From contig NZ_CP119424.1 in assembly GCF_029223585.1 (NCBI RefSeq), forward strand, positions 868,001 to 932,000: a DNA stretch of 64,000 nt, written 5' to 3'. Positions 1 to 64,000 of the stretch are shown piece after piece (position 1 is the stretch's first letter; every line of letters begins with the position of its first letter). This DNA is from Photobacterium sp. DA100. GTDB taxonomy: Bacteria > Pseudomonadota > Gammaproteobacteria > Enterobacterales > Vibrionaceae. Made by a program: the position numbers and the translations under genes. The notes under the pieces were generated by a model, which had not been told where the DNA came from, searched no databases, and saw only the letters and a program-made list of their open reading frames with translations.

Positions 1-101
1 CCCAAATTCGTGAGCAGATTATCAATAATCGCAAAATCTCACATTTAACAACGAACAAGGTTGCTACAATGCTGAGTGAGAATAAGTGGTATGCCAATTA
101 G
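1..101 (+). CDS. C-terminal fragment of an unidentified protein
   Basis: An open frame enters from the left edge and ends at a TAG at 99-101. The 32 visible residues are polar and end in the residues NKWYAN. No domain can be recognised from so short a tail. The reading frame is open from base 3 onward, so this is probably the true 3' end of a gene outside the window, but chance openness over 100 bases cannot be excluded. Confidence 0.4.
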   Translation, partial: QIREQIINNRKISHLTTNKVATMLSENKWYAN

Positions 102-149
102 GTGTTGGTAATGCCGTTGTGTTGTAGTGAGTATGGTTAAGCAGTAATC

Positions 150-662
150 ATGTTTGTGTTGTCATTATCATCTGGGTTGTTGTTGTCAAGTTTCTACTTG
201 AATACGACACCATGTTTTCCCCCTTCCGACGGTCAATCATCTCAATTGCCGATAGGCAGCTACAACACAGACAACATTGAATGTAATCCCCTTACTTTGT
301 CAGACTCCTATGTTCGTGAGGCCAGAATTAAAAGCCCAGCCCATGTAGAGTGGAAGCTCGCTAGTAAGCCAAAACAAAGCTTTTGGGATAATTGGGCGCG
401 AGAGTTTGATTCGCCTTTCTTGTCTTCGACCGTATCGTCCAGCTTTTATGGTTTGGGGGTATGGATGCCCGAGAAGTTTGCTGAGGATGACTTGCTTGAT
501 GTGGATGAAATCAAAGAGCTGATCAAGAAATACGGTTTACAAATGAGCTTTGGTATCGGTGGTGCAAACGGTCAGTCACCTCGGTTACGTTTGGACTACC
601 GGTGGCACGAGGATCGCGACTTGGAGGACGTGTTTATCCAAGTTGAGATCCCCTTTCAATAA
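150..662 (+). CDS. Hypothetical exported or envelope protein, 170 aa
   Basis: The frame begins at the only available ATG, since an in-frame TAA lies just upstream at 138-140. There is no good ribosome-binding site. Residues 1-17 are hydrophobic and could be a signal peptide. The C-terminal part alternates polar and hydrophobic residues and ends in phenylalanine-glutamine (VEIPFQ), which resembles the closing strand of an outer-membrane protein. I do not recognise the family. The gene converges with the lipoprotein gene on the other strand, with only 24 bp between their stops. Location in the envelope is an inference. Confidence 0.55.
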   Translation: MFVLSLSSGLLLSSFYLNTTPCFPPSDGQSSQLPIGSYNTDNIECNPLTLSDSYVREARIKSPAHVEWKLASKPKQSFWDNWAREFDSPFLSSTVSSSFYGLGVWMPEKFAEDDLLDVDEIKELIKKYGLQMSFGIGGANGQSPRLRLDYRWHEDRDLEDVFIQVEIPFQ

Positions 663-686
663 TGGCGTCAATGTACAATCGCTCAT

Positions 687-1316
687 TTACTTTTCAAGCA
701 ACTTCGAGGCGAGTTTATTAGCCTCATATCCATCCAAATTCGCCTCGTAGAAAGAAAACACTTCGATTTCGGGATAGCGCTCCGTCATTAGGGCTCGATC
801 TCTATCTGCTTGGTAACTGTGGCGAATAACACCGAAACCTGTAGGGTATGGGGTATTCCAAAGTTGACTATTAGCAACCAGGCTAGATGTCAGGAATTGC
901 CCGATATACGTGACTTGGTGTTCACTAATATCAAAATATATCGCCAGATTCTGGTTGGATTTTGAGCGTACAGTTTGCCGGCCATTGGTGCCTTTGAATT
1001 GAACTTGGTTTATTTCATAGCGCCCAACAGGAAGCTCAGCAACGAAAATTTGGCCTTTGTCAGTTACCGACTCAAAATCGGATTTTTTCTGCGTGTTTGT
1101 TAACGTGATTGTTTCGGCTTTACCGGTGGGGCGAATGGAGAGGGTGGTAATGATACCCTCACCGGTCGACGGCCACTCTGTCGTCACACCTAGACTACCG
1201 GCAAGGTAGCCCGTTTCGCGAGAGCTGGTTGCAATCTCATCAGGGACTTTGATATAGATGCCGCTGCTACATCCCCATAGCAACATACACGAAGTCAGAA
1301 TGATGAAGCGTTTCAT
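687..1316 (-). CDS. Putative lipoprotein of unknown function, 209 aa
   Basis: The N-terminus is a typical lipoprotein signal: two basic residues, a hydrophobic stretch and a lipobox LLWGC with cysteine at residue 16, followed by SS. With no aspartate after the cysteine, outer-membrane retention is expected by the +2 rule. The rest is a soluble, strand-rich domain with no catalytic motif that I can name. Residues 85-115 (GQIFVAELPVGRYEINQVQF) resemble the carboxypeptidase-regulatory-like or DUF2846-type beta fold common in surface lipoproteins, but this is a weak impression. The gene converges with the upstream hypothetical gene and diverges from the histidine kinase at 1563. Confidence 0.7.
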   Translation of the reverse strand: MKRFIILTSCMLLWGCSSGIYIKVPDEIATSSRETGYLAGSLGVTTEWPSTGEGIITTLSIRPTGKAETITLTNTQKKSDFESVTDKGQIFVAELPVGRYEINQVQFKGTNGRQTVRSKSNQNLAIYFDISEHQVTYIGQFLTSSLVANSQLWNTPYPTGFGVIRHSYQADRDRALMTERYPEIEVFSFYEANLDGYEANKLASKLLEK

Positions 1317-1562
1317 TTGTGGCGTCCTTGCAAATAAAATTGCTGTTGTATCTTTCGGCTATCTCTGGGGTTATTAAACCTTATACACATCGAATAAGAC
1401 AGGTGTGTAAACAAAATTTGTTAATTTGGTACATGAATTAATAATAAGCACGAAATAATCCGCAAGAGACGGTGCTCAGTGTGGTGGTGTCTAAGTAAAG
1501 AAACAAATACATATTTCGCTCAGCCTTATGTTACTCTAGCAAAAAATCACCTGTAAGTTGTA

Positions 1563-2945
1563 ATGAGTTGTATTGTTATTCGTAAATTAAGATCGGCATT
1601 TTGCTTGGGTGATCGCGAGGGGTTGGCGTTCAAGCTGTTTTCGTCGTTTGCGCTTAGCTTGTTTATCATATTATTGCTGCAGCATCTTGCAGAAGCCGCG
1701 ATGATAAGGGTGTTGTTGCATATCCCTGAGAAAATCAAAACAGAAATGGTTGAGTTGTCCTATCAGGCTGAAGTAAATATCCAAGCAGGCGATATGGATG
1801 AACTGGCCGATTGGGAGCGAGGACAGAGATATTATTTATTTGTGCTTGATCACAATCAGCAGGTGATAAGTGGGCGGGATATGCATCCTCACTTCGAGTT
1901 CAAGCTGCAATTTGCCCGAGATATTGACACCATTTTTGATAACAAGGTAAACCAGCCAATCATAGCGCTTCCACTGAGGACAGGGCATACCTTGGTCATA
2001 CAGTTTCCATATGAACGTCATCCAGCGCGTTACTTTACTTACTACTTCACGATAATTCAGGTTGTGATTGCGGGGTTGATTCTCGGGGCGCTGTCACTGC
2101 TGTTAGCAAGGTATTTACAAACGCCGCTAAATAAGCTGAAGATAGCTAGCCATCGTTTAGCCGAAGGTGATTTCTCGGTAAGGGTGGGGCGTGAAGTGGG
2201 TGATACGGTGACCGAGTTTTCCGCATTGGCAAATAGTTTTGATCATATGACCACCCGTATTAATGCGTTGTCAGAGAAACAAAAGTGCTTGATCAGGGAT
2301 GTTTCCCATGAATTGAAAACACCTTTGGCGCGTCATGATTTGGCTATACACCTGCTAAGACGCAAACTCCCCCAAGAGTACCATGGCTTGTTAGCTCGCC
2401 TAGAGCGCGAATCAACAGAAATGAATGTACTGGTTAGCGAAATCCTCGAATACAGTAGGCTTGAAAATGCCAGCTATCAGTTAAAGCTGCATCCTACGGA
2501 TCTTTCCTGTCTGTGTGTATTACAAGTTGAAAAAATGCAGGATGCCTTAATGGAGCATCAAACGCTGTGCTACACAGGTGCAAGCGTTGAACAGCTTGCG
2601 CTGGTAGACCACGGGTTGATCTTGCGTATTTTGAATAATTTGATTGGCAATGCCATCAAGTATGCGGGTGAGCAAGCGTATATCCGTGTATCGGTAAGTG
2701 CCACGGAAAATAATGAGTTAGAACTGTGGGTCGAAGATGACGGGCAAGGTATATCACCACAGTGCATCGACACCATCTTTGACCCCTTTACCCGGGTACA
2801 GTCTTCGCGTGAGAAACAATCGGGTGGATACGGGCTGGGGCTTGCTATTGTCAAGGAAGCGGTATCTATTATGAACGGTAGGGTCGGTGCGGAAAACCTC
2901 ACAAATGGTTTTAGGGTTAGAGTTAAATTGCCTACAACAGTTTGA
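1563..2945 (+). CDS. Sensor histidine kinase, HAMP type, 460 aa
   Basis: Two membrane segments lie at about residues 22-45 and 162-182 and flank a periplasmic sensing region of about 115 residues. A HAMP segment follows (about 183-235). The HisKA phosphoacceptor is His249 in DVSHELKTPLARHD. The ATPase domain shows the N box (LNNLIGNAIKYA), the G1 box (VEDDGQGIS) and the G2 box (GGYGLGLAIV), so the catalytic machinery looks complete. The overall plan resembles the CpxA/EnvZ class. No response regulator gene lies on either side within the window, and the partial ORF at the left edge does not look like one. The partner and stimulus are therefore unknown. The start is ATG with a weak ribosome site, so a shorter or longer form is possible. 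Confidence 0.9.
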   Translation: MSCIVIRKLRSAFCLGDREGLAFKLFSSFALSLFIILLLQHLAEAAMIRVLLHIPEKIKTEMVELSYQAEVNIQAGDMDELADWERGQRYYLFVLDHNQQVISGRDMHPHFEFKLQFARDIDTIFDNKVNQPIIALPLRTGHTLVIQFPYERHPARYFTYYFTIIQVVIAGLILGALSLLLARYLQTPLNKLKIASHRLAEGDFSVRVGREVGDTVTEFSALANSFDHMTTRINALSEKQKCLIRDVSHELKTPLARHDLAIHLLRRKLPQEYHGLLARLERESTEMNVLVSEILEYSRLENASYQLKLHPTDLSCLCVLQVEKMQDALMEHQTLCYTGASVEQLALVDHGLILRILNNLIGNAIKYAGEQAYIRVSVSATENNELELWVEDDGQGISPQCIDTIFDPFTRVQSSREKQSGGYGLGLAIVKEAVSIMNGRVGAENLTNGFRVRVKLPTTV

Positions 2946-2959
2946 TTTTCATGCAAAAT

Positions 2960-2987
2960 AAAGCCCGATGCGAATACATCGGGCTTT
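2960..2987. terminator. Bidirectional hairpin terminator
   Basis: AAAGCCCGATG and CATCGGGCTTT form an 11-bp perfect stem with a 6-base loop. It lies between the convergent histidine kinase gene and the small gene at 2991, so it can serve both. Confidence 0.85.
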
Positions 2988-2990
2988 GTG

Positions 2991-3431
2991 TTATTTCTTT
3001 AGTCGTTCAACATCGATTACATTTTTGAATTTACTGGCTTTGCTGAAGATATAGTCTACGTCCGGCGGAAAGTCTTTATTGCTTTTGGCATGCTTCATCA
3101 TGTCGAAGACTGTGAATTCAGCCATTACAGCGTACTGGTATTCTTTGAAGTCACCTTCGGCCTGCAGCGTAGGATCAAAGTACTGATCGCCTTTACGGAT
3201 AATTGCATGGTCAACCACTTCATTTTCTAGGCGATAGCCGAGAACGTAGCGCTCACCTTTACCGTAGATGACATTCATATAGCTGTTATAGAAACATTCA
3301 CCCTCGTTAGATGTACACGACTCAAGTACATCCTCGTCCATCGCAGAGACGGTGACGATACGCATTTTGTCTGCTTTTAGGTTAAGGGCTGTCAGTTGCT
3401 GACGAACGTTATCTAGGTTTACTTCTGTCAC
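2991..3431 (-). CDS. Hypothetical cytoplasmic protein with possible Cys-His-Asp triad, 146 aa
   Basis: The frame starts with GTG; no ATG is available upstream of residue 23. There is no signal peptide or membrane segment. Cys46 (GECFYNS), His75 (VVDHAI) and Asp86 (YFDPT) occur in the order and local settings seen in small papain-like or transglutaminase-like folds, where Cys opens a helix, His sits on a strand and Asp precedes Pro-Thr. This resemblance is by eye and no family is assigned. The gene sits between the histidine kinase and the TonB receptor, facing away from the receptor. Function is unknown; a structural relative without activity is equally possible. Confidence 0.65.
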   Translation of the reverse strand: MTEVNLDNVRQQLTALNLKADKMRIVTVSAMDEDVLESCTSNEGECFYNSYMNVIYGKGERYVLGYRLENEVVDHAIIRKGDQYFDPTLQAEGDFKEYQYAVMAEFTVFDMMKHAKSNKDFPPDVDYIFSKASKFKNVIDVERLKK

Positions 3432-3581
3432 TTCAAATGTACCGATAATTTAAAAAAACATCGCATTATACCTGTCTGCCATGAAAATGACACATTTCCT
3501 GTATGGAGAACTGAGAGCGGTAACAGCTTGACGTACGTTTACAGGCCTTTACGAATGCAAAGAATGTAAATTATCTGCAAA

Positions 3582-3596
3582 TGGTAATGCTTATCA
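3582..3596 (+). promoter_or_regulatory. Fur-type box upstream of siderophore receptor
   Basis: The 15 bases TGGTAATGCTTATCA match the 7-1-7 Fur core TGATAATGATTATCA at 13 of 15 positions. The site is about 105 bp upstream of the TonB-dependent receptor start. It suggests iron repression of the receptor. Confidence 0.7.
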
Positions 3597-3701
3597 CTTA
3601 TATTCCCTCCAGCACAAAAATGCATGTGGGTACGACTAAGCCGCCAAATAAATAAACCAACAATATGGCGCTGTATCTGAAATGATCTGGAGTAACGGAA
3701 T

Positions 3702-5795
3702 ATGTTTAACAAAAGTCAGTTGACTTTACTTATCGGTGCAATCCTCGCTGCGCCAACTGCCTATGCCCAAGAGCACATTGCAACAACAGATGTTGATGAA
3801 CACATGGTGGTAACCGCCCGAGATTATGGTTACAAGGCTGATACCACTACAACAGCTATGCGTATTGAAGCGAGCCAGTTGGAAACCGCGGGGCAGGTAT
3901 CTGTCATTGATGAACAACTGATTGATGAGCAACGTGCAAGCTCATTGGATGAAGTACTCGAGAACGACTCCAGTGTGTCCATTGGAGATAAAACTCGTAA
4001 CCGAGTCACTTACTCACTGCGTGGTTTTGAGCTGCAAAGTGGAAGCGGCTTCCTTCGCGATGGCAAACAGCATTGGTCTCATTATCGCCAGCCGATAGAA
4101 CTGCTAGAGCGAGTGGAAGTTGTCAAAGGCCCTTCGGGTCTACTGTATGGTAAATCAGCACCAGGTGGTCTGATTAACATGGTTTCTAAGAAGCCCACTT
4201 ACGAGACTCAGGTTAATGTTAGCCAGGATATTGGTTCAGATAATGAATCACGTACAGTTGTCGATGTCAGCGGCGTGTTGAATGAAGCGCAGACGTTGCG
4301 AGCCCGTACGGTTGTTTCACAGCAAACCTATGACAATTGGCGTACGTATACTGACGGCAGCACTCCATCAACAGAACGATTTGTCGGCGGGTTGTTTGTT
4401 GATTATGACGTCAACGACAACGTCACTGTGTCTGTTCACTACGATAAAACACGTGACAAGGGCGGTGTAGACTCGGGTGCATACGTGAAAAACGGTGAAG
4501 TGGTATTGGGCGAAAACCATATTTGGGATGCCCAGTGGTCAGAAATTGAAAACAATGTCGAAAACTACGGGTTCGATATCAGTGCTCAACTGACAAATGT
4601 GTGGCGTATGTCTGCGAGCTACAATCACCAGAACTTCTTGCGTCACGATACCGAAAGTTTCTCCAAGCCTGAGACATACAACCCAGAAACGGGCACATTC
4701 GAATACCAAGGTTACGACCGACTGGATGACTGGCAGTTTGATACAGCGTATCTTGATTTTGTCGGTGAATTTTCGGCACTAGGTGTTGACCATCAGTTAC
4801 TGGTTGGCTCCAACTGGTTGGGTTATTACTACCTTGGAAAAACTGACTCGATTAAAGGGCTAACCGCTGAGGTTGGTAAGCCGCTCGAAAAGCCAGACGG
4901 CTTGAGCTACAAGAATGCAGGGCCTAAAACACCAACAGAGCGTGACTCTTACGGTTTCTATATTCAAGATATGATAACGTTCAACGATCAGTGGCAAGCA
5001 TTGGCTGGACTTCGCTATGACCGTGAAGAAACCAAAGGCAGTGATCTTGTCGAAGATGCACTCACGCCTAAAGTTGCTGTAATTTATCACCCGCACAGTA
5101 ACGGTTCTATATATGCTTCCTACTCGGAAAGCTTTGAACCACAGGGTGAAGTCACAAGTGGTAAAGGCAAAGAGTACCGTAATGATGGTGAGCACCTGAA
5201 GCCGCGCAAGGGTAAACAGTATGAGTTGGGAACCAAATGGGAGCTTTTTGACGAGCGCTTGTTTGTAACTGGTGCGTTGTTCGATATTGCGCTGGAAGAT
5301 GTTGCCCTTGATATTCAACACTCGGATGGTACCTACACCAAAACACAAGGCGGTGAACAAGTCCACCGTGGTGCAGAATTGGCATTGCAAGGTTACCTGA
5401 CAGATCGGTTGTCTTTGCACGGCAACGCGATGTATCTAGACGCTGAGTATAAGAGCCATGCGGATTATCAAGGTAAGCGCCCGGCTGATGTACCAGAGTT
5501 TGGTGCGACAATTTGGTCTCGTTACGCGTTTGAGAACAATACCAATGTTAACCTGGGTGTGACTTACGTTGGTGAGCGCTATGGCGATGATGCCAATACG
5601 TTTAAGAAAGATGCGTATACTCGTATCGACATGGGCGTGTCACATACTATCCATTATGATCAGGACCTAGATTTCATTGCACGATTCAATGTCGAGAATG
5701 TCTTTGATACTGATTACATGATGGGGGGGGACAATACCAATGTGACACTCGGTGAAGGACGTAATTTCATCGCAACGTTGCAAGTGCGTTACTAA
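3702..5795 (+). CDS. TonB-dependent ferric siderophore receptor, 697 aa
   Basis: The signal peptide is about 22 residues and ends PTAYA before QEH. A TonB-box-like stretch (HMVVTAR) follows. The plug domain covers about 60-180, with the family hallmarks LRGFE, VEVVKGPSGLLYG and GGLINMVSKKP. A 22-strand-type barrel follows and ends in an aromatic C-terminus (ATLQVRY). The layout fits the siderophore subclass (FhuE/FcuA-like), which imports hydroxamate-type or related ferric siderophores across the outer membrane. The substrate cannot be deduced from sequence. The Fur-type box upstream and the TonB2-type operon immediately downstream support a role in iron uptake. No siderophore biosynthesis genes or ABC importer lie nearby, so it may serve a foreign siderophore. 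Confidence 0.93.
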   Translation: MFNKSQLTLLIGAILAAPTAYAQEHIATTDVDEHMVVTARDYGYKADTTTTAMRIEASQLETAGQVSVIDEQLIDEQRASSLDEVLENDSSVSIGDKTRNRVTYSLRGFELQSGSGFLRDGKQHWSHYRQPIELLERVEVVKGPSGLLYGKSAPGGLINMVSKKPTYETQVNVSQDIGSDNESRTVVDVSGVLNEAQTLRARTVVSQQTYDNWRTYTDGSTPSTERFVGGLFVDYDVNDNVTVSVHYDKTRDKGGVDSGAYVKNGEVVLGENHIWDAQWSEIENNVENYGFDISAQLTNVWRMSASYNHQNFLRHDTESFSKPETYNPETGTFEYQGYDRLDDWQFDTAYLDFVGEFSALGVDHQLLVGSNWLGYYYLGKTDSIKGLTAEVGKPLEKPDGLSYKNAGPKTPTERDSYGFYIQDMITFNDQWQALAGLRYDREETKGSDLVEDALTPKVAVIYHPHSNGSIYASYSESFEPQGEVTSGKGKEYRNDGEHLKPRKGKQYELGTKWELFDERLFVTGALFDIALEDVALDIQHSDGTYTKTQGGEQVHRGAELALQGYLTDRLSLHGNAMYLDAEYKSHADYQGKRPADVPEFGATIWSRYAFENNTNVNLGVTYVGERYGDDANTFKKDAYTRIDMGVSHTIHYDQDLDFIARFNVENVFDTDYMMGGDNTNVTLGEGRNFIATLQVRY

Positions 5796-5805
5796 ATGGA
5801 TTAAT

Positions 5806-5832
5806 AAGGGGGAGCAGCGTGCTTTCCCCCTT
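5806..5832 (+). terminator. GC-rich hairpin after the receptor gene
   Basis: AAGGGGGA and TCCCCCTT form an 8-bp stem with an 11-base loop, starting 11 bp after the receptor stop. There is no strong T-run after it, so it may only partly separate receptor transcripts from the TonB2 operon. Confidence 0.5.
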
Positions 5833-5989
5833 AGTTGTGTTATCAATGATGAAATCCAAATGGTATCTACTTTAATTTGGTGTATCTTGACTGTCACTCA
5901 TCGGCCACGACTGGATGGGTTTATTTGTTTTTGGTATAGCCTTCATAGATTGAAGATTTTTAATTGTTATTAGTGCATTGATTTTAAGA

Positions 5990-6751
5990 ATGAATATCAA
6001 GAAAACTAGCCTCGCGCTATTGGTACTTAGTCTCACCGCTGGCGTGCAAGCCAGTACACTGGGTGAAGCTCGTAACCTAGAAAGCTCAATGAATGCGGCC
6101 TCTGCCAGCAGCCAGGAAAAAATTGACCGCAGTGCTGAAGCCACGCTTTCGATGAAAGCGGAAATCGAGCAGCTTCAGGAAGAAGTGAAAAATCTTCAGG
6201 TCTACCACGACCACCTTGCAAATTTGGTATTAAGCCAGAACCTAGAGAAAGCTAGCCTTAATCAGCAGATTGAAGGGATCAAAGATACCCGTCAGGGGAT
6301 AGTCCCGCTGATGTACAGCATGCTTGATGGCCTGAAAATCAATGTTGAATTAGACAAGCCGATTCGTAAAGAAGAACGGCTAGAGCGAATTCAAAAGCTG
6401 GAAAAGATGATGGTTCAGGCGGATATTAGTGATGCTGAAAAATATCGCCGAATTCTTGAGGCATACCAAATCGAACTCGATTACGGTACTAAGATGGGGA
6501 TCTACCAAGGCCAAGTCGCGCTTGAAAGTGGTGTGCTTGAAGCGGACATGCTCTACCTTGGCCGTGTTTCCCTTGTTGCCCGAAGCTTAGATGGCAAAAA
6601 CTACTGGTCATGGAACGAAAAAGAGTTTGTATGGCAATCACTTGACCACGCCTTTGCTTCGGATATCAACAAGGCATTTGCCATCGCTTCAAAGCAAGCT
6701 GCACCTAGCCTAATCACACTGCCTGTTTCAGTTAACGTGGAGACTAAGTAA
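5990..6751 (+). CDS. DUF3450 family periplasmic coiled-coil protein, TonB2 cluster
   Basis: ATG at 5990 is preferred over an upstream TTG at 5978, because it directly opens a standard signal peptide (MNIKKTSLALLVL, cleaved after VQA). The mature protein of about 230 residues begins with a long predicted coiled coil rich in Glu, Gln and Leu (about residues 40-100). It ends in a compact region containing NYWSWNEKEFVWQ. DUF3450 proteins are the regular first member of Vibrio TonB2-type operons. Their exact job is not established; a periplasmic structural or coupling role for the energy-transducing complex is an inference. The next gene starts 1 bp after the stop. Confidence 0.85.
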   Translation: MNIKKTSLALLVLSLTAGVQASTLGEARNLESSMNAASASSQEKIDRSAEATLSMKAEIEQLQEEVKNLQVYHDHLANLVLSQNLEKASLNQQIEGIKDTRQGIVPLMYSMLDGLKINVELDKPIRKEERLERIQKLEKMMVQADISDAEKYRRILEAYQIELDYGTKMGIYQGQVALESGVLEADMLYLGRVSLVARSLDGKNYWSWNEKEFVWQSLDHAFASDINKAFAIASKQAAPSLITLPVSVNVETK

Positions 6752-6752
6752 C

Positions 6753-8084
6753 ATGAAAATCAAAGCGTTAGTGGCAGCGTTGTACCTGTTTTCTGTTCCT
6801 GTCGTTTCGGCAAATACGTCGCTGGTACAAGATACCCTTCAGGAAGCGAAAGTTCAGCAACAGCATAATGCCGAGCGTGAACTGGGCTTCAAGTTGACTG
6901 AGCAAGAATTCAAGGCCCAACGTGATGCCTTACTTAAGCTGCGCCAGCAACTGCAAGCAGACACTGACAAGTTAAGTACGACTTTCAGCAAAAATGAAAA
7001 CGAATTGGCGAAACTGGAAGAGCAGCTCCGACTAGAAACTGGCAGCTTAGGTGAGCTGTTTGGCGTTGTTCGTCAAGCTGCCAAAGATCTTGATTCGGAA
7101 ATGGCATTCTCTGTAACCGGTGTTGACCGTAACGATTACCGCCAGGTTGTCGACAGCATCGTTGCCGCAAGAACACTGCCTTCCCTAGAAGAACTCACGG
7201 ATTTGTGGAAAGGGCTAGAAGAGCAAATTGTAGCAAGCCGTGAGCTTCGAGCGGTATCTGTACCCTTTATCGATGGCCAGGGTAAAAGTGCCAACGTCGA
7301 TGCATACCGTTTAGGTAGCCTTGGCCTAATAGGCGACCAAGGCTACCTTGCCTGGGATGGAAAACGTGGTTCAGCTAAACCGTATTTGAAACAGCCTCAA
7401 AACGGCCCTGTTAGCAATCAGCTATCCGAACTGGAGCAGGGCGGCATGCTAGCTATGGTCGTCGACCCCTCTCGCGGATTTATGCTCGAACAGCTGGCCA
7501 ATGCACCTGAGCTTAAAGATCGTATCGAGCACGGTGGCGTGGTCGGTAAGATCATCCTTGGCTTGCTTGCCGTTGGGCTAGGTATTGGCCTTATCCGCGG
7601 CACCAAGCTGTTTGCGATTCGCCAGCAGATCAAGAAACAGCTTAAAACCCCTGAAACTCCGGGCAATAACCCTTTAGGCCGAGTGCTTAGTGTTTACAGT
7701 AAAGAGCCAAACCGCAGTGTAGAGGCTCTGGAACTTCGCCTGCTAGAAACTATTGTTGATGAGCAGCAAGGCTTGGAGAAAGGCCTATCGATGTTGAAGC
7801 TGCTGGCTGCTCTAGCGCCGATGCTGGGGCTGCTGGGCACGGTAACCGGTATGATCGAAACCTTCCAGGTGATCACTCAGTTTGGTAATGGCGACCCCAC
7901 AGTGATGGCGGGGGGGATTTCTATGGCTCTGGTAACAACAGTTTTGGGTTTGGTAGCGGCAATGCCTCTGTTACTGGCGCACAATATGTTGACGACCCAA
8001 GCTGAAACTATCCGTAGCATTCTTGAAAAGCAGGGTATCAGCCTGGTAGCCGAGCAAGCTGAAAAAGCAGGAATGACCGCATAA
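6753..8084 (+). CDS. ttpC: TtpC, TonB2 complex-associated MotA/TolQ/ExbB-type protein
   Basis: This 443-residue protein has a signal peptide (cleaved near VVSA), a long periplasmic coiled-coil region to about 265, a membrane segment at about 268-285 and a C-terminal ExbB/TolQ proton-channel domain (about 345-435). That domain contains the family motif APMLGLLGTVTGMIETF and a following GGISMAL segment. TtpC is known in Vibrio anguillarum and V. vulnificus as an extra protein required for TonB2-dependent ferric siderophore uptake. It differs from ordinary ExbB by its long periplasmic extension, as seen here. The stop overlaps the next start (TAATG), which suggests translational coupling. Confidence 0.9.
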   Translation: MKIKALVAALYLFSVPVVSANTSLVQDTLQEAKVQQQHNAERELGFKLTEQEFKAQRDALLKLRQQLQADTDKLSTTFSKNENELAKLEEQLRLETGSLGELFGVVRQAAKDLDSEMAFSVTGVDRNDYRQVVDSIVAARTLPSLEELTDLWKGLEEQIVASRELRAVSVPFIDGQGKSANVDAYRLGSLGLIGDQGYLAWDGKRGSAKPYLKQPQNGPVSNQLSELEQGGMLAMVVDPSRGFMLEQLANAPELKDRIEHGGVVGKIILGLLAVGLGIGLIRGTKLFAIRQQIKKQLKTPETPGNNPLGRVLSVYSKEPNRSVEALELRLLETIVDEQQGLEKGLSMLKLLAALAPMLGLLGTVTGMIETFQVITQFGNGDPTVMAGGISMALVTTVLGLVAAMPLLLAHNMLTTQAETIRSILEKQGISLVAEQAEKAGMTA

Positions 8085-8647
8085 TGGAAAGCAACCTGTA
8101 TGAAGTTCCGCTAGTGCAAGCTTCATTCTTTGATGCTTGGAAATACTCACTAGAGACCTTTATGAATCAAGGAGGTCAGGTGCTCTGGTGGCTGGCCGCG
8201 GTCGTGATGTTTTGCTGGATTCTGGTGATTGAGCGGGTGTTATACCTGCTCATTACCTACCCGAAACAACGGCAACGATGGCTGGAACAGTGGCAGGCAA
8301 GGATTGACCATTCCTCTTGGTATGCACGTTCAATACGCGATGGCTGGTTGAGCCAAGCGCATATCGCGCTCAACCAAAACCTGAACTTGATCAAGGTACT
8401 GGTAGCCATTTGTCCAATGCTTGGTTTGCTGGGGACGGTAACCGGTATGATTTCGGTGTTTGACGTGATGGCCACCCAAGGGAGCAGCCAGCCAAGGTTG
8501 ATGGCATCCGGGATCTCCCTGGCCACACTGCCTACCATGGCCGGTATGGTTGCGGCGCTATCGGGGATGTTTGTACATTCACGTTTATCCAAGTCCTGCT
8601 ACAAGCGCGAAATAAAGTTAGAAAAACTATTGAGGAGTCAGCAATGA
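8084..8647 (+). CDS. exbB2: ExbB2 proton channel subunit, 187 aa
   Basis: A short MotA/TolQ/ExbB protein with a first membrane segment at about 36-57 and two more around 103-125 and 145-170. The hallmark CPMLGLLGTVTGMISVFDVM is present. With ExbD2 it forms the proton-driven stator that energises TonB2. It is shorter than classical ExbB, as is normal for the Vibrio TonB2 system. Its start overlaps the ttpC stop and its own stop overlaps the exbD2 start by ATGA. Confidence 0.92.
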   Translation: MESNLYEVPLVQASFFDAWKYSLETFMNQGGQVLWWLAAVVMFCWILVIERVLYLLITYPKQRQRWLEQWQARIDHSSWYARSIRDGWLSQAHIALNQNLNLIKVLVAICPMLGLLGTVTGMISVFDVMATQGSSQPRLMASGISLATLPTMAGMVAALSGMFVHSRLSKSCYKREIKLEKLLRSQQ

Positions 8648-9048
8648 GACTGAGTCGTCCGTCTTCAGCCCGTGAAGATGCCCAGGTAGACCTGACGTCT
8701 ATGCTGGATATTGTATTTATCATGTTGATTTTTTTCATTGTCACCAGCTCATTTGTCCGCGAGTCTGGGGTTGAAGTGAATCGCCCTCAGGCCAGTAACG
8801 TGATAAGCCAGAAAGATGCGGGTATTTTTATTGCTATTACCTCAGCCAATGATGTGTATATTGACAAACGTGTTGTTGATGTTGAGCGCGTTCAGGCCAC
8901 GCTGGAGCATTTGCTGCTCGAGCAGCCTGAAGCATCGCTTGTGATCCAGGCTGACGAACATGCTTACAACGGCACCGTTGTTCGAGTAATGGATGCGGCA
9001 AAAGGCGCAGGTGTACAAAAGATTGCGTTGGCAGCGGAGAAGCGTTAA
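8644..9048 (+). CDS. exbD2: ExbD2 biopolymer transport protein, 134 aa
   Basis: A single membrane anchor at about residues 19-40 carries the essential aspartate in VDLTSMLDIVFIMLIFF. The periplasmic ExbD/TolR domain follows, ending near VQKIALAAEKR. The ribosome site GAGGAG lies within the end of exbB2. It partners ExbB2 and TonB2 in proton-motive-force transduction to outer-membrane receptors such as the one encoded upstream. Confidence 0.93.
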   Translation: MRLSRPSSAREDAQVDLTSMLDIVFIMLIFFIVTSSFVRESGVEVNRPQASNVISQKDAGIFIAITSANDVYIDKRVVDVERVQATLEHLLLEQPEASLVIQADEHAYNGTVVRVMDAAKGAGVQKIALAAEKR

Positions 9049-9671
9049 TGCTACGTGTACTGATTGCCATTCCTGCGGCTTTCCTAATGGCGTTGGGCTT
9101 GTTCACGTTTATGGCATGGATGGTCGATAACGGAAGCCAACGTCCTGAAGTTGAGAAGCAACTGCTGGCATTTGATATGGTGATGGTAGAGCAGGAGCGC
9201 GAGGCCCAACGCCGGCAGCGAACAGTGCCGGAGCCGCCTGAAACACCTGAACCGCCACCGCAGGCAATGCCACAAGCCACTAATCAAACTGTCACCAATA
9301 CAATGTCGTCTTCAATGCCGAATCTGAATTTGAATTTGCAGGCATCGGTATCGGGTTTAGCAATCAATGCCCCGACGTTTTCAGATTTTGGTGCCAATCA
9401 GCAGGCGATACCGCTATATCGTGTTGAACCCAAGTATCCATCAAGGGCAAAGAAGCAGGGTGCTGAAGGTTATGTGGTGATGTCATTTACCATTGATCCT
9501 CAGGGCCGCCCGACAGATATCAGCGTGCTGGACGCCAAGCCACGCCGTCTTTTTGAGCGGGAGGCCATTCAAGCACTTAGAAAATGGAAGTATCAGCCTA
9601 AAGTTGTTGATGGCAAGTCGATTGCCCAGGTTGGTCAAACGCTTAGACTGGATTTTAAGATACAGAAATGA
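9048..9671 (+). CDS. tonB2: TonB2 energy transducer, 207 aa
   Basis: An N-terminal membrane anchor (about 8-25) is followed by a short proline-rich segment (EPPETPEPPPQ), then a linker and the C-terminal TonB domain (about 120-205). That domain shows YPSRAKKQGAEGYVVMSF, a DPQGRPTDISVL turn and ALRKWKYQP. The proline region is much shorter than in E. coli TonB, typical of TonB2. It overlaps its neighbours by TAATG and ATGA. It transfers energy from ExbB2-ExbD2-TtpC to TonB-dependent receptors. Confidence 0.93.
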   Translation: MLRVLIAIPAAFLMALGLFTFMAWMVDNGSQRPEVEKQLLAFDMVMVEQEREAQRRQRTVPEPPETPEPPPQAMPQATNQTVTNTMSSSMPNLNLNLQASVSGLAINAPTFSDFGANQQAIPLYRVEPKYPSRAKKQGAEGYVVMSFTIDPQGRPTDISVLDAKPRRLFEREAIQALRKWKYQPKVVDGKSIAQVGQTLRLDFKIQK

Positions 9672-10846
9672 TCAAGAAACTGACATTACTCGTTGCCTTG
9701 TCACTGCCGCTTGGCCTAATGCCTCAACTGGCTGTTTGCGCTGAGCTTTCCCAGTATACCGCGGGGCGGGTACAGCGGGCTCACGCCCTTCAGCAAGATG
9801 AAAAACTGACTGAAGCAATTGCCTTGCTAGAGGGGATAAACCCATCTCGAGCTTATGACAAAGCGTATGTTCAGCGTATGCTCGGGGTGTTCTATTGGCA
9901 GCAAAACAACAAAACCAAGGCGATTGCGAACCTGACTGATGCCGTTAATTCAGGTTTGTTGCAGGACGAGCAGGCTTGGATTACCCAGCGTATGCTTGCT
10001 GATATTTTGCTTACTAGCGAAGAATTCAAGCAGGCGTTGCCACACTATTACGCTTTGAGTAACAACGTTCCTGAGAACCAAAAAGCAGATGAGCTGTGGC
10101 TACGCATTGCCCAATCACATTATCAGATTTCCGAGTGGCAACAATCACTTACTGCGATAAATGCATATGCGAAATTGGCGGGTAAACTTGATGTTCAACC
10201 TTTAACAATCAAGCTCGGTGCCCAGCTTCAGCTTAAGCAATGGAAAGCGGCTTTGCTGACCTTGGAAAGCTTGATTGCTCTTGAGCCAAACAAGCTTGTC
10301 TGGTGGCAGCAGACGGCAGGTATTCAGCTGCGTCTCGGGCATTCCAAATCTGCACTGGAGACGTTAGCGTTGGCGCGAAGGCAAGGTGTGGATTTGTCCC
10401 AGCAAGATTTGAAGACCTTAGCCCAACTCTATGCCCAGCGTGGTATACCTGAGCGAGCCGCAATTGTGTATTCTCAACTCGATGGTGCCGACTCAGATGT
10501 GGATCTTTTAGTCCTGCAAGCGCAGTATTGGCAGATTGCCAAAGAATGGGATAAATCTATTTCTGTATGGCATAGAGCGGCAGCATTGAATAACAAACAT
10601 CGCTGGTCTTTGGCCCAGTTGCTCCTTCAGCAAGGCGACTATCAGCAAGCCATTGCTGAACTTGATAAAGTCAGCGACAAAGCGCGTGAGGCCGATGTCG
10701 CGCTTGCCAAGGTACGTGCGTATTACAAGCTCGACAATCTAGAAAAAGCGATTATCTTTGCTAAACAGGCAGACAACATTGAGTCAACTACTGCGTCAAA
10801 AAGCTGGATTAAGTATCTGTCACAGAAAAGAGAAATGGCTAGTTAA
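9668..10846 (+). CDS. TPR-repeat periplasmic protein of the TonB2 operon, 392 aa
   Basis: A signal peptide (about 25 residues, ending AVCA) precedes a protein made almost entirely of tetratricopeptide-like helical repeats (for example ALPHYYALSNNVPENQKADE and GDYQQAIAELDKVSDKAREA). It is the last gene of the operon and overlaps tonB2 by four bases. TPR proteins occupy this place in other Vibrio TonB2 clusters. A scaffold role in the periplasm is inferred. A strong hairpin terminator follows. Confidence 0.85.
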   Translation: MIKKLTLLVALSLPLGLMPQLAVCAELSQYTAGRVQRAHALQQDEKLTEAIALLEGINPSRAYDKAYVQRMLGVFYWQQNNKTKAIANLTDAVNSGLLQDEQAWITQRMLADILLTSEEFKQALPHYYALSNNVPENQKADELWLRIAQSHYQISEWQQSLTAINAYAKLAGKLDVQPLTIKLGAQLQLKQWKAALLTLESLIALEPNKLVWWQQTAGIQLRLGHSKSALETLALARRQGVDLSQQDLKTLAQLYAQRGIPERAAIVYSQLDGADSDVDLLVLQAQYWQIAKEWDKSISVWHRAAALNNKHRWSLAQLLLQQGDYQQAIAELDKVSDKAREADVALAKVRAYYKLDNLEKAIIFAKQADNIESTTASKSWIKYLSQKREMAS

Positions 10847-10891
10847 CTCATCAGGCTGAGAAGCTGCCTGAGCAAATCAATAATTCAATAT

Positions 10892-10948
10892 AAGGCTGCT
10901 ATTGTGAAATCCACCCTATGTTGAATGTCACAAATGCAGCCTTTTTTT
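10892..10948 (+). terminator. Terminator of the TonB2 operon
   Basis: AAGGCTGC pairs with GCAGCCTT, and an inner TTGTGA pairs with TCACAA. The stem ends in a T-run at 10942-10948. Confidence 0.85.
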
Positions 10949-11044
10949 GTAACAAAAATCAGACAATCTTCAGCCGTATGAAATAACTCACATTAAAACG
11001 AAGCCAATCGGCGCAAGCTATTCGAGACAATGAAATAGTAAATT

Positions 11045-11155
11045 TTGGTTATTCTTACTAATATTCTTGCGGCGATTTGGGCCTCTGCTTATGGACGTAC
11101 CCATCCGAAAATTGACCTGGAAGACGAGAAGGCGGGAGACCGCCATGCATGCTGA
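11045..11155 (+). CDS. Candidate 36-residue membrane peptide in the leader of the EF-G paralogue
   Basis: The frame opens at TTG (11045) right after TAG-TAA stops and ends at TGA (11153-11155). The peptide has a hydrophobic N-terminal half (NILAAIWASAYG) and a charged tail (KIDLEDEKAGDRHA), which looks protein-like rather than random. It overlaps the next small ORF (11145) by 11 bases in another frame. Reading on in that frame would give a two-helix peptide, so this could be half of a frameshifted gene. There is no clear ribosome site. Confidence 0.35.
   Translation: MVILTNILAAIWASAYGRTHPKIDLEDEKAGDRHAC
11131..11144 (+). promoter_or_regulatory. GNRA-capped hairpin covering a Shine-Dalgarno sequence
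   Basis: GGCGG-GAGA-CCGCC is a perfect 5-bp GC stem with a GAGA (GNRA) tetraloop, ending at the base before the ATG at 11145. The Shine-Dalgarno core GGGAG (11134-11138) lies in its 5' arm and loop. It could block translation initiation at that ATG. The role is inferred. Confidence 0.45.
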
Positions 11156-11207
11156 AAAATTAGCGTTTGTCTTTCTGATCTTCGGAGGCAGTTATGTCTA
11201 TGAATGA
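11145..11207 (+). CDS. Candidate 20-residue upstream ORF overlapping the EF-G paralogue start
   Basis: ATG at 11145 follows GGGAG with 6-base spacing. The peptide is hydrophobic (MHAEKLAFVFLIFGGSYVYE) and ends at a TGA lying 14 bases inside the EF-G-like gene. The arrangement would permit coupling of its translation to that of the elongation factor paralogue. It may instead be the second half of a frameshifted small gene beginning at 11045. Confidence 0.35.
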   Translation: MHAEKLAFVFLIFGGSYVYE

Positions 11208-13218
11208 AATTCGCAATATCGCAGTAGTTGGTCAAAGTGGGGTAGGTAAAACGACCTTGATTGAGCGCCTGCTGTTTGAGTCAGAATGCTCTACACATCT
11301 CGGAAGTGTCAAAGAGGGTGACACTGTCACGGACTTTGATGACCAATCCATCCATTATCAACACAGTATCGAAGCTACGCCAGCCGCTCTTTGTTGGCAA
11401 AAGCACCGTATGAATGTTATCGATACCCCGGGCTTGCCTGAATTATTGGGGCGGACGTTGAGTATCTATCCCGCTGTTGAAACTTCAGCCTTAGTTTTTG
11501 ATGCCAATACACCTTTGAACCAAGTATCAGAGAAGTTATTTGCTTTTGCCCAGTCGCAGAAGAAGTGTCAGATGATCATCATTAACAAAGTCGATCTCAA
11601 TCCGGACAAAGTGCCGCAGCTCATCGACCAACTGCAGTCTCACTTCGGCCAGGAATGCTTGCCGATCAACTTGCCGTCGGGCGATGGGCAATCGGTCGTC
11701 GATTGCTACTTCAAGCCAGATTATGACGCGTCGACCCTATGGAGTAGCGTTGAGACTGCGCATGAACAGCTAATCGATCAGGTTATCGAGGTTGATGAGA
11801 AATTGATGGAGCTGTACCTTGAGCAAGGTTCCTCGCTCACAGCTGAGCAGTTACACGATCCATTTGAAGAAGCCCTAAGGACAGGTCATGTCATTCCCAT
11901 TTGTTGTGTCTCGGCGGAAACAGGGCTGGGGATTTCACTGTTGCTGCAAACATTAGCAGAAATTATGCCGATGCCTTCGGAAGGTAATCCGCCAATGCTG
12001 GAAAAAAATGGCCAGCAGGTTCGGGTTGACTGTGAACAGCTAGATCATACCGTGGCTCATGTATATAAAGTTAGTGTTGACCCGTACCTGGGGAAACTGG
12101 CTTATTTGCGGGTCTTCCAAGGCGAAATCAACGCGGGCTCTCAGCTTTTTATCGGTGAGAACAGCAAGGCGTTTAAAGTTGGGCACTTATATCAGCTACA
12201 AGGCAAGAAGCGTCTAGAGATTGCCAATGCTCGGGCTGGTGATTTTTGTGTCTTGGCAAAAGTGGATGACTTGAATTTTGACTCAGTGGTCCATGATTCC
12301 CATGATGAAGACGAAGTCATCATGAAAACTATCGATTTTCCAGCACCGATGTATAGCTTGGCGATTCAAACGACCAAAAGGGGGGATGAACAGAAGCTAT
12401 CGGAGGTGCTCAATAAAATAGCAGCCGAAGATCCCTCCCTGTGCCTTGAACATCGTACCCGTACCAATGAAACTGTTTTGGGTGGCCAGGGTGAATTCCA
12501 CTTGAAAATCGCACTGGAGAAAATGGCTTCGGTTTATAAGCTCAACGTTAATACCGAGCAGCCGAGTATTGAATATTTCGAAACGATAACCCAGCAAGCA
12601 GAAGGTCACTATCGTCACAAAAAACAAAGCGGCGGTGCGGGACAGTTTGGTGAGGTACAGCTTAAAGTTCGGCCTTTGGATCGTGGGGAGGGCTTTGTTT
12701 TCGTCAATAAAGTGGTGGGCGGAGCTATTCCGACATCCTTGATCCCTGCAGTGGAGAAGGGGATCCGGCAAGCGGTAGAGGAAGGGGCGATATCCGGAAA
12801 CCCGATTCATGATATAGAAGTCACCGTCTATGATGGTAAATATCATTCTGTAGACTCAAAAGAAATCGCTTTTGTGATAGCAGGTAAGAAAGCATTCCTT
12901 GATGCTGTGAATAATGCTAACCCTATCGTGTTAGAGCCAATCGTAGAGCTTAACCTGCAGATTCCAACGGACTCTGTCGGTGATATTAGCGGAGATTTAG
13001 CAGCTAACCGAGGAGTGATATTAGGTACCCAGTCTGAAGAGAATAACTTTACCTCGCTACAGGCGAAGATCCCGCAAAATGAGTTGTTGGATTACTCCCA
13101 GCGCCTGAGGGCTATGACGGGCGGTGAGGGTAGTTTCAGTATGGTACTGAGTCACTACGAGCCCGCTCCTAACACTGTACAGAAAAAGGTATGCAGTGCT
13201 GCCGAAGAAGCGTGCTAG
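11194..13218 (+). CDS. Elongation factor G-like GTPase (EF-G paralogue), 674 aa
   Basis: The GTPase domain has G1 GQSGVGKTT (canonical EF-G has AHIDAGKTT), G3 DTPGL and G4 NKVD. The switch I element RGITI of true EF-G is replaced by QHSIEAT, as in the EF-G-like bacterial subfamily. Domain II (about 265-355), domain III (about 385-460), domain IV (SGGAGQFGEV through YDGKYHSVDSKE) and domain V are all present. The domain IV tip keeps the histidine that contacts the decoding site in EF-G. The length is slightly under the usual 700. It is a second EF-G with an unclear role, perhaps ribosome recycling or stress translation. The ribosome site GGAGG and ATG at 11194 fit well; the second ATG at 11200 is also possible. 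It stands alone with its own terminator. Confidence 0.88.
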   Translation: MSMNEIRNIAVVGQSGVGKTTLIERLLFESECSTHLGSVKEGDTVTDFDDQSIHYQHSIEATPAALCWQKHRMNVIDTPGLPELLGRTLSIYPAVETSALVFDANTPLNQVSEKLFAFAQSQKKCQMIIINKVDLNPDKVPQLIDQLQSHFGQECLPINLPSGDGQSVVDCYFKPDYDASTLWSSVETAHEQLIDQVIEVDEKLMELYLEQGSSLTAEQLHDPFEEALRTGHVIPICCVSAETGLGISLLLQTLAEIMPMPSEGNPPMLEKNGQQVRVDCEQLDHTVAHVYKVSVDPYLGKLAYLRVFQGEINAGSQLFIGENSKAFKVGHLYQLQGKKRLEIANARAGDFCVLAKVDDLNFDSVVHDSHDEDEVIMKTIDFPAPMYSLAIQTTKRGDEQKLSEVLNKIAAEDPSLCLEHRTRTNETVLGGQGEFHLKIALEKMASVYKLNVNTEQPSIEYFETITQQAEGHYRHKKQSGGAGQFGEVQLKVRPLDRGEGFVFVNKVVGGAIPTSLIPAVEKGIRQAVEEGAISGNPIHDIEVTVYDGKYHSVDSKEIAFVIAGKKAFLDAVNNANPIVLEPIVELNLQIPTDSVGDISGDLAANRGVILGTQSEENNFTSLQAKIPQNELLDYSQRLRAMTGGEGSFSMVLSHYEPAPNTVQKKVCSAAEEAC

Positions 13219-13248
13219 CGATTTCCAACCAAAGTATTACATTCATAC

Positions 13249-13278
13249 AAAAAGGCTGCTGTAATCAGGAGCCTTTTT
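13249..13278 (+). terminator. Terminator of the EF-G paralogue gene
   Basis: AAAAAGGCT and AGCCTTTTT form a 9-bp stem with a 12-base loop and a T-run, 30 bp after the stop. Confidence 0.85.
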
Positions 13279-13335
13279 ATTGAGTATATGCAGGTGATTT
13301 AGTATGGTGGTCAGGGTGTTGTTAGGGAATGGAAT

Positions 13336-13866
13336 ATGGAAACACAAAGGTTAAAACTATTGCCTCCTTGTCTGGAAAGAGCGCCAATGATGCTGGAGGC
13401 GATACTCGAAAGCCAGAATGAACTCGCGGTGTACTTACCTTGGGTGCCCAATGCCTTGACTGAAGATGCATCCATTGAGAATACAAAGCAAGCGATAGCC
13501 AATTTTGAAGCCTTTGAGGGAGAGCTTCGATATTCCATTATCGAGAAAGAATCTGGCAGGTTTGTTGGGGCGGTAGGATTACTAATAAAGGACAAAGCCG
13601 TCCCTTATTTTGAAATAGGCTATTGGCTGAGAACCTCGGCATATGGCTGTGGTTACATGACAGAGGCTGTCGAACGGCTGACAGCGTATGCTTTTGAGGA
13701 GTTACATGCTAACCGTGTTGAAATTACCGCAGCAGAGCAGAATACCCAAAGCCGTGCTGTTGCCGAACGCTGTGGTTTTGAATTTGAATGCCTGAAGAAA
13801 AATGAAAGACGCTTACCGTCAGGGGAGCTTAGCCATACGGTGGTATACAGCAAAATTGCCGTCTAA
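13336..13866 (+). CDS. GNAT family N-acetyltransferase, RimJ/RimL-like, 176 aa
   Basis: The protein has the RimL-type pattern: an N-terminal ETQRLKLLP strand, a central FVGAVGLL strand, then the acetyl-CoA loop region (EIGYWLRTSAYGCGYMTEAV) and the C-terminal NTQSRAVAERCGFEFE motif. Such enzymes transfer an acetyl group from acetyl-CoA, often to the amino terminus of a ribosomal protein or to a small molecule. The acceptor cannot be told here. It is a single gene between the EF-G paralogue terminator and a small unknown ORF. Confidence 0.88.
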   Translation: METQRLKLLPPCLERAPMMLEAILESQNELAVYLPWVPNALTEDASIENTKQAIANFEAFEGELRYSIIEKESGRFVGAVGLLIKDKAVPYFEIGYWLRTSAYGCGYMTEAVERLTAYAFEELHANRVEITAAEQNTQSRAVAERCGFEFECLKKNERRLPSGELSHTVVYSKIAV

Positions 13867-13974
13867 AAAGTAGCGGTGGATTTCTGCTGATCCACGAGCT
13901 AAATCCTGAAGTTACTTAAGGTTTTTTCCGCTTGGTCGTTTATTTCTAACAGAATCATTTTGTTTGGAGGTTAA

Positions 13975-14163
13975 ATGTCCCTTGGAGTAAACCTATCCGG
14001 TGATGATAAACAAAAACTGCTGTCAGAGCTTGTGGCTGTTGTGAGTAATCGTTTCCCCAACCGTGAAGTGAAGGTCATCAAGCAAACTCACCAACAGGGC
14101 ACGGTGTCGTTACATTTCGAAGTCAACGATGGCGAGCTTATCCAGATAGAGCTGCCACAGTAA
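13975..14163 (+). CDS. Hypothetical small protein, 62 aa
   Basis: A strong ribosome site (TTGGAGG) precedes the ATG by 6 bases. The product is soluble, with a helical first half (DDKQKLLSELVAVVSNRF) and a strand-forming second half (GTVSLHFEVNDGELIQIELPQ). There is no signal or cysteine. I do not recognise it. The good initiation site and balanced codons argue that it is a real gene. Confidence 0.65.
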   Translation: MSLGVNLSGDDKQKLLSELVAVVSNRFPNREVKVIKQTHQQGTVSLHFEVNDGELIQIELPQ

Positions 14164-14183
14164 TATCTTGCCGATATCCATTT

Positions 14184-14222
14184 CCATGATAGATTACTGA
14201 TTAGTATGTAAATCTATCATGG
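14184..14222. repeat. 12-bp perfect inverted repeat
   Basis: CCATGATAGATT and AATCTATCATGG are separated by 15 bases. The element lies 20 bp after the 62-residue ORF. It lacks a T-run, so it may be a weak terminator, an mRNA-stabilising hairpin or a protein site. Confidence 0.6.
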
Positions 14223-14274
14223 AGTGCTGATAACGTGGTGGTGGTTTGTTTGCAAGAGTTAGCCATGTTTATAG

Positions 14275-15360
14275 CTAGTTAGTTGGATTAGGGATTTTTC
14301 TGGCTAACCTGTCTAATCCGCCTTCAGCGGTAAAGAATAGTTCAAGCTCAAACATGATCCCCGGGTTCACTTTATATTGAAATGCATCCTGGAAATCCAG
14401 TTCCGGGGTAATGCTCATATATAGCCAGTCGCTATACAATCGGTGCTTCCATGCTACTGAAACCCAAGAGTTAGTGATTGAATAATTCGGTGTGGAGTCG
14501 GCGCTAAAACCGATGGAATATTGCAGTAAGTTATCTTGGTTGATTCGGTCGAATATTTCTGCCTGCTGTACAAACTCCCAATTATCATCCGTGTCCAAAT
14601 ATTGTGCCGAAGAGCTGATTTTAAGGATAGTGCTGGGATCTTCTGGGCTGGCAAAGTAAAAATTCAGTGAGGTGAGTGCCCCGGGGCCTTTGGAATCATA
14701 ATAGAAGACTTCTTGTTTAATCCGGCTAGTCCATTTATGGCTAAGCCTATCAATACGCCTCAAATCGGCTCGGGCGAATGGATCGAGTGGAAGTTTGATT
14801 TTCAAACCGAGGTCGAGATTTGTTCGCCATTTTCCCCATTGCTGCCCTTGTAGTTGCACCCCGCCTACAGCGCCAGACAGGCTACTGTCGGAGTTGTTAC
14901 TGATACCACGCTGTTTGTCTTCTAGACGGTCAAAGTCATCAGGGTCAGTATCTAGGACGAACTTCCAGTTTTTTTCAGTATGGGGAAGATCAATTTTAAG
15001 CTTTACACTTGCATCAGTATCGAAATATTCGCGGTGTGTGTATCTACTTTTCAGTTTTAACCGAAGGTAGCTACGATTGGTCAAGGGTAACTCTTCGTCT
15101 TTTTTGGCAATAAAGTGATCGATGGAAGAGCTATAGTCATAGACAGTATCTGAAATGGTATCCTGCGTGTCATCTATCCAATCTTGAAAACTGTCTTCAT
15201 CATTGATATCCGAATACAGTCTGTCGTAATAGATGTCGTAGGGCTCCTCTTTTATTTCAGTGCCTGATGTAGCAAAGGGAAATAGACATAGAATAGCGAC
15301 GATACAACTAGGTGTAACATACTTGAAAAAATAATCAAAGGGAGAACAACACCGCCACAT
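14275..15360 (-). CDS. Hypothetical envelope protein, probable outer-membrane beta-barrel, 361 aa
   Basis: ATG at 15360 is preferred, because GGGAG lies 7 bases upstream of it; an upstream GTG at 15381 would add seven residues. A hydrophobic segment around residues 15-32 (PSCIVAILCLFPFATSG) is a likely signal sequence. An acidic helix-prone region follows (about 35-90). The remainder is rich in alternating strands (for example SYLRLKLKSRYTHREYF and LEFELFF-like segments near the end), as in barrel proteins. No family is recognised. The gene is alone and is not close to known secretion or transport genes. A barrel is an inference from strand pattern only. Confidence 0.6.
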   Translation of the reverse strand: MWRCCSPFDYFFKYVTPSCIVAILCLFPFATSGTEIKEEPYDIYYDRLYSDINDEDSFQDWIDDTQDTISDTVYDYSSSIDHFIAKKDEELPLTNRSYLRLKLKSRYTHREYFDTDASVKLKIDLPHTEKNWKFVLDTDPDDFDRLEDKQRGISNNSDSSLSGAVGGVQLQGQQWGKWRTNLDLGLKIKLPLDPFARADLRRIDRLSHKWTSRIKQEVFYYDSKGPGALTSLNFYFASPEDPSTILKISSSAQYLDTDDNWEFVQQAEIFDRINQDNLLQYSIGFSADSTPNYSITNSWVSVAWKHRLYSDWLYMSITPELDFQDAFQYKVNPGIMFELELFFTAEGGLDRLARKIPNPTN

Positions 15361-15381
15361 CTCATATCTCCCAATAACCAC

Positions 15382-15681
15382 ATGAATAATAGGAACTTAT
15401 TGATATATAGACAAGTATAGACTGGTAAGGCATTGATTACATAACAAGTGGTAATATTTATGAAAATGAGATCTGATTCTAAAAAATTAAAACAAATTTG
15501 AATCGCAACACCTTAAATGAAGACTGTTCAAATTCCTTTAAATCAATTAAAACATAAGTTTATTATGTGAAATAATTTGTTACGCATAAAAATGTCAATC
15601 ATTAATAAATAACGAATGTTTAACTACTATTATAGAGGTCTAAATTGATTAACACTTGTGATTTGATATTTGGAGAAGATG
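15382..15681. other. AT-rich intergenic region between divergent genes
   Basis: About 300 bases of strongly AT-rich DNA separate the divergent starts at 15360 and 15682. Promoters for both are expected here. I see no convincing operator, small ORF or structured RNA. Confidence 0.5.
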
Positions 15682-15963
15682 ATGGATTGTGTTGATTTTG
15701 AAGGAATAAAAAGGGATGTTTCGCACAAAGTTGTTGATATATTTGAATCATTTGAGGAGCATAACAATCGCCTTCCGACCATGGAAGAGTTCAGGCTGCT
15801 GTTTAATAACGAAGCCGAGCAATTTATTGGACCGAATGAAATGCTCAGGGTGAAGCCTGGCAGTGTATTGCATGACAAACTTCAGGAGCGAGAACAAAAG
15901 CTGTGGCGAGCAGTCAATGAACTGGAGGCGGAGCAACGTTTCCTGCGTTCTGAAACATATTAA
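15682..15963 (+). CDS. Hypothetical small protein, 93 aa
   Basis: GGAGA lies 5 bases before ATG 15682; ATG 15679 and TTG 15670 are less well spaced alternatives. The product is acidic and mostly helical, with a charged C-terminal helix (LHDKLQEREQKLWRAVNELEAEQRFL) that could be a coiled coil. There is no signal or membrane segment. I do not recognise it. Its own terminator at 16021-16051 supports it as a transcribed single gene. Confidence 0.6.
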   Translation: MDCVDFEGIKRDVSHKVVDIFESFEEHNNRLPTMEEFRLLFNNEAEQFIGPNEMLRVKPGSVLHDKLQEREQKLWRAVNELEAEQRFLRSETY

Positions 15964-16020
15964 TTAACCCTTGGAGGCCCACTTCATTATATGGATAGAA
16001 ATGTAGCTCATGGTGAGTTT

Positions 16021-16051
16021 GTGGTAACTCGTGCAGTTACCACTTTTTTTT
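16021..16051 (+). terminator. Terminator of the 93-residue ORF
   Basis: GTGGTAACT and AGTTACCAC form a 9-bp perfect stem with a 5-base loop, followed by eight T residues. Confidence 0.9.
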
Positions 16052-16067
16052 GCATGGACAGTACGAT

Positions 16068-16997
16068 TTACTGTAACTGTTGAGCTTTCAGCGCCATAGA
16101 TACGTTGGAGCGTGGTGATATGTTGAGTTGCTGGCAGATCATCCATCCTGCAGCAGCCAAGACGTCTAAATTTAAACCCGTTTCGATCCCTAATTGATGG
16201 CACAGGTAGACGACATCCTCGGTGGCAACATTGCCGCTCGCCCCTGGTGCGTATGGGCAACCTCCCAACCCTGCGACACTGGCATCTATGGTATCGATCC
16301 CCATCGATAATGCCTGATAAATATTTGGTAAGGCTTGGCCCCAAGTGTTGTGAAAATGCACGGCAATTTTACGGCTTGGGATTTGACTATTGATGGTGTC
16401 CAGTAAGTTGGCAACTTTGAAAGGGGTACCTGTACCGATAGTATCTCCCAGGGAGACTTCATAACAGCCCATACCGATTAGTTGCTCGGTGATTTGCAGT
16501 ACTTGGTTTGCTGGGGTCGGGCCATCATAAGGACAATCGATAACACACGATAAGTAGCCTCTTACAGGAATACCGTGAAGCTGCGCCAATGCCATCACTG
16601 GCTCAAAGCGTTTTAGGCTTTCGCTAATCGAGCAATTGATATTATGTTGGCTGAAGCCTTCAGAGGCTGAGGCAAAAATGGCAACTTCATCGGCCTGAGC
16701 GCTAAGCGCCATTTCGAAACCTTGGATGTTGGGAACAAGAGCTGAATAGACAATGTTGTCTTGCCGTTTGATTGCATGCATTACATTGAGCGAATCGGCC
16801 ATCTGGGGGACGCGTTTGGCAGAGACAAAAGCGCCTGTTTCGATATGACTGAGGCCAGATTGTGACAATAAGTTTATGAAATCTACCTTACTTTGGGTGG
16901 ACAAAGGTGTTTCATTTTGCAGCCCATCCCGGGCCCCCACTTCATAGATACGAACAGACTTGGGGAAGTCGCATGAACTATCAGGTCGTTTAATCAT
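16068..16997 (-). CDS. liuE: Hydroxymethylglutaryl-CoA lyase, 309 aa
   Basis: The N-terminal signature YEVGARDGLQNE binds the divalent metal and substrate in HMG-CoA lyases. The TIM-barrel metal site HFHNTWG and the catalytic cysteine loop GGCPYAPGASGNVATED are also present. The enzyme splits HMG-CoA to acetyl-CoA and acetoacetate, the last step of leucine breakdown. ATG at 16997 overlaps the liuC stop by eight bases (ATGATTAA); an upstream TTG at 17006 is less likely. It is the last gene of the leftward liu operon. The direct overlap with liuC leaves no room for liuD, which usually lies between the two. Confidence 0.93.
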   Translation of the reverse strand: MIKRPDSSCDFPKSVRIYEVGARDGLQNETPLSTQSKVDFINLLSQSGLSHIETGAFVSAKRVPQMADSLNVMHAIKRQDNIVYSALVPNIQGFEMALSAQADEVAIFASASEGFSQHNINCSISESLKRFEPVMALAQLHGIPVRGYLSCVIDCPYDGPTPANQVLQITEQLIGMGCYEVSLGDTIGTGTPFKVANLLDTINSQIPSRKIAVHFHNTWGQALPNIYQALSMGIDTIDASVAGLGGCPYAPGASGNVATEDVVYLCHQLGIETGLNLDVLAAAGWMICQQLNISPRSNVSMALKAQQLQ

Positions 16998-17832
16998 GAT
17001 GAGCAAGCCAGTTAGGTTGACGTTTTTCCAGAAAAGCTTTTAAGCCTTCTTGCCCATCGGGGGAGACTCTCAATTGGGCAATGATTTCGCTGGTTTTTTT
17101 CCGCAGCGAGGGGTCAATGATTGGCGATTCGCATAATCGGCAAAGTGACTTGGCCTCACGAACCGCGTTGGGGCTGTTTGCCGTGATCTGGCGAACAAAA
17201 TGAGTCAGTTGCAGATCTAAGGATTGGGCGCTGGCTACTACTTTGTGAATGATGTTGAGTTCTTTGGCTTGCGCGGCACTGATAAGCTCTGCGGTTAGCA
17301 TATATCGCCTAGCTTGCCGTTGGCCCATGGCTCGACAGACATAGGGGCCAATGGTCGCGGGAACCAATCCGAGCTTGACCTCGCTCAAGCAAAAACGGGA
17401 ATCTTTACTGGCTATGGCAATATCGCAACAGCATATTAAGCCCAGGGCTCCACCGAAGGCCGCGCCCTGGGTTAAGGCTATTGTCGGTATGGGGAGCGTA
17501 TCTAGTTGGTGAAGCAAGTCGGCAAGTTTTTCGGCATCTTTGATATTTTCCTCCATGCTAAATTGTGCCTGAGATTTCATCCAATTCAAATCGGCCCCGG
17601 CACTAAAATGGTTACCGCTCGCACGTAACACAAGGGCTCTGATTTTACGGCTTGCCTTAACATGAAGCAGGATGGCCAGCATGTTCGATATACACTGGCT
17701 GTCGAAGGCATTGCTTTTTTCAGGCCGATTCAGAGTCATAGTGGCTATGCCTTGCTCATCGATTGCAAATAGAACATCGTTGCTATCGAGCTCTAGTGCC
17801 GAAGATTGGTGGTTGGAGCCAATTGGATTCAT
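16990..17832 (-). CDS. liuC: Enoyl-CoA hydratase family, probable methylglutaconyl-CoA hydratase, 280 aa
   Basis: Crotonase-fold motifs are clear: the oxyanion-hole segments HFSAGADLNWM and GAAFGGALGLICCCDIA, and the glutamate region LSEVKLGLVPATIGPYV. By operon position it hydrates 3-methylglutaconyl-CoA to HMG-CoA in leucine catabolism. The ribosome site GGCGGAAG is good. Nine bases separate it from liuB. Confidence 0.9.
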   Translation of the reverse strand: MNPIGSNHQSSALELDSNDVLFAIDEQGIATMTLNRPEKSNAFDSQCISNMLAILLHVKASRKIRALVLRASGNHFSAGADLNWMKSQAQFSMEENIKDAEKLADLLHQLDTLPIPTIALTQGAAFGGALGLICCCDIAIASKDSRFCLSEVKLGLVPATIGPYVCRAMGQRQARRYMLTAELISAAQAKELNIIHKVVASAQSLDLQLTHFVRQITANSPNAVREAKSLCRLCESPIIDPSLRKKTSEIIAQLRVSPDGQEGLKAFLEKRQPNWLAHHD

Positions 17833-17841
17833 GCTTCCGCC

Positions 17842-19446
17842 TCACATTCGAAATATGCCAAAAGTGCTGTCTGTTTCCGGTGCCCTTTGGCTGGCATGAA
17901 GGGCCGAGCCGACAATCGCGCGCGTGTTACGAGGGTCGATGATGCCATCATCCCAAAGTCTGGCACTGGCATAGTAAGGGGAGCCTTGTTGCTCATATAA
18001 TTCGCGTATTGGCTGCTTGAACGCCTCTTCTTCATCCGCCGACCAGTTTTCGCCGTGGCGTTGCTTATTGTCGCGATTTACCTGGGCTAAAACCCCCGCA
18101 GCCTGTTCTCCCCCCATTACCGATATGCGGGCATTGGGCCACATCCACATCATGGTGGGGCTGTATGCCCGGCCGCACATGCCATAGTTGCCAGCCCCGT
18201 AGGAGCCACCGATGATAACGGTAAACTTGGGTACATCGGCGCACGCAACCGCCATCACCATTTTTGCCCCGTGCTTGGCAATGCCTTCGGACTCACACTT
18301 CTTGCCGACCATAAAACCGGTGATGTTTTGCAAAAACAACAGGGGGATTTTGCGCTTACAACATAACTCGATGAAGTGGGCCCCTTTTTGTGCCGACTCT
18401 GAGAATAAAATGCCGTTGTTAGCAACAATGCCTACTTGTTGGCCATAGATTTTGGCGAAACCACATACCAAGGTGGTACCGTATAGTGTTTTGAACTCAT
18501 CGAATTCCGAGTTATCAATAATACGTGCGATCACTTCTCTGATGTTAAACGGTGTTCGCAAGTCGGTGCCGACGATGCCAAACAGTTCGTCGGCTGGATA
18601 TCGTGGGGCAGCGGCATTTTGGTTCAGTGGTGCAAACGAGGGAAGGCCACAACTTTCGACCGCTTGCCTTGCCAGTTCGATGGCATGTTGCTCGTCGTTG
18701 GCAAAGTAGTCAGCGACTCCCGATGTTTTGCAATGCACATATGCTCCCCCCAGCTCCTCTGCGGTGACGATTTCGCCGGTAGCCGCTTTTACCAGAGGGG
18801 GACCGGCAAGAAAAATCGTGCCTTGCTCTTTGATGATAATAGAGACATCAGCCATCGCGGGGACATAGGCCCCTCCAGCGGTACAGGAACCCATAACAAC
18901 CGCAATTTGCGGGATACCCTTGGCGGACATCCTTGCCTGGTTATAAAAAATTCGACCGAAATGATCGCGGTCGGGAAACACATCTGCCTGATGGGGCAGG
19001 TTGGCGCCACCGGAGTCGACCAGATAGATACAGGGTAGGTGGCACCGTTCCGCGATCTCTTGTGCCCGTAGGTGCTTCTTTACCGTGAGGGGGTAGTAGG
19101 TTCCCCCTTTGACCGATGGGTCATTGGCTACCACCATGCATTCAATGCCCTCGATCCGTCCTATACCAGCGACAACCCCAGCGCAAGGGATCGGCTCGGG
19201 GTAGACATTCCAAGCGGCAAATTGGCCGATTTCGAGAAACTCGCTGCCGGGATCGAGTAGTGCTTGAATTCTTTTTCGTACCGGTTGCTTGCCTTTCTCT
19301 TGCTGCTTTTGCTGTGAGTTTGATCCGCCGCCTTGCTTGATGGCTTCAACATGTGTCTGCAGCTGGTCGACAATTTCGGCCATGTTACGGAAATTGTTGG
19401 AGAAAAATGTATCGTCTCGGTTGACTGTAGACTTGATTATTGCCAT
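17842..19446 (-). CDS. liuB: Methylcrotonyl-CoA carboxylase carboxyltransferase (beta) subunit, 534 aa
   Basis: A full-length carboxyltransferase with both crotonase-like halves: an N-terminal acyl-CoA site ([18 protein letters not shown]) and a C-terminal carboxybiotin half ([15 protein letters not shown] and [18 protein letters not shown]). The family carboxylates 3-methylcrotonyl-CoA, using a biotin-loaded alpha subunit. That alpha subunit (liuD) is missing from this operon and from the whole window. The enzyme therefore depends on a subunit encoded elsewhere. Length and order match liuB of Pseudomonas and Shewanella. Confidence 0.92.
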
Positions 19447-19455
19447 CTTCCGTCC

Positions 19456-20625
19456 TTATTTGGATTCCTCGAAAAGCTCGCGCCCAATTAACATCCTGCG
19501 TATTTCAGATGTGCCTGCACCAATTTCATAGAGTTTGGCGTCGCGAAGGAGCCGCCCTGCTGGAAACTCATTGATATAGCCGTTTCCTCCCAGCAACTGG
19601 ATCGTGTCGAGTGCAAGTTGGGTGGCGATTTCAGCTGCATAGAGAATGACACCAGCGGCATCTTTGCGGGTGGCTTCGCCGCGATCACAGGCTTGAGCAA
19701 CGGTATAGACATAGGCACGGGCGGCATTGGTGCGGGTATACATGTCAGCGACTTTGGCCTGGACGAGTTGGAACTCGCCAATCGAGCGGCCAAATTGTTT
19801 TCTGTCGTGAACATACGGGAGCACGAGATCCATGCAGGCTCTCATGATCCCCAGCGGGCCTGCGGCCAATACAACTCGCTCGAAGTCCAAGCCGCTCATT
19901 AGAACCTGTACGCCTTTGTTGAGCTCCCCGAGCAAGTTCTCTGCCGGCACTACGCAGTTGTCAAAAACCAGTTCGCAGGTGTTGGAGCCACGCATGCCAA
20001 GTTTGTCGAGTTTTTGCGCATGGCTAAAGCCGGGGAATTGTTTTTCGATAATGAAGGCAGAAATACCGTGTGAACCTTCATCGGGCGCGGTTTTTGCGTA
20101 GACAACGACGGTATCTGCATCTGGACCATTGGTGATCCACATTTTGCTGCCGTTGAGAATATAATGGTCACCGTGGTTATCGGCCTTGAGTTGCATGCTG
20201 ACAACGTCCGAACCTGCATTGGCTTCGCTCATTGCCAATGCACCGATATGATCACCACTGATCAACGGGGGGAGAAATTTGGCCTTCTGATCATTAGTCC
20301 CGTGGCGGTATATTTGATTGACGCAGAGATTGGAATGAGCACCATAGCTCAAGCCGACAGATGCCGATGCGCGACTGATTTCTTCCATCGCCACCACATG
20401 GGCAAGGTAGCCCATATCAGCACCGCCATACTCCTCACTAACGGTGACACCGAGTAGCCCCATCTCACCCATTAAGGGCCAAAGATGGTTGGGAAACTGG
20501 TTGTCTCTATCAATATCTGTTGCTAGAGGGCAAATGACTTGCTCAGCGAATCCATTTACCTGTTCGCGTAGCAGATCAATGGTCTCACCTAGGCCATAAT
20601 TCAAAGGAGTGAAGCTATCTCTCAT
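19456..20625 (-). CDS. liuA: Isovaleryl-CoA dehydrogenase, 389 aa
   Basis: An acyl-CoA dehydrogenase with the FAD-binding motif [13 protein letters not shown] ([13 protein letters not shown]) and ITNGPDAD. Two details identify the isovaleryl class. The usual catalytic glutamate in the C-terminal EGTxE motif is replaced ([10 protein letters not shown]). The alternative glutamate is present in [16 protein letters not shown], as in human IVD. It oxidises isovaleryl-CoA to 3-methylcrotonyl-CoA. It is the second gene of the liu operon, 23 bp after liuR. Confidence 0.93.
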
Positions 20626-20648
20626 AAGCGCTCCGGTTGTCAGTAGGA

Positions 20649-21041
20649 TTAAGGCTTTTGCTGATTATTTGGCACTTGGATATTCAAAGCCTGCAGACAT
20701 TTGTCACGGGCAATTTGTAATTCGGTCATCACAACATTGATATCTTCGAGTTGGCGTTGCAGTGCCTCTTGCTTGGTATCGATGATGGTAAGCATTTTGT
20801 TGAGTTGCGATGAGCTTTGATTGGTGTCGTATAGATCAAACAGCTCACGAATTTCAGCCAGAGAAAACCCCAGCCTTTTGCCACGTAAAATGAGTTTCAG
20901 CCTGATTTTGTCTCGGCGTTGGTAAATGCGCGTATTACCTTGCCGGTCGGGTTGCAATAATCCCACATCTTCATAGAAACGGATGCTTCTGGTGGTGATG
21001 TCAAATTCTCTGGCTAATTCGCTTATTTTGAACGTTTCCAC
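20649..21041 (-). CDS. liuR: MerR-family regulator LiuR, 130 aa
   Basis: The N-terminal winged helix ([26 protein letters not shown]) and a dimerising coiled coil (about 78-118) are typical of MerR. The protein lacks a cysteine metal site. LiuR regulates leucine and other branched-chain catabolic genes in Shewanella, Vibrio and Pseudomonas relatives. It is the first gene of the leftward operon and faces the rightward valine/isoleucine genes across a shared regulatory region with two palindromes. Confidence 0.92.
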
Positions 21042-21103
21042 CTTGCTTGGCCCCCAATGTCAGGTAATGGCTTCACTGCTGCAATGTGTATTGGAGTTGT
21101 TTC

Positions 21104-21149
21104 TTAACGTTTACGTAAATGTTAGTGCTATGCTTACGTAAACGTCAAG
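21104..21149. promoter_or_regulatory. Divergent promoters with two LiuR-type palindromes
   Basis: Site 1 (21106-21123) is AACGTTTACGTAAATGTT, nearly a perfect palindrome. Site 2 (21130-21145) is ATGCTTACGTAAACGT. Rightward, TTAACG (21104-21109) and TATGCT (21129-21134) are 19 bp apart, the MerR-type spacing, with site 1 in the spacer. Leftward, TTGACG (complement of 21143-21148) and TAACAT (complement of 21119-21124) are 18 bp apart, with site 2 in the spacer. Each promoter therefore seems to carry its own operator. Promoter assignment is by eye. Confidence 0.8.
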
Positions 21150-21190
21150 AAATCGCCTGCAGAGATACAGCACACCAAGAGGGCTTTGAT

Positions 21191-22393
21191 ATGGGTAAGG
21201 AAGTGTGGGTCATCGCGGCAAACCGAACACCTATAGGCAGTTTTCAAGGGGAATTATCGTCACTGAGTGCTTCCGAGCTGGGTAGTATTGCCATCAAAGG
21301 TACATTAGAGCACTCCGGGCTTTCGCCAGAAATGGTTGATGAAGTACTGATGGGCCATGTGTTGCTTGCTGGCTGTGGTCAAGCACCCGCCAGGCAAGCA
21401 TCGCTAAAAGCGGGGATACCTGAAAGTATTGGCTGTACCACCATCAACAAAGTGTGTGGGTCTGGTATGAAGAGCGTCATGCTGGGCCATGATGCCATCC
21501 TGGTAGGGACTAACCAGACTGTTGTTGCCGGTGGAATGGAGAGCATGAGCAATGCGCCATACCTGCAGAGTAAGATTCGTTCCGGCCTGCGATTGGGGCA
21601 CAGTACGCTACACGATCATATGTTCCTTGATGGTTTGCAGGATGCCTATGATGGTGATCTGATGGGCGTCTATGCCCAGAAAGTGGCCGATGAGCGCCAT
21701 TATACTCGCCAAAGTATGGATAAATGGGCTGTTAAGTCTGTAGAAAGGGCGTTGATAGCCCAAGAGCAGGGGTGGTTTGAAAGTGAAATCATACCGATCA
21801 AGGTTGCCAATCCCAAAGGGGACGTTGTTGTTTGCCGAGACGAGCATCCCAACGAAATCAACCTGACCAAGCTACCAGTCCTTCGTCCAGCGTTTGCCGA
21901 AGGGGGAACGGTGACGGCCGGTAATTCCAGTTCCATTTCCGACGGAGCCGCCGCGCTTATCTTAATGGACGGTAAACTTGCCAAGCAGCAGGGCCACAAG
22001 CCTTTGGCTGTCATCACCGCCCATGCCAGCCATGCAAGGCATCCGTCGGAGTTTACGGTCGCCCCTGTTTATGCCATCCGCCAGTTGCTAGATAAGCTTT
22101 CGTGGTCGGCTGAACAAGTGGACAGCTGGGAAATAAACGAGGCGTTTGCCGTTGTTACCCAAATTGCAACCAAAGAGTTAGGCATCGATCCCGAGCGTGT
22201 AAACCCCGATGGTGGGGCGTGTGCACTTGGGCATCCGATCGGTGCGAGTGGGGCCAGAATCATTGTAACCCTGATTCATCGCCTCAACCGCCTGCACCAC
22301 AGTATTGGCCGACCGGTGCGTGGTATTGCTGCCTGTTGTATTGGCGGGGGGGAAGCGACTGCCATTGCCGTTGAAGTGGGAACTACCGACTAA
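21191..22393 (+). CDS. Acetyl-CoA acetyltransferase (thiolase), 400 aa
   Basis: ATG 21191 is the true start; the upstream ATG at 21119 lies inside the LiuR operator. The nucleophilic cysteine is in [11 protein letters not shown] and the second cysteine in [10 protein letters not shown], with the histidine in [14 protein letters not shown]. It is a degradative-type thiolase, likely for the 2-methylacetoacetyl-CoA step of isoleucine and/or acetoacetyl-CoA. It is the first gene of the rightward operon and about 50 bases from the predicted transcription start. Confidence 0.92.
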
Positions 22394-22406
22394 GCTAGGA
22401 GCCAAT

Positions 22407-23915
22407 ATGAGCGACGCAAATCTTATTTCTCCGGTACCTTTATACGTTAGCGGAGAATTCATCCATTCGTCCTCAACCCACTGGATTGAGGTCACGAACC
22501 CGGCAACCAATGCGGTGATCGCCAATGTGCCTTGCGCGACGGAGCGAGAAATAGAAGCTGCTATCGCCAGTGCCGCAGAGACCTTTGAAAACTGGCGAGA
22601 AGTTGCTGTGCCCGAGCGAGCCCGCTTGATGCTCTCTTACCAGCAATTGCTGAAGGAGTACCATGACGAGTTGGCTTCGATACTGTCCAGCGAGACGGGA
22701 AAGAACTTTGCCGATGCCAAAGGTGATGTCTGGCGCGGTATCGAGGTGGTTGAACAAGCGGCGAATATTGCCAGTTTAATGATGGGGGAAACCGTTGAAA
22801 ATGTGGCAGCGGATATCGACAGTTATTCTCTGATTCAGCCCCTAGGGGTATGCTGCGGTATTACCCCTTTTAATTTTCCAGCCATGATCCCTCTGTGGAT
22901 GTTTCCTATGGCCATTGCCGCTGGGAATACTTTTGTCCTGAAACCTTCCGAGCAAGTCCCGCTGACTGCGATGCGATTGGCCGAACTGTTTGAGCTTGCG
23001 GGGGCGCCAAAAGGCGTACTGCAAATTGTCCATGGTGGCAAGAAACAAGTGGATTACTTGTTGGCTCATCCCGATATCCGCACGATTTCCTTTGTCGGCT
23101 CGGTACCTGTCGCCAGGCATATCTACCAAACTGGGACACACCATCTGAAACGTGTCCAAGCGTTTGCCGGTGCCAAGAACCATATGGTGGTGATGCCCGA
23201 TGCCAATATGGAACAAGTTGTCAATCATCTCGTTGGTTCATCGGTTGGGGCGGCAGGGCAACGCTGTATGGCGATCTCTGTTGCTGTGCTGGTTGGAAAT
23301 GCCAAGGAAATTATTCCCGATTTGAAAGTTGCCATGCAAAAAGTGAAACCTGGTCCATCGAATGATAGCGAGGCCGCGTATGGCCCGCTGATCAGCCCAG
23401 CAGCCAAACAGCGTGTGCTGCAACTTATCGAGCAAGGCAAGCAACAAGGCGCAGTTTGCGAAGTCGATGGTTCGAACTGTACCGTTGCGGGGTATCCAGA
23501 CGGTAATTGGCTCGGTCCGACCTTATTCAGTGGCGTGACAACAGAGATGTCTATCTATCAGCAGGAGATTTTTGGTCCGGTGTTGGTATGCGTTGCCGTC
23601 GATAGCCTGGATGAGGCAATTACCTTAATTAACTCCAACCCATACGGCAACGGGACTAGTATTTTTACGGCCTGCGGGGCTGCCGCCAGAAAGTTCCAGC
23701 ACCGGGTTCAAGTCGGGCAAGTCGGTGTGAATGTCCCCATTCCTGTGCCGCTGCCGTTTTTCTCATTCACCGGTTGGCGAGGTAGCTTCTATGGCGATCT
23801 GCATGCCTACGGTAAGCAGGCGGTGAGGTTCTATACCGAAACCAAGACGGTTACGGCGCGCTGGTTCGATGAAGATATTCCTGACGGTCCCAATATGACC
23901 ATAAACTTGCGTTAA
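22407..23915 (+). CDS. mmsA: Methylmalonate-semialdehyde dehydrogenase (CoA-acylating), 502 aa
   Basis: ATG 22407 follows TAGGAG with good spacing; the frame is open further upstream but only inside the thiolase gene. The NAD site, the CoA-acylating family signature [12 protein letters not shown] and the catalytic cysteine in AGQRCMAIS are present. It converts methylmalonate semialdehyde to propionyl-CoA in valine degradation. Length is normal for MmsA. Confidence 0.93.
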
Positions 23916-23945
23916 GCGGAACCAAGCCTGAGACAAGGAGCTGAT

Positions 23946-25106
23946 ATGGACTTTTCTCTGACAGAAGATCAACGTGCTTTTGCCGACGTTGCTCGGCAGT
24001 TCGCGCAAGATAGGCTTGCCCCCAACGCGGCCGGATGGGATGAGAACCAGATCTTCCCCAAGGACGTGCTGCGGGAAGCGGGAGATATGGGCTTCATGAG
24101 TCTGTACGTCCCCGAGGAGCAAGGCGGCTTGGGGCTGCCACGCCTTGATGCGTCCATTATCTTTGAACAACTGGCGATGGGCTGCACGTCAACCACGGCG
24201 TATATGACAATTCACAATATGGTGTCGTGGATGATTGCCAGCTTTGCAACCGATGAAGTCAAGGAGCGGTATTGTCCGCTTCTCATCAGCGGTGAGAGTT
24301 TAGGGTCATACTGCCTGACAGAAGCCAGCGCTGGTTCAGATGCCGCGTCCTTGGTAACGACTGCGACCAAACAAGGCGGAGACTATGTTATCCGAGGAGC
24401 CAAAGCCTTTATTTCCGGGGCGGGGGATACCGATGTACTGGTAGTGATGGCAAGAACGGACCCCAGTAAAAAAGGGGCTTCGGGTATCTCTGCCTTTGTG
24501 GTTCCCGCTGATGCCGATGGGATCAGTTACGGTCGCAAAGAGCCCAAAATGGGCTGGAACAGTCAACCGACCAGAGCCGTAACTTTTGAGGATGTCCGTA
24601 TTCCCTCAAGCCACCTTTTGGGTAATGAAGGAGACGGATTCAAGTTTGCGATGAAAGGGTTAGATGGCGGAAGAATCAACATCGCTACATGCTCTATCGG
24701 TACCGCTCAACAAGCCCTTGAGCAGGCGGGCCGGTACGTTACTGAACGCAAGCAGTTCGGCAACAAACTGGCTGAGTTTCAATCTGTGCAATTTAAGCTT
24801 GCTGACATGACCACGGAACTGATTGCGGCACGGCAGCTAGTGCGATATGCCGCTTATCAGTTGGATAGGAAGGCACCAGAAGCCACGGCGTACTGTGCGA
24901 TGGCCAAGCGGTTTGCCACTGATGTGGGGTTTAGTATCTGTGATCAAGCCCTTCAGCTCTATGGCGGCTATGGCTATATCAAGGAGTACCCGTTAGAGCG
25001 CTATTTCCGGGATGTCAGGGTTCATCAGATCCTGGAGGGCACCAACGAAATTATGCGACTGATCATCGCCAGGCGGGTGTTGAGCGAAGGCTGCCGCCTT
25101 CTGTGA
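23946..25106 (+). CDS. Acyl-CoA dehydrogenase, probable isobutyryl-CoA/2-methylbutyryl-CoA, 386 aa
   Basis: FAD and substrate motifs YCLTEASAGSDAASL and FISGAGDTD are clear. The catalytic glutamate occurs in its normal place, QILEGTNEIMR, unlike liuA nearby. Position between mmsA and the hydratase points to oxidation of isobutyryl-CoA (valine) and perhaps 2-methylbutyryl-CoA (isoleucine). Exact specificity is not determinable from sequence. Confidence 0.9.
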   Translation: MDFSLTEDQRAFADVARQFAQDRLAPNAAGWDENQIFPKDVLREAGDMGFMSLYVPEEQGGLGLPRLDASIIFEQLAMGCTSTTAYMTIHNMVSWMIASFATDEVKERYCPLLISGESLGSYCLTEASAGSDAASLVTTATKQGGDYVIRGAKAFISGAGDTDVLVVMARTDPSKKGASGISAFVVPADADGISYGRKEPKMGWNSQPTRAVTFEDVRIPSSHLLGNEGDGFKFAMKGLDGGRINIATCSIGTAQQALEQAGRYVTERKQFGNKLAEFQSVQFKLADMTTELIAARQLVRYAAYQLDRKAPEATAYCAMAKRFATDVGFSICDQALQLYGGYGYIKEYPLERYFRDVRVHQILEGTNEIMRLIIARRVLSEGCRLL

Positions 25107-25131
25107 CTTCATTTAGGAGAGGAGTAGCCTC

Positions 25132-25914
25132 ATGCCAGAAACTAACGCCATTGAAGTTGTCGTACATGGCCATACCGCAGTGCTGACCATGAATAACCCT
25201 CCGGCCAATACCTGGACAGTAACAAGCCTTAACCTGCTGCGAGATACGATTTACAAGCTCAACCGCGATAAGAATATCTATGCGCTGGTGATAACCGGTC
25301 AGGGGGAGAAGTTTTTTTCTGCCGGTGCCGATTTGAAGCTGTTTGCGGGTGGTGATAAAGCCATTGCGCTGAGTATGGCGCAAGCTTTCGGCGAAGCCTT
25401 TGAGACGCTCAGCCAGTTTCGAGGTGTTTCTATTGCCGCGATTAATGGTTATGCAATGGGTGGAGGTTTGGAGGTGGCCTTGGCGTGTGATATCCGTATT
25501 GCGGAAGCGCATGCGGATTTGGCTCTTCCCGAGGCCAAAGTCGGCTTGCTGCCGTGTGCCGGAGGTACACAAAACCTCACCTGGTTGGTGGGCGAAGGTT
25601 GGGCCAAGCGGATGATACTTTGTGGTGAAAGGGTGACAGCGTCACAGGCGTTGGAGATTGGTTTGGTTGAGCAAGTCGTTGCTTCAGGTCAGGGCCTGCA
25701 AAGTGCGAAACAGATGGCGGCCGAAGTGGCCCATCAATCTCCGTCCTCCGTCGCGGCGTGCAAGGCCTTAATTCAAAACTGCCGTCATTCGCCTTTGGAT
25801 CATGGTTTGATCAAGGAGCGTGAGTTGTTCCTCAAACTGTTTGATACGGAAGATCAAACTGAAGGGGTGAACGCCTTTTTAGAGAAGCGCCCGCCAGAGT
25901 GGAAAAATCGTTAA
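25132..25914 (+). CDS. Enoyl-CoA hydratase, 260 aa
   Basis: Crotonase motifs FFSAGADLKLF and INGYAMGGGLEVALACDIRIA form the oxyanion hole. The second catalytic region is LPEAKVGLLPCAGGTQNL, with a glutamate at the position of the crotonase catalytic acid. It should hydrate methacrylyl-CoA and/or tiglyl-CoA in the valine and isoleucine branches. The ribosome site AGGAGAGGAG is strong. Confidence 0.9.
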   Translation: MPETNAIEVVVHGHTAVLTMNNPPANTWTVTSLNLLRDTIYKLNRDKNIYALVITGQGEKFFSAGADLKLFAGGDKAIALSMAQAFGEAFETLSQFRGVSIAAINGYAMGGGLEVALACDIRIAEAHADLALPEAKVGLLPCAGGTQNLTWLVGEGWAKRMILCGERVTASQALEIGLVEQVVASGQGLQSAKQMAAEVAHQSPSSVAACKALIQNCRHSPLDHGLIKERELFLKLFDTEDQTEGVNAFLEKRPPEWKNR

Positions 25915-25958
25915 GAGGCTAGAGGTAAGTCTTTACAGTGAATTTCAGGGGGAAGGAT

Positions 25959-27137
25959 ATGTCAGGCACGGTCAATATCAGTGAGCTTGAATGTAGCGGG
26001 GGATTCAAGTTTGGCATTGCTGAATTAGATAATCCAGCATCTCTTAATGCCCTAAGTTACGAAATGCTGGTGGTACTGCATGATGCTCTCAAGCACTGGC
26101 ACGATGATCACAACATTGTCGGTGTCGTTATCCACGGTGCGGGGGAGAAAGCCTTTTGTGCCGGAGGTGATGTCAGGGCCATGTACCAGGTGATGAATGA
26201 GGCAAGGTCATCAGATCAACCCATTGGCTCCTGCCAAGCGATGAGTTATTTAACCGACTATTTTACTCTCGAATATCAAACTGATTATCTCATTCATACC
26301 TATTCCAAGCCCGTCATTGTATGGGGTGAGGGTATTGTGATGGGAGGCGGGATAGGCTTGTATATCGGAGCCAGCCATCGCGTAACCACGCCGAGATCGA
26401 AATTGGCGATGCCAGAGATCAGTATCGGGTTATATCCCGATGTGGGAGGGACATGGTTTCTCAACCACTTACCGCAGGGCGTGGGGCTGTTTCTTGGATT
26501 AACTGGTGCGACAGTCAATGCCACGGATGCGCTTGCGCTAGCGATGACCGAACATATTTTACAGCCAGGCCAAAAAGAAACGATGTTCGAGCTGCTGCAG
26601 CAGGTTAATTGGGACGATGTCGAGCCGCATCAGGGCGTGACCGAGCTACTGGACAGGCTTGGTAATGACGCCAAGTATACTCATCCGCAAAATGAGTTGT
26701 TACCCCATCTCCAGGCTATTCAAACTGCCTGTCAATATGGGTCTTTGCCCGAGATATATAATCAAATCCAGGCCATGGCTGAACCGGTTGATGAAAGCGA
26801 GGGTAAATGGCTGCGAAGGGCAAAACAGACGTTAAGGGAAGGGAGTCCGATAACGGCCCATATCTGTTATCGCCAGTTGACCCAATTTCACTACGAATCA
26901 TTGGCCGACTGCTTTCGCCTCGAACTTTCACTGTCCGTTCGCTGTGGTGAGCTAGGGGAGTTTTATGAGGGAGTTAAAGCCCGCCTGATCGAGAAAACCC
27001 AGCAGCCCCATTGGCTGTTTCCCGATATAGCCAGCGTTGATCAAGCAGTGATTGATACGTTGTTCACCCCTCTATGGGCAGATAACGAACATCCGCTCCA
27101 ACTGTTGGGGCTAACTGGTTCACACGAAGGAGCTTAA
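25959..27137 (+). CDS. 3-hydroxyisobutyryl-CoA hydrolase, 392 aa
   Basis: GGGGGAAGG precedes ATG 25959; the upstream GTG at 25938 is less likely. The protein is a crotonase-superfamily member with the hydrolase subclass features: GEKAFCAGGDVRAMY, WGEGIVMGGGIGLYIGA and MPEISIGLYPDVGGTWF, plus a long C-terminal extension to about 390 residues. It releases free 3-hydroxyisobutyrate from its CoA thioester, which feeds the next gene product. It overlaps the next frame by TAATG. Confidence 0.92.
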   Translation: MSGTVNISELECSGGFKFGIAELDNPASLNALSYEMLVVLHDALKHWHDDHNIVGVVIHGAGEKAFCAGGDVRAMYQVMNEARSSDQPIGSCQAMSYLTDYFTLEYQTDYLIHTYSKPVIVWGEGIVMGGGIGLYIGASHRVTTPRSKLAMPEISIGLYPDVGGTWFLNHLPQGVGLFLGLTGATVNATDALALAMTEHILQPGQKETMFELLQQVNWDDVEPHQGVTELLDRLGNDAKYTHPQNELLPHLQAIQTACQYGSLPEIYNQIQAMAEPVDESEGKWLRRAKQTLREGSPITAHICYRQLTQFHYESLADCFRLELSLSVRCGELGEFYEGVKARLIEKTQQPHWLFPDIASVDQAVIDTLFTPLWADNEHPLQLLGLTGSHEGA

Positions 27138-27139
27138 TG

Positions 27140-28042
27140 ATGAATATTGCATTTATCGGTTTGGGCAACATGGGGCGGCCAATGGTCTTGAACTTGCTCA
27201 AGGCAGGGTGTCAGGTGTCGGTGTTTGACATCAATACCGTTGCAGCTGAAGCCTTGAAGGAGGACGGAGCGGTTGTTGCTGGCTCGATGGATGAGTGCGT
27301 AAAAGGTGCTCAAACTGTCATGACAATGCTGCCGGCAGGCGAGCATGTTAGGGCGGTTTACCTTGGTGATCATCAAGGTGGGGTTGGCTTATTGAAAATG
27401 GTGGAAGCAGGGACGTTTCTTATCGATTCATCCACTATCGACCCGGCTTCAGCGCGGCTGGTGGCACAACAAGCCCATACCCACGGGCTTGAATTTGTTG
27501 ATGCGCCGGTATCTGGTGGTGTGGCTGGGGCCCAGGCCGGTACGCTGACGTTTATCGTTGGTGGAACAGACAGCGGGTTCAAGCAAGCCGAGGAAGTGTT
27601 ACAGCATGTGGGCAAGAATATTTTCCATGCCGGCAAAGCTGGCGATGGCCAAATGGCCAAGATCTGCAACAACTTGATGCTGGGGATCTTGATGTCGGGT
27701 ACCTGCGAGGCATTGAGCCTTGGGATGGATAATGGCCTAGATCCCAAGGTACTGTCCGATATCATGCTGCAAAGCTCTGGGCGGAACTGGGCATTGGAGC
27801 TGTATAACCCCTGTCCGGGGATCATGGACAAGGCTCCGGCGTCGAATCACTACCAGCCGGGGTTCATGTCAAAGCTGATGCTGAAAGATTTAGGGCTGGG
27901 CCTGGAAGCCGCAACGGAGAGCCAATCGCCAATCCCAATGGGCACGCTGGCACGAAATTTATATGCCTTTCATAACGCCGAAGGCAATGAACTTCGCGAT
28001 TTCTCGAGTCTGTTTGAATTCTATCGAAAGCCATCAAAGTAA
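27140..28042 (+). CDS. mmsB: 3-hydroxyisobutyrate dehydrogenase, 300 aa
   Basis: The NAD-binding turn is FIGLGNMGRPM, the substrate motif is FVDAPVSGGVAGAQAGTL, and the catalytic lysine region is GDGQMAKICNN. The enzyme oxidises 3-hydroxyisobutyrate to methylmalonate semialdehyde, the substrate of MmsA. Two ATG codons lie in a row; 27140 has the better distance from GGAG, while 27137 would add one methionine. Confidence 0.93.
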   Translation: MNIAFIGLGNMGRPMVLNLLKAGCQVSVFDINTVAAEALKEDGAVVAGSMDECVKGAQTVMTMLPAGEHVRAVYLGDHQGGVGLLKMVEAGTFLIDSSTIDPASARLVAQQAHTHGLEFVDAPVSGGVAGAQAGTLTFIVGGTDSGFKQAEEVLQHVGKNIFHAGKAGDGQMAKICNNLMLGILMSGTCEALSLGMDNGLDPKVLSDIMLQSSGRNWALELYNPCPGIMDKAPASNHYQPGFMSKLMLKDLGLGLEAATESQSPIPMGTLARNLYAFHNAEGNELRDFSSLFEFYRKPSK

Positions 28043-28082
28043 ATCGATTTTCCGGTTATGGATATGTTCATTAGGGGGAACT

Positions 28083-28841
28083 ATGGATTTAAAGCAAAGC
28101 GTGATTGCCATAACAGGAGCCGGGCAAGGGCTTGGGCAAATGATGGCGATTAGCCTAGCACAGGCTGGTGCCCAGCTGGCATTGATCGACTTGAATGAAG
28201 AAGGCTTACATGAAACTAAGCAGCAATGCCAAATGCTGAGTGCCAAGACGTTAACGTATCAGGCGGATGTGACGCATGAGCAGCAAGTCATTGCCGTGTT
28301 TGAAAATATCATGGAGGACTTTGGCCAACTCAATGGTCTAATCAACAATGCCGGAGTACTCAGAGATGGACTGCTGGTCAAGGCCGAAGACGGCAAGGTA
28401 GAGAAAATGACCCTGGAGCAATTTTCTACCGTGATGGATGTGAATGTTACCGGAACATTCCTCTGCGGACGTGAGGCGGCGGCATCCATGGTTGCTGCCG
28501 GCAATCAGGGGGCGATCATAAACATTTCCAGTGTGGCCCGAGCGGGAAATATCGGGCAGACCAACTACGCGGCCTCCAAAGCCGCTGTCGCAACCATGGC
28601 GGTCTGTTGGGCCAAGGAGCTTGCCCGTTACGGGATCCGAGCCGCTGCCATTGCTCCCGGCGTAGTAGAAACGGCAATGGCAAAACAACTCAAACCCGAG
28701 GCGATTGAGCGGCTAAAGTCCATGATCCCGGTTGGCCGAATAGGCGAAGCCAGTGAAATAGCCCATGCCGTGAAATACATCTTAGAAAATGACTATTTTA
28801 CCGGGCGTGTGTTGGAAGTTGACGGTGGAATGCGAATGTAA
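28083..28841 (+). CDS. Short-chain dehydrogenase/reductase, 252 aa
   Basis: A classical SDR: cofactor loop TGAGQGLGQ, NNAG, and the catalytic YAASKAA with an upstream serine (NISSVA). ATG 28083 follows a GGGGG ribosome site. At the end of this operon it may serve as a 3-hydroxy-2-methylbutyryl-CoA dehydrogenase for isoleucine, but FabG-like sequence leaves other 3-hydroxyacyl substrates open. Confidence 0.88.
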   Translation: MDLKQSVIAITGAGQGLGQMMAISLAQAGAQLALIDLNEEGLHETKQQCQMLSAKTLTYQADVTHEQQVIAVFENIMEDFGQLNGLINNAGVLRDGLLVKAEDGKVEKMTLEQFSTVMDVNVTGTFLCGREAAASMVAAGNQGAIINISSVARAGNIGQTNYAASKAAVATMAVCWAKELARYGIRAAAIAPGVVETAMAKQLKPEAIERLKSMIPVGRIGEASEIAHAVKYILENDYFTGRVLEVDGGMRM

Positions 28842-28877
28842 ACACCTAAGGTGGGGCGTTTATCATTAGCTGGTGTT

Positions 28878-28985
28878 CTAGTGGCCGTAGAACATCACAA
28901 ACAGTGCTATGCCACCACCAATGACGAACATGAGCATGGCAATAATTGCAGCAAACTTATTGAGAATTGAAAAGAGTTTATCCAT
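28878..28985 (-). CDS. Small single-pass membrane protein, 35 aa
   Basis: The peptide starts MDKLFSILNKFAAIIAM and continues with a hydrophobic run through LFVMFYGH. A short amphipathic or basic start and one membrane helix are evident. It lies in the 316-bp gap between the valine operon and the alkylsulfatase gene, facing left. The frame is short, but the strongly biased composition is unlikely by chance. The ribosome site (AAGAGAAAGA region) is only moderate. Function is unknown. Confidence 0.6.
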   Translation of the reverse strand: MDKLFSILNKFAAIIAMLMFVIGGGIALFVMFYGH

Positions 28986-29097
28986 GGCGGTTGTCTTTCT
29001 CTTGGGTTAGCGTTGGCAGAAAGATGCCATAGTTAGCAGTAAAATGCGATAGTACTTTTGATGTAGTAATGTTTGATTACAATAACGGTGATAAAAC

Positions 29098-29123
29098 ATG
29101 CCCCACCTTCTACGGTGGGGCAT
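29098..29123 (-). terminator. Terminator after the alkylsulfatase gene
   Basis: ATGCCCCACC and GGTGGGGCAT form a 10-bp stem with a 6-base loop. Read leftward it is followed by GTTTTATC, which suits the gene ending at 29158. Confidence 0.8.
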
Positions 29124-29157
29124 TGCGTTAGATAGGAATTATTCGAGTATGTTGAAA

Positions 29158-31176
29158 CTACTTAGTTGGCATTGGCAGAATTTCAAACATCCCGTCGAAC
29201 TCATCCAGCGCGCCAGCGAGTTGCTGAAGCAGCTCTGCGTTACCGTCCACTTTTGCTTCGCCCGATTTGATCAAAGCTTCCAGCGTGGTGTTACCCAGCA
29301 CAATCTGAGTGAGGTCTGCTTTGGTAATGTTCAGTGTGACATCCGTTGTTGGCAGTTCCGTTACTTCAATATTGGCCAAGTTTGAATTAGATACTTCACC
29401 ATAGTATTTTTCATCCAAATCAGGGTGCACTACACCGAAGTTAAAGTTTAAGCTGGCTTGTTCGGCTTTTTCTGCATTGAGTTTGACCGCCACAAAGTCT
29501 AGGAACATGCCCGTTGGGGTATTGGCGATAACATCCGGCGAGGCGAGCTTGATTGACGGTTGAATTTCACCGGTACGTAACTCGACGGCCCCTTGCAGAT
29601 AGGAGTTACGCCATGCCATTGTTTCAGACTGGTAGCCTTGCTGCTCGAAGCTGTCTGCGAGGGCAAAACGGTACTCGATGTTGTTTGGATCGCACTGTAC
29701 TAGGTCGTTGAACAGCTGTGACGCATGCTGATACTCACCCTTTTCGAAGTGTGCCATTCCCGCTTTATACAGTGTATCTGCACCTGCTGCTTCAACATAC
29801 ACACATGATTTGTCTTTGGTTTGTAGAGGGTTAGTATTGACTGGATTTAAGTCGTGATAACCCAAGTACAAGTTCACTACCGCACGCGCATTGTGGCTAT
29901 AAGAGCCGTGGTAACCATTGGTGTGCCAGGTATCAAGCTGTGATTGCGGAACAATTTTCTCTATTTCTCGGCCGACGTCATTGATTGACACCCCGTGGTT
30001 AGCCAGGCGCATAGACTGGTTGTGAATAAAGCCGTAGTTGTCCCTTTGCAGCGTCATATATTCAGCAATCTCGTTGGCATCCGTGGCTGGGTCGTTCCAC
30101 ACGGGGGCAGAGTGTGCCGCATGAATATTGTCTACTAGGCCACTGTCCACAAAACGCAGCTTGAGTTCAGTCAGGTACTTGGTCCAGACCAACGAGTCTC
30201 GTACTTTTGCCCCGCGGAAAGTATAGATGTTATGCATACCATCGTAAGTTAGCTCGGCGGTATTCAAAGAGCGATATTCCGGCACGTACAGAACAATTTC
30301 TGCTGGTGCTTCGGCACCCGGCATATTAATAGCCAGGAAGTCCAACCCGTCAATGGTAATAAGCTTTTCCCGCTCCTGAATCTCATAGGTTGGAGCAACC
30401 AGAGTCACCTGGCCGCGGGAGGTACCCAGTCCTAGTGCATTATCAACAATGCCTTTGGTGTTGTTGTCTAGCGTCGTGCCATATTGGTAGTTGGCACGGC
30501 GGCTCATAGCTGTCCCGGCAATCACGTTCTCGTCAGCCAGTTCTTTGATAAAGTCCTTCGGGGCGTAAATAGGGGCTCCTGTAGCAAAATCATCCGACTC
30601 AAAAATGGCTCGGGAACCACCGAAGTGGTCGGCATGCATATGCGAGTAAATCATGCCTGTGATTTGGTGTCCGCCGTTAATGGCGGGCAGGTGCATTTTT
30701 GCGAACTCCCAAGATGCTTCTGCCGCTTCTTTAGATAAAAGTGGGTCATGAATGACGTAGCCGTTATCGGTGCGGTAGATAGTCATATTGGAAAGATCGG
30801 CACCGCGGATCTGGTAGACACCATCAGTCACTTTGTACAATCCACCCGCTGCGTAATTTAGCATTCCTTGACGCCACAGAGATGGGTTGACCGAAGATGG
30901 TAATTCATCGAGGCTCATACCTGACATATATTGGAACCGGTTTTTTAGTTCGCCTGCTTCATGGGAACCGAACTCTGCGATCAGACCTTTCTGGGTTCGC
31001 TCGAAGGCCGTGGTATCCTGCCATGGCAGTTGTTTGGCAAGTTCTGCATTGGCATTAAGGGTATGTGTACTTGCAGGCTTTCCCTGGTAGCTATCTAAGC
31101 TGGCGTAGTCAGCATTCGCGCCGAAAGATACAAAAATAGCGAGTGAAAGAATCGAAGGTACAAAACGGGTGTTCAT
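29158..31176 (-). CDS. Secreted alkyl sulfatase, metallo-beta-lactamase fold, 672 aa
   Basis: ATG 31176 opens a signal peptide (cleaved after GANA); an upstream frame extension to 31269 is not used. The metallo-beta-lactamase zinc motif is YSHMHADHFGGS (His179, His181, Asp183, His184). Further ligands lie in the long catalytic region. A helical dimerisation region and a C-terminal SCP2-like domain (about 545-670) complete the SdsA1/BDS1 architecture. Such enzymes hydrolyse primary or secondary alkyl sulfates such as SDS in the periplasm or outside the cell. A divergent LysR gene with a shared inverted repeat suggests substrate-dependent control. Confidence 0.92.
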   Translation of the reverse strand: MNTRFVPSILSLAIFVSFGANADYASLDSYQGKPASTHTLNANAELAKQLPWQDTTAFERTQKGLIAEFGSHEAGELKNRFQYMSGMSLDELPSSVNPSLWRQGMLNYAAGGLYKVTDGVYQIRGADLSNMTIYRTDNGYVIHDPLLSKEAAEASWEFAKMHLPAINGGHQITGMIYSHMHADHFGGSRAIFESDDFATGAPIYAPKDFIKELADENVIAGTAMSRRANYQYGTTLDNNTKGIVDNALGLGTSRGQVTLVAPTYEIQEREKLITIDGLDFLAINMPGAEAPAEIVLYVPEYRSLNTAELTYDGMHNIYTFRGAKVRDSLVWTKYLTELKLRFVDSGLVDNIHAAHSAPVWNDPATDANEIAEYMTLQRDNYGFIHNQSMRLANHGVSINDVGREIEKIVPQSQLDTWHTNGYHGSYSHNARAVVNLYLGYHDLNPVNTNPLQTKDKSCVYVEAAGADTLYKAGMAHFEKGEYQHASQLFNDLVQCDPNNIEYRFALADSFEQQGYQSETMAWRNSYLQGAVELRTGEIQPSIKLASPDVIANTPTGMFLDFVAVKLNAEKAEQASLNFNFGVVHPDLDEKYYGEVSNSNLANIEVTELPTTDVTLNITKADLTQIVLGNTTLEALIKSGEAKVDGNAELLQQLAGALDEFDGMFEILPMPTK

Positions 31177-31229
31177 AGGGAGCCTCGTTGTTGTCAGCAT
31201 TGGATATAGCGCTACTATATTTTGTTGAC

Positions 31230-31281
31230 ACATAACAAAAAACACACAAAATTGTATGTCAGATATCACGGTTTGTTATGT
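31230..31281. promoter_or_regulatory. Inverted repeat between the sulfatase and LysR genes
   Basis: ACATAACAAA (31230-31239) and TTTGTTATGT (31272-31281) are perfect 10-base inverted copies 32 bases apart. They lie in the shared promoter region between starts at 31176 and 31295. They are good candidates for binding sites of the adjacent LysR-type regulator. Confidence 0.6.
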
Positions 31282-31294
31282 ATTGAGGTCTTGA

Positions 31295-32197
31295 ATGTTT
31301 ATCAATATGGATTTGAACCTGCTTAAAGTGTTCGTTGCTGTTTATCGTCACCGTTCGATCACGTTGGCTGCAGAAGAAATTGGAATGACGCAACCCGGTG
31401 TGAGCGGGCTTCTCAAGCGCTTGCACCATCAACTCGGGGTGCAACTGTTTGTACGTTCCGGCCGTGGCATAGCGCCCACCCACCAAGCACAAGAATTAAT
31501 GCGGCAGATAGAACCGGCCCTTACTCAAATTCACAATGCACTTGAGGGAATGGAATCGTTCTCGACACAACATGACCGTCGCTTTGTTATTTATGCCTCC
31601 GAGCCAGTTATGTTGATGTTATTGCCAAAAATAGAGGCGGATGCATCACTGGGTAACGTAAAGATTGAACTTCATCCGACACTGTTGAGCGAAGAAAAAC
31701 TGATCCATAGTCTTAATCAGCAACAAGCCGATTTGGCTATCGACTTCGCCAATTTTTCCGCGCCATCATTTTTATTTGAGGATTTATTTGCAGATGATCT
31801 GTGCATCATTGTCCGTAAGCAGCACCCAAGAATTGCCGATTCAATCTCATTAGAGCAATATTACCAAGAGAAACATATCACCCTGAAACTACGGCGAGAG
31901 GATGCTTACCTGGCGGACTACTTCACGGAAGAAAGTCTGGAGGAACGCAATATTGCAGCGGAATGTGATTCACTGCTTTCGCAAATGTCACTGGTTTCAA
32001 GCTGCGATTGTGTCGCCGTTGTGACGAGGAGCATGGCGATAATGTTTGCCGAGAAGTTGAATATAAAGATCCTTGAAGCCCCTTTTACCAACATTCCGAT
32101 CCGCTATCGTTTAATGACTCACAACCGAATGAGGCAAAGTCCAGCCAACAGGTGGCTACGGGACAAGCTCAAGTCGTATTTCACGGCAACGGTGTAA
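31295..32197 (+). CDS. LysR-family transcriptional regulator, 300 aa
   Basis: The N-terminal helix-turn-helix (LLKVFVAVYRHRSITLAAEEIGMTQPGVSGLLKRL) and a substrate-binding-like effector domain (about 95-295) are clear. GAGGT lies 6 bases before the ATG. It diverges from the alkylsulfatase gene and probably controls it. The effector is unknown. Confidence 0.92.
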   Translation: MFINMDLNLLKVFVAVYRHRSITLAAEEIGMTQPGVSGLLKRLHHQLGVQLFVRSGRGIAPTHQAQELMRQIEPALTQIHNALEGMESFSTQHDRRFVIYASEPVMLMLLPKIEADASLGNVKIELHPTLLSEEKLIHSLNQQQADLAIDFANFSAPSFLFEDLFADDLCIIVRKQHPRIADSISLEQYYQEKHITLKLRREDAYLADYFTEESLEERNIAAECDSLLSQMSLVSSCDCVAVVTRSMAIMFAEKLNIKILEAPFTNIPIRYRLMTHNRMRQSPANRWLRDKLKSYFTATV

Positions 32198-32247
32198 AAG
32201 TTTTCCAAGCTTAATCATACATGTTCACATTGAGCCTTGGGGTGAGT

Positions 32248-32775
32248 CTAATTTGCGGCTAGCAGCCCCATGGCATGTAGTTTTAAAAATGCCGCAAGTG
32301 TTTTGGCGTCTTTTATTTCATTTTGTGCCACCTTGGCGAGGAAATCTGTTGGTGACACCTTAACAACTTCAATGACCTCATCGTCATCGCACTGGGCTTG
32401 GCAAGGTTTCAACTGGGTTGCTAAGAACAGATATTGCACCTCGTCACAAAACCCTGGCACGGGATAAAGCTCCCCCAAGTTATGCCAATGCCTTGCTCTC
32501 AACTGGCATTCCTCTGCTAATTCACGCTGCGCACAGCCTAAGATATCCTCGTTTGGTTCCAGCGTGCCTGCCGGAAATTCCAAGATCCATTTTTTAATTG
32601 CTGGGCGATATTGGTTGATCATTACCAGATCACCGCCTTCATCGATTGGAACGATAATGACTGCTCCGGGATGCTTGACAGTGGTAAAGTCTATCTCCCT
32701 ACCGTCAGGAAGGGTATGGTGTGACTGTTCAACAGAGAAGCACTTCCATTGGCAAAGGGTTTTCGTTGTCATCAT
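32248..32775 (-). CDS. Nudix hydrolase, ADP-ribose pyrophosphatase-like, 175 aa
   Basis: The Nudix box begins at Gly70 (GTLEPNEDILG) and ends in RELAEECQL. All metal-binding glutamates are present; the usual glycine near the end is glutamine. EFPAG before the box is typical of ADP-ribose or ADP-sugar hydrolases. The protein is cytoplasmic. It sits next to, but 42 bp from, the GGDEF gene. Confidence 0.88.
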   Translation of the reverse strand: MMTTKTLCQWKCFSVEQSHHTLPDGREIDFTTVKHPGAVIIVPIDEGGDLVMINQYRPAIKKWILEFPAGTLEPNEDILGCAQRELAEECQLRARHWHNLGELYPVPGFCDEVQYLFLATQLKPCQAQCDDDEVIEVVKVSPTDFLAKVAQNEIKDAKTLAAFLKLHAMGLLAAN

Positions 32776-32817
32776 TCTGTTACCCGTAATGTATGTCTTG
32801 ACAGCGTATGGAATTTA

Positions 32818-33867
32818 TCAGCCGATGGCAATTTGATCTTTCCCCCAGTTTTTTGCTCGTAGCAAAGCGCTGTCAGCTTTGATGTAATCAAGGCTGAAGT
32901 TTTGGTATTCAACCAAGGTCAGGCCGATACTTAGCGTCACCGAAATATTTTGTGCATCGTCAAGTTCCAGCTGCCAGTTTTTGATTTCTTGTAGCAGCTG
33001 CAAGGCCATGCTTTCAGCTTCCATTTGGGATGTCTCGGGGAGTAGCAAACAAAACTCCCCATTTCCCATACGGGCGAGGCTGTCTGCTCCTTTGAGGTGA
33101 TGATTCAGGCATTGGGACACCATGATAAGTACTTGATCGCCAACTTCCAGACCGTATCTGTCATTGATATCTTTGAGCCCATCAATATCAACCAGAAGTA
33201 AGGAAAAGTCTTTAAGGTAGCGATTGGAACGATAGGCTTGATGAAGGTATTGCTCTTCAACACCTTTGCGATTTAGAAGGCCGGTCAGAAAGTCCTTCTT
33301 GGCGGTATCCTTAACCCGTTTGATTGCTTCATTGCGATGCTGGGCCAGTAAATAGGCCATAACAAGTACCATGGCATAGGCACTTATGTTTTGTAGTGCT
33401 TCGTTGATCTGCAGGTGTTTGTGAATATATTCATCAGCACTCATGGCCATGTAGTACAAACCAAATAGCAAACTGTACCAAGAAGCAAACTGATGCCTGA
33501 GGGTGAAGAAGCACAATAATGGGATGGTGAGTGCAATGGTATTGTTCAGTAAATTTGCCCCATCGGTGTAGAATCCATAAATGCAATTAGCCGTGGTATA
33601 GATAATAAAGAGCCAAATAAGGATATGTGGACTTTCCGAGCGTTTGTTCACCAAGGAGAGGCATTGACAAAGGAGGGCGCCCAAGAGGGCTTGGCTTGTT
33701 AGCCACATAGAGTTTGTCGAGACGAAATACGAGAAGGCAATAATAAGAAAGATAATGCCGGCAACGGGGAATAAGATGGACAACTGTCTTCTTAGCGTTT
33801 CCTTGCTAAGTTCAATGTAGGCGTGATTCTCAGATTGTAGCTGGTGGCTCTTAAAAACCATACTCAT
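32818..33867 (-). CDS. Membrane GGDEF-domain protein with degenerate signature, 349 aa
   Basis: The N-terminal 175 residues carry about six hydrophobic segments. The GGDEF domain (about 185-349) retains DFLTGLLNRKG and DIDGLKDINDRYG, which bind GTP and metal. The active-site signature itself reads GNGEF instead of GGDEF or GGEEF. The loss of the acidic third residue predicts no diguanylate cyclase activity, though GTP or c-di-GMP binding could remain. The start ATG 33867 follows AAGGATAACC. It may be a sensor or a regulatory pseudo-enzyme. Confidence 0.85.
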   Translation of the reverse strand: MSMVFKSHQLQSENHAYIELSKETLRRQLSILFPVAGIIFLIIAFSYFVSTNSMWLTSQALLGALLCQCLSLVNKRSESPHILIWLFIIYTTANCIYGFYTDGANLLNNTIALTIPLLCFFTLRHQFASWYSLLFGLYYMAMSADEYIHKHLQINEALQNISAYAMVLVMAYLLAQHRNEAIKRVKDTAKKDFLTGLLNRKGVEEQYLHQAYRSNRYLKDFSLLLVDIDGLKDINDRYGLEVGDQVLIMVSQCLNHHLKGADSLARMGNGEFCLLLPETSQMEAESMALQLLQEIKNWQLELDDAQNISVTLSIGLTLVEYQNFSLDYIKADSALLRAKNWGKDQIAIG

Positions 33868-33901
33868 GGCAAAAGGTTATCCTTAGATAAAGCAAAACTC
33901 C

Positions 33902-33929
33902 AGCCAATACGCAACCGCACGCATTGGCT
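33902..33929 (-). terminator. Probable terminator after the lipoprotein hydrolase gene
   Basis: AGCCAAT and ATTGGCT form a 7-bp stem with a 14-base loop. Read leftward it is followed by GGAGTTTTGC, a moderate T-run. Confidence 0.5.
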
Positions 33930-34019
33930 GGGTAAGCTTAATCTAAGGTGCGAGCCTTGTCTAATTTTCTGTCGAAAAAAATGTAATTGGTTATTCTGTG
34001 ATGGCTCTTGGTTGAAATG

Positions 34020-34952
34020 TTAACTAATGAATATTTTCAGTAATTTAGTGACTGTATTTGGCTGTTCGTTGGTGACGCCGTGCGCGGTTTCTGGCAGCAC
34101 GACGATAGCCGAATTGAGGTGCTGGCTGAGAGCTAAGCCATTTTTCAGGGGGAAAATTTGGTCACTGTCGCCCCAAATTAACATTGAAGGTGGAAAGGTT
34201 GCGGTATCAGCAAGTGAGATTCGGTTTCTGTCTTCTACAAGTGATTGTATTAAAACCTCCTTTTCTTTTTTGTACGGAGAGAAATAACTACTGTAGATTT
34301 GTTCTGCGACAAAATCTGGCATCTTTTTCGGCTCGTAGAATACATTATCGAACAGGCGTCTGACTTCATCGCGGTTGGTTGGTACAAAGAGCTGCTCAGG
34401 CTTTTCCACTCCGGCTCGACGACATAGCTCCTCGAGATCGGCATCACTAAAGAGTGGTCCTGGGCTGGCAATGATAACGCTTTTTTCAACTCTATCCGCT
34501 TGCATCATCATGTTATAGGTGATGAAGCCGCCATAAGAAATACCAGCGACGTTTATTTTATCGATTTTAAGGGCATCGAGCAGTTGCCAAATAGTCTCGG
34601 TTTGGGTTGTGAGATTTGGGGTTCCCATGCTGTAAGATTCACCGAACCAAGCAAGGTCCGGCGCAATCACTTGATAATGCTTGCTTAGCTCAAGCATTTC
34701 TTCTTTCCAGGTAGAAACCGCGTTACCGCCAAAGCCGTGGATGAGCAATAAGGGTTTACCTGTCCCGCCAATCCAATACTTTAACTGGCCGCCTTCTTCA
34801 AGGTTGAGAAGGTGCTCTTGGTAGCCTTGGGCATAAAGCTGGTCATGATCGTGCTGTTTTTTCCACTGCACCAATTCACAACCACTTAAGGTAAACAGGG
34901 TGAGAAATATAGCAATGAATTTAGTCAGTTGCTGGTTAGTATGAAAGCGCAT
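34020..34952 (-). CDS. Alpha/beta hydrolase lipoprotein, 310 aa
   Basis: ATG 34952 has a GGAGATA ribosome site and opens a lipoprotein signal with lipobox TLSGC. The hydrolase core shows the oxyanion motif LLLIHGFGGN, the nucleophile elbow GISYGG, the acid strand SMLIWGDSDQIFP and the histidine in TAHGV. All three catalytic residues are therefore present. It is probably membrane-anchored; the substrate may be an ester or lipid but is unknown. Upstream and downstream genes give no context. Confidence 0.88.
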   Translation of the reverse strand: MRFHTNQQLTKFIAIFLTLFTLSGCELVQWKKQHDHDQLYAQGYQEHLLNLEEGGQLKYWIGGTGKPLLLIHGFGGNAVSTWKEEMLELSKHYQVIAPDLAWFGESYSMGTPNLTTQTETIWQLLDALKIDKINVAGISYGGFITYNMMMQADRVEKSVIIASPGPLFSDADLEELCRRAGVEKPEQLFVPTNRDEVRRLFDNVFYEPKKMPDFVAEQIYSSYFSPYKKEKEVLIQSLVEDRNRISLADTATFPPSMLIWGDSDQIFPLKNGLALSQHLNSAIVVLPETAHGVTNEQPNTVTKLLKIFIS

Positions 34953-35145
34953 GAGAATATCTCCATTCCCCAAAAAAGAACGATGCTATTATACGCTGTT
35001 TTATTTTTGTTGAAACTGAACTGATTATTGCTCGCAAATTACACAGGTAATGTGATCGTTACTTTATTTTCCATATGGTTATGATACTTTATGCCCAGTT
35101 TAACTAATATTGTTTGAGTAATTCCTCATTCAAAGGGAGAAAAGC

Positions 35146-36162
35146 ATGCGAGTTCTCGTCACCGGCGGTATGGGCTACATTGGCAGCCATACGTGTGTTC
35201 AGATGATTGAAGCGGGTATGACGCCGATTATTGTTGATAACCTATACAACAGCAAAAAATCAGTGTTGGCTAGAATTGAAAAGCTGACTGGTGTAACACC
35301 TGCATTTTATCAGGGCGATATCCGTGATCGTGCTTTCCTTGACAAGGTATTGGCTGAAAATGAAGTGGAATCGGTGATTCACTTCGCGGGCCTCAAAGCC
35401 GTGGGTGAGTCAGTTGAAAAGCCACTGGAATACTATGATAACAATGTTCACGGCACTTTGGTTCTCGTGGAAGCGATGCGAGCAGCTGGTGTAAATAGCC
35501 TGATTTTCAGCTCCTCTGCGACTGTTTATGGCGATCCGGCAAGTGTGCCAATTACAGAAGACTTTCCGACCAGTGCGACCAACCCATACGGTCGCAGTAA
35601 ATTGATGGTGGAAGAGTGCCTGACTGATATTCAGAAAGCACATCCTGAAATGAGCATTACGCTGCTACGTTATTTCAACCCAGTTGGCTCACACCAAAGT
35701 GGTGAAATGGGTGAAGATCCACAGGGTATTCCAAACAACCTGATGCCGTTTATTTCTCAGGTTGCTGTTGGTCGTCGTGATTTCTTGTCCGTTTTCGGGG
35801 ATGACTACCCGACAGTAGATGGAACAGGGGTGCGTGATTACATCCATGTGCTTGATCTTGCTGATGGCCATTTGGCGGCGCTTAATCACAAGGGCAAGGA
35901 AGCAGGCTTGCATATTTATAATCTAGGAACCGGTAATGGTTTCAGTGTATTGCAGATGGTTAAAGCTTTCTCAGACGCCGCTGGTGTTAATGTTGCTTAT
36001 AAAATTGCACCTCGTCGTCCCGGCGATATTGCAGAATGTTGGGCTGATCCGGCGAAAGCTAAAGCCGAGTTGCACTGGGAAGCGACACGTACTATCGAAG
36101 ACATGACTGCAGATACTTGGCGTTGGCAGTCTGCTAACCCGAGTGGTTACCCTGATTTGTAA
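35146..36162 (+). CDS. galE: UDP-glucose 4-epimerase, 338 aa
   Basis: The NAD-binding turn GGMGYIGSH, the active-site serine-threonine region FSSSATVYGDP and the YxxxK motif (NPYGRSKLMVEE) are all present. Length is exactly that of E. coli GalE. It interconverts UDP-glucose and UDP-galactose for sugar use and surface polysaccharides. It stands alone here, without galT, galK or galM. Confidence 0.96.
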   Translation: MRVLVTGGMGYIGSHTCVQMIEAGMTPIIVDNLYNSKKSVLARIEKLTGVTPAFYQGDIRDRAFLDKVLAENEVESVIHFAGLKAVGESVEKPLEYYDNNVHGTLVLVEAMRAAGVNSLIFSSSATVYGDPASVPITEDFPTSATNPYGRSKLMVEECLTDIQKAHPEMSITLLRYFNPVGSHQSGEMGEDPQGIPNNLMPFISQVAVGRRDFLSVFGDDYPTVDGTGVRDYIHVLDLADGHLAALNHKGKEAGLHIYNLGTGNGFSVLQMVKAFSDAAGVNVAYKIAPRRPGDIAECWADPAKAKAELHWEATRTIEDMTADTWRWQSANPSGYPDL

Positions 36163-36189
36163 AACATCATAGTTGCAGATAATACGCAT

Positions 36190-36213
36190 AAAGCCCGCCA
36201 TTGAGCGGGCTTT
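36190..36213. terminator. Bidirectional terminator between galE and the YjdF-like gene
   Basis: AAAGCCCGC and GCGGGCTTT form a 9-bp stem with a 6-base loop, with T-rich DNA on both sides. Confidence 0.9.
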
Positions 36214-36237
36214 GTTTTAGTTTATTCATAGCACATG

Positions 36238-36852
36238 TTAATTGACATTGTTTTCAAGCTGGTAAGGTTTGATGATATGGAAAATAACCAAACTGGTGAT
36301 TGCACCTAATGTATCGGCAAGCATATCTTTTTGCGCATCCCAGATATCTCCTTGGCTTCCAAGAAACTCAACCCCGGCATCCCCTCCTGCGAGTACGGCA
36401 TACCACCATTCAATAATTTCATAACTCGCGGCAATAGCCATGATTGCGGCCAAGGCAAAAACAGAGGCCCAAATAGGTTTGCAAACACCTTTGCGAACTA
36501 GAAACTCGGCGATAGGGAAAGCATAAAGACCGATAGAAAAGTGTGCGACCCGGTCAAAATTGTTACGTTGAGAACCGATAAAATCGTTAAACCAGTCAAA
36601 TGGCACATTAGCAAAAGTATAATGGGCACCGATGGTGTGAAGTGACATCCAAATCGCAATCAGGATATAGGCCGTGTTAGAAAACTGGAAAAAACGGTAG
36701 GTGATCAGTAAAGGCGCTAAAATGAGCACAACAGGGATAATTTCCGCTAGCCATACATCCGGAAAGGCAGGGTCTAAACCGGACCAAATAATGATGTGAG
36801 TGACAATCAGAAAAGCAATAAACGGTACAGAGTGGTTGCGAATTTGTGTCAT
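36238..36852 (-). CDS. DUF2238 inner membrane protein, YjdF-like, 204 aa
   Basis: Six or so hydrophobic segments cover the protein. The conserved stretch HYTFANVPFDWFNDF and NNFDRVAHFSIGLYAFPIAEF matches my recollection of E. coli YjdF and DUF2238. A conserved EIIEWWYA segment and DIWDAQKDMLADTLGA near the C-terminus are family features. Function is not established. Confidence 0.85.
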   Translation of the reverse strand: MTQIRNHSVPFIAFLIVTHIIIWSGLDPAFPDVWLAEIIPVVLILAPLLITYRFFQFSNTAYILIAIWMSLHTIGAHYTFANVPFDWFNDFIGSQRNNFDRVAHFSIGLYAFPIAEFLVRKGVCKPIWASVFALAAIMAIAASYEIIEWWYAVLAGGDAGVEFLGSQGDIWDAQKDMLADTLGAITSLVIFHIIKPYQLENNVN

Positions 36853-37040
36853 TAATTCAATATCCTACATACATCCATGTGGTGCGTGAAGATTAACATA
36901 TTGAAGGTAACTTTAACTGAATATCTCTATAGGTTTTGCTACCAGCGCGTTATCTGCATGATAAGGCAATAAATCTGTACCAATTAGATGCCTGCAAATG
37001 GAAATGTGGTATAATGCTCAGCTGACCAAATTTAGAGCTG

Positions 37041-37056
37041 TGTGATTACAGTCACA
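37041..37056 (+). promoter_or_regulatory. Consensus CRP site upstream of the DEAD-box gene
   Basis: TGTGA-TTACAG-TCACA matches the CRP core TGTGA-N6-TCACA exactly. It is within a 10-bp inverted repeat, AGCTGTGTGA and TCACACAGCT (37036-37061), which could alternatively act as an RNA hairpin. It lies about 55 bp before the start codon. Confidence 0.65.
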
Positions 37057-37110
37057 CAGCTTGTACTGTATTATTCTTGCTCATAGTTGGGCAATTACCG
37101 GAGCATCATT

Positions 37111-38451
37111 TTGCAATTTAACGATCTTGGATTAGACCAGCGCCTGATTAAAAAACTAAACCACTTGGCGTTCGATAAACCAACTGAAATTCAAAAAGCA
37201 GCAATACCTGTTGGCATTCTCGGCAAGGATGTATTGGCCTCGTCCAAAACAGGTTCTGGTAAGACACTGGCTTTCTTGTTGCCAGCTATGCAGCGTATGT
37301 ACCGTAGCAAGCCATTTACGCGCCGTGATCCACGTGTTCTTGTTCTGACACCAACTCGTGAGTTGGCCAAGCAGGTCTTTGCGCAACTACGTACATTGAA
37401 CGCAGGTACTCCATATGACGGGGCTCTGATTGTTGGGGGCGAAAATTTCAACGATCAGGTTAAAGCACTCCGCAAGGATCCAATGTTTGTGATTGCAACA
37501 CCAGGCCGTCTGGCAGACCACCTTGAACATCGCAGTACTTACCTCGATGGCTTGGAAATGCTCATTCTTGATGAAGCTGATCGTATGCTGGATCTTGGTT
37601 TTGAGGCGCAGCTTCGTCGTATTCATGAAGCTGCAAATCACCGCCGTCGTCAAACCATGATGTTCTCAGCAACGCTCGACCATGCTGATGTCGTTAGTAT
37701 TGCCAGTGATATGCTGAACGCGCCAAAACGTATCTCAATTGGTCATTCGGCCGAAGAGCATACCGATATCACTCAGCGCTTCTTACTTTGTGATCACCTT
37801 GATCATAAGCAAGCGCTGCTTGATAAGATTCTGGAAACAGAAAACTATAACCAGATGATTATCTTTACGGCAACCCGAGCTGATACCGATCGCCTGACCA
37901 AAGAGTTGAACGAGCGTAAATTGAAAGCCGTTGCGTTGAGTGGTGATATGAACCAGACCCAACGTAACGCAATCATGAGCCAGTTTGAGCGTGATTGTCA
38001 CAAAATTCTGGTGACAACCGACGTTGCCTCTCGTGGTTTGGACATCGAAAAAGTGTCGCATGTTATTAACTTCGATATGCCTAAGCATGCTGAAGAGTAT
38101 GTGCACCGGATCGGGCGTACCGGCCGTGCTGGTAACAAGGGTGATGCCATTTCCCTTGTGGGTCCGAAAGACTGGAAGAGCTTCAAGAATGTGGAAGCCT
38201 TCCTTCAGCAGTCTATAAGCTTCACGGCGATTGAAGGCCTGGAAGGTAAGTTCAAAGGCCTGAAACCTGCGCCGAAGAAAAAGTTTGCCAAGAAGAAGCC
38301 AACGGCGGCTAAGCTGCAGGACAAGAAGACCCAGGCTAAACCACAGGCCAAGAAGAAGATGGACAAACGCTTCTACGATAACATGGCTGTCGGTGATAAT
38401 GTCTTTATCCCGAAAAAGAAAAAGCCTGTTAGCCCTTCTTCTGAAGACTGA
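37111..38451 (+). CDS. DEAD-box ATP-dependent RNA helicase, 446 aa
   Basis: The start is probably TTG 37111, seven bases after GGAG; an earlier in-frame TTG at 37087 lacks a ribosome site. The Q motif follows directly (FNDLGLDQRLIKKLNHLAF). Motifs I (SSKTGSGKT), Ia (PTRELAKQV), Ib (TPGRL), II (DEAD), III (SAT), V (TDVASRGLDI) and VI (HRIGRTGRAG) are all intact. A lysine-rich tail from about residue 385 should bind RNA. The layout resembles SrmB and RhlE-type helicases involved in ribosome assembly or mRNA decay. A non-ATG start and a CRP-like site suggest modest, regulated expression. Confidence 0.93.
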   Translation: MQFNDLGLDQRLIKKLNHLAFDKPTEIQKAAIPVGILGKDVLASSKTGSGKTLAFLLPAMQRMYRSKPFTRRDPRVLVLTPTRELAKQVFAQLRTLNAGTPYDGALIVGGENFNDQVKALRKDPMFVIATPGRLADHLEHRSTYLDGLEMLILDEADRMLDLGFEAQLRRIHEAANHRRRQTMMFSATLDHADVVSIASDMLNAPKRISIGHSAEEHTDITQRFLLCDHLDHKQALLDKILETENYNQMIIFTATRADTDRLTKELNERKLKAVALSGDMNQTQRNAIMSQFERDCHKILVTTDVASRGLDIEKVSHVINFDMPKHAEEYVHRIGRTGRAGNKGDAISLVGPKDWKSFKNVEAFLQQSISFTAIEGLEGKFKGLKPAPKKKFAKKKPTAAKLQDKKTQAKPQAKKKMDKRFYDNMAVGDNVFIPKKKKPVSPSSED

Positions 38452-38476
38452 TCCCGGTTTTAGCGATATCAAAGAG

Positions 38477-38504
38477 AATGCCAGTCAAATGACTGGCATT
38501 TTTT
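38477..38504 (+). terminator. Terminator of the helicase gene
   Basis: AATGCCAGTC and GACTGGCATT form a 10-bp perfect stem with a 4-base loop, followed by a T-run. Confidence 0.92.
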
Positions 38505-38536
38505 ATGGTTATAGCTTTGAACTATGGGCTGTAGAT

Positions 38537-39685
38537 TTATGCTGATGGCTGCTGCAGGTGATCCACCAGGGCTTTCATGAACCTTGCTGCCTCGCCGCCG
38601 GTACATGCGCGATGGTCAAATGTCATCGAGAGGGGGAGGGCTTTGGCCTGTTTGACCTTTCCTTGCTCGAGTACCAGTTTTTCAATGATCCGGCCAGCCC
38701 CGATAATGGCAACTTGTGGCGGGGTTACCACCGGTGTGGCGAAGATGCCTGCAATTGCTCCGAAATTAGATAGGGTGATGGTCGCATGCTGCAGTTGCTC
38801 CCTACCTATTTTCCGTTCACGTATTCCAGCTACTGTTTTGTCCACCCACTGTCTGATCCCTTTGGTACTGTATTCATCGGCATTGCGGAGCACTGGGACA
38901 TAAAGGCCGTGTTTGCTATCAACGGCAATACCGATATTAACCGTATGGTGCAAGCAGCGGGTCATGGTTTCCGCATCAAACCAAGCGTTGAGAGCCGGCT
39001 CCTTTTTGCAGGCATCGACGATGGCTTGCACCAAGCGGCAAGTGATGTCTTGTTCTGGTTGCCATGCCGCAAGGCTGGCCTCTTCCGTTATTGTTACTGC
39101 GGCAATATTATGGTGGGACTCCGCCATTGCACCGACCATGGTGCGGCGAGCTCCTTTCAGCACTTCAGTTCCGGGCAACTGTTTGTCGCAGGCGTTGTAG
39201 ACATCTTTGTCTAGAATGACGCCATCAGGCCCACTCCCTTGAATCGTACTCAAGTCGACCCCCAGTTTTTGCGCAAGCAGCCGTGCTGATGGCATTGCGC
39301 TTAGGGGATGTTCGGATTTTTCCAGTTGCGAGCTTCCAACCCAGAACTCATCAACATTAATATCATGGCTGTCTTGAGCAACTGTACCGACAACGGTGGC
39401 TGCGTCGTTTTTCTGCGGGCTAGTCTGTGGTCTTGAGGGGACAGATGCGGCGGATTCTTCAATTTCCAGCAATAAGCTTCCTATACCGATAACATCACCG
39501 GCTTCGCCATGGCGGCTAATGATTTTTCCGCTGTATGGGGCAGGGACCTCAACGGTTGCCTTAGCTGTTTCTACCGTCAATACAATTTGGTCTACCTCTA
39601 CATAATCCCCGATATTGACATGCCACTGAACGATTTCAGATTCAGCCAGCCCTTCACCTAAATCAGGCAAGTTAAATGCTTTCAT
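38537..39685 (-). CDS. bkdB: Branched-chain 2-oxoacid dehydrogenase E2 (lipoyl acyltransferase), 382 aa
   Basis: One lipoyl domain (lysine in VETAKATVEVPA), a peripheral-subunit-binding segment (MPSARLLAQKLGVDLSTIQG) and the acyltransferase core ending with DHRACTGG. ATG 39685 overlaps the E1 beta stop by ATGA; an upstream GTG is possible. It transfers isobutyryl, isovaleryl or 2-methylbutyryl groups to CoA. By context with E1 subunits and the liu/mms genes elsewhere in the window it belongs to the Bkd complex rather than pyruvate dehydrogenase. Confidence 0.9.
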   Translation of the reverse strand: MKAFNLPDLGEGLAESEIVQWHVNIGDYVEVDQIVLTVETAKATVEVPAPYSGKIISRHGEAGDVIGIGSLLLEIEESAASVPSRPQTSPQKNDAATVVGTVAQDSHDINVDEFWVGSSQLEKSEHPLSAMPSARLLAQKLGVDLSTIQGSGPDGVILDKDVYNACDKQLPGTEVLKGARRTMVGAMAESHHNIAAVTITEEASLAAWQPEQDITCRLVQAIVDACKKEPALNAWFDAETMTRCLHHTVNIGIAVDSKHGLYVPVLRNADEYSTKGIRQWVDKTVAGIRERKIGREQLQHATITLSNFGAIAGIFATPVVTPPQVAIIGAGRIIEKLVLEQGKVKQAKALPLSMTFDHRACTGGEAARFMKALVDHLQQPSA

Positions 39686-40665
39686 TTCCACCCCTCCACC
39701 AGCATTTTTGCCGCATCAACAATGTCATCTTCCTGAATCATGAAATAATCTTCATTTTTGTAATATGGCATGATGGTATCTGTACCCGTTACCCGTCTCG
39801 GAGGGGCCTTCAGCAGGCACATGGCCTGCTCGGAGATGCGTGCAATAATTTCTGCACCGACGCCGCATGTTTTGCAGGCTTCATGTACAACAAGTAATCG
39901 ACCAGTTTTTTCGAGCGATTTGATGATAGATGCCATGTCGATAGGTTTGATGGTGGCCAAGTCAATGACCTCGGCTTCAATACCTAGCTCAGACAATGTC
40001 TGGGCAGCCTGCAGGGATTCGACAACGCATGCTCCCCAGGTGACCAATGTAAGATCGCGGCCTTTTCTGAGAGTGAAGCAAGTGTTTAGTGGCAAAGCCT
40101 CACCGTTATCGATAACTGTCGATTTTACCGTACGGTAGATCCGCTTCGGTTCAAAGAACATAATGGGATCGTTGCTTCGAATCGCTGCCAGCAGCAAGCC
40201 GTATGCTCGCTGGGGGGATGACGGGATCACGACACTGATTCCAGGGATGTGAGCAAATAATGCTTCGACACTTTCTGAATGGTGTTCCGGGGCGTGGATC
40301 CCACCCCCGAAGGGCGCGCGGAAGACGGCAGGACAGGTCAAACGGCCACGTGTGCGGTTTCGCATTCTAGCTGCGTGGCATACTAGGTGCTCCATCGCTG
40401 GGAAAACGAACCCCTGAAACTGAAATTCAGCGACAGGTCGCAAACCTTGAGTCGCCATACCGACGGTAACCCCACCGATTAAGGCTTCAGCCAATGGAGA
40501 ATCGATAACACGTTTGCAGCCATATTTTTCTTTGAGCCCGACAGTTGCGCGGAAAACACCACCGTTATCTCCGACGTCTTCCCCAAGCACAACCACATTC
40601 TGGTCGTGGGCCATCTCGTAATGCAACGCCATGTTGATGGCGTCCAGGAGGGTGACTTCAGCCAT
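39682..40665 (-). CDS. bkdA2: Branched-chain 2-oxoacid dehydrogenase E1 beta subunit, 327 aa
   Basis: A transketolase-like pyrimidine-binding domain (GEDVGDNGGVFRATVGL, FDSPLAE-like DSPLAEALIGG) and C-terminal domain (GRLLVVHEACKTCGVGAEI) are present. With E1 alpha it forms the thiamine-diphosphate decarboxylase of the complex. It overlaps both neighbours (8 bases and 4 bases), so the three proteins are probably made in balance. Confidence 0.93.
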   Translation of the reverse strand: MAEVTLLDAINMALHYEMAHDQNVVVLGEDVGDNGGVFRATVGLKEKYGCKRVIDSPLAEALIGGVTVGMATQGLRPVAEFQFQGFVFPAMEHLVCHAARMRNRTRGRLTCPAVFRAPFGGGIHAPEHHSESVEALFAHIPGISVVIPSSPQRAYGLLLAAIRSNDPIMFFEPKRIYRTVKSTVIDNGEALPLNTCFTLRKGRDLTLVTWGACVVESLQAAQTLSELGIEAEVIDLATIKPIDMASIIKSLEKTGRLLVVHEACKTCGVGAEIIARISEQAMCLLKAPPRRVTGTDTIMPYYKNEDYFMIQEDDIVDAAKMLVEGWK

Positions 40666-41746
40666 GGTTACCTCCTTGCATGCGCATTGCTTTATTGATT
40701 ATTAGATCACGTTGGCTCAGAAGATCCTCGCTGAGCTGTTCATAGAGAAAGTCAAAGGCCGATTCTGGTGCCTGCGGTGTCATGCTGAGATAGTGATCAA
40801 CGACAGTTTCTATCACTTCTTTGCAGTGAGCTTGCCAACTAATATCATCCTGCTCAGACCAAGCACCCTGTTCGATAAGGAAGGTTTTGAGACGCTTAAT
40901 GGGTTCAAACTCCCAGGCTTGCTGGAGTTCATCTTCACTGCGGTATCGGGACGCATCATCTGCCGTTGTATGATCACTAAGCCGATAACTGACAGCCTCT
41001 ATTAACGTCGCCCCTTTGCCTTTGCGGGCATGATCCAGTGACATTGTAACAATATCAAACATGGCGACCACATCATTGCCGTCGACGGTTATTCCTTCAA
41101 TGCCAGCTCCTTTGGCTTTGTCTGAAAGTAGCTCAGCCCCACACTGGATAGCACGAGGAACTGAAATTGCCCATTGGTTGTTGTTGATGACAAATACCAG
41201 CGGGATGTTCCATGCTCCTGCGCAGTTTAAAGATTCAAGGAAATCACCTTTTGATGTAGCGCCATCGCCACAGGTAACTAGCGCAACATTATGATTGCCT
41301 TGAATTTTAAGGGCTGCTGCAACTCCGACGGCATGGGTGCACTGAGTAGCAATAGGAACACAGAACGGCAGGTCGCGGCAACGTTCCTCATCGGGGGAGA
41401 AGTCACTGCCGCGTTCGTCACCCCCCCAGTACTGGAGGTTTTTTTCCATTCCAATACCGCGCGCCCACAAGGCCGGCAGGTCGCGATAATAGGGGATGAA
41501 AACATCAGATTTTTTCAAGGCGCGTCCGATGGCAATACCAATTGCCTCAGACCCAAGGTGAGAAGGGTAGGTTCCCAGTTTACCCGTGCGCTGTAGAGCG
41601 ACTGCTTTGTTGTCGTAGGTGCGGGTTAAAACCATATCGCAATAGAAACCTTTCAGGGTCATAAGATCAGCCCATTCAGGGAGCGGCTTAACCAACTTGC
41701 CACGGTGATCGATGAAGCGATGCATCGGCATAGCCAGAACATTCAT
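40658..41746 (-). CDS. bkdA1: Branched-chain 2-oxoacid dehydrogenase E1 alpha subunit, 362 aa
   Basis: ATG 41746 follows GAAGGAG. The thiamine diphosphate motif runs from GDGATSKGDF to NNNQWAIS. The phosphorylation-loop region YRLSDHTTADD is also recognisable. It decarboxylates the keto acids of valine, leucine and isoleucine. It is the first gene of the leftward bkd operon; there is no E3 (lipoamide dehydrogenase) gene, so the general Lpd of the cell is probably shared. Confidence 0.93.
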   Translation of the reverse strand: MNVLAMPMHRFIDHRGKLVKPLPEWADLMTLKGFYCDMVLTRTYDNKAVALQRTGKLGTYPSHLGSEAIGIAIGRALKKSDVFIPYYRDLPALWARGIGMEKNLQYWGGDERGSDFSPDEERCRDLPFCVPIATQCTHAVGVAAALKIQGNHNVALVTCGDGATSKGDFLESLNCAGAWNIPLVFVINNNQWAISVPRAIQCGAELLSDKAKGAGIEGITVDGNDVVAMFDIVTMSLDHARKGKGATLIEAVSYRLSDHTTADDASRYRSEDELQQAWEFEPIKRLKTFLIEQGAWSEQDDISWQAHCKEVIETVVDHYLSMTPQAPESAFDFLYEQLSEDLLSQRDLIINKAMRMQGGNHG

Positions 41747-42104
41747 CTTTAGCTCCTTCTGGTGCTGCCTCAAAAGAGGCGGACAGCAAATCAAAAGAAC
41801 GTGCCGTTAAGAGAGTGAAGAAAAGTATCGTTAGCTGGTGAGGCGACGTTCAATAGTATTAAGTGTAATCAAATTGTTAACATTCGCTGATGCTCAGATT
41901 TCATGGATTAGTAAACTTATCGGTACACTTGACTGCTTTATCAATAAGGGCGAGTTCTTGGTGGTGTTTTAGTGTTAAGACTGGGGTGCAGAAATTTTAA
42001 AAGTGCTGATGTGATCGCACATACTTTAGCAATGGCGTGCACACTTCGTGCAATATGCCTTCCTGGCGTATCGATCTAATAAGCGCTTTTACAGGGGCAA
42101 TTTT
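41747..42104. other. Intergenic region with bkd promoter side
   Basis: About 360 bases separate the divergent bkd operon and the lipoprotein gene. Promoters for both are expected. I found no TTTACGTAAA-type LiuR palindrome here, nor a small ORF or structured RNA. Confidence 0.5.
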
Positions 42105-42557
42105 ATGAAATGGTATACTAGCCTAGCCGCGATGATAGTAATGTCTGCCTGTTCATCACAGGCGAATGTGAGTGAAATTGCCCAACAGAAGACCCAGTTC
42201 ATTAAAGACGAGTGCTATCGAAATGATGCCGGCTCGCTTAATGATGCCTTTAAAACGTTCATGTCTGACAGGCAGGAGGAGCTGGGTGGATTACGTTCAA
42301 CTCTGAGCAATGAAAACTATGAGCAGCTGGATTATGCACTAAAACACTTTGTGACTTACTGGGACCAACTTCAGACGGAAAGAAACCTGGCCTGCGAACA
42401 GCATGCAACTTGTGAGTTCATTAAGTTTAAAACCCCTGAGTTGCAGAGCAATCGTGACTTTTGCGATGGTACTGATTTTGAGTATAGTGTTAGCCGAGCT
42501 AAAATAATCAATTTTTTCAGTGATATAGAAAGGTTGGAGCTGCAAAAGTCACCTTAG
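42105..42557 (+). CDS. Putative lipoprotein of unknown function, 150 aa
   Basis: ATG 42105 follows AGGGG and opens a lipoprotein signal with lipobox VMSACSS. The mature part is helical and acidic, with four cysteines (CYRND, LACEQHATCEF, DFCDG) that could make two disulfides. No family is recognised. It is a single gene. Confidence 0.7.
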   Translation: MKWYTSLAAMIVMSACSSQANVSEIAQQKTQFIKDECYRNDAGSLNDAFKTFMSDRQEELGGLRSTLSNENYEQLDYALKHFVTYWDQLQTERNLACEQHATCEFIKFKTPELQSNRDFCDGTDFEYSVSRAKIINFFSDIERLELQKSP

Positions 42558-42758
42558 CTTTCTGCTCTCTGTCAACGTCTTCCATCTTGCCCGTATTACG
42601 GGTATTGCCATTTGGTATCATCACTAAATTCGCTATCAATTTGATTACAAATGCATAACTGTGCTAAAGGTATAGATGTAAACACGTGAACTGGCGTATC
42701 ATAATTAGTGCCATTTCCGGCTGTACTTGATGTTAATTATTTATATAAGGAGGAAATT

Positions 42759-43673
42759 ATGGCTATTAGCCGTAAAATTAGTAAAGAGCGTTTAGCACTG
42801 AAGTTATCCCTAGCCGGTACTGTTGTACTGTCCTCGCTTGGGATAGGTTATGGACTCTATGTTGGTTCCAACGCCATTCTTCTAGACGGTATGTTCTCTT
42901 TACTTAGTATGGGAATGACAGGGCTAAGCCTGTACACCGCATATCTTGTTACTAAACCCGATGATAAGTATTTCCAGTTCGGATATGCCCATATTGAACC
43001 GTTAATCAACGTCGTCAATGGCTTGCTCATCTTACTCACATGTATTTTTGCCTTTTTTAGTGGTGTGCAAACCATTGTCAATGGCGGTCACGAGATAGTA
43101 CTGGAGCACGCAATTTTTTATGCAGTGCTATCTACAATCTGCTGCTTTGCGATCTTTTTCACCGAGACCTATATCGCTAAAGCAGAGCAATCTGAATTGG
43201 TGCGAGTCGATTCACAGGAGTGGCTGATTGATGGGATATTAAGTGCGTCAATTTTGGTAGGCTTTATTGTAGTAATGATCTTGGATCATTACGGGTATTC
43301 GCAGTGGAACCGTTATGTCGACCCTATTTTGGTCTCGGCGTTATCACTTGCGGCGGTAGTTCTGCCAATTAAAGTGTTACGACGTAACCTGAAGGAGGTC
43401 TTGCTGGTCGCTCCACAAGATGATGTGCAAGAAAATGTTGACCGGGTGATTGAGAAACTGTCGAAACAATATCACTTTGATGCCTACACTCATCACTTTG
43501 CCAAAACAGGCCGGCAGTATGATCTCGAAGTCAATATCCTGGTAAAGGACGACACGTATTGGACGACCAAGCGACAAGATCAGATAAGGCTTATCCTTTG
43601 GGAAGCCTTATCTGACGAACTAGGAGATACCTGGCTTTCTGTCAGCTTTACGGGGCAGGCGAGATGGCTATGA
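42759..43673 (+). CDS. Cation diffusion facilitator family transporter, 304 aa
   Basis: ATG 42759 follows AAGGAGG. Six membrane segments cover residues about 15-215. CDF metal-site aspartates occur in LLDGMFSLLSMG (TM2) and LIDGILSASILVG (TM5), in DGxxS settings. A cytoplasmic C-terminal domain follows. The family exports Zn2+, Fe2+, Mn2+ or Co2+ by proton antiport. Metal specificity cannot be given; the site is of the D-D type rather than the H-D type of classic zinc exporters. Confidence 0.87.
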   Translation: MAISRKISKERLALKLSLAGTVVLSSLGIGYGLYVGSNAILLDGMFSLLSMGMTGLSLYTAYLVTKPDDKYFQFGYAHIEPLINVVNGLLILLTCIFAFFSGVQTIVNGGHEIVLEHAIFYAVLSTICCFAIFFTETYIAKAEQSELVRVDSQEWLIDGILSASILVGFIVVMILDHYGYSQWNRYVDPILVSALSLAAVVLPIKVLRRNLKEVLLVAPQDDVQENVDRVIEKLSKQYHFDAYTHHFAKTGRQYDLEVNILVKDDTYWTTKRQDQIRLILWEALSDELGDTWLSVSFTGQARWL

Positions 43674-43695
43674 TTACAATCTGATGATATAAAAG

Positions 43696-43718
43696 AGGGC
43701 AGGAATTGCCCTTTTTTT
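43696..43718 (+). terminator. Terminator of the CDF transporter gene
   Basis: AGGGCA and TGCCCT form a 6-bp stem with a 5-base loop, followed by seven T residues. Confidence 0.85.
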
Positions 43719-44216
43719 ATATTTTTTGCTCTTGTACTTATTGATATACCTAGACGTTTCCAACCGGTTACTTGGTTGAAGTGGTTAGCTGCTATGACTC
43801 GGAACAGTCTTGCAAAATACTTTGGCTTGAATCATCCATAACTATATCTAATCTGAACTGGAAATAAATCTAGTCAAAAATGACCTAGTTATTTTTTCCT
43901 TTTACCCGCAAAATATTCATTAATTCATCAAATAATCAATGAACGACTGTTAGAGTAACAGCGGTGCTGTAGAAAATAGATTTAAACCTATGTATTTTAG
44001 ATAGATATGTAGTTTTAAATAGATAAAAAAGTATAGATTTCGATGCAGTTGGGTCGAATATTATGCAACTTTTTAGTGCATTTTTTGCTCTGTTGGGGTA
44101 TCTTGTCCCCAGTCTAAAAATTGCTTCTACTGTTAGTGGTAATCTTTAGACTTACAGCTAGCATTCTGATGCGAATTTATTTCACACTTTTCGATAAATC
44201 ATAGGTTTATGTGATT
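43719..44216. other. AT-rich non-coding stretch
   Basis: About 500 bases of AT-rich DNA with no supported gene. A small imperfect inverted repeat, CTAGTCA with TGACCTAG, is at 43870-43888. I see no other structure. Confidence 0.45.
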
Positions 44217-44324
44217 ATGGAAACATTACTGGTTATTGCCTTCATCATTGGTGGTTTCTACATTATTTGCAAAGAAAAGAAGAAATGTGACAAGTACGTC
44301 GATCACTCTCGTGACTCTTTTTGA
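44217..44324 (+). CDS. Small single-pass membrane protein, 35 aa
   Basis: The peptide has a hydrophobic N-terminal helix (METLLVIAFIIGGFYIIC) followed by a basic cluster (KEKKKCDKY) and a polar tail (VDHSRDSF). This positive-inside pattern predicts an inner-membrane peptide with a cytoplasmic tail. The ribosome site is weak. It is isolated in an 800-bp gap between the CDF transporter and nagZ. Function unknown. Confidence 0.55.
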   Translation: METLLVIAFIIGGFYIICKEKKKCDKYVDHSRDSF

Positions 44325-44404
44325 TTGATACCTTTTAGAGTGATCTGCAGTCATTACGGATTAGCACTGCTTAATAATTCTTCTTATTGACGCTAATAAA
44401 TCAA

Positions 44405-44456
44405 ATCGCCCGTATATTATTCTGCTAAATGCTGCGGGATGAATAGTACGGGCGAT
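44405..44456. terminator. Long-loop hairpin between the small ORF and nagZ
   Basis: ATCGCCCGTA and TACGGGCGAT form a 10-bp perfect stem around a 32-base loop. It lies just past the nagZ stop and could terminate both directions, with GTTTT on the right and TTGATTT on the left. Confidence 0.65.
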
Positions 44457-44476
44457 GTTTTAAATGTAATGGTCTG

Positions 44477-45481
44477 TTAAACTTGTTTTTCTAACCATTC
44501 TTCTCGAAGACGTGTGATACGTTTTTGTGTTTCCTGCCATTTTGAGGTTTTGACCAAGTCTCGGTATTCGCCAGTTGGTTTTTTTAACAAAGATTCCAAA
44601 GAGGGAACTTGCGTCTGCGGTAACCCATCCAACGCTTCAATGGCTCCAGTACGGTTATTGCAAAGCATAACCATATCACATCCGGCCTGCTGGGCAGCTA
44701 AGGCTCGTTCACTATAGCTACCAAGAACATCAGCACCTTTCATATTTAGGTCATCAGAGAAAACCACGCCTTTGAATCCCATCTCTTCTCGCAGGACTTG
44801 CTTCAACCAGTAGCTGGAGCCACTGGCTGGTGATGAGTCATAATGGTCGAACACGACATGAGCCGGCATCATTGCATCGAGCAGATTTGCATCGAGCAAA
44901 GATTGAAAAACCGTCATGTCATGACGTTTGATGGTATCGCGTGAGTCAACAGGAGTCTCCAAATGCGAATCGGCAATAACACCGCCGTGGCCAGGAAAGT
45001 GCTTACCGGTCGCGGCCATTCCCGCCAGTTTCATACCTTTAATAAACTCTGATGCATATTGAATAACTTTTTGTGGATCATCCGAAAAAGCTCTATCGCC
45101 AATGGCTTTGCAATCAAAGCCGAGGTCCAGCACCGGAGCAAGGCTAAGATCGATATCCATAGCCAGTAGTTCAGCTGCCATGAGCCATCCACCGTCATAA
45201 GCTAAAGACTGACCGTTATTGCTTTGAGCAAATGCCTTTGCCGGTGGAAGTAAGGTGAATTCTTCGCGAAAACGTTGTACCCGGCCTCCTTCTTGATCAA
45301 CAGCAATAAGGAGAGGGCGCTTGGCGGTATTGCGGATATCTTTGGTAAGTGCGCGTAGTTGTTCACGATCATGATAGTTGCGGGCGAAAAAAATAATACC
45401 GCCTACAGTAGGGTGTTGGATGATCTCGCGATCTTCTGCATCTAGCTCATAGCCAGCTACATCAAGCATCAGAGGGCCCAT
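44477..45481 (-). CDS. nagZ: Beta-N-acetylhexosaminidase, 334 aa
   Basis: A family 3 glycoside hydrolase with the GRVQRF segment, the substrate motif KHFPGHG and the catalytic DSHLETP loop, plus the nucleophile region FSDDLNMKG. Length matches NagZ. It removes N-acetylglucosamine from muropeptides in the cytoplasm during peptidoglycan recycling, and can influence AmpC beta-lactamase induction. The gene is alone. Confidence 0.95.
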
Positions 45482-45891
45482 GAATTCTCCTTACGGATAT
45501 TTATCTAATAATAACAACCAGATAATTATCCCATATAATCTGGTAATACCATAATGAACACGCTTAATTATAGGGAAAATTGACCGAGTTTTAGCAAAGC
45601 CAACACATCAGCTAGGAGCGTTTAATAAGAGCGAATTGCGACATTGCTAGACAATAATACGTGGTTTTTGTTTCCAGTGGGAAACGCTTAGTTTTGTAAT
45701 GGTTTTCATCACTGAATATAATATTTGATACCATAAGATAAATCATTGATTATTAATTGGATAGCGTGATCCCTGTCAATCTTTGAAATGTAATGTAGGT
45801 GTTTTGCAGTGAAATTGTGATCTTGCGCGCTTTATTGCTTTCTCTTGTCCCTTAAACTGTTTCCTTGATTGTCCAATTAGGGAAGTAAAAC
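45482..45891. other. Intergenic region between nagZ and ycdZ
   Basis: About 410 AT-rich bases between divergent genes. Short inverted repeats are visible: CCAGAT with ATCTGG (45518-45543) near nagZ, and GTTTCC with GGAAAC (45670-45685). No ORF or known RNA is supported. Confidence 0.5.
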
Positions 45892-46371
45892 ATGTCAACT
45901 TTGGTCGCAATTGCAATTACAACTGGAATCCTATCTGGAATATGGGGATGGGTAGCGGTATCTCTCGGTTTGTTGAGCTGGGCCGGTTTCCTTGGTTGTA
46001 CCGCATATTTTGCTTCCCCTAAAGATGGCCTTAAGGGCTTATTGCTTAGCTTGGCGACGACGCTGAGTGGCGTGTTCTGGGCAATGGTTATTATCTATCT
46101 TTCCACTGAGGTAGGGATTGAGATCATCGGATATGTTATTACTGCGGTGGTCGCTTTCTTGATGTGTGTTCAAGCTAAGCAAGCATGGCTTAGCTTTATT
46201 CCAGGTACCTTTATCGGCTCATGTGCAACATTTGCCGCAGGCGGCGATTGGCAGTTAGTCGTACCTTCGTTGGTATTGGGCATTTTGTTTGGTTATTCAA
46301 TGAAAGCTTCTGGTCTGTGGCTACAGCAGAAGTTGGCCAAGCCAGAGGGAAACCTAGTCACTGCCGAGTAG
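45892..46371 (+). CDS. ycdZ: DUF1097 inner membrane protein, YcdZ-like, 159 aa
   Basis: The N-terminal stretch ITTGILSGIWGWVAVSLGLL and the following SWAGFLGCTAYFASP are close to my memory of E. coli YcdZ. Four or five membrane helices span the protein. The internal FIPGTFIGSCATFA and FGYSMKASGLWL are also conserved. The function is not established. It is a single gene with its own terminator. Confidence 0.88.
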   Translation: MSTLVAIAITTGILSGIWGWVAVSLGLLSWAGFLGCTAYFASPKDGLKGLLLSLATTLSGVFWAMVIIYLSTEVGIEIIGYVITAVVAFLMCVQAKQAWLSFIPGTFIGSCATFAAGGDWQLVVPSLVLGILFGYSMKASGLWLQQKLAKPEGNLVTAE

Positions 46372-46385
46372 ACATGAATGAATTG

Positions 46386-46413
46386 AAAAAATGCCGCAGT
46401 CGCGGCATTTTTT
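46386..46413. terminator. Bidirectional terminator between ycdZ and the siroheme gene
   Basis: AAAAAATGCCGC and GCGGCATTTTTT form a 12-bp stem with a 4-base loop, giving T-runs in both directions. Confidence 0.92.
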
Positions 46414-46427
46414 GTATCTGATTCAGG

Positions 46428-47381
46428 CTAAAGGCAAGGGACATAAATGCCATTGAAATCCTTCTGAATCGGCTTTAGGAGGTTTGCTGCTTGTGCCTTT
46501 GGTGCAAGTACACAAACTCTCAACCCACGGTTAAGGAGTTGCTGTACTTGGGCCTTTAATGTTTCCTCGCTAAATGGCTCACGGTCAGCATCTCGTCGAC
46601 ACAAATCTACAAACGCATCATCAGCGCCCTCAATGCTATCCGCGTTGCCAGGGTAGAGTACAAACTCTGCTTGCTGCATTAACCGCAAGGCTTTTAAGGT
46701 CAGCATTTCTGTATCGGTACCGGTTTCTAGCAAATACAATGCAGCCTGTGATTTAGGATTGTGCTCGAGCAGCTCCATAAAGACATGTTCAAGTTCTTCT
46801 TTAGTTTTGGCTTGTTCTACGCCTGAGTGGCGGAAAAATAATTCCCAGAACTTGCGTCTTTCATCGACAGTCACAAAATGCTGTTTGATCCGCTCCCGCT
46901 GCTCCCCGGCATAAGAGGCTAACAACGACAAGTTATGTGGTAGCTGGGTTTCCAGTTTCTCCCTCAGGTAACGAACCAGAACCGGTGAGGCTCCACCACT
47001 GGAAACCGCAACTTGAATAGGGCTTCTATCAATGATGGAAGGGGTGATGAAGTCGCAGTACTCTTTATCGTCGACAACATTAATCCAGATACCAAGCTCA
47101 GTGGCGTCATGGTGGACTTGATGGTTCAGGGCCGGATCGTCAGTTGTTGCCCAAACCTGGTAGCAACCTTCAAGATCACTTTTGTCATAAGACTTTCTTT
47201 TCCAATTTATATGTCCAGTGTTTGCTAACTGGGTTAAATAGCTGTGCAGCTTGGGAGAAATAACGGTGATGCTTGCCCCTGCTTTTCGTAGTAAGTCCAC
47301 TTTTCTACAAGCAACCTCACCACCGCCTATTACTGTAACTTTTCTCTGCTTTACAGAGAGGAAAATCGGGAAATAGTCCAT
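46428..47381 (-). CDS. Siroheme synthase-type precorrin-2 dehydrogenase/ferrochelatase with vestigial SUMT domain, 317 aa
   Basis: Residues 1-210 match the N-terminal half of CysG: YFPIFLSVKQRKVTVIGGGEVACRK (NAD loop), DDKEYCDFITPSIIDRSPIQVAVSSGGASPVLVRYLREKLE. This half oxidises precorrin-2 and inserts iron to make siroheme. Residues 213-317 align with the start of the methyltransferase half, but the SAM loop GAGPGD has become ETGTDTE, RRDADR is kept, and the GGDP motif is missing where VLAPKAQ stands. The protein ends about 140 residues short of full CysG. The methyltransferase step must come from another enzyme (a separate SUMT/CobA). Confidence 0.88.
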   Translation of the reverse strand: MDYFPIFLSVKQRKVTVIGGGEVACRKVDLLRKAGASITVISPKLHSYLTQLANTGHINWKRKSYDKSDLEGCYQVWATTDDPALNHQVHHDATELGIWINVVDDKEYCDFITPSIIDRSPIQVAVSSGGASPVLVRYLREKLETQLPHNLSLLASYAGEQRERIKQHFVTVDERRKFWELFFRHSGVEQAKTKEELEHVFMELLEHNPKSQAALYLLETGTDTEMLTLKALRLMQQAEFVLYPGNADSIEGADDAFVDLCRRDADREPFSEETLKAQVQQLLNRGLRVCVLAPKAQAANLLKPIQKDFNGIYVPCL

Positions 47382-47487
47382 GTTTTATATTCTTTCTAGG
47401 TATATGTGCTGTCTGTAAGTCTCTGACTTGTAGTCATATCTTTTTCTGTCTACTATAAAAACACAAATTTTCAAGGTTTGAAATAAT

Positions 47488-47660
47488 TTGAAACACTCAG
47501 ATGGTAAAATTGTTTCAATACATATAACTGTTCAGCTTGGATTAAAGGCATAATGCTAGCTTATACAGCATATAAAAAGTGTTAATTATAAAAACCTTTG
47601 AACACCTTCAAGTTACTCTAATTTAAGTAAAATGATTAGTCATTCAGCAATAATTAGAGT
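47488..47660. promoter_or_regulatory. Inverted repeats upstream of the RND efflux operon
   Basis: TTGAAAC (47488-47494) mirrors GTTTCAA (47512-47518). ACTCTAATT (47615-47623) mirrors AATTAGAGT (47652-47660) perfectly. They lie 60-230 bp before the adaptor gene and may be repressor or activator sites. No regulator gene is adjacent. The rest of the 337-bp gap is AT-rich. Confidence 0.45.
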
Positions 47661-47718
47661 GATTGAATATAACAAATTTCAAGCGTAGTTTTTACATAAA
47701 TTTAAGATGGTCGGCAAT

Positions 47719-48840
47719 ATGAATAAAAAACTTATGATTGCGACACTAATAAGCTCAAGCCTGCTTGTTGGTTGTGGCGATAAGTTGTCAGGTCCTGCGG
47801 GGGGAATGGCTCCTCTAGTTGCGGTACAACCGGTAACTGTAATTGATTACCAGCAGGGAAAACAGTTTGTAGGCAGAACTGAAGCAATAGAAGATGTGGC
47901 CATCACAGCTCAAGTTTCAGGCTACCTTAAAGCACGTTCGTTCAATGAAGGTGAAGAGGTAGAGAAAGGGCAGGTGCTATTTGAAATTGAACCTGCTGCC
48001 TATGAAGCGCGTGTTGCTAGTGCAACCGCGGCAATCGCTCAAGCTGAAGCGACCCTCAAGCGTGCTAATCTGGATTGGCAGCGTGGCCAAAACTTGTTGC
48101 CGAAAGGCAGCATTAGCCAATCGGAATTTGATCGCCTAACCGCTGAAAAGCTTAGTGCAGAAGCACAGCTCAAAGCAGCGAATGCGCAGTTGAAATCGGC
48201 AGAAGTCGATCTATCGTATACCAAAATCACAGCCCCATTTACTGGCCGTATCAGTGATAGCAAGGCCAGTATCGGTGATCTTGTTTCTCCAAGCTCCGGT
48301 GTATTGACTACCTTGGTAAGTCTAGATCCGATTCAGGCATCATTTAATGTGAGTGAGCGTGAGCGCTTGAACTTAGGTATCGATAGCCTTGATGGTGCAG
48401 GCAAAGGCCAGGGTGATGTCGAAGTTGTTCTTACCCTGACTAATGGCAAGCAGTACAGTGAGCTGGGTAAAGTGGACTTCATCGGCAACCGAATTGATCT
48501 AAATACCGGTACGATTGCCATGCGCGCAAGTTTTGCCAACCCAGATCAGTCTCTGCTTCCAGGCCAACATGTTCAAGTGTTCCTGCGTGAAAAAGAGCCA
48601 GTAAAACGTATTGTTATCCCTCGCCGAGCAGTCCAAAGTGATTTGGAAGGTGACTTTGTCATGGTACTTGCCGAGGGGAATGTCGCTGAGCGACGCAATG
48701 TGGTTCTTGGTCCTCAGACTGATCACGGCATTATTATTGCCGAAGGTATTAACAGCGATGATGTTGTTATGACCAAAGGCCTTCAGCGTGTACGTAATGG
48801 TGTGCCAGTACGACTTGAAGATACAGGGGCGCAAGAGTAA
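47719..48840 (+). CDS. RND efflux periplasmic adaptor, lipoprotein, 373 aa
   Basis: ATG 47719 opens a lipoprotein signal ([19 protein letters not shown]); ATG 47707 would add four residues. A split biotinyl-lipoyl domain ([20 protein letters not shown] and [12 protein letters not shown]), a coiled-coil hairpin (about 95-160) and the beta-barrel domain follow. It links the inner-membrane pump to an outer-membrane channel such as TolC. The permease gene starts two bases after the stop. Confidence 0.92.
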
Positions 48841-48842
48841 TC

Positions 48843-51995
<3,153 letters not shown>

Positions 51996-52026
51996 TGTAT
52001 TCATCCTCTGTTAAGTGAATCCAAAT

Positions 52027-52057
52027 AAAAAGCTCCCGACTGTGGGAGCTTTTTTTA
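52027..52057 (+). terminator. Terminator of the RND operon
   Basis: AAAAAGCTCCC and GGGAGCTTTTT form an 11-bp stem with a 6-base loop and seven T residues. Confidence 0.92.
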
Positions 52058-52101
52058 TGGCTGCAGTTGCCTCATGATTTATGGGGCAGTTGAGCAACGG
52101 G

Positions 52102-53214
52102 TTAGCAAGTCTTACGACGCAGCAGGGCAAGGGCGGCTAAGCTCAGCAGGCCTGACAGCGGAAGGCTACCGCCGCCACCGGAACCGCCTTTGTTTGTTCC
52201 GCCTTTATTATCAGACTTGTTGTCAGTGACTTTTGTAAATGGATCAACGCTAAAGCTAGATGGTTCAACCTTGCTCAGGTTGATTTCAGCTTTTGTTTCA
52301 ATCCAGTTGTAATAGGTTGATAGTTCGGTATAAAGACCGGCTGTTTGAGCACCCGGATCACCGTTTACCTTGTAATTACATAACGGCCCGTTACTAACAA
52401 CACCAATGACTCGCAGGCCATAGTCAGGGTCATTGACATGCGCAGGGTTTTGCCAGATTAGTGGCCCACCTGAGTCACCTCGGCATACATCTTTTTTAAT
52501 GTCAGGAGTGTTGCTGTCGGCACATACAAAGTGAGATTCTTCATTCATCTGGTAGTTGGTAACACATTTGTCCATTGGTACCCCACCAAGTTTAACGACC
52601 ATCAGATTATCAGGCTGATCGAAAACAGGTTCATGGTAACCCCAACCGGATGCGATAAGGTTCGCGTTGGAGTATCCGCTTGGATTCCAAGTCTGCTCGA
52701 ATTCACGATTGATGTCTTGCTGCTCTTGAGGTGTTGCAATTTTAATCGGTTTCGCCACATCCAACATAGAGCGATCAACTTTGAGCAGAGCAATGTCATT
52801 ATCCGCCTGAAAAACTGGATAATCTTTAGGGTGGTAACCCTCATGAACGGCACCATCGACAATTGTGAATAAGTATTTTTGCTCGATTTGGTCCGCGGTG
52901 CCATTTTTATTGCTGATAACATCAGTACCAACAACAACTTTGTCGCTCATTTCAGGAATAATGCAGTGCGCCGCTGTCGCTAACCAGTATTCGCTAATGA
53001 CAACAGCACCACAACCCGAAGTAATTCGGTTATTGTTGTAGGGTTGAGGCTTAGTCAGCATTGCTGCTTGCCATGGCAAAAGAAGCTCTTCTGATAGTTT
53101 GCTAGCATCATCACCATTCAAAATACGAGTCTGGATCTGCGGCTCATTGGCCATTGCAGAAAAGCTTACTGTGCAGGCAACGGCCAAGGCGATTGGGCTG
53201 AATGTAGTTCTCAT
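52102..53214 (-). CDS. Trypsin-like serine protease with GlyGly-CTERM tail, 370 aa (copy 1)
   Basis: A signal peptide (ends SAMA) precedes a chymotrypsin-fold protease with the full triad: His83 (TAAHC), Asp137 (DNDIALL) and Ser245 (CRGDSGGPL). The C-terminus is a GlyGly-CTERM sorting signal: GGSGGGGSLPLSG, a hydrophobic helix and basic residues. Such proteins are exported by type II secretion and processed by rhombosortase at the cell surface; neither system is encoded in this window. A closely similar paralogue lies 285 bp upstream. Overall the two share most core residues, with an essentially identical tail. Confidence 0.94.
   Translation of the reverse strand: MRTTFSPIALAVACTVSFSAMANEPQIQTRILNGDDASKLSEELLLPWQAAMLTKPQPYNNNRITSGCGAVVISEYWLATAAHCIIPEMSDKVVVGTDVISNKNGTADQIEQKYLFTIVDGAVHEGYHPKDYPVFQADNDIALLKVDRSMLDVAKPIKIATPQEQQDINREFEQTWNPSGYSNANLIASGWGYHEPVFDQPDNLMVVKLGGVPMDKCVTNYQMNEESHFVCADSNTPDIKKDVCRGDSGGPLIWQNPAHVNDPDYGLRVIGVVSNGPLCNYKVNGDPGAQTAGLYTELSTYYNWIETKAEINLSKVEPSSFSVDPFTKVTDNKSDNKGGTNKGGSGGGGSLPLSGLLSLAALALLRRKTC
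52118..52188. repeat. 71-bp block identical to 53518-53588
   Basis: This stretch encodes the GlyGly-CTERM tail of protease copy 1. Reading base by base it is identical to the block exactly 1400 bp to the right in copy 2, whereas adjacent coding DNA is clearly diverged. Confidence 0.9.
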
Positions 53215-53406
53215 AAGATCCTTGATTTGTTTGTGCAGACGACATCAAGTTGATTTTATCTTGTTGTCTTAAATGGGTTGAATGGGCAGCAATTCAATTG
53301 AACGCTGTTTTTATGGTGGGGATGTTAATCGATATTTTTTATAATTCCAATCAAAAAATTGCTTTAAGTGATGCTTTTCTTTGTTTCTCCATGAAAGGTA
53401 ACAAGA

Positions 53407-53435
53407 AAGCCCCCATTGCCAAGCAATGAGGGCTT
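53407..53435 (-). terminator. Terminator of protease copy 2
   Basis: AAGCCC-CCATTGC and GCAATG-A-GGGCTT form a stem with small mismatches; read leftward it is followed by TTTCTTGTT. Confidence 0.8.
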
Positions 53436-53498
53436 AAGTAGTTACTTCTGACATTAATCTGTCTTTAGAGCACAGACTTTTGGCTGGTAAAGATTGGT

Positions 53499-54596
53499 TT
53501 AACGGTCAAGTCGACGGCGCAGCAGGGCAAGGGCGGCTAAGCTCAGCAGGCCTGACAGCGGAAGGCTACCGCCGCCACCGGAACCGCCAACGCTAGGGCC
53601 TGTTTTGGTTTCAGGATCACTGACCTTGGTGAAAGGATCAACACTGAATGTTGGGGTGTCTTGCGTTGCTAAATTTAGGCCTGTTTGAGCTTCAATCCAG
53701 TTGTAGTAATACGCCAATTCTGTATACAGGCCATTTTTCTGTGCTTCAGCAACGCCATCCTCTTTCAGGTGGCAGTATGGACCATTGCTGGTTACACCGA
53801 TGACGCGCAGTCCGAAGTCACTATCGCTCGCTTTTTCAGATACCTGCCAGACAAGAGGGCCGCCTGAGTCACCACGGCACACATCTTTTTTAATATTTGG
53901 GGCGTTGCTGTCAGCGCAGACAAAGTGCGAATTCTCACCGAGTGGGTAGTCGGCGTCACAGTCGCCCATTGGAATGCCGCCTAATTTTACGACCATTAGC
54001 TCATTGGGTTGGTCAAATTTGGGCTGGGTATACCCCCATCCAGAGGCAATGAGGTTGGCCTTGGAAAAACCACTTGGGTTCCAGGTATTGGCAAATTGGT
54101 TATTGGCTGCTTCTTGTTCTTGCGGGGTTGCTATTTTGATCGGCTTAGCAACTTCGAGCATTGAACGATCAACCTTCAACAAGGCAATATCATGGTCTAG
54201 AGCTGGGTTCAGGTAGTAACCGTAATGAACGATTTTGTCGATAATCGTAAACTTAAACTTGTCCTCGATATCATCAGCAGTACCACTTTGGTTCTTAATG
54301 ACATTTGTACCGGCTATCAGAGTGTTACTCATAAATGGTTCGATACAGTGCGCAGCAGTAACAGCCCAATAGTCACTGATGACGACTGCGCCACAACCTG
54401 ACGTGATATGAGTACCGTCGCTAAGTTGTGGCTCTGTCAGGAAAGCGGCCTGCCAAGGTAAAAGTAGTTCAGATGAAAGTTGACTTGCCTCTTCACCGTT
54501 CAAAACTCGAGTTTGAATCTGAGGCTCTTCAGCAAAAGTTGGTGCCGTGAATAAGCAGGCTAACGCTATAGCAACTGGGGTGAATTTAATTTTCAT
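53499..54596 (-). CDS. Trypsin-like serine protease with GlyGly-CTERM tail, 365 aa (copy 2)
   Basis: The signal peptide ends PTFAE. The triad is His83 (TAAHC), Asp136 (DHDIALL) and Ser244 (CRGDSGGPL). The C-terminal tail GGSGGGGSLPLSG, helix and RRR end is a GlyGly-CTERM signal, as in copy 1. Cysteine pairs SGCGA/AHC and CADS/DVC are shared with copy 1. The presence of its own terminator and a long spacer suggests independent transcription. Differences lie mainly in loops, so the substrate may differ. Confidence 0.94.
   Translation of the reverse strand: MKIKFTPVAIALACLFTAPTFAEEPQIQTRVLNGEEASQLSSELLLPWQAAFLTEPQLSDGTHITSGCGAVVISDYWAVTAAHCIEPFMSNTLIAGTNVIKNQSGTADDIEDKFKFTIIDKIVHYGYYLNPALDHDIALLKVDRSMLEVAKPIKIATPQEQEAANNQFANTWNPSGFSKANLIASGWGYTQPKFDQPNELMVVKLGGIPMGDCDADYPLGENSHFVCADSNAPNIKKDVCRGDSGGPLVWQVSEKASDSDFGLRVIGVTSNGPYCHLKEDGVAEAQKNGLYTELAYYYNWIEAQTGLNLATQDTPTFSVDPFTKVSDPETKTGPSVGGSGGGGSLPLSGLLSLAALALLRRRLDR
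53518..53588. repeat. 71-bp block identical to 52118-52188
   Basis: The second copy of the identical tail-coding block; it lies in the same reading frame and orientation as in copy 1. Confidence 0.9.
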
Positions 54597-54941
54597 AAGA
54601 TCCTTTTATTTTTCTTTTAGGCTTAAAGCATGAGTTAACCATCAAATGACGGTTAGTTGAGGAAAAATACAATTCAGCAAGGTTTTAACTCTTCAAATGT
54701 ACACTGTTTTTATCGGTGTTATGTTAAGCATATGAGGTAACAGTTCCAGTCAAAAAAGTGCTTTGTGTGATGCAGGTAACAAATTATTCACTAGCTCAAT
54801 CAATTGCTGGGTTATTATCGGGTGTTTCCTCGTGCTGGAATTTTTGATCTGATGCAAAGGCTTGTGATCTACAGATCGAGATTGTTCTAGTAGCACGTTA
54901 TACTGCACACTGATATTTGTAATAACAAAGAGTTGCAGTAT
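54597..54941. other. Intergenic region upstream of protease copy 2
   Basis: About 345 AT-rich bases between the divergent protease and DUF5718 genes. Promoters are expected for both. I see no strong operator, small ORF or structured RNA. Confidence 0.45.
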
Positions 54942-55766
54942 ATGACTTATAAGCACGTCATCGGTTTCGGTGTTGCGGGAAATTTTGCTGGCCATCTAGA
55001 GCAAGCAGGTGAAGACAAAGATTTTCTTGCTGTTGAAGTGAAGGAAGCCGTACAGCCTAAAGCAATTTTTCCATTTTATGTGCCGTCAGACAAGGCCGGT
55101 TTTTTATCTACCTACCCATTATCTTCTGAGGTAATTATCCCACCTAATGATGCTGACAATCTGCAAATTGAGCCAGAGGTGGCGTTGATTTGTGATATCG
55201 AATACCAAGAAAACCGTGTGGTGGCGTTAAAGCCGCACGCATTTGCAGCCTACAATGATTGTTCTATTCGCAAACCGAATGCGAAGAAAATCAGTGAGAA
55301 GAAAAACTGGGGCCCAAGCACCAAAGGGATTTCTTCACAGGTCATTGCTGTCGAGCATCTCAGTGAAGGTGGCAAGCTCGATAATTTCCGTATTGCCAGC
55401 TTCCACAAACGTGGTGAGACCATCTCGCGCTATGGTGAAGATAGTCCTGTAGTGGGCTATAGCTACTTCCACGAGAAGTTGCTGAACTGGATCGTTGACC
55501 GTATGAACCACCAGCAAGATGTCGGTCCTACAGAAAACATTGCTGATTTTCTGGCTGATGCGGAGTATCCATCACAGGCTGTTATCAGTATTGGCGCGAC
55601 ACGCTATACCGAGTTTGGCGAAACGACCTTCTTGAAGTCGGGTGACATCAGTATGGTCGTTGTTTATGACGGTACGGCTTATAGCCCTGAAGCGATTACC
55701 GCAATGGCTGAAAAGCAGTCATTTGAAGGGCAGGGTATTTCAGCGTTGGTTCAGTCTGTAGCCTAA
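54942..55766 (+). CDS. DUF5718 family protein, 274 aa
   Basis: ATG 54942 is preferred to an upstream TTG at 54933. The protein starts MTYKHVIGFGVAGNFAGHLEQAG and includes EPEVALICDIEY, AAYNDCSIRKPNAKKISEKKNWG and VISIGATRYTEFGETTFLKSGD. The arrangement EPEVAL plus NDCSIR plus KNWGPS recalls fumarylacetoacetase-fold enzymes, in which acidic residues bind a metal, and I place it in DUF5718. It is cytoplasmic, of unestablished function. Confidence 0.78.
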   Translation: MTYKHVIGFGVAGNFAGHLEQAGEDKDFLAVEVKEAVQPKAIFPFYVPSDKAGFLSTYPLSSEVIIPPNDADNLQIEPEVALICDIEYQENRVVALKPHAFAAYNDCSIRKPNAKKISEKKNWGPSTKGISSQVIAVEHLSEGGKLDNFRIASFHKRGETISRYGEDSPVVGYSYFHEKLLNWIVDRMNHQQDVGPTENIADFLADAEYPSQAVISIGATRYTEFGETTFLKSGDISMVVVYDGTAYSPEAITAMAEKQSFEGQGISALVQSVA

Positions 55767-55770
55767 ATGT

Positions 55771-55802
55771 AAAAAAAGCACTGTTTTAACAGTGCTTTTT
55801 TA
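55771..55802. terminator. Bidirectional terminator between DUF5718 and LpxR-like genes
   Basis: AAAAAAGCACTGTT and AACAGTGCTTTTTT form a 14-bp stem with a short loop, giving T-runs on both strands. Confidence 0.92.
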
Positions 55803-56795
55803 TCAAATCCGCCAGAAAAGTTCTAATGAGCCGGTCGACGTTGAGCGATGTTTGTTCTCTTTGAATTCAGGCGTACTGGTTGCAAAGCTCAGACTGGCGC
55901 CCCATTTGGGCTGATAGAATACTCCGCCGATAACAGAGGTTGCCTGCCAGTGCTTGACGTTGGTATCTGGCACTTCACTTGGGCGGTCACCTTCAATGGT
56001 AATGTCGTTGAAACGGTATCGTCCCTCCACTCCGACAAACACAAAGTATCCCGCAGAACTTGAAGACAAGACGCCTATATCAACAAAATTGCCGGGAGTG
56101 AATCCAGTTGTCCCAAAGTTATTGGCTAGGCTTTTACCCCAGCGAGCAACGCCACCAACAGCCAGTTCACTTTGGTAGTTACCGACATTTACCCGTCCTA
56201 CACCGCTCAAATCATAATCATCCATGAGATAGGCCTGCCGGCGTGTCAGCAAGCGGTGGCCTTGGTAGCCAAGGTTGAAAACCGCTGTATTCTCAATTTG
56301 ATAATCCCAGCCCATAGGTTCGTCAGAGCCTACGATCTCATGAATGAATTTCTGCCCTTGCTCGGCAAACGAATTGGGCCCCACGACCCCGATCATCAAG
56401 CTAAACTTATCGACAACCGTCGGGCTGTATTGGTAGGCACTTGACTCCAAGAACAACAGGCCGGCATAGGGGCGGTCGTCTGCAGGCGGCTCGAGCGCTT
56501 CAATATCCTCAGGAGTCCACATTTGCTGCCCGAGGGTCAGGCTCCAGCCTTGCTTGGTACCTTCGTCAAACGGGAGGTATTGGCTGATTTGACGGATAGG
56601 TGTTGGAGCTGTTTCTGCCAGATTGGCCGTGTAGGGCGAGTTGTACTCAAAAAAAATGCCATTGGTGTAATTTTGGTCTGTACCGACAATTCCATCATTG
56701 TCCATGGAGAAAGAAAAGCTACCCGCATTGTAAGCGAAGGCATTGGGAGCGAGAGCAGAAAGGCATACGAAAAATACGGGTGAAAATTGTTTCAT
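55803..56795 (-). CDS. Outer-membrane lipid A deacylase, LpxR family (DUF2219), 330 aa
   Basis: ATG 56795 (after AAAGGA) opens a signal peptide cleaved near NAFA. The mature N-terminus FSFSMDNDGIVGTDQNYTNG contains the Asn-Asp and TDQNYTNG pattern that forms the calcium and active site in LpxR. The barrel strands follow, including DDRPYAGLLF, and the protein ends with LELFWRI, an outer-membrane closing strand. LpxR removes the 3'-acyloxyacyl chain of lipid A, lowering immune detection. Whether this one has the same activity is not shown. Confidence 0.87.
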   Translation of the reverse strand: MKQFSPVFFVCLSALAPNAFAYNAGSFSFSMDNDGIVGTDQNYTNGIFFEYNSPYTANLAETAPTPIRQISQYLPFDEGTKQGWSLTLGQQMWTPEDIEALEPPADDRPYAGLLFLESSAYQYSPTVVDKFSLMIGVVGPNSFAEQGQKFIHEIVGSDEPMGWDYQIENTAVFNLGYQGHRLLTRRQAYLMDDYDLSGVGRVNVGNYQSELAVGGVARWGKSLANNFGTTGFTPGNFVDIGVLSSSSAGYFVFVGVEGRYRFNDITIEGDRPSEVPDTNVKHWQATSVIGGVFYQPKWGASLSFATSTPEFKENKHRSTSTGSLELFWRI

Positions 56796-57002
56796 TGCTA
56801 ATCCTTTGGTACAACAAACAGGATGAAGATAAAGTTGGATGTGCAAACGTATTTTTAGTTGTTGTTATTAAACAGCACACAGCATACATAAACGTTCATC
56901 CGTTAATATTCCAATGATATCGAAAGGAAGAGATTTATCGCTAGTGGTTTTAGCGAATAACCGTAAATCTTTGTGAATAACTGGCTTATATAAGGAAAAG
57001 GC

Positions 57003-57851
57003 ATGTCAGCACTAAACATATCATCGCCATTGGTTTCGGCTTCTTGGCTGGCCGAACACTTGTCGGACCCCAAACTCATAGTGCTTGATGCCACGTGGTT
57101 TTTACCGGGCTCTGATAGGGATGCGCAAAAGGAATGGCGAGAAAAGCGTATCCCCGGTGCACGGTTCTTTGATTTTGATAAAAAAATTGCTCATCCGTCA
57201 GCTCCTTTTCCGCATATGCTGCCTGAGCCAGCACACTTTTCCCACGAGGTAGAAGCGTTAGGTGTATCCAATAACAGCCAGATAGTCGTTTATGATAGCC
57301 AAGGGATTTTTTCTGCTCCTCGGGTGTGGTGGATGTTTCGAGCCATGGGACATGATCATGTAGCGGTGCTCGATGGTGGACTGCCTGCTTGGGAAGCTGA
57401 AGGAAACGTTGTTGAGCAAGGTGAGCCCACGACCTTTGATATTGGCAAATTCGAGGCTTGTTACCAAGCGCAATGGGTAATCGATGGCGATAGCCTGTTG
57501 CAACACCTCAATACCCCTGGAGTCCAGGTATTGGATGCCCGAGCCGCAGCCCGTTTTTACGGGACCCAACCCGAGCCGAGACAAGGCGTAAGAAGTGGTC
57601 ATATGCCTAGTGCTAAAAGCTTACCTTTCGGCCAGTTACTCAAAGATGGCCACTTTTTACCGCCGGAACAATTACAGCAGCGGTTTGATGCGGTAAGTGA
57701 CTCTGACCAAAATTTAATTTTCAGCTGTGGCTCTGGAGTGACGGCTTGTATTCTTGCCTTGGCGGCCGAGCTTGCCGGTAGAAAGCAGCTTACCGTTTAT
57801 GATGGTTCATGGACCGAGTGGGGGGCGACCTTTAAATACCCTGTCGTTTGA
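57003..57851 (+). CDS. sseA: 3-mercaptopyruvate/thiosulfate sulfurtransferase, 282 aa
   Basis: Two rhodanese domains: the inactive N-terminal one (about 10-135) and the catalytic C-terminal one (about 165-280). The active-site loop is CGSGVTAC, the CG(S/T)GVTA type of mercaptopyruvate sulfurtransferases. PEPRQGVRSGHMPSAKSLPF is a typical family stretch. It transfers sulfur from 3-mercaptopyruvate to thiols or cyanide in the cytoplasm. Confidence 0.93.
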   Translation: MSALNISSPLVSASWLAEHLSDPKLIVLDATWFLPGSDRDAQKEWREKRIPGARFFDFDKKIAHPSAPFPHMLPEPAHFSHEVEALGVSNNSQIVVYDSQGIFSAPRVWWMFRAMGHDHVAVLDGGLPAWEAEGNVVEQGEPTTFDIGKFEACYQAQWVIDGDSLLQHLNTPGVQVLDARAAARFYGTQPEPRQGVRSGHMPSAKSLPFGQLLKDGHFLPPEQLQQRFDAVSDSDQNLIFSCGSGVTACILALAAELAGRKQLTVYDGSWTEWGATFKYPVV

Positions 57852-57914
57852 TTTGAGCTACAGGCACAGTCTAGACTGTGCCTGTAGTGTGTTATGCCGA
57901 GATCAGGAAAGGTG

Positions 57915-58733
57915 TCAGTTGAGTACGGATACGTAGCCCCGCTCTTCGATTAAGCGCTGACCTTGCTGTGAGGTAACATAGTCGACAAATTGCTTGGCGC
58001 TTTTTTTGACTTTCCTTTCTTTGTATAGCATCAAGAATGGGCGAGAAATTTGATATTTCCCTGATTCTAGATTCTCTAATGTTGGTGAGACACCTTCGAA
58101 ATCGAGTGCTTTGATCGAGTCATCAACGGAGCCAAGTGAAACATAGCCGACTGCATGCTTATTGCGCGACACCAAACTCTTAACTGTGCCGTTCGTGTTG
58201 ACGACCAGTACTTGCGGGTTGATATCCGAAACTGTCTGTCCTTCGATTTGTTGGGTAAGGCCTATAAACTCTTCGAAGGAAAACCGTGAGCCTGAAGCAT
58301 TTTCACGGCTAACGACTGCAATTTTCAAATCCGGACCACCGACTTCTTTCCAATTGGTGATTTCACCATGGTAAATTTTTTCGACCTGATTTCTGGTGAG
58401 GTTACTGACTGGGTTATCTTTGTGCACCACCAGGGCAATACCGTCATGGGCAATCGTGACAGTGATGATGTCTGGGTTGATCTCTTCTGGCTTGAGGTAG
58501 CGAGAACTCATGCCCAAATCAGCCACATTTCGTTTTACTGCAGTGATCCCTGCAGAGGAGCCGATTCCTTGCACGTCAATTTGTGTGTCTTTGTGTTCGG
58601 TGGAATAGGTTTCGGCCAATACTTCCACGATATGACTGGCAGATGTTGACCCCGTAATGGTCACGGTTTCGCTGGCTTGAACCGAAAGTGTCCAACTTGC
58701 TATGAGGGCGCACAAAGTGGCTCTGGTAAGCAT
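57915..58733 (-). CDS. PstS-family phosphate-binding protein, 272 aa
   Basis: The signal peptide ends SVQA. The phosphate-binding segments ITGSTSASHI, GIGSSAGITAVKRNVADLGMSSR and SRENASGSRFSFEEF are present. It belongs to the short PstS2-type group found alone in Vibrionaceae. The transporter genes pstC, pstA and pstB and phoU are not next to it. It may work with a system encoded elsewhere or act as a phosphate scavenger or sensor. The start has a GGAGA ribosome site. Confidence 0.88.
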   Translation of the reverse strand: MLTRATLCALIASWTLSVQASETVTITGSTSASHIVEVLAETYSTEHKDTQIDVQGIGSSAGITAVKRNVADLGMSSRYLKPEEINPDIITVTIAHDGIALVVHKDNPVSNLTRNQVEKIYHGEITNWKEVGGPDLKIAVVSRENASGSRFSFEEFIGLTQQIEGQTVSDINPQVLVVNTNGTVKSLVSRNKHAVGYVSLGSVDDSIKALDFEGVSPTLENLESGKYQISRPFLMLYKERKVKKSAKQFVDYVTSQQGQRLIEERGYVSVLN

Positions 58734-58776
58734 TATTTATCTCCAAATTACACCAGAAAATGTTGGCGCTAATCTT

Positions 58777-58794
58777 ATTACTGCTTTATGACAA
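58777..58794 (-). promoter_or_regulatory. Possible PhoB box upstream of the PstS-like gene
   Basis: Read leftward the sequence is TTGTCATAAAGCAGTAAT. Compared with the PhoB direct repeat CTGTCAT-4-CTGTCAT it matches 6 of 7 and 5 of 7 bases with the expected 4-base spacer. It is about 45 bp before the start codon. Confidence 0.5.
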
Positions 58795-59279
58795 TTATGT
58801 GAAAAGTGCGTGCGAGGTAGGAAGGTAAGTGGCCTACGAAATGCAGTGAACGTTACTGATACAGCAAGTTTGTTTATCGCGACAAAGAAAAATGTGCTGG
58901 TGTTTGGCCGCACAGTAGTGGCTGAGCCTTTCTTTAGAGACAGAATATAGTCTGACGTTTATCAAGTGCCAGAAATAAATAAATAGCTCAAAAGAGACAA
59001 AAGAATATCGATAATGTGTTATGAAAAAGCTGTTCATACGTGTTTTTTGAATTTCTATGCGTTTTGTCATGTTTTTGCTATGTCATTGTTGTTCGGAATG
59101 TTAACCCAGTCCCATTTATGGAAACAAAGATTGAGCTCTGGCTGTGGGGTGAACTCTTTGATATATAAAGACTGTAACAAAATATTTCAGTTTACAATAT
59201 TGTAACATTTAAGGGTTTGTGTCTATCATCTGTATAAGTACGTGAGTACAGGGATATGACAACTTGAGAGGTCGGAAAT
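58795..59279. other. Intergenic region between pstS-like and ravA genes
   Basis: About 480 bases. Short open frames on both strands lack codon bias and ribosome sites. A promoter for ravA is expected near 59190-59260. I see nothing else. Confidence 0.45.
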
Positions 59280-60935
59280 ATGCTGACAATGGCAAGAAGA
59301 GCGCAGCCGAATAAAGCGCTAGTTTCTGAAAGGATTCAGAAATTAATTAAAGCGTTATCTAATGGTGTTTATGAACGCGAAGAAACCATAAAGTTATGTC
59401 TTCTTGCTGCACTTGCTGGCGAGAGTGTGTTTCTACTTGGCCCTCCAGGAATTGCAAAAAGCTTGATCGCTAAGCGCTTGATTCAAGCTTTCGATAACAG
59501 CCAGTTTTTTGATTATCTGATGACCCGTTTTTCTACTCCTGAAGAAGTGTTTGGGCCTCTTTCAATCCAGGAGCTGAAAGACAACGGAAAATATGTGCGC
59601 TTGGTTGATGGTTACCTGCCGACTGCGCAAGTTGTTTTTCTCGATGAAATCTGGAAGGCCGGCCCGGCCATTCTCAATACGCTGTTGACCGTGGTGAATG
59701 AGCGTACATTCAAAAATGGCCAAGATGTCCTCCCTGTCCCTATGCGTCTTCTAATTACGGCATCAAATGAATTACCTGAAGAGGACAGCGGGCTTGAGGC
59801 CTTGTATGACAGGATGCTGGTGAGGGTGTTTGTTAACCGTATTCAAGAAAAGCAAAACTTCAAAGCGATGCTGATGGGGGAAGGGCCTAGCATTCAGGAT
59901 TTAGAGCCTGGCCTTGCGATTACCGATGAAGAGTACGAAGACTGGCAGTCACATATCGAGGATATCAAGCTATCTGAGGATATTTTCGAGAAAGTATATC
60001 AGCTCAAAACTATGATTGAGCAGCGTGCGGAAGGTGTCGAAAGTGTTGATGAGCACGAAAGCGAATTGTATATCTCTGATCGCCGGTGGAAAAAGTCGGT
60101 TCGTTTGTTAAAAGCCAGTGCTTTCTATAATGGCCGCGATGCTATTAATCCGCTGGATTTACTGTTGTTGCAAGACTGTATGTGGCACAGCCCGGAGTCA
60201 CGCCATGTGATTAGGGAAATTATCAGTGATTTTGCGATTGAGAAAGCATTCAACCAGGAGTCGGCGCAAATCAGTGCGGCCGATGCCCAAAATATCATTG
60301 ATGAGGTCAACTCGGAAATTGCCAATGAGTTGGCCGTCAACTTCAGTCGTGAAACCATGATGCGCAAAGAGTGGTTCAAATACGATTTCAGTGGCGCACG
60401 CCGATATACGGTGAATCACAATTCACGCATGATCAAGCTTGTTATGTTGCAACAAAATCCATCGGTTTCCGAGCAGGAGAACGGTGATGGCCGTTGGGTC
60501 TATGTTGATGGTGATGACTTTGAGAAAAAGATCAAAACCGGTCAATGTGACATCTATGGCTTTGTCAACAAGAATGCTCACCTTTGCCGGCTTCAGTTTG
60601 AAGTCGACGCCCAGCAGCGTTTGGTGATCAAAGATATCGCTAATCGCTCTGTGTTGGTGGGGATTGCCGGTGACAACGGAATTTCTCCGGAGCAGCAAGC
60701 CCACTGGGTCGCTACGGCGGAAAAGGCGTCTTCCAAAGTGCTTGATGCCGAGCATAGCCTGAAAGTTTCCCGCAGCAGCTTCCATGGGGCATTACCCCAC
60801 AACTTTATCGACCCGCAATTACCTGAGCGTATAGAGCAGAGTTTATCGCAAGCGACAGGATCGGTGCATGATCTGAAAGTGATGGTTGATAAAAGTGTAT
60901 TCCGTATTAGTCATTTGACTGAATACTTTGCTTAG
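59280..60935 (+). CDS. ravA: MoxR-type AAA+ ATPase RavA, 551 aa
   Basis: The AAA+ domain includes Walker A GPPGIAKS (54-61), Walker B VVFLDE (118-123) and sensor region LITASNELPEEDSGLEALYDRMLVRV. A long C-terminal part includes the discontinuous triple-helical and LARA-like regions of RavA. In E. coli RavA binds lysine decarboxylase LdcI and works with ViaA on respiratory complexes and in aminoglycoside sensitivity. No ldcI is present here. It is immediately followed by viaA (14-bp gap), as in E. coli. Confidence 0.94.
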   Translation: MLTMARRAQPNKALVSERIQKLIKALSNGVYEREETIKLCLLAALAGESVFLLGPPGIAKSLIAKRLIQAFDNSQFFDYLMTRFSTPEEVFGPLSIQELKDNGKYVRLVDGYLPTAQVVFLDEIWKAGPAILNTLLTVVNERTFKNGQDVLPVPMRLLITASNELPEEDSGLEALYDRMLVRVFVNRIQEKQNFKAMLMGEGPSIQDLEPGLAITDEEYEDWQSHIEDIKLSEDIFEKVYQLKTMIEQRAEGVESVDEHESELYISDRRWKKSVRLLKASAFYNGRDAINPLDLLLLQDCMWHSPESRHVIREIISDFAIEKAFNQESAQISAADAQNIIDEVNSEIANELAVNFSRETMMRKEWFKYDFSGARRYTVNHNSRMIKLVMLQQNPSVSEQENGDGRWVYVDGDDFEKKIKTGQCDIYGFVNKNAHLCRLQFEVDAQQRLVIKDIANRSVLVGIAGDNGISPEQQAHWVATAEKASSKVLDAEHSLKVSRSSFHGALPHNFIDPQLPERIEQSLSQATGSVHDLKVMVDKSVFRISHLTEYFA

Positions 60936-60949
60936 CGGGAGTGTAAGTT

Positions 60950-62398
60950 ATGCCGGTTTCTGAAGGTCTAAATCTTGCGATGATGCTATCGGAGTCCGGT
61001 ATCATTGATAACGCGGTGCAGGAATTGATGCTGCATAAGCAGTTAATTATTGCAGCCGAATCTAACCCTGGCATCAAGTCTGCGATGAAAAAGCAGATCA
61101 TGAAGTGGCGGGGCCAGGTACAAAAGCGAATTACCAATGTCAGTGTAGAAGAGCGGTTTCATCAGGAAATAGAGCTCTATCAGCAGGCATGCAATTGGCA
61201 AGCGGATCAATTTATTGAAAATGTTGATGATGTGGTTAAGCAGTTGGAAGGACATTCAGCATTCTATTTTAAAGCTAAGACGTTGCTGGAGCGCGACCAC
61301 CAGAAACATAATCCGATGTTCCAAAGTTATTTCTGTAGCCAGTGGCATAAGTATCTCACATTGGCACTGACTGAAGCTCAGCAAATTGAGTTGGAGCAGC
61401 ACAAAGAAAAGTTGTTAGCAGATCTATATCAGCGTATCGAAACCATGCAGCATATGGAGGCGGTAACAGAAGCTGGGGATGAGAAGAAAGCAGGGCGGTT
61501 GTGGGATATGGCCAAGGCTAAATTGACCAAAACCGATGTCAGTACCCTCAAAAATATGGCTCAGTTTTTAAAGAAAAATAGCGGCTTGAAAGAGATAGCT
61601 GAGAAGCTTGGCCGAATGGCGAATGAGGTTGATGATCCCAACAAAGAGCGGGTTCGAGCTGAAGATCTGAAAATGGTTGAGGAGCAAAGTGACAACGTTA
61701 CTGATGATATAGTGGGTATCCACGAAAGTGATGATCTCTCCAAGCTGCTGCCGAACGAAGCGATGTTCTTGGCCTATCCTGAGCTGGAAGTTGTTTTTTA
61801 TAAGCACTTGGTCGATAAGCGTTTGCTCAACTACAAGATGCAAGGTGCCCAGCGTAAGCTGCGCCGGGTGAAGGCATATAAACGCCAGACCAAGCAGGTT
61901 GAACAAGAAAAAGGGCCATTCATTGTATGTATTGATGCATCTGGCTCGATGAATGGATTTCCAGAGCAATGTGCCAAGGCGTTGGCCTATGGCTTGATGC
62001 AAATTGCTTTGGCTGAAGATAGAGAGTGCTACGTCATTATGTTCTCGACGCAGCAAATAACCTACGAGCTGACCAAGCAAGATGGCTTGAGCGAGGTTTT
62101 GAATTTTCTCTCCTATTCCTTTCACGGAGGCACGGATTTGGGGCCTGTTCTAGATCAGTCGATCGAGCTGATGTTGAGTGAAAAGTACAAAAATGCAGAT
62201 TTGATTGTGTTATCGGACTTTATCGCCCCATCCCAGCCTGATGAGATGATGAAGCGCATTGCGAAACTCAAAGAGAATAGGAACCGCTTCCACGCCGTCA
62301 ATTTATCGAAATACGGTAACCCTGAATTGATGACGGTCTTTGACCACTGCTGGTCTTATCATCCGTCAAAATTGGGCCGGCTTTTTAAGTGGAAGTAA
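60950..62398 (+). CDS. viaA: VWA-domain protein ViaA, 482 aa
   Basis: The N-terminal half is helical. The von Willebrand A domain starts near residue 320 with the metal-binding MIDAS motif DASGSMNG and continues with the GGTDLGPVL loop and VLSDFIAPSQP, which supply the remaining MIDAS contacts. ViaA stimulates the RavA ATPase. The family-specific end YGNPELMTVFDHCWSYHP is present. Confidence 0.94.
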   Translation: MPVSEGLNLAMMLSESGIIDNAVQELMLHKQLIIAAESNPGIKSAMKKQIMKWRGQVQKRITNVSVEERFHQEIELYQQACNWQADQFIENVDDVVKQLEGHSAFYFKAKTLLERDHQKHNPMFQSYFCSQWHKYLTLALTEAQQIELEQHKEKLLADLYQRIETMQHMEAVTEAGDEKKAGRLWDMAKAKLTKTDVSTLKNMAQFLKKNSGLKEIAEKLGRMANEVDDPNKERVRAEDLKMVEEQSDNVTDDIVGIHESDDLSKLLPNEAMFLAYPELEVVFYKHLVDKRLLNYKMQGAQRKLRRVKAYKRQTKQVEQEKGPFIVCIDASGSMNGFPEQCAKALAYGLMQIALAEDRECYVIMFSTQQITYELTKQDGLSEVLNFLSYSFHGGTDLGPVLDQSIELMLSEKYKNADLIVLSDFIAPSQPDEMMKRIAKLKENRNRFHAVNLSKYGNPELMTVFDHCWSYHPSKLGRLFKWK

Positions 62399-62435
62399 GC
62401 CGTCCAGTTTGAAACGTTTAGTTGTCTTGGCTTTT

Positions 62436-62460
62436 AGCGCTCTTACGAGCGCTTTTTTTT
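62436..62460. terminator. Terminator after viaA
   Basis: AGCGCTC and GAGCGCT form a 7-bp stem with a 4-base loop and eight T residues on the right. It also overlaps the stop of the convergent gene. Confidence 0.9.
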
Positions 62461-63553
62461 AATGTTCGGCAAAGTACTCGCTGAGAGCGTGACGCCAGCC
62501 TGGACTCTTTCGTATTCTTAATAAGGCTCGGTTCAATTCTTCACGATAAGGGCTGTTGTTTTCGATGACCAAGCCATAATTTTGTTTTTCGAATTGGTAA
62601 GGCAACACCGAGAGTGTTTGATAGTCTCCTTTTTCTTTTCCCTTTTTGATTAAATATTTCAAAACTGCATCGTCGGCGACAATAGCTTCCACTTGGCCAC
62701 TATCCAAGGCTGTGAGTAACTCATCGATATTTTGGTAGGTACGGTGAACAATGCTGTGGCTAGTCAGAAAGAGAGAGGAGGTTGATTTTGACTTTGCTCC
62801 CACGGTGATATTTGCCAAGTCATTGGGACCTTTGATGTCGCTGCTCAGGAGGCCGAGAGTAAATGTACTGGCGAGAATGGCGGTGACACTGGCAATGAAA
62901 AAAGTGGTAAATATGGCGAGGAATACAGTCAAAATACGACCTGTCAGGGTTTTAAATTCGAAGTAGTTAAAGGGGCCTTTTGTAATAAATAATAGCCCGA
63001 GTATAAAACCTTCAATCATCTGGGCTTTGTTCGACCGCATTGAATAAAGTTTATCGTTAACCTTGTGTTCTAGTAAGTAATAGAAGCCGCCAACAAGGCT
63101 GGCAACAATACAGATGAAGCCTAGGACAAGAAGCAGTTTTCTATTGGTTATGATGTTCTTGATGGTCGACAGATGACCTTGTTGCTTAACAGCTATAGCA
63201 AGGTGGGTTTCATAAAACGAGTGTGAGAAATCGAGTATTTCTTCACGCTCGGGTGTTATGGAGATACACGACACGCCGATATTGAGTTTATTGTTACTGA
63301 CATTATTCAGCAGCTCACCTAGCTCATGATGGCTGTATTCGAAATTCAGATTCAGCTCGGCCGCAATTTGTTCCCATAGAAAAATACTCAGGCCTATCGG
63401 AGTTTCTGTTTCACTTTCAATGACAAAAGGAGGGCAATGATAAGTACCAACGCTGACTGATATTTTGTCGGAGGCAAAAGTCGGCAGGGTGACAGCAATA
63501 AGACTACAAAAAAACAGCCACAGAGATAACACAGGGTGACAAACTGCTTGCAT
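62459..63553 (-). CDS. Prokaryotic ionotropic glutamate receptor-like channel, 364 aa
   Basis: A signal peptide (cleaved near TFAS) is followed by ligand-binding lobe S1 (about 30-130). S1 contains the family stretch ISITPEREEILDFSHSFYE, whose Arg103 corresponds to the arginine that binds the ligand carboxylate. M1 spans about 139-161. A pore region (about 178-206) and M2 (about 207-236, FFIASVTAILASTF) follow. Lobe S2 (about 240-362) contains VADDAV. This S1-M1-P-M2-S2 order is that of GluR0-type receptors, and differs from soluble amino acid binding proteins, which lack the inserted membrane segment. Where GluR0 has a potassium-type filter, this protein has TKGPFNYFEFKTLTGR, which lacks GYG. 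Ligand and ion preference are unknown. Confidence 0.85.
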   Translation of the reverse strand: MQAVCHPVLSLWLFFCSLIAVTLPTFASDKISVSVGTYHCPPFVIESETETPIGLSIFLWEQIAAELNLNFEYSHHELGELLNNVSNNKLNIGVSCISITPEREEILDFSHSFYETHLAIAVKQQGHLSTIKNIITNRKLLLVLGFICIVASLVGGFYYLLEHKVNDKLYSMRSNKAQMIEGFILGLLFITKGPFNYFEFKTLTGRILTVFLAIFTTFFIASVTAILASTFTLGLLSSDIKGPNDLANITVGAKSKSTSSLFLTSHSIVHRTYQNIDELLTALDSGQVEAIVADDAVLKYLIKKGKEKGDYQTLSVLPYQFEKQNYGLVIENNSPYREELNRALLRIRKSPGWRHALSEYFAEH

Positions 63554-63839
63554 AGGGTACCCTTACTCTACAGAGAGCTCTAAGTTTGCAATGAGTTAAG
63601 TATAAACATCATGCAAGGTTCACAAGTTTGTCATTTAGCCCTGCTGGTAACTCTTCCTGTTACCTCTCTGTCTGTCAACTATGCTTGCCAATTTTAAGCG
63701 CATTAGCAGCGATGATGCTTAGTCAATGAAGTCAATGAGCTATGCTTATTAACAAAATTGGTTAATACCTTAACGGACACCAATAGTTGGCTTAAATGCA
63801 TGATATCTGTATTACGGCCAACTTTGGCTAGGAGGGTGT

Positions 63840-64000
63840 ATGAAAGTGTTGGCTGTTTTAGCTGCACTCAGCATCTGGTTTTTTAGTCAGCCCGTATTGG
63901 CGCAAAATGTATGGGTGATTGAAATTTCCGGAGGAATAGGGCCGGCCACCAGTGATTATGTGTCACGAGAAATTGAGCAGGCACACAAAGAGCAGGCCAG
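63840..64000 (+). CDS. NfeD-type membrane serine protease, N-terminal fragment
   Basis: ATG 63840 follows AGGAGGG. A signal peptide (ending PVLA) precedes QNVWVIEISGGIGPATSDYV and REIEQAHKEQA. This resembles the ClpP-like N-terminal domain of the long NfeD (COG1030) proteases that partner stomatin-like proteins. The gene runs off the right edge after 53 visible residues. Confidence 0.75.
   Translation, partial: MKVLAVLAALSIWFFSQPVLAQNVWVIEISGGIGPATSDYVSREIEQAHKEQA

Follow-up and report, generated by a model that had tools for sequence, protein, structure and literature searches.

A Glutamate Receptor-Type Channel Candidate of Photobacterium sp. DA100 with a Conserved Basic Loop in Place of the K+ Filter

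Introduction

The gene at 62459..63553 on the minus strand of the window, that is, of the whole 64,000-nucleotide stretch of Photobacterium sp. DA100 that was analysed (contig NZ_CP119424.1, positions 868,001 to 932,000), raises the question of what a bacterial protein with the layout of the ionotropic glutamate receptors (iGluRs) may do when a different loop stands where the K+ filter would sit. The nearest known systems are GluR0 of Synechocystis (slr1257) and the Nostoc punctiforme receptor core (PDB 1ii5 and 2pyy). GluR0 has its lobes outside and transports K+ in E. coli, a deletion mutant shrinks faster after KCl upshock, and the authors of that work regard their data as the first direct evidence of a role of a prokaryotic receptor in ionic stress (PMC13099474). 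In the literature surveyed, this K+-type receptor is the only prokaryotic one with a reported physiological role (PMC13099474). A previous survey covered 22 putative prokaryotic channels, of which 12 have a K+ filter; the P region of the other 10 was not recognised, and these receptors without K+ filter were named Group 2 (Ger 2010, PMC2950845).

The initial annotation of the locus proposed a glutamate receptor-like channel with a divergent pore and, as a consequence, either a different ion selectivity or a pure sensor that no longer conducts. The analysis described here makes it reasonably probable that the gene encodes a self-contained, amino-acid-gated, homomeric iGluR-type channel that is not K+-selective and has little divalent permeability.

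Organization of the Gene and the Protein

The features of the receptor gene are the following, in the order of the encoded protein:

62459..63553, minus strand: iGluR-like receptor-channel gene, 364 aa (open reading frame; PF00497 and PF00060)
63470..63553, minus strand: signal peptide, aa 1-28 (predicted from the sequence; in the model, helix at 7-21 and low confidence at 23-28)
63179..63460, minus strand: S1 ligand-binding lobe, aa 32-125 (Pfam, PDB sequence and structure matches, conservation)
63068..63142, minus strand: M1 helix, aa 138-162 (AlphaFold2 monomer model)
62981..63031, minus strand: pore helix, aa 175-191 (AlphaFold2 monomer model)
62963..62980, minus strand: filter-equivalent loop KGPFNY, aa 192-197 (alignments, profile match, conservation)
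62864..62947, minus strand: M2 inner helix, aa 203-230 (AlphaFold2 model; aligned to AMPA M3)
62867..62890, minus strand: gate motif SVTAILAS, aa 222-229, counterpart of SYTANLAA (conservation, AMPA profile match)
62468..62845, minus strand: S2 ligand-binding lobe, aa 237-362 (Pfam, PDB sequence and structure matches, conservation)

The open reading frame is complete at the coordinates given initially, and the assignment of a glutamate receptor-like channel with a divergent pore to it is in agreement with the Pfam domains and with an AlphaFold2 monomer model (pLDDT 82.2, pTM 0.67). In particular, the binding domain SBP_bac_3 (aa 35-362) is split by Lig_chan (PF00060, aa 148-251), which scores 33.3 bits against a cut-off of 30.8, and Lig_chan-Glu_bd falls narrowly below its own cut-off (28.7 versus 30). 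The order of the parts is signal peptide, S1, M1, pore helix and loop, M2 and S2; a glutamate-type binding domain is interrupted by two transmembrane helices and a P-loop, the latter taken from the monomer model, in which the pore helix is followed by a loop at 192-202, as expected for a re-entrant pore. M2 is the equivalent of the eukaryotic M3 and carries the counterpart of the SYTANLAA motif (named in PMC3483616). The M4 helix and the amino-terminal domain of eukaryotic receptors have no place in an open reading frame that runs from signal peptide and S1 to S2. Kinship with two-component or ABC proteins finds no sign in Pfam, which detects in the receptor no ABC permease, kinase, cytoplasmic signalling or further domain; moreover, an ABC solute-binding protein would have an unbroken binding domain and a permease partner, whereas here the domain is split and no adjacent gene is recurrent. 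In its own 6.0-Mb genome this gene is the only whole-protein match and the only PF00060 match.

Ligand-Binding Lobes and a Clade-Specific Cysteine Pair

In the structure search, GluR0 ligand-binding cores top the best 50 matches listed and, within these, glutamine-binding proteins match the lobes nearly as well. By sequence, the Nostoc punctiforme core 2pyy is the best PDB match (E 2.7e-25), ahead of ABC glutamine-binding proteins and NMDA receptors; the channel segment searched alone gives a PDB match at E 0.48 only. The GluR0-like topology first proposed is therefore borne out by the structure matches together with Pfam and the monomer model. The residues of interest in the lobes are:

63245-63247, minus strand: R103 in S1
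62672-62674, minus strand: D294 in S2
63434-63436, minus strand: C40, S1 lobe
63266-63268, minus strand: C96, S1 lobe

Homologues were drawn from searches with 328, 458 and 373 matches, 120 being listed from each, and make up a wider set of 221 distinct proteins, the window protein included. The ligand arginine Arg103, said at the outset to be retained, and Asp294 are each kept in 120/120 homologues listed and in 213/221 proteins of the wider set; in the latter, Arg103 is replaced by another residue in 8 proteins, and the 8 exceptions at Asp294 comprise 6 Glu, 1 Ser and 1 gap. The protein has, in this way, the conserved S1 Arg and S2 Asp by which prokaryotic receptors are recognised (Ger 2010, PMC2950845).

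Cys40 and Cys96 occur together in all 28 family rows of the tree described below, and neither is present in any of the 24 other prokaryotic receptors; in the wider set, Cys40 is found in 206/206 rows bearing a letter there and Cys96 in 220/220. Both residues presumably lie next to the ligand pocket, a placement based on the ligand contacts of glutamine-binding proteins. We infer a Cys40-Cys96 disulfide, and redox control of the receptor through this pair is possible.

The Pore Loop and Its Register

The pore region contains TKGPFNYFEFKTLTGR, in which GYG is absent, and the statement that the K+ filter is missing holds: KGPFNY stands in place of TVGYG. Two alignments, one of 52 sequences and one of channel segments from 16 of these (of 25 segments available), concur in setting Lys192-Gly-Pro-Phe-Asn-Tyr197 over Thr-Val-Gly-Tyr-Gly-Asp, with Lys192 on the first Thr of TVGYG. 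Pro194 occupies the position of the first filter Gly in 221/221 proteins, so that none of them can carry TVGYG. The threonine that the initial annotation saw retained in the pore peptide is indeed there as Thr191, but it matches, by the alignments, the Thr before the filter and not the filter Thr. A profile match to AMPA receptors, built from the 16-segment alignment, sets the Lys192 column on the first Gln of FMQQGCD, which by its place within the peptide we take to be the Q/R site, and the Tyr197 column on the Asp four residues further; this match is gapped at position 196, and 196-197 is consequently the least certain part of the register. The Q/R site is named in PMC3483616 and PMC12226733, and the position four further on (+4) carries an acidic residue across metazoan receptors as well as in plant receptors and GluR0 (PMC12226733); at 197, the equivalent of +4, an acidic residue is found in 0/221 proteins.

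Far from being decayed, the pore loop ranks with the best conserved parts of the protein. Of the 120 homologues listed, 94 have Lys and 26 have Arg at position 192; Gly193, Pro194, Tyr197, Glu181 and Arg206 are invariant among them, as are Thr224, Ala225 and Leu227 in the gate motif. The entropy averages 0.53 bits at 179-207 and 0.84 at 208-236, compared with 1.31 in S1, 1.35 in S2 and 1.62 in M1. The 20-residue segment of lowest entropy in the mature protein is 184-203 (0.31 bits), the best one outside 170-236 reaching 0.48 bits; with segments of 29 residues, the pore stretch 181-209 (0.47) comes just behind the S1 stretch 95-123 (0.45).

A search from a Desulfogranum relative leads to a sister group with mostly SGPIRY. 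In the 221 proteins, Lys or Arg is present at 192 only in 123, at 196 only in 80, at both in 18 and at neither in 0, the first filter position (192) being basic in 141. Position 197 is Tyr in 207, Phe in 13 and Cys in 1, Glu199 is kept in 208/221, and Glu181 is present in 28/28 family rows versus 4/24 other receptors. These distributions suggest a compensation between basic 192 and basic 196; since the two traits change only 3 and 2 times on a tree built without the pore columns, and an independent-pairs test on them has no power, with no significance reachable, charge compensation is a suggestion only.

Clade and Distribution

The tree comprises 52 rows, a selection from the sequences in hand with pore columns included, and the 28 family rows make up one side of a branch with support 100/100 and a stem length of 1.96. 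The ten TVGYG rows do not form one group in this tree (3 changes), and other loops again occur in 14 rows, which indicates that non-K+ filters are not rare among prokaryotic receptors. Some of these receptors, e.g., L081, L092, L095 and L106, have the same layout and no K+ filter, with loops such as TQAD, VNGGFEER, TMGGFEKE and TSGKMAARK, and lie on branches apart from the clade. L106, L113, L114 and L115 form a separate group on a long branch of their own; their TSG[KR]-type loops, followed by more Lys/Arg, are likewise rich in basic residues.

PF00060 scores above its cut-off in at least 22 of 398 genomes sampled from the phylum of the window, with several loop types among them, and in at least 44 of 121 Vibrionaceae genomes; both tallies are lower bounds because some clade members miss the cut-off of 30.8, namely Desulfogranum (30.5) and two Shewanellaceae copies (26.8 and 24.9). 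The 69 named loci belong mainly to Photobacterium, Vibrio, Aliivibrio and Moritella, and more rarely to two Ferrimonas, Desulfosediminicola, Desulfogranum, a Desulfosarcina MAG, an alphaproteobacterial MAG and a Shewanellaceae MAG; the Desulfogranum-seeded search adds Ruegeria to the hosts. The Shewanellaceae MAG has two tandem diverged receptor copies (L077, 6517-7740 and 7809-9017), both with TKGPFNY, and a heteromer of the two is possible.

Relation to Known Receptors

The general kind of this receptor is already known, since Group 2 was described in 2010: the topology, a P region that is not of the K+ type and the absence of an ABC domain are common to both, the likeness being one of description (PMC2950845). 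The main text of that paper, Results included, does not mention the KGPFNY motif, a basic filter residue or the Cys pair, its alignments being placed in Data S4 (PMC2950845). The basic loop at the Q/R site and the clade-specific Cys pair are new here and mark a distinct variant; no account of the clade's pore was found in the literature covered, to which subscription journals are mostly external. Two Group 2 members, YP_204476.1 and YP_132561.1, presumably come from Vibrio fischeri and Photobacterium profundum and may be orthologues.

GluR0, taken here from its published motif and the cores, has TXVGYG (PMC3483616) and K+ activity (PMC13099474), whereas the present receptor has KGPFNY, lacks the acidic +4 residue and has Cys40 and Cys96 in addition. 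The edited AMPA receptor GluA2(R) is similar in the basic residue in the Q/R-site register and in the TA-x-L-A gate motif; it differs in that the bacterial protein has no amino-terminal domain, M4 or +4 Asp, and in that its basic residue is genome-encoded and would be carried by all subunits of a homomer.

Proposed Mechanism and Alternative Readings

In the proposed mechanism, the periplasmic S1-S2 clamshell would close on an α-amino acid through Arg103 and Asp294, and this closure, acting through the gate helix M2, would pull open a tetrameric inverted pore. The general scheme is in line with the behaviour of GluR0 (PMC13099474). With [KR]-G-P-F-N-Y (in the sister group mostly S-G-P-I-R-Y) standing where T/V/G/Y/G/D would be, basic residues would form a ring close to or at the Q/R site, and the acidic +4 ring would be gone. 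The opened path would most likely be non-K+-selective and of low conductance, passing few divalents and perhaps some anions, and amino-acid binding would be converted into a shift of membrane potential or the movement of small ions. A path of this kind is favoured by the data on GluA2, in which Arg at the Q/R site cuts conductance and Ca2+ permeability (PMC6754398).

Among the alternatives, a non-conducting receptor, whose pore module would be a structural coupler signalling conformationally to an unlinked partner, is unlikely, although the lack of a K+ filter agrees with it, four basic side chains could block the narrow loop if the protein is a tetramer, and edited AMPA homomers barely conduct (GluA2(R) on its own, with no auxiliary subunits, has about 300 fS; PMC6754398). 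On the contrary, the pore loop and the gate motif belong to the most conserved stretches, no cytoplasmic signalling domain was found by Pfam and no adjacent gene recurs; the pure sensor role considered initially is, on the conservation of the loop, the less favoured of the two options.

It is also doubtful that the protein is a ligand-gated anion-selective channel, in which the basic ring and the missing acidic +4 ring would flip the preference for cations. Such a flip would suit a residue 192 or 196 that is basic in 221/221 proteins with no acidic 197, as well as the PCl/PCs of 0.14 of GluA2(R) without auxiliary subunits (PMC6754398); however, Glu199 may offset the charge in 208/221, the independent changes on the tree are few and Cl- flux is negligible in GluA2(R) with gamma-2, an analogy by which a basic Q/R-site residue alone would not make an anion channel (PMC6754398).

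A GluR0-like K+-selective channel with an unusual filter is very improbable: the overall topology is shared and the best scorers with the clade profile outside the clade carry TVGYG (L089, L085, L083 and L093), but Pro is invariably at the first filter Gly and the first filter position is Lys/Arg in most of the proteins (141/221). An ordinary ABC-type solute-binding protein with unrelated membrane segments hardly deserves consideration since, despite relatives annotated as substrate-binding proteins and lobes matched almost equally by glutamine-binding proteins, PF00060 splits the binding domain above cut-off, the profile aligns to the AMPA pore and gate helix, and neither a permease domain nor a recurrent adjacent gene is present.

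The amino-acid-gated, non-K+-selective channel would have its main interest in a largely marine clade with an invariably basic loop where the K+ filter would sit. It would offer a compact, genetically tractable and probably homomeric model for the differences between iGluR and K+ pores, in which a basic Q/R-site residue could be studied free of RNA editing, auxiliary subunits and heteromers. A bolder and less probable version, put forward tentatively, is a clade with a genome-encoded reversed-charge pore that is amino-acid-gated and either anion-permeable or nearly divalent-blind, with Cys40-Cys96 perhaps making the gating redox-sensitive.

Genomic Neighbourhood

The surroundings of the gene in the window include:

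59280..62398, plus strand: ravA and viaA, convergent neighbours outside the receptor (context only)
62436..62453, plus strand: terminator-like stem-loop on the viaA strand, between viaA and the receptor gene

The stem-loop is weak evidence alone, as terminator-like sites number 3, compared with an average of 1.5 in shuffled sequences. Neighbours were scored in 68 of the 69 loci and in the window (in L068 a longer overlapping ORF displaced the gene; some loci end beside it). viaA lies downstream of the receptor gene in 31/68 scored loci. All 31 are of Photobacterium; in the loci of Vibrio, Aliivibrio, Moritella, Ferrimonas and other hosts, viaA never takes this place and the neighbours vary. 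A functional link between the receptor and ravA-viaA was for this reason rejected. No same-strand neighbour family within 150 bp occurs in more than 2 of the 68 scored loci, and the family cluster 68 is found on the same strand 157-221 bp upstream in 4 Vibrio loci (L049, L050, L054 and L065). Because no same-strand neighbour is recurrent, the receptor protein most likely works alone, and its gene is probably monocistronic.

Vibrionaceae have many methyl-accepting chemotaxis proteins (MCPs) per genome. A cluster of MCPs is found a few genes off the receptor in 10/69 loci (L046, L048, L050, L053, L058, L062, L063, L069, L077 and L080), possibly by chance; the cluster is apparently mixed, its L046 member being Cache-type and the sequence start that represents the cluster resembling the PAS type. 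The RavA-like MoxR ATPase of the window (59280-60935, 551 aa) reaches 501.7 bits where the equivalog cut-off is 681; the partner ViaA exceeds its own cut-off. Divergent from ravA is a gene for a PstS-family phosphate-binding protein (57915-58733, minus strand), a family present in 27/70 stretches, the window included.
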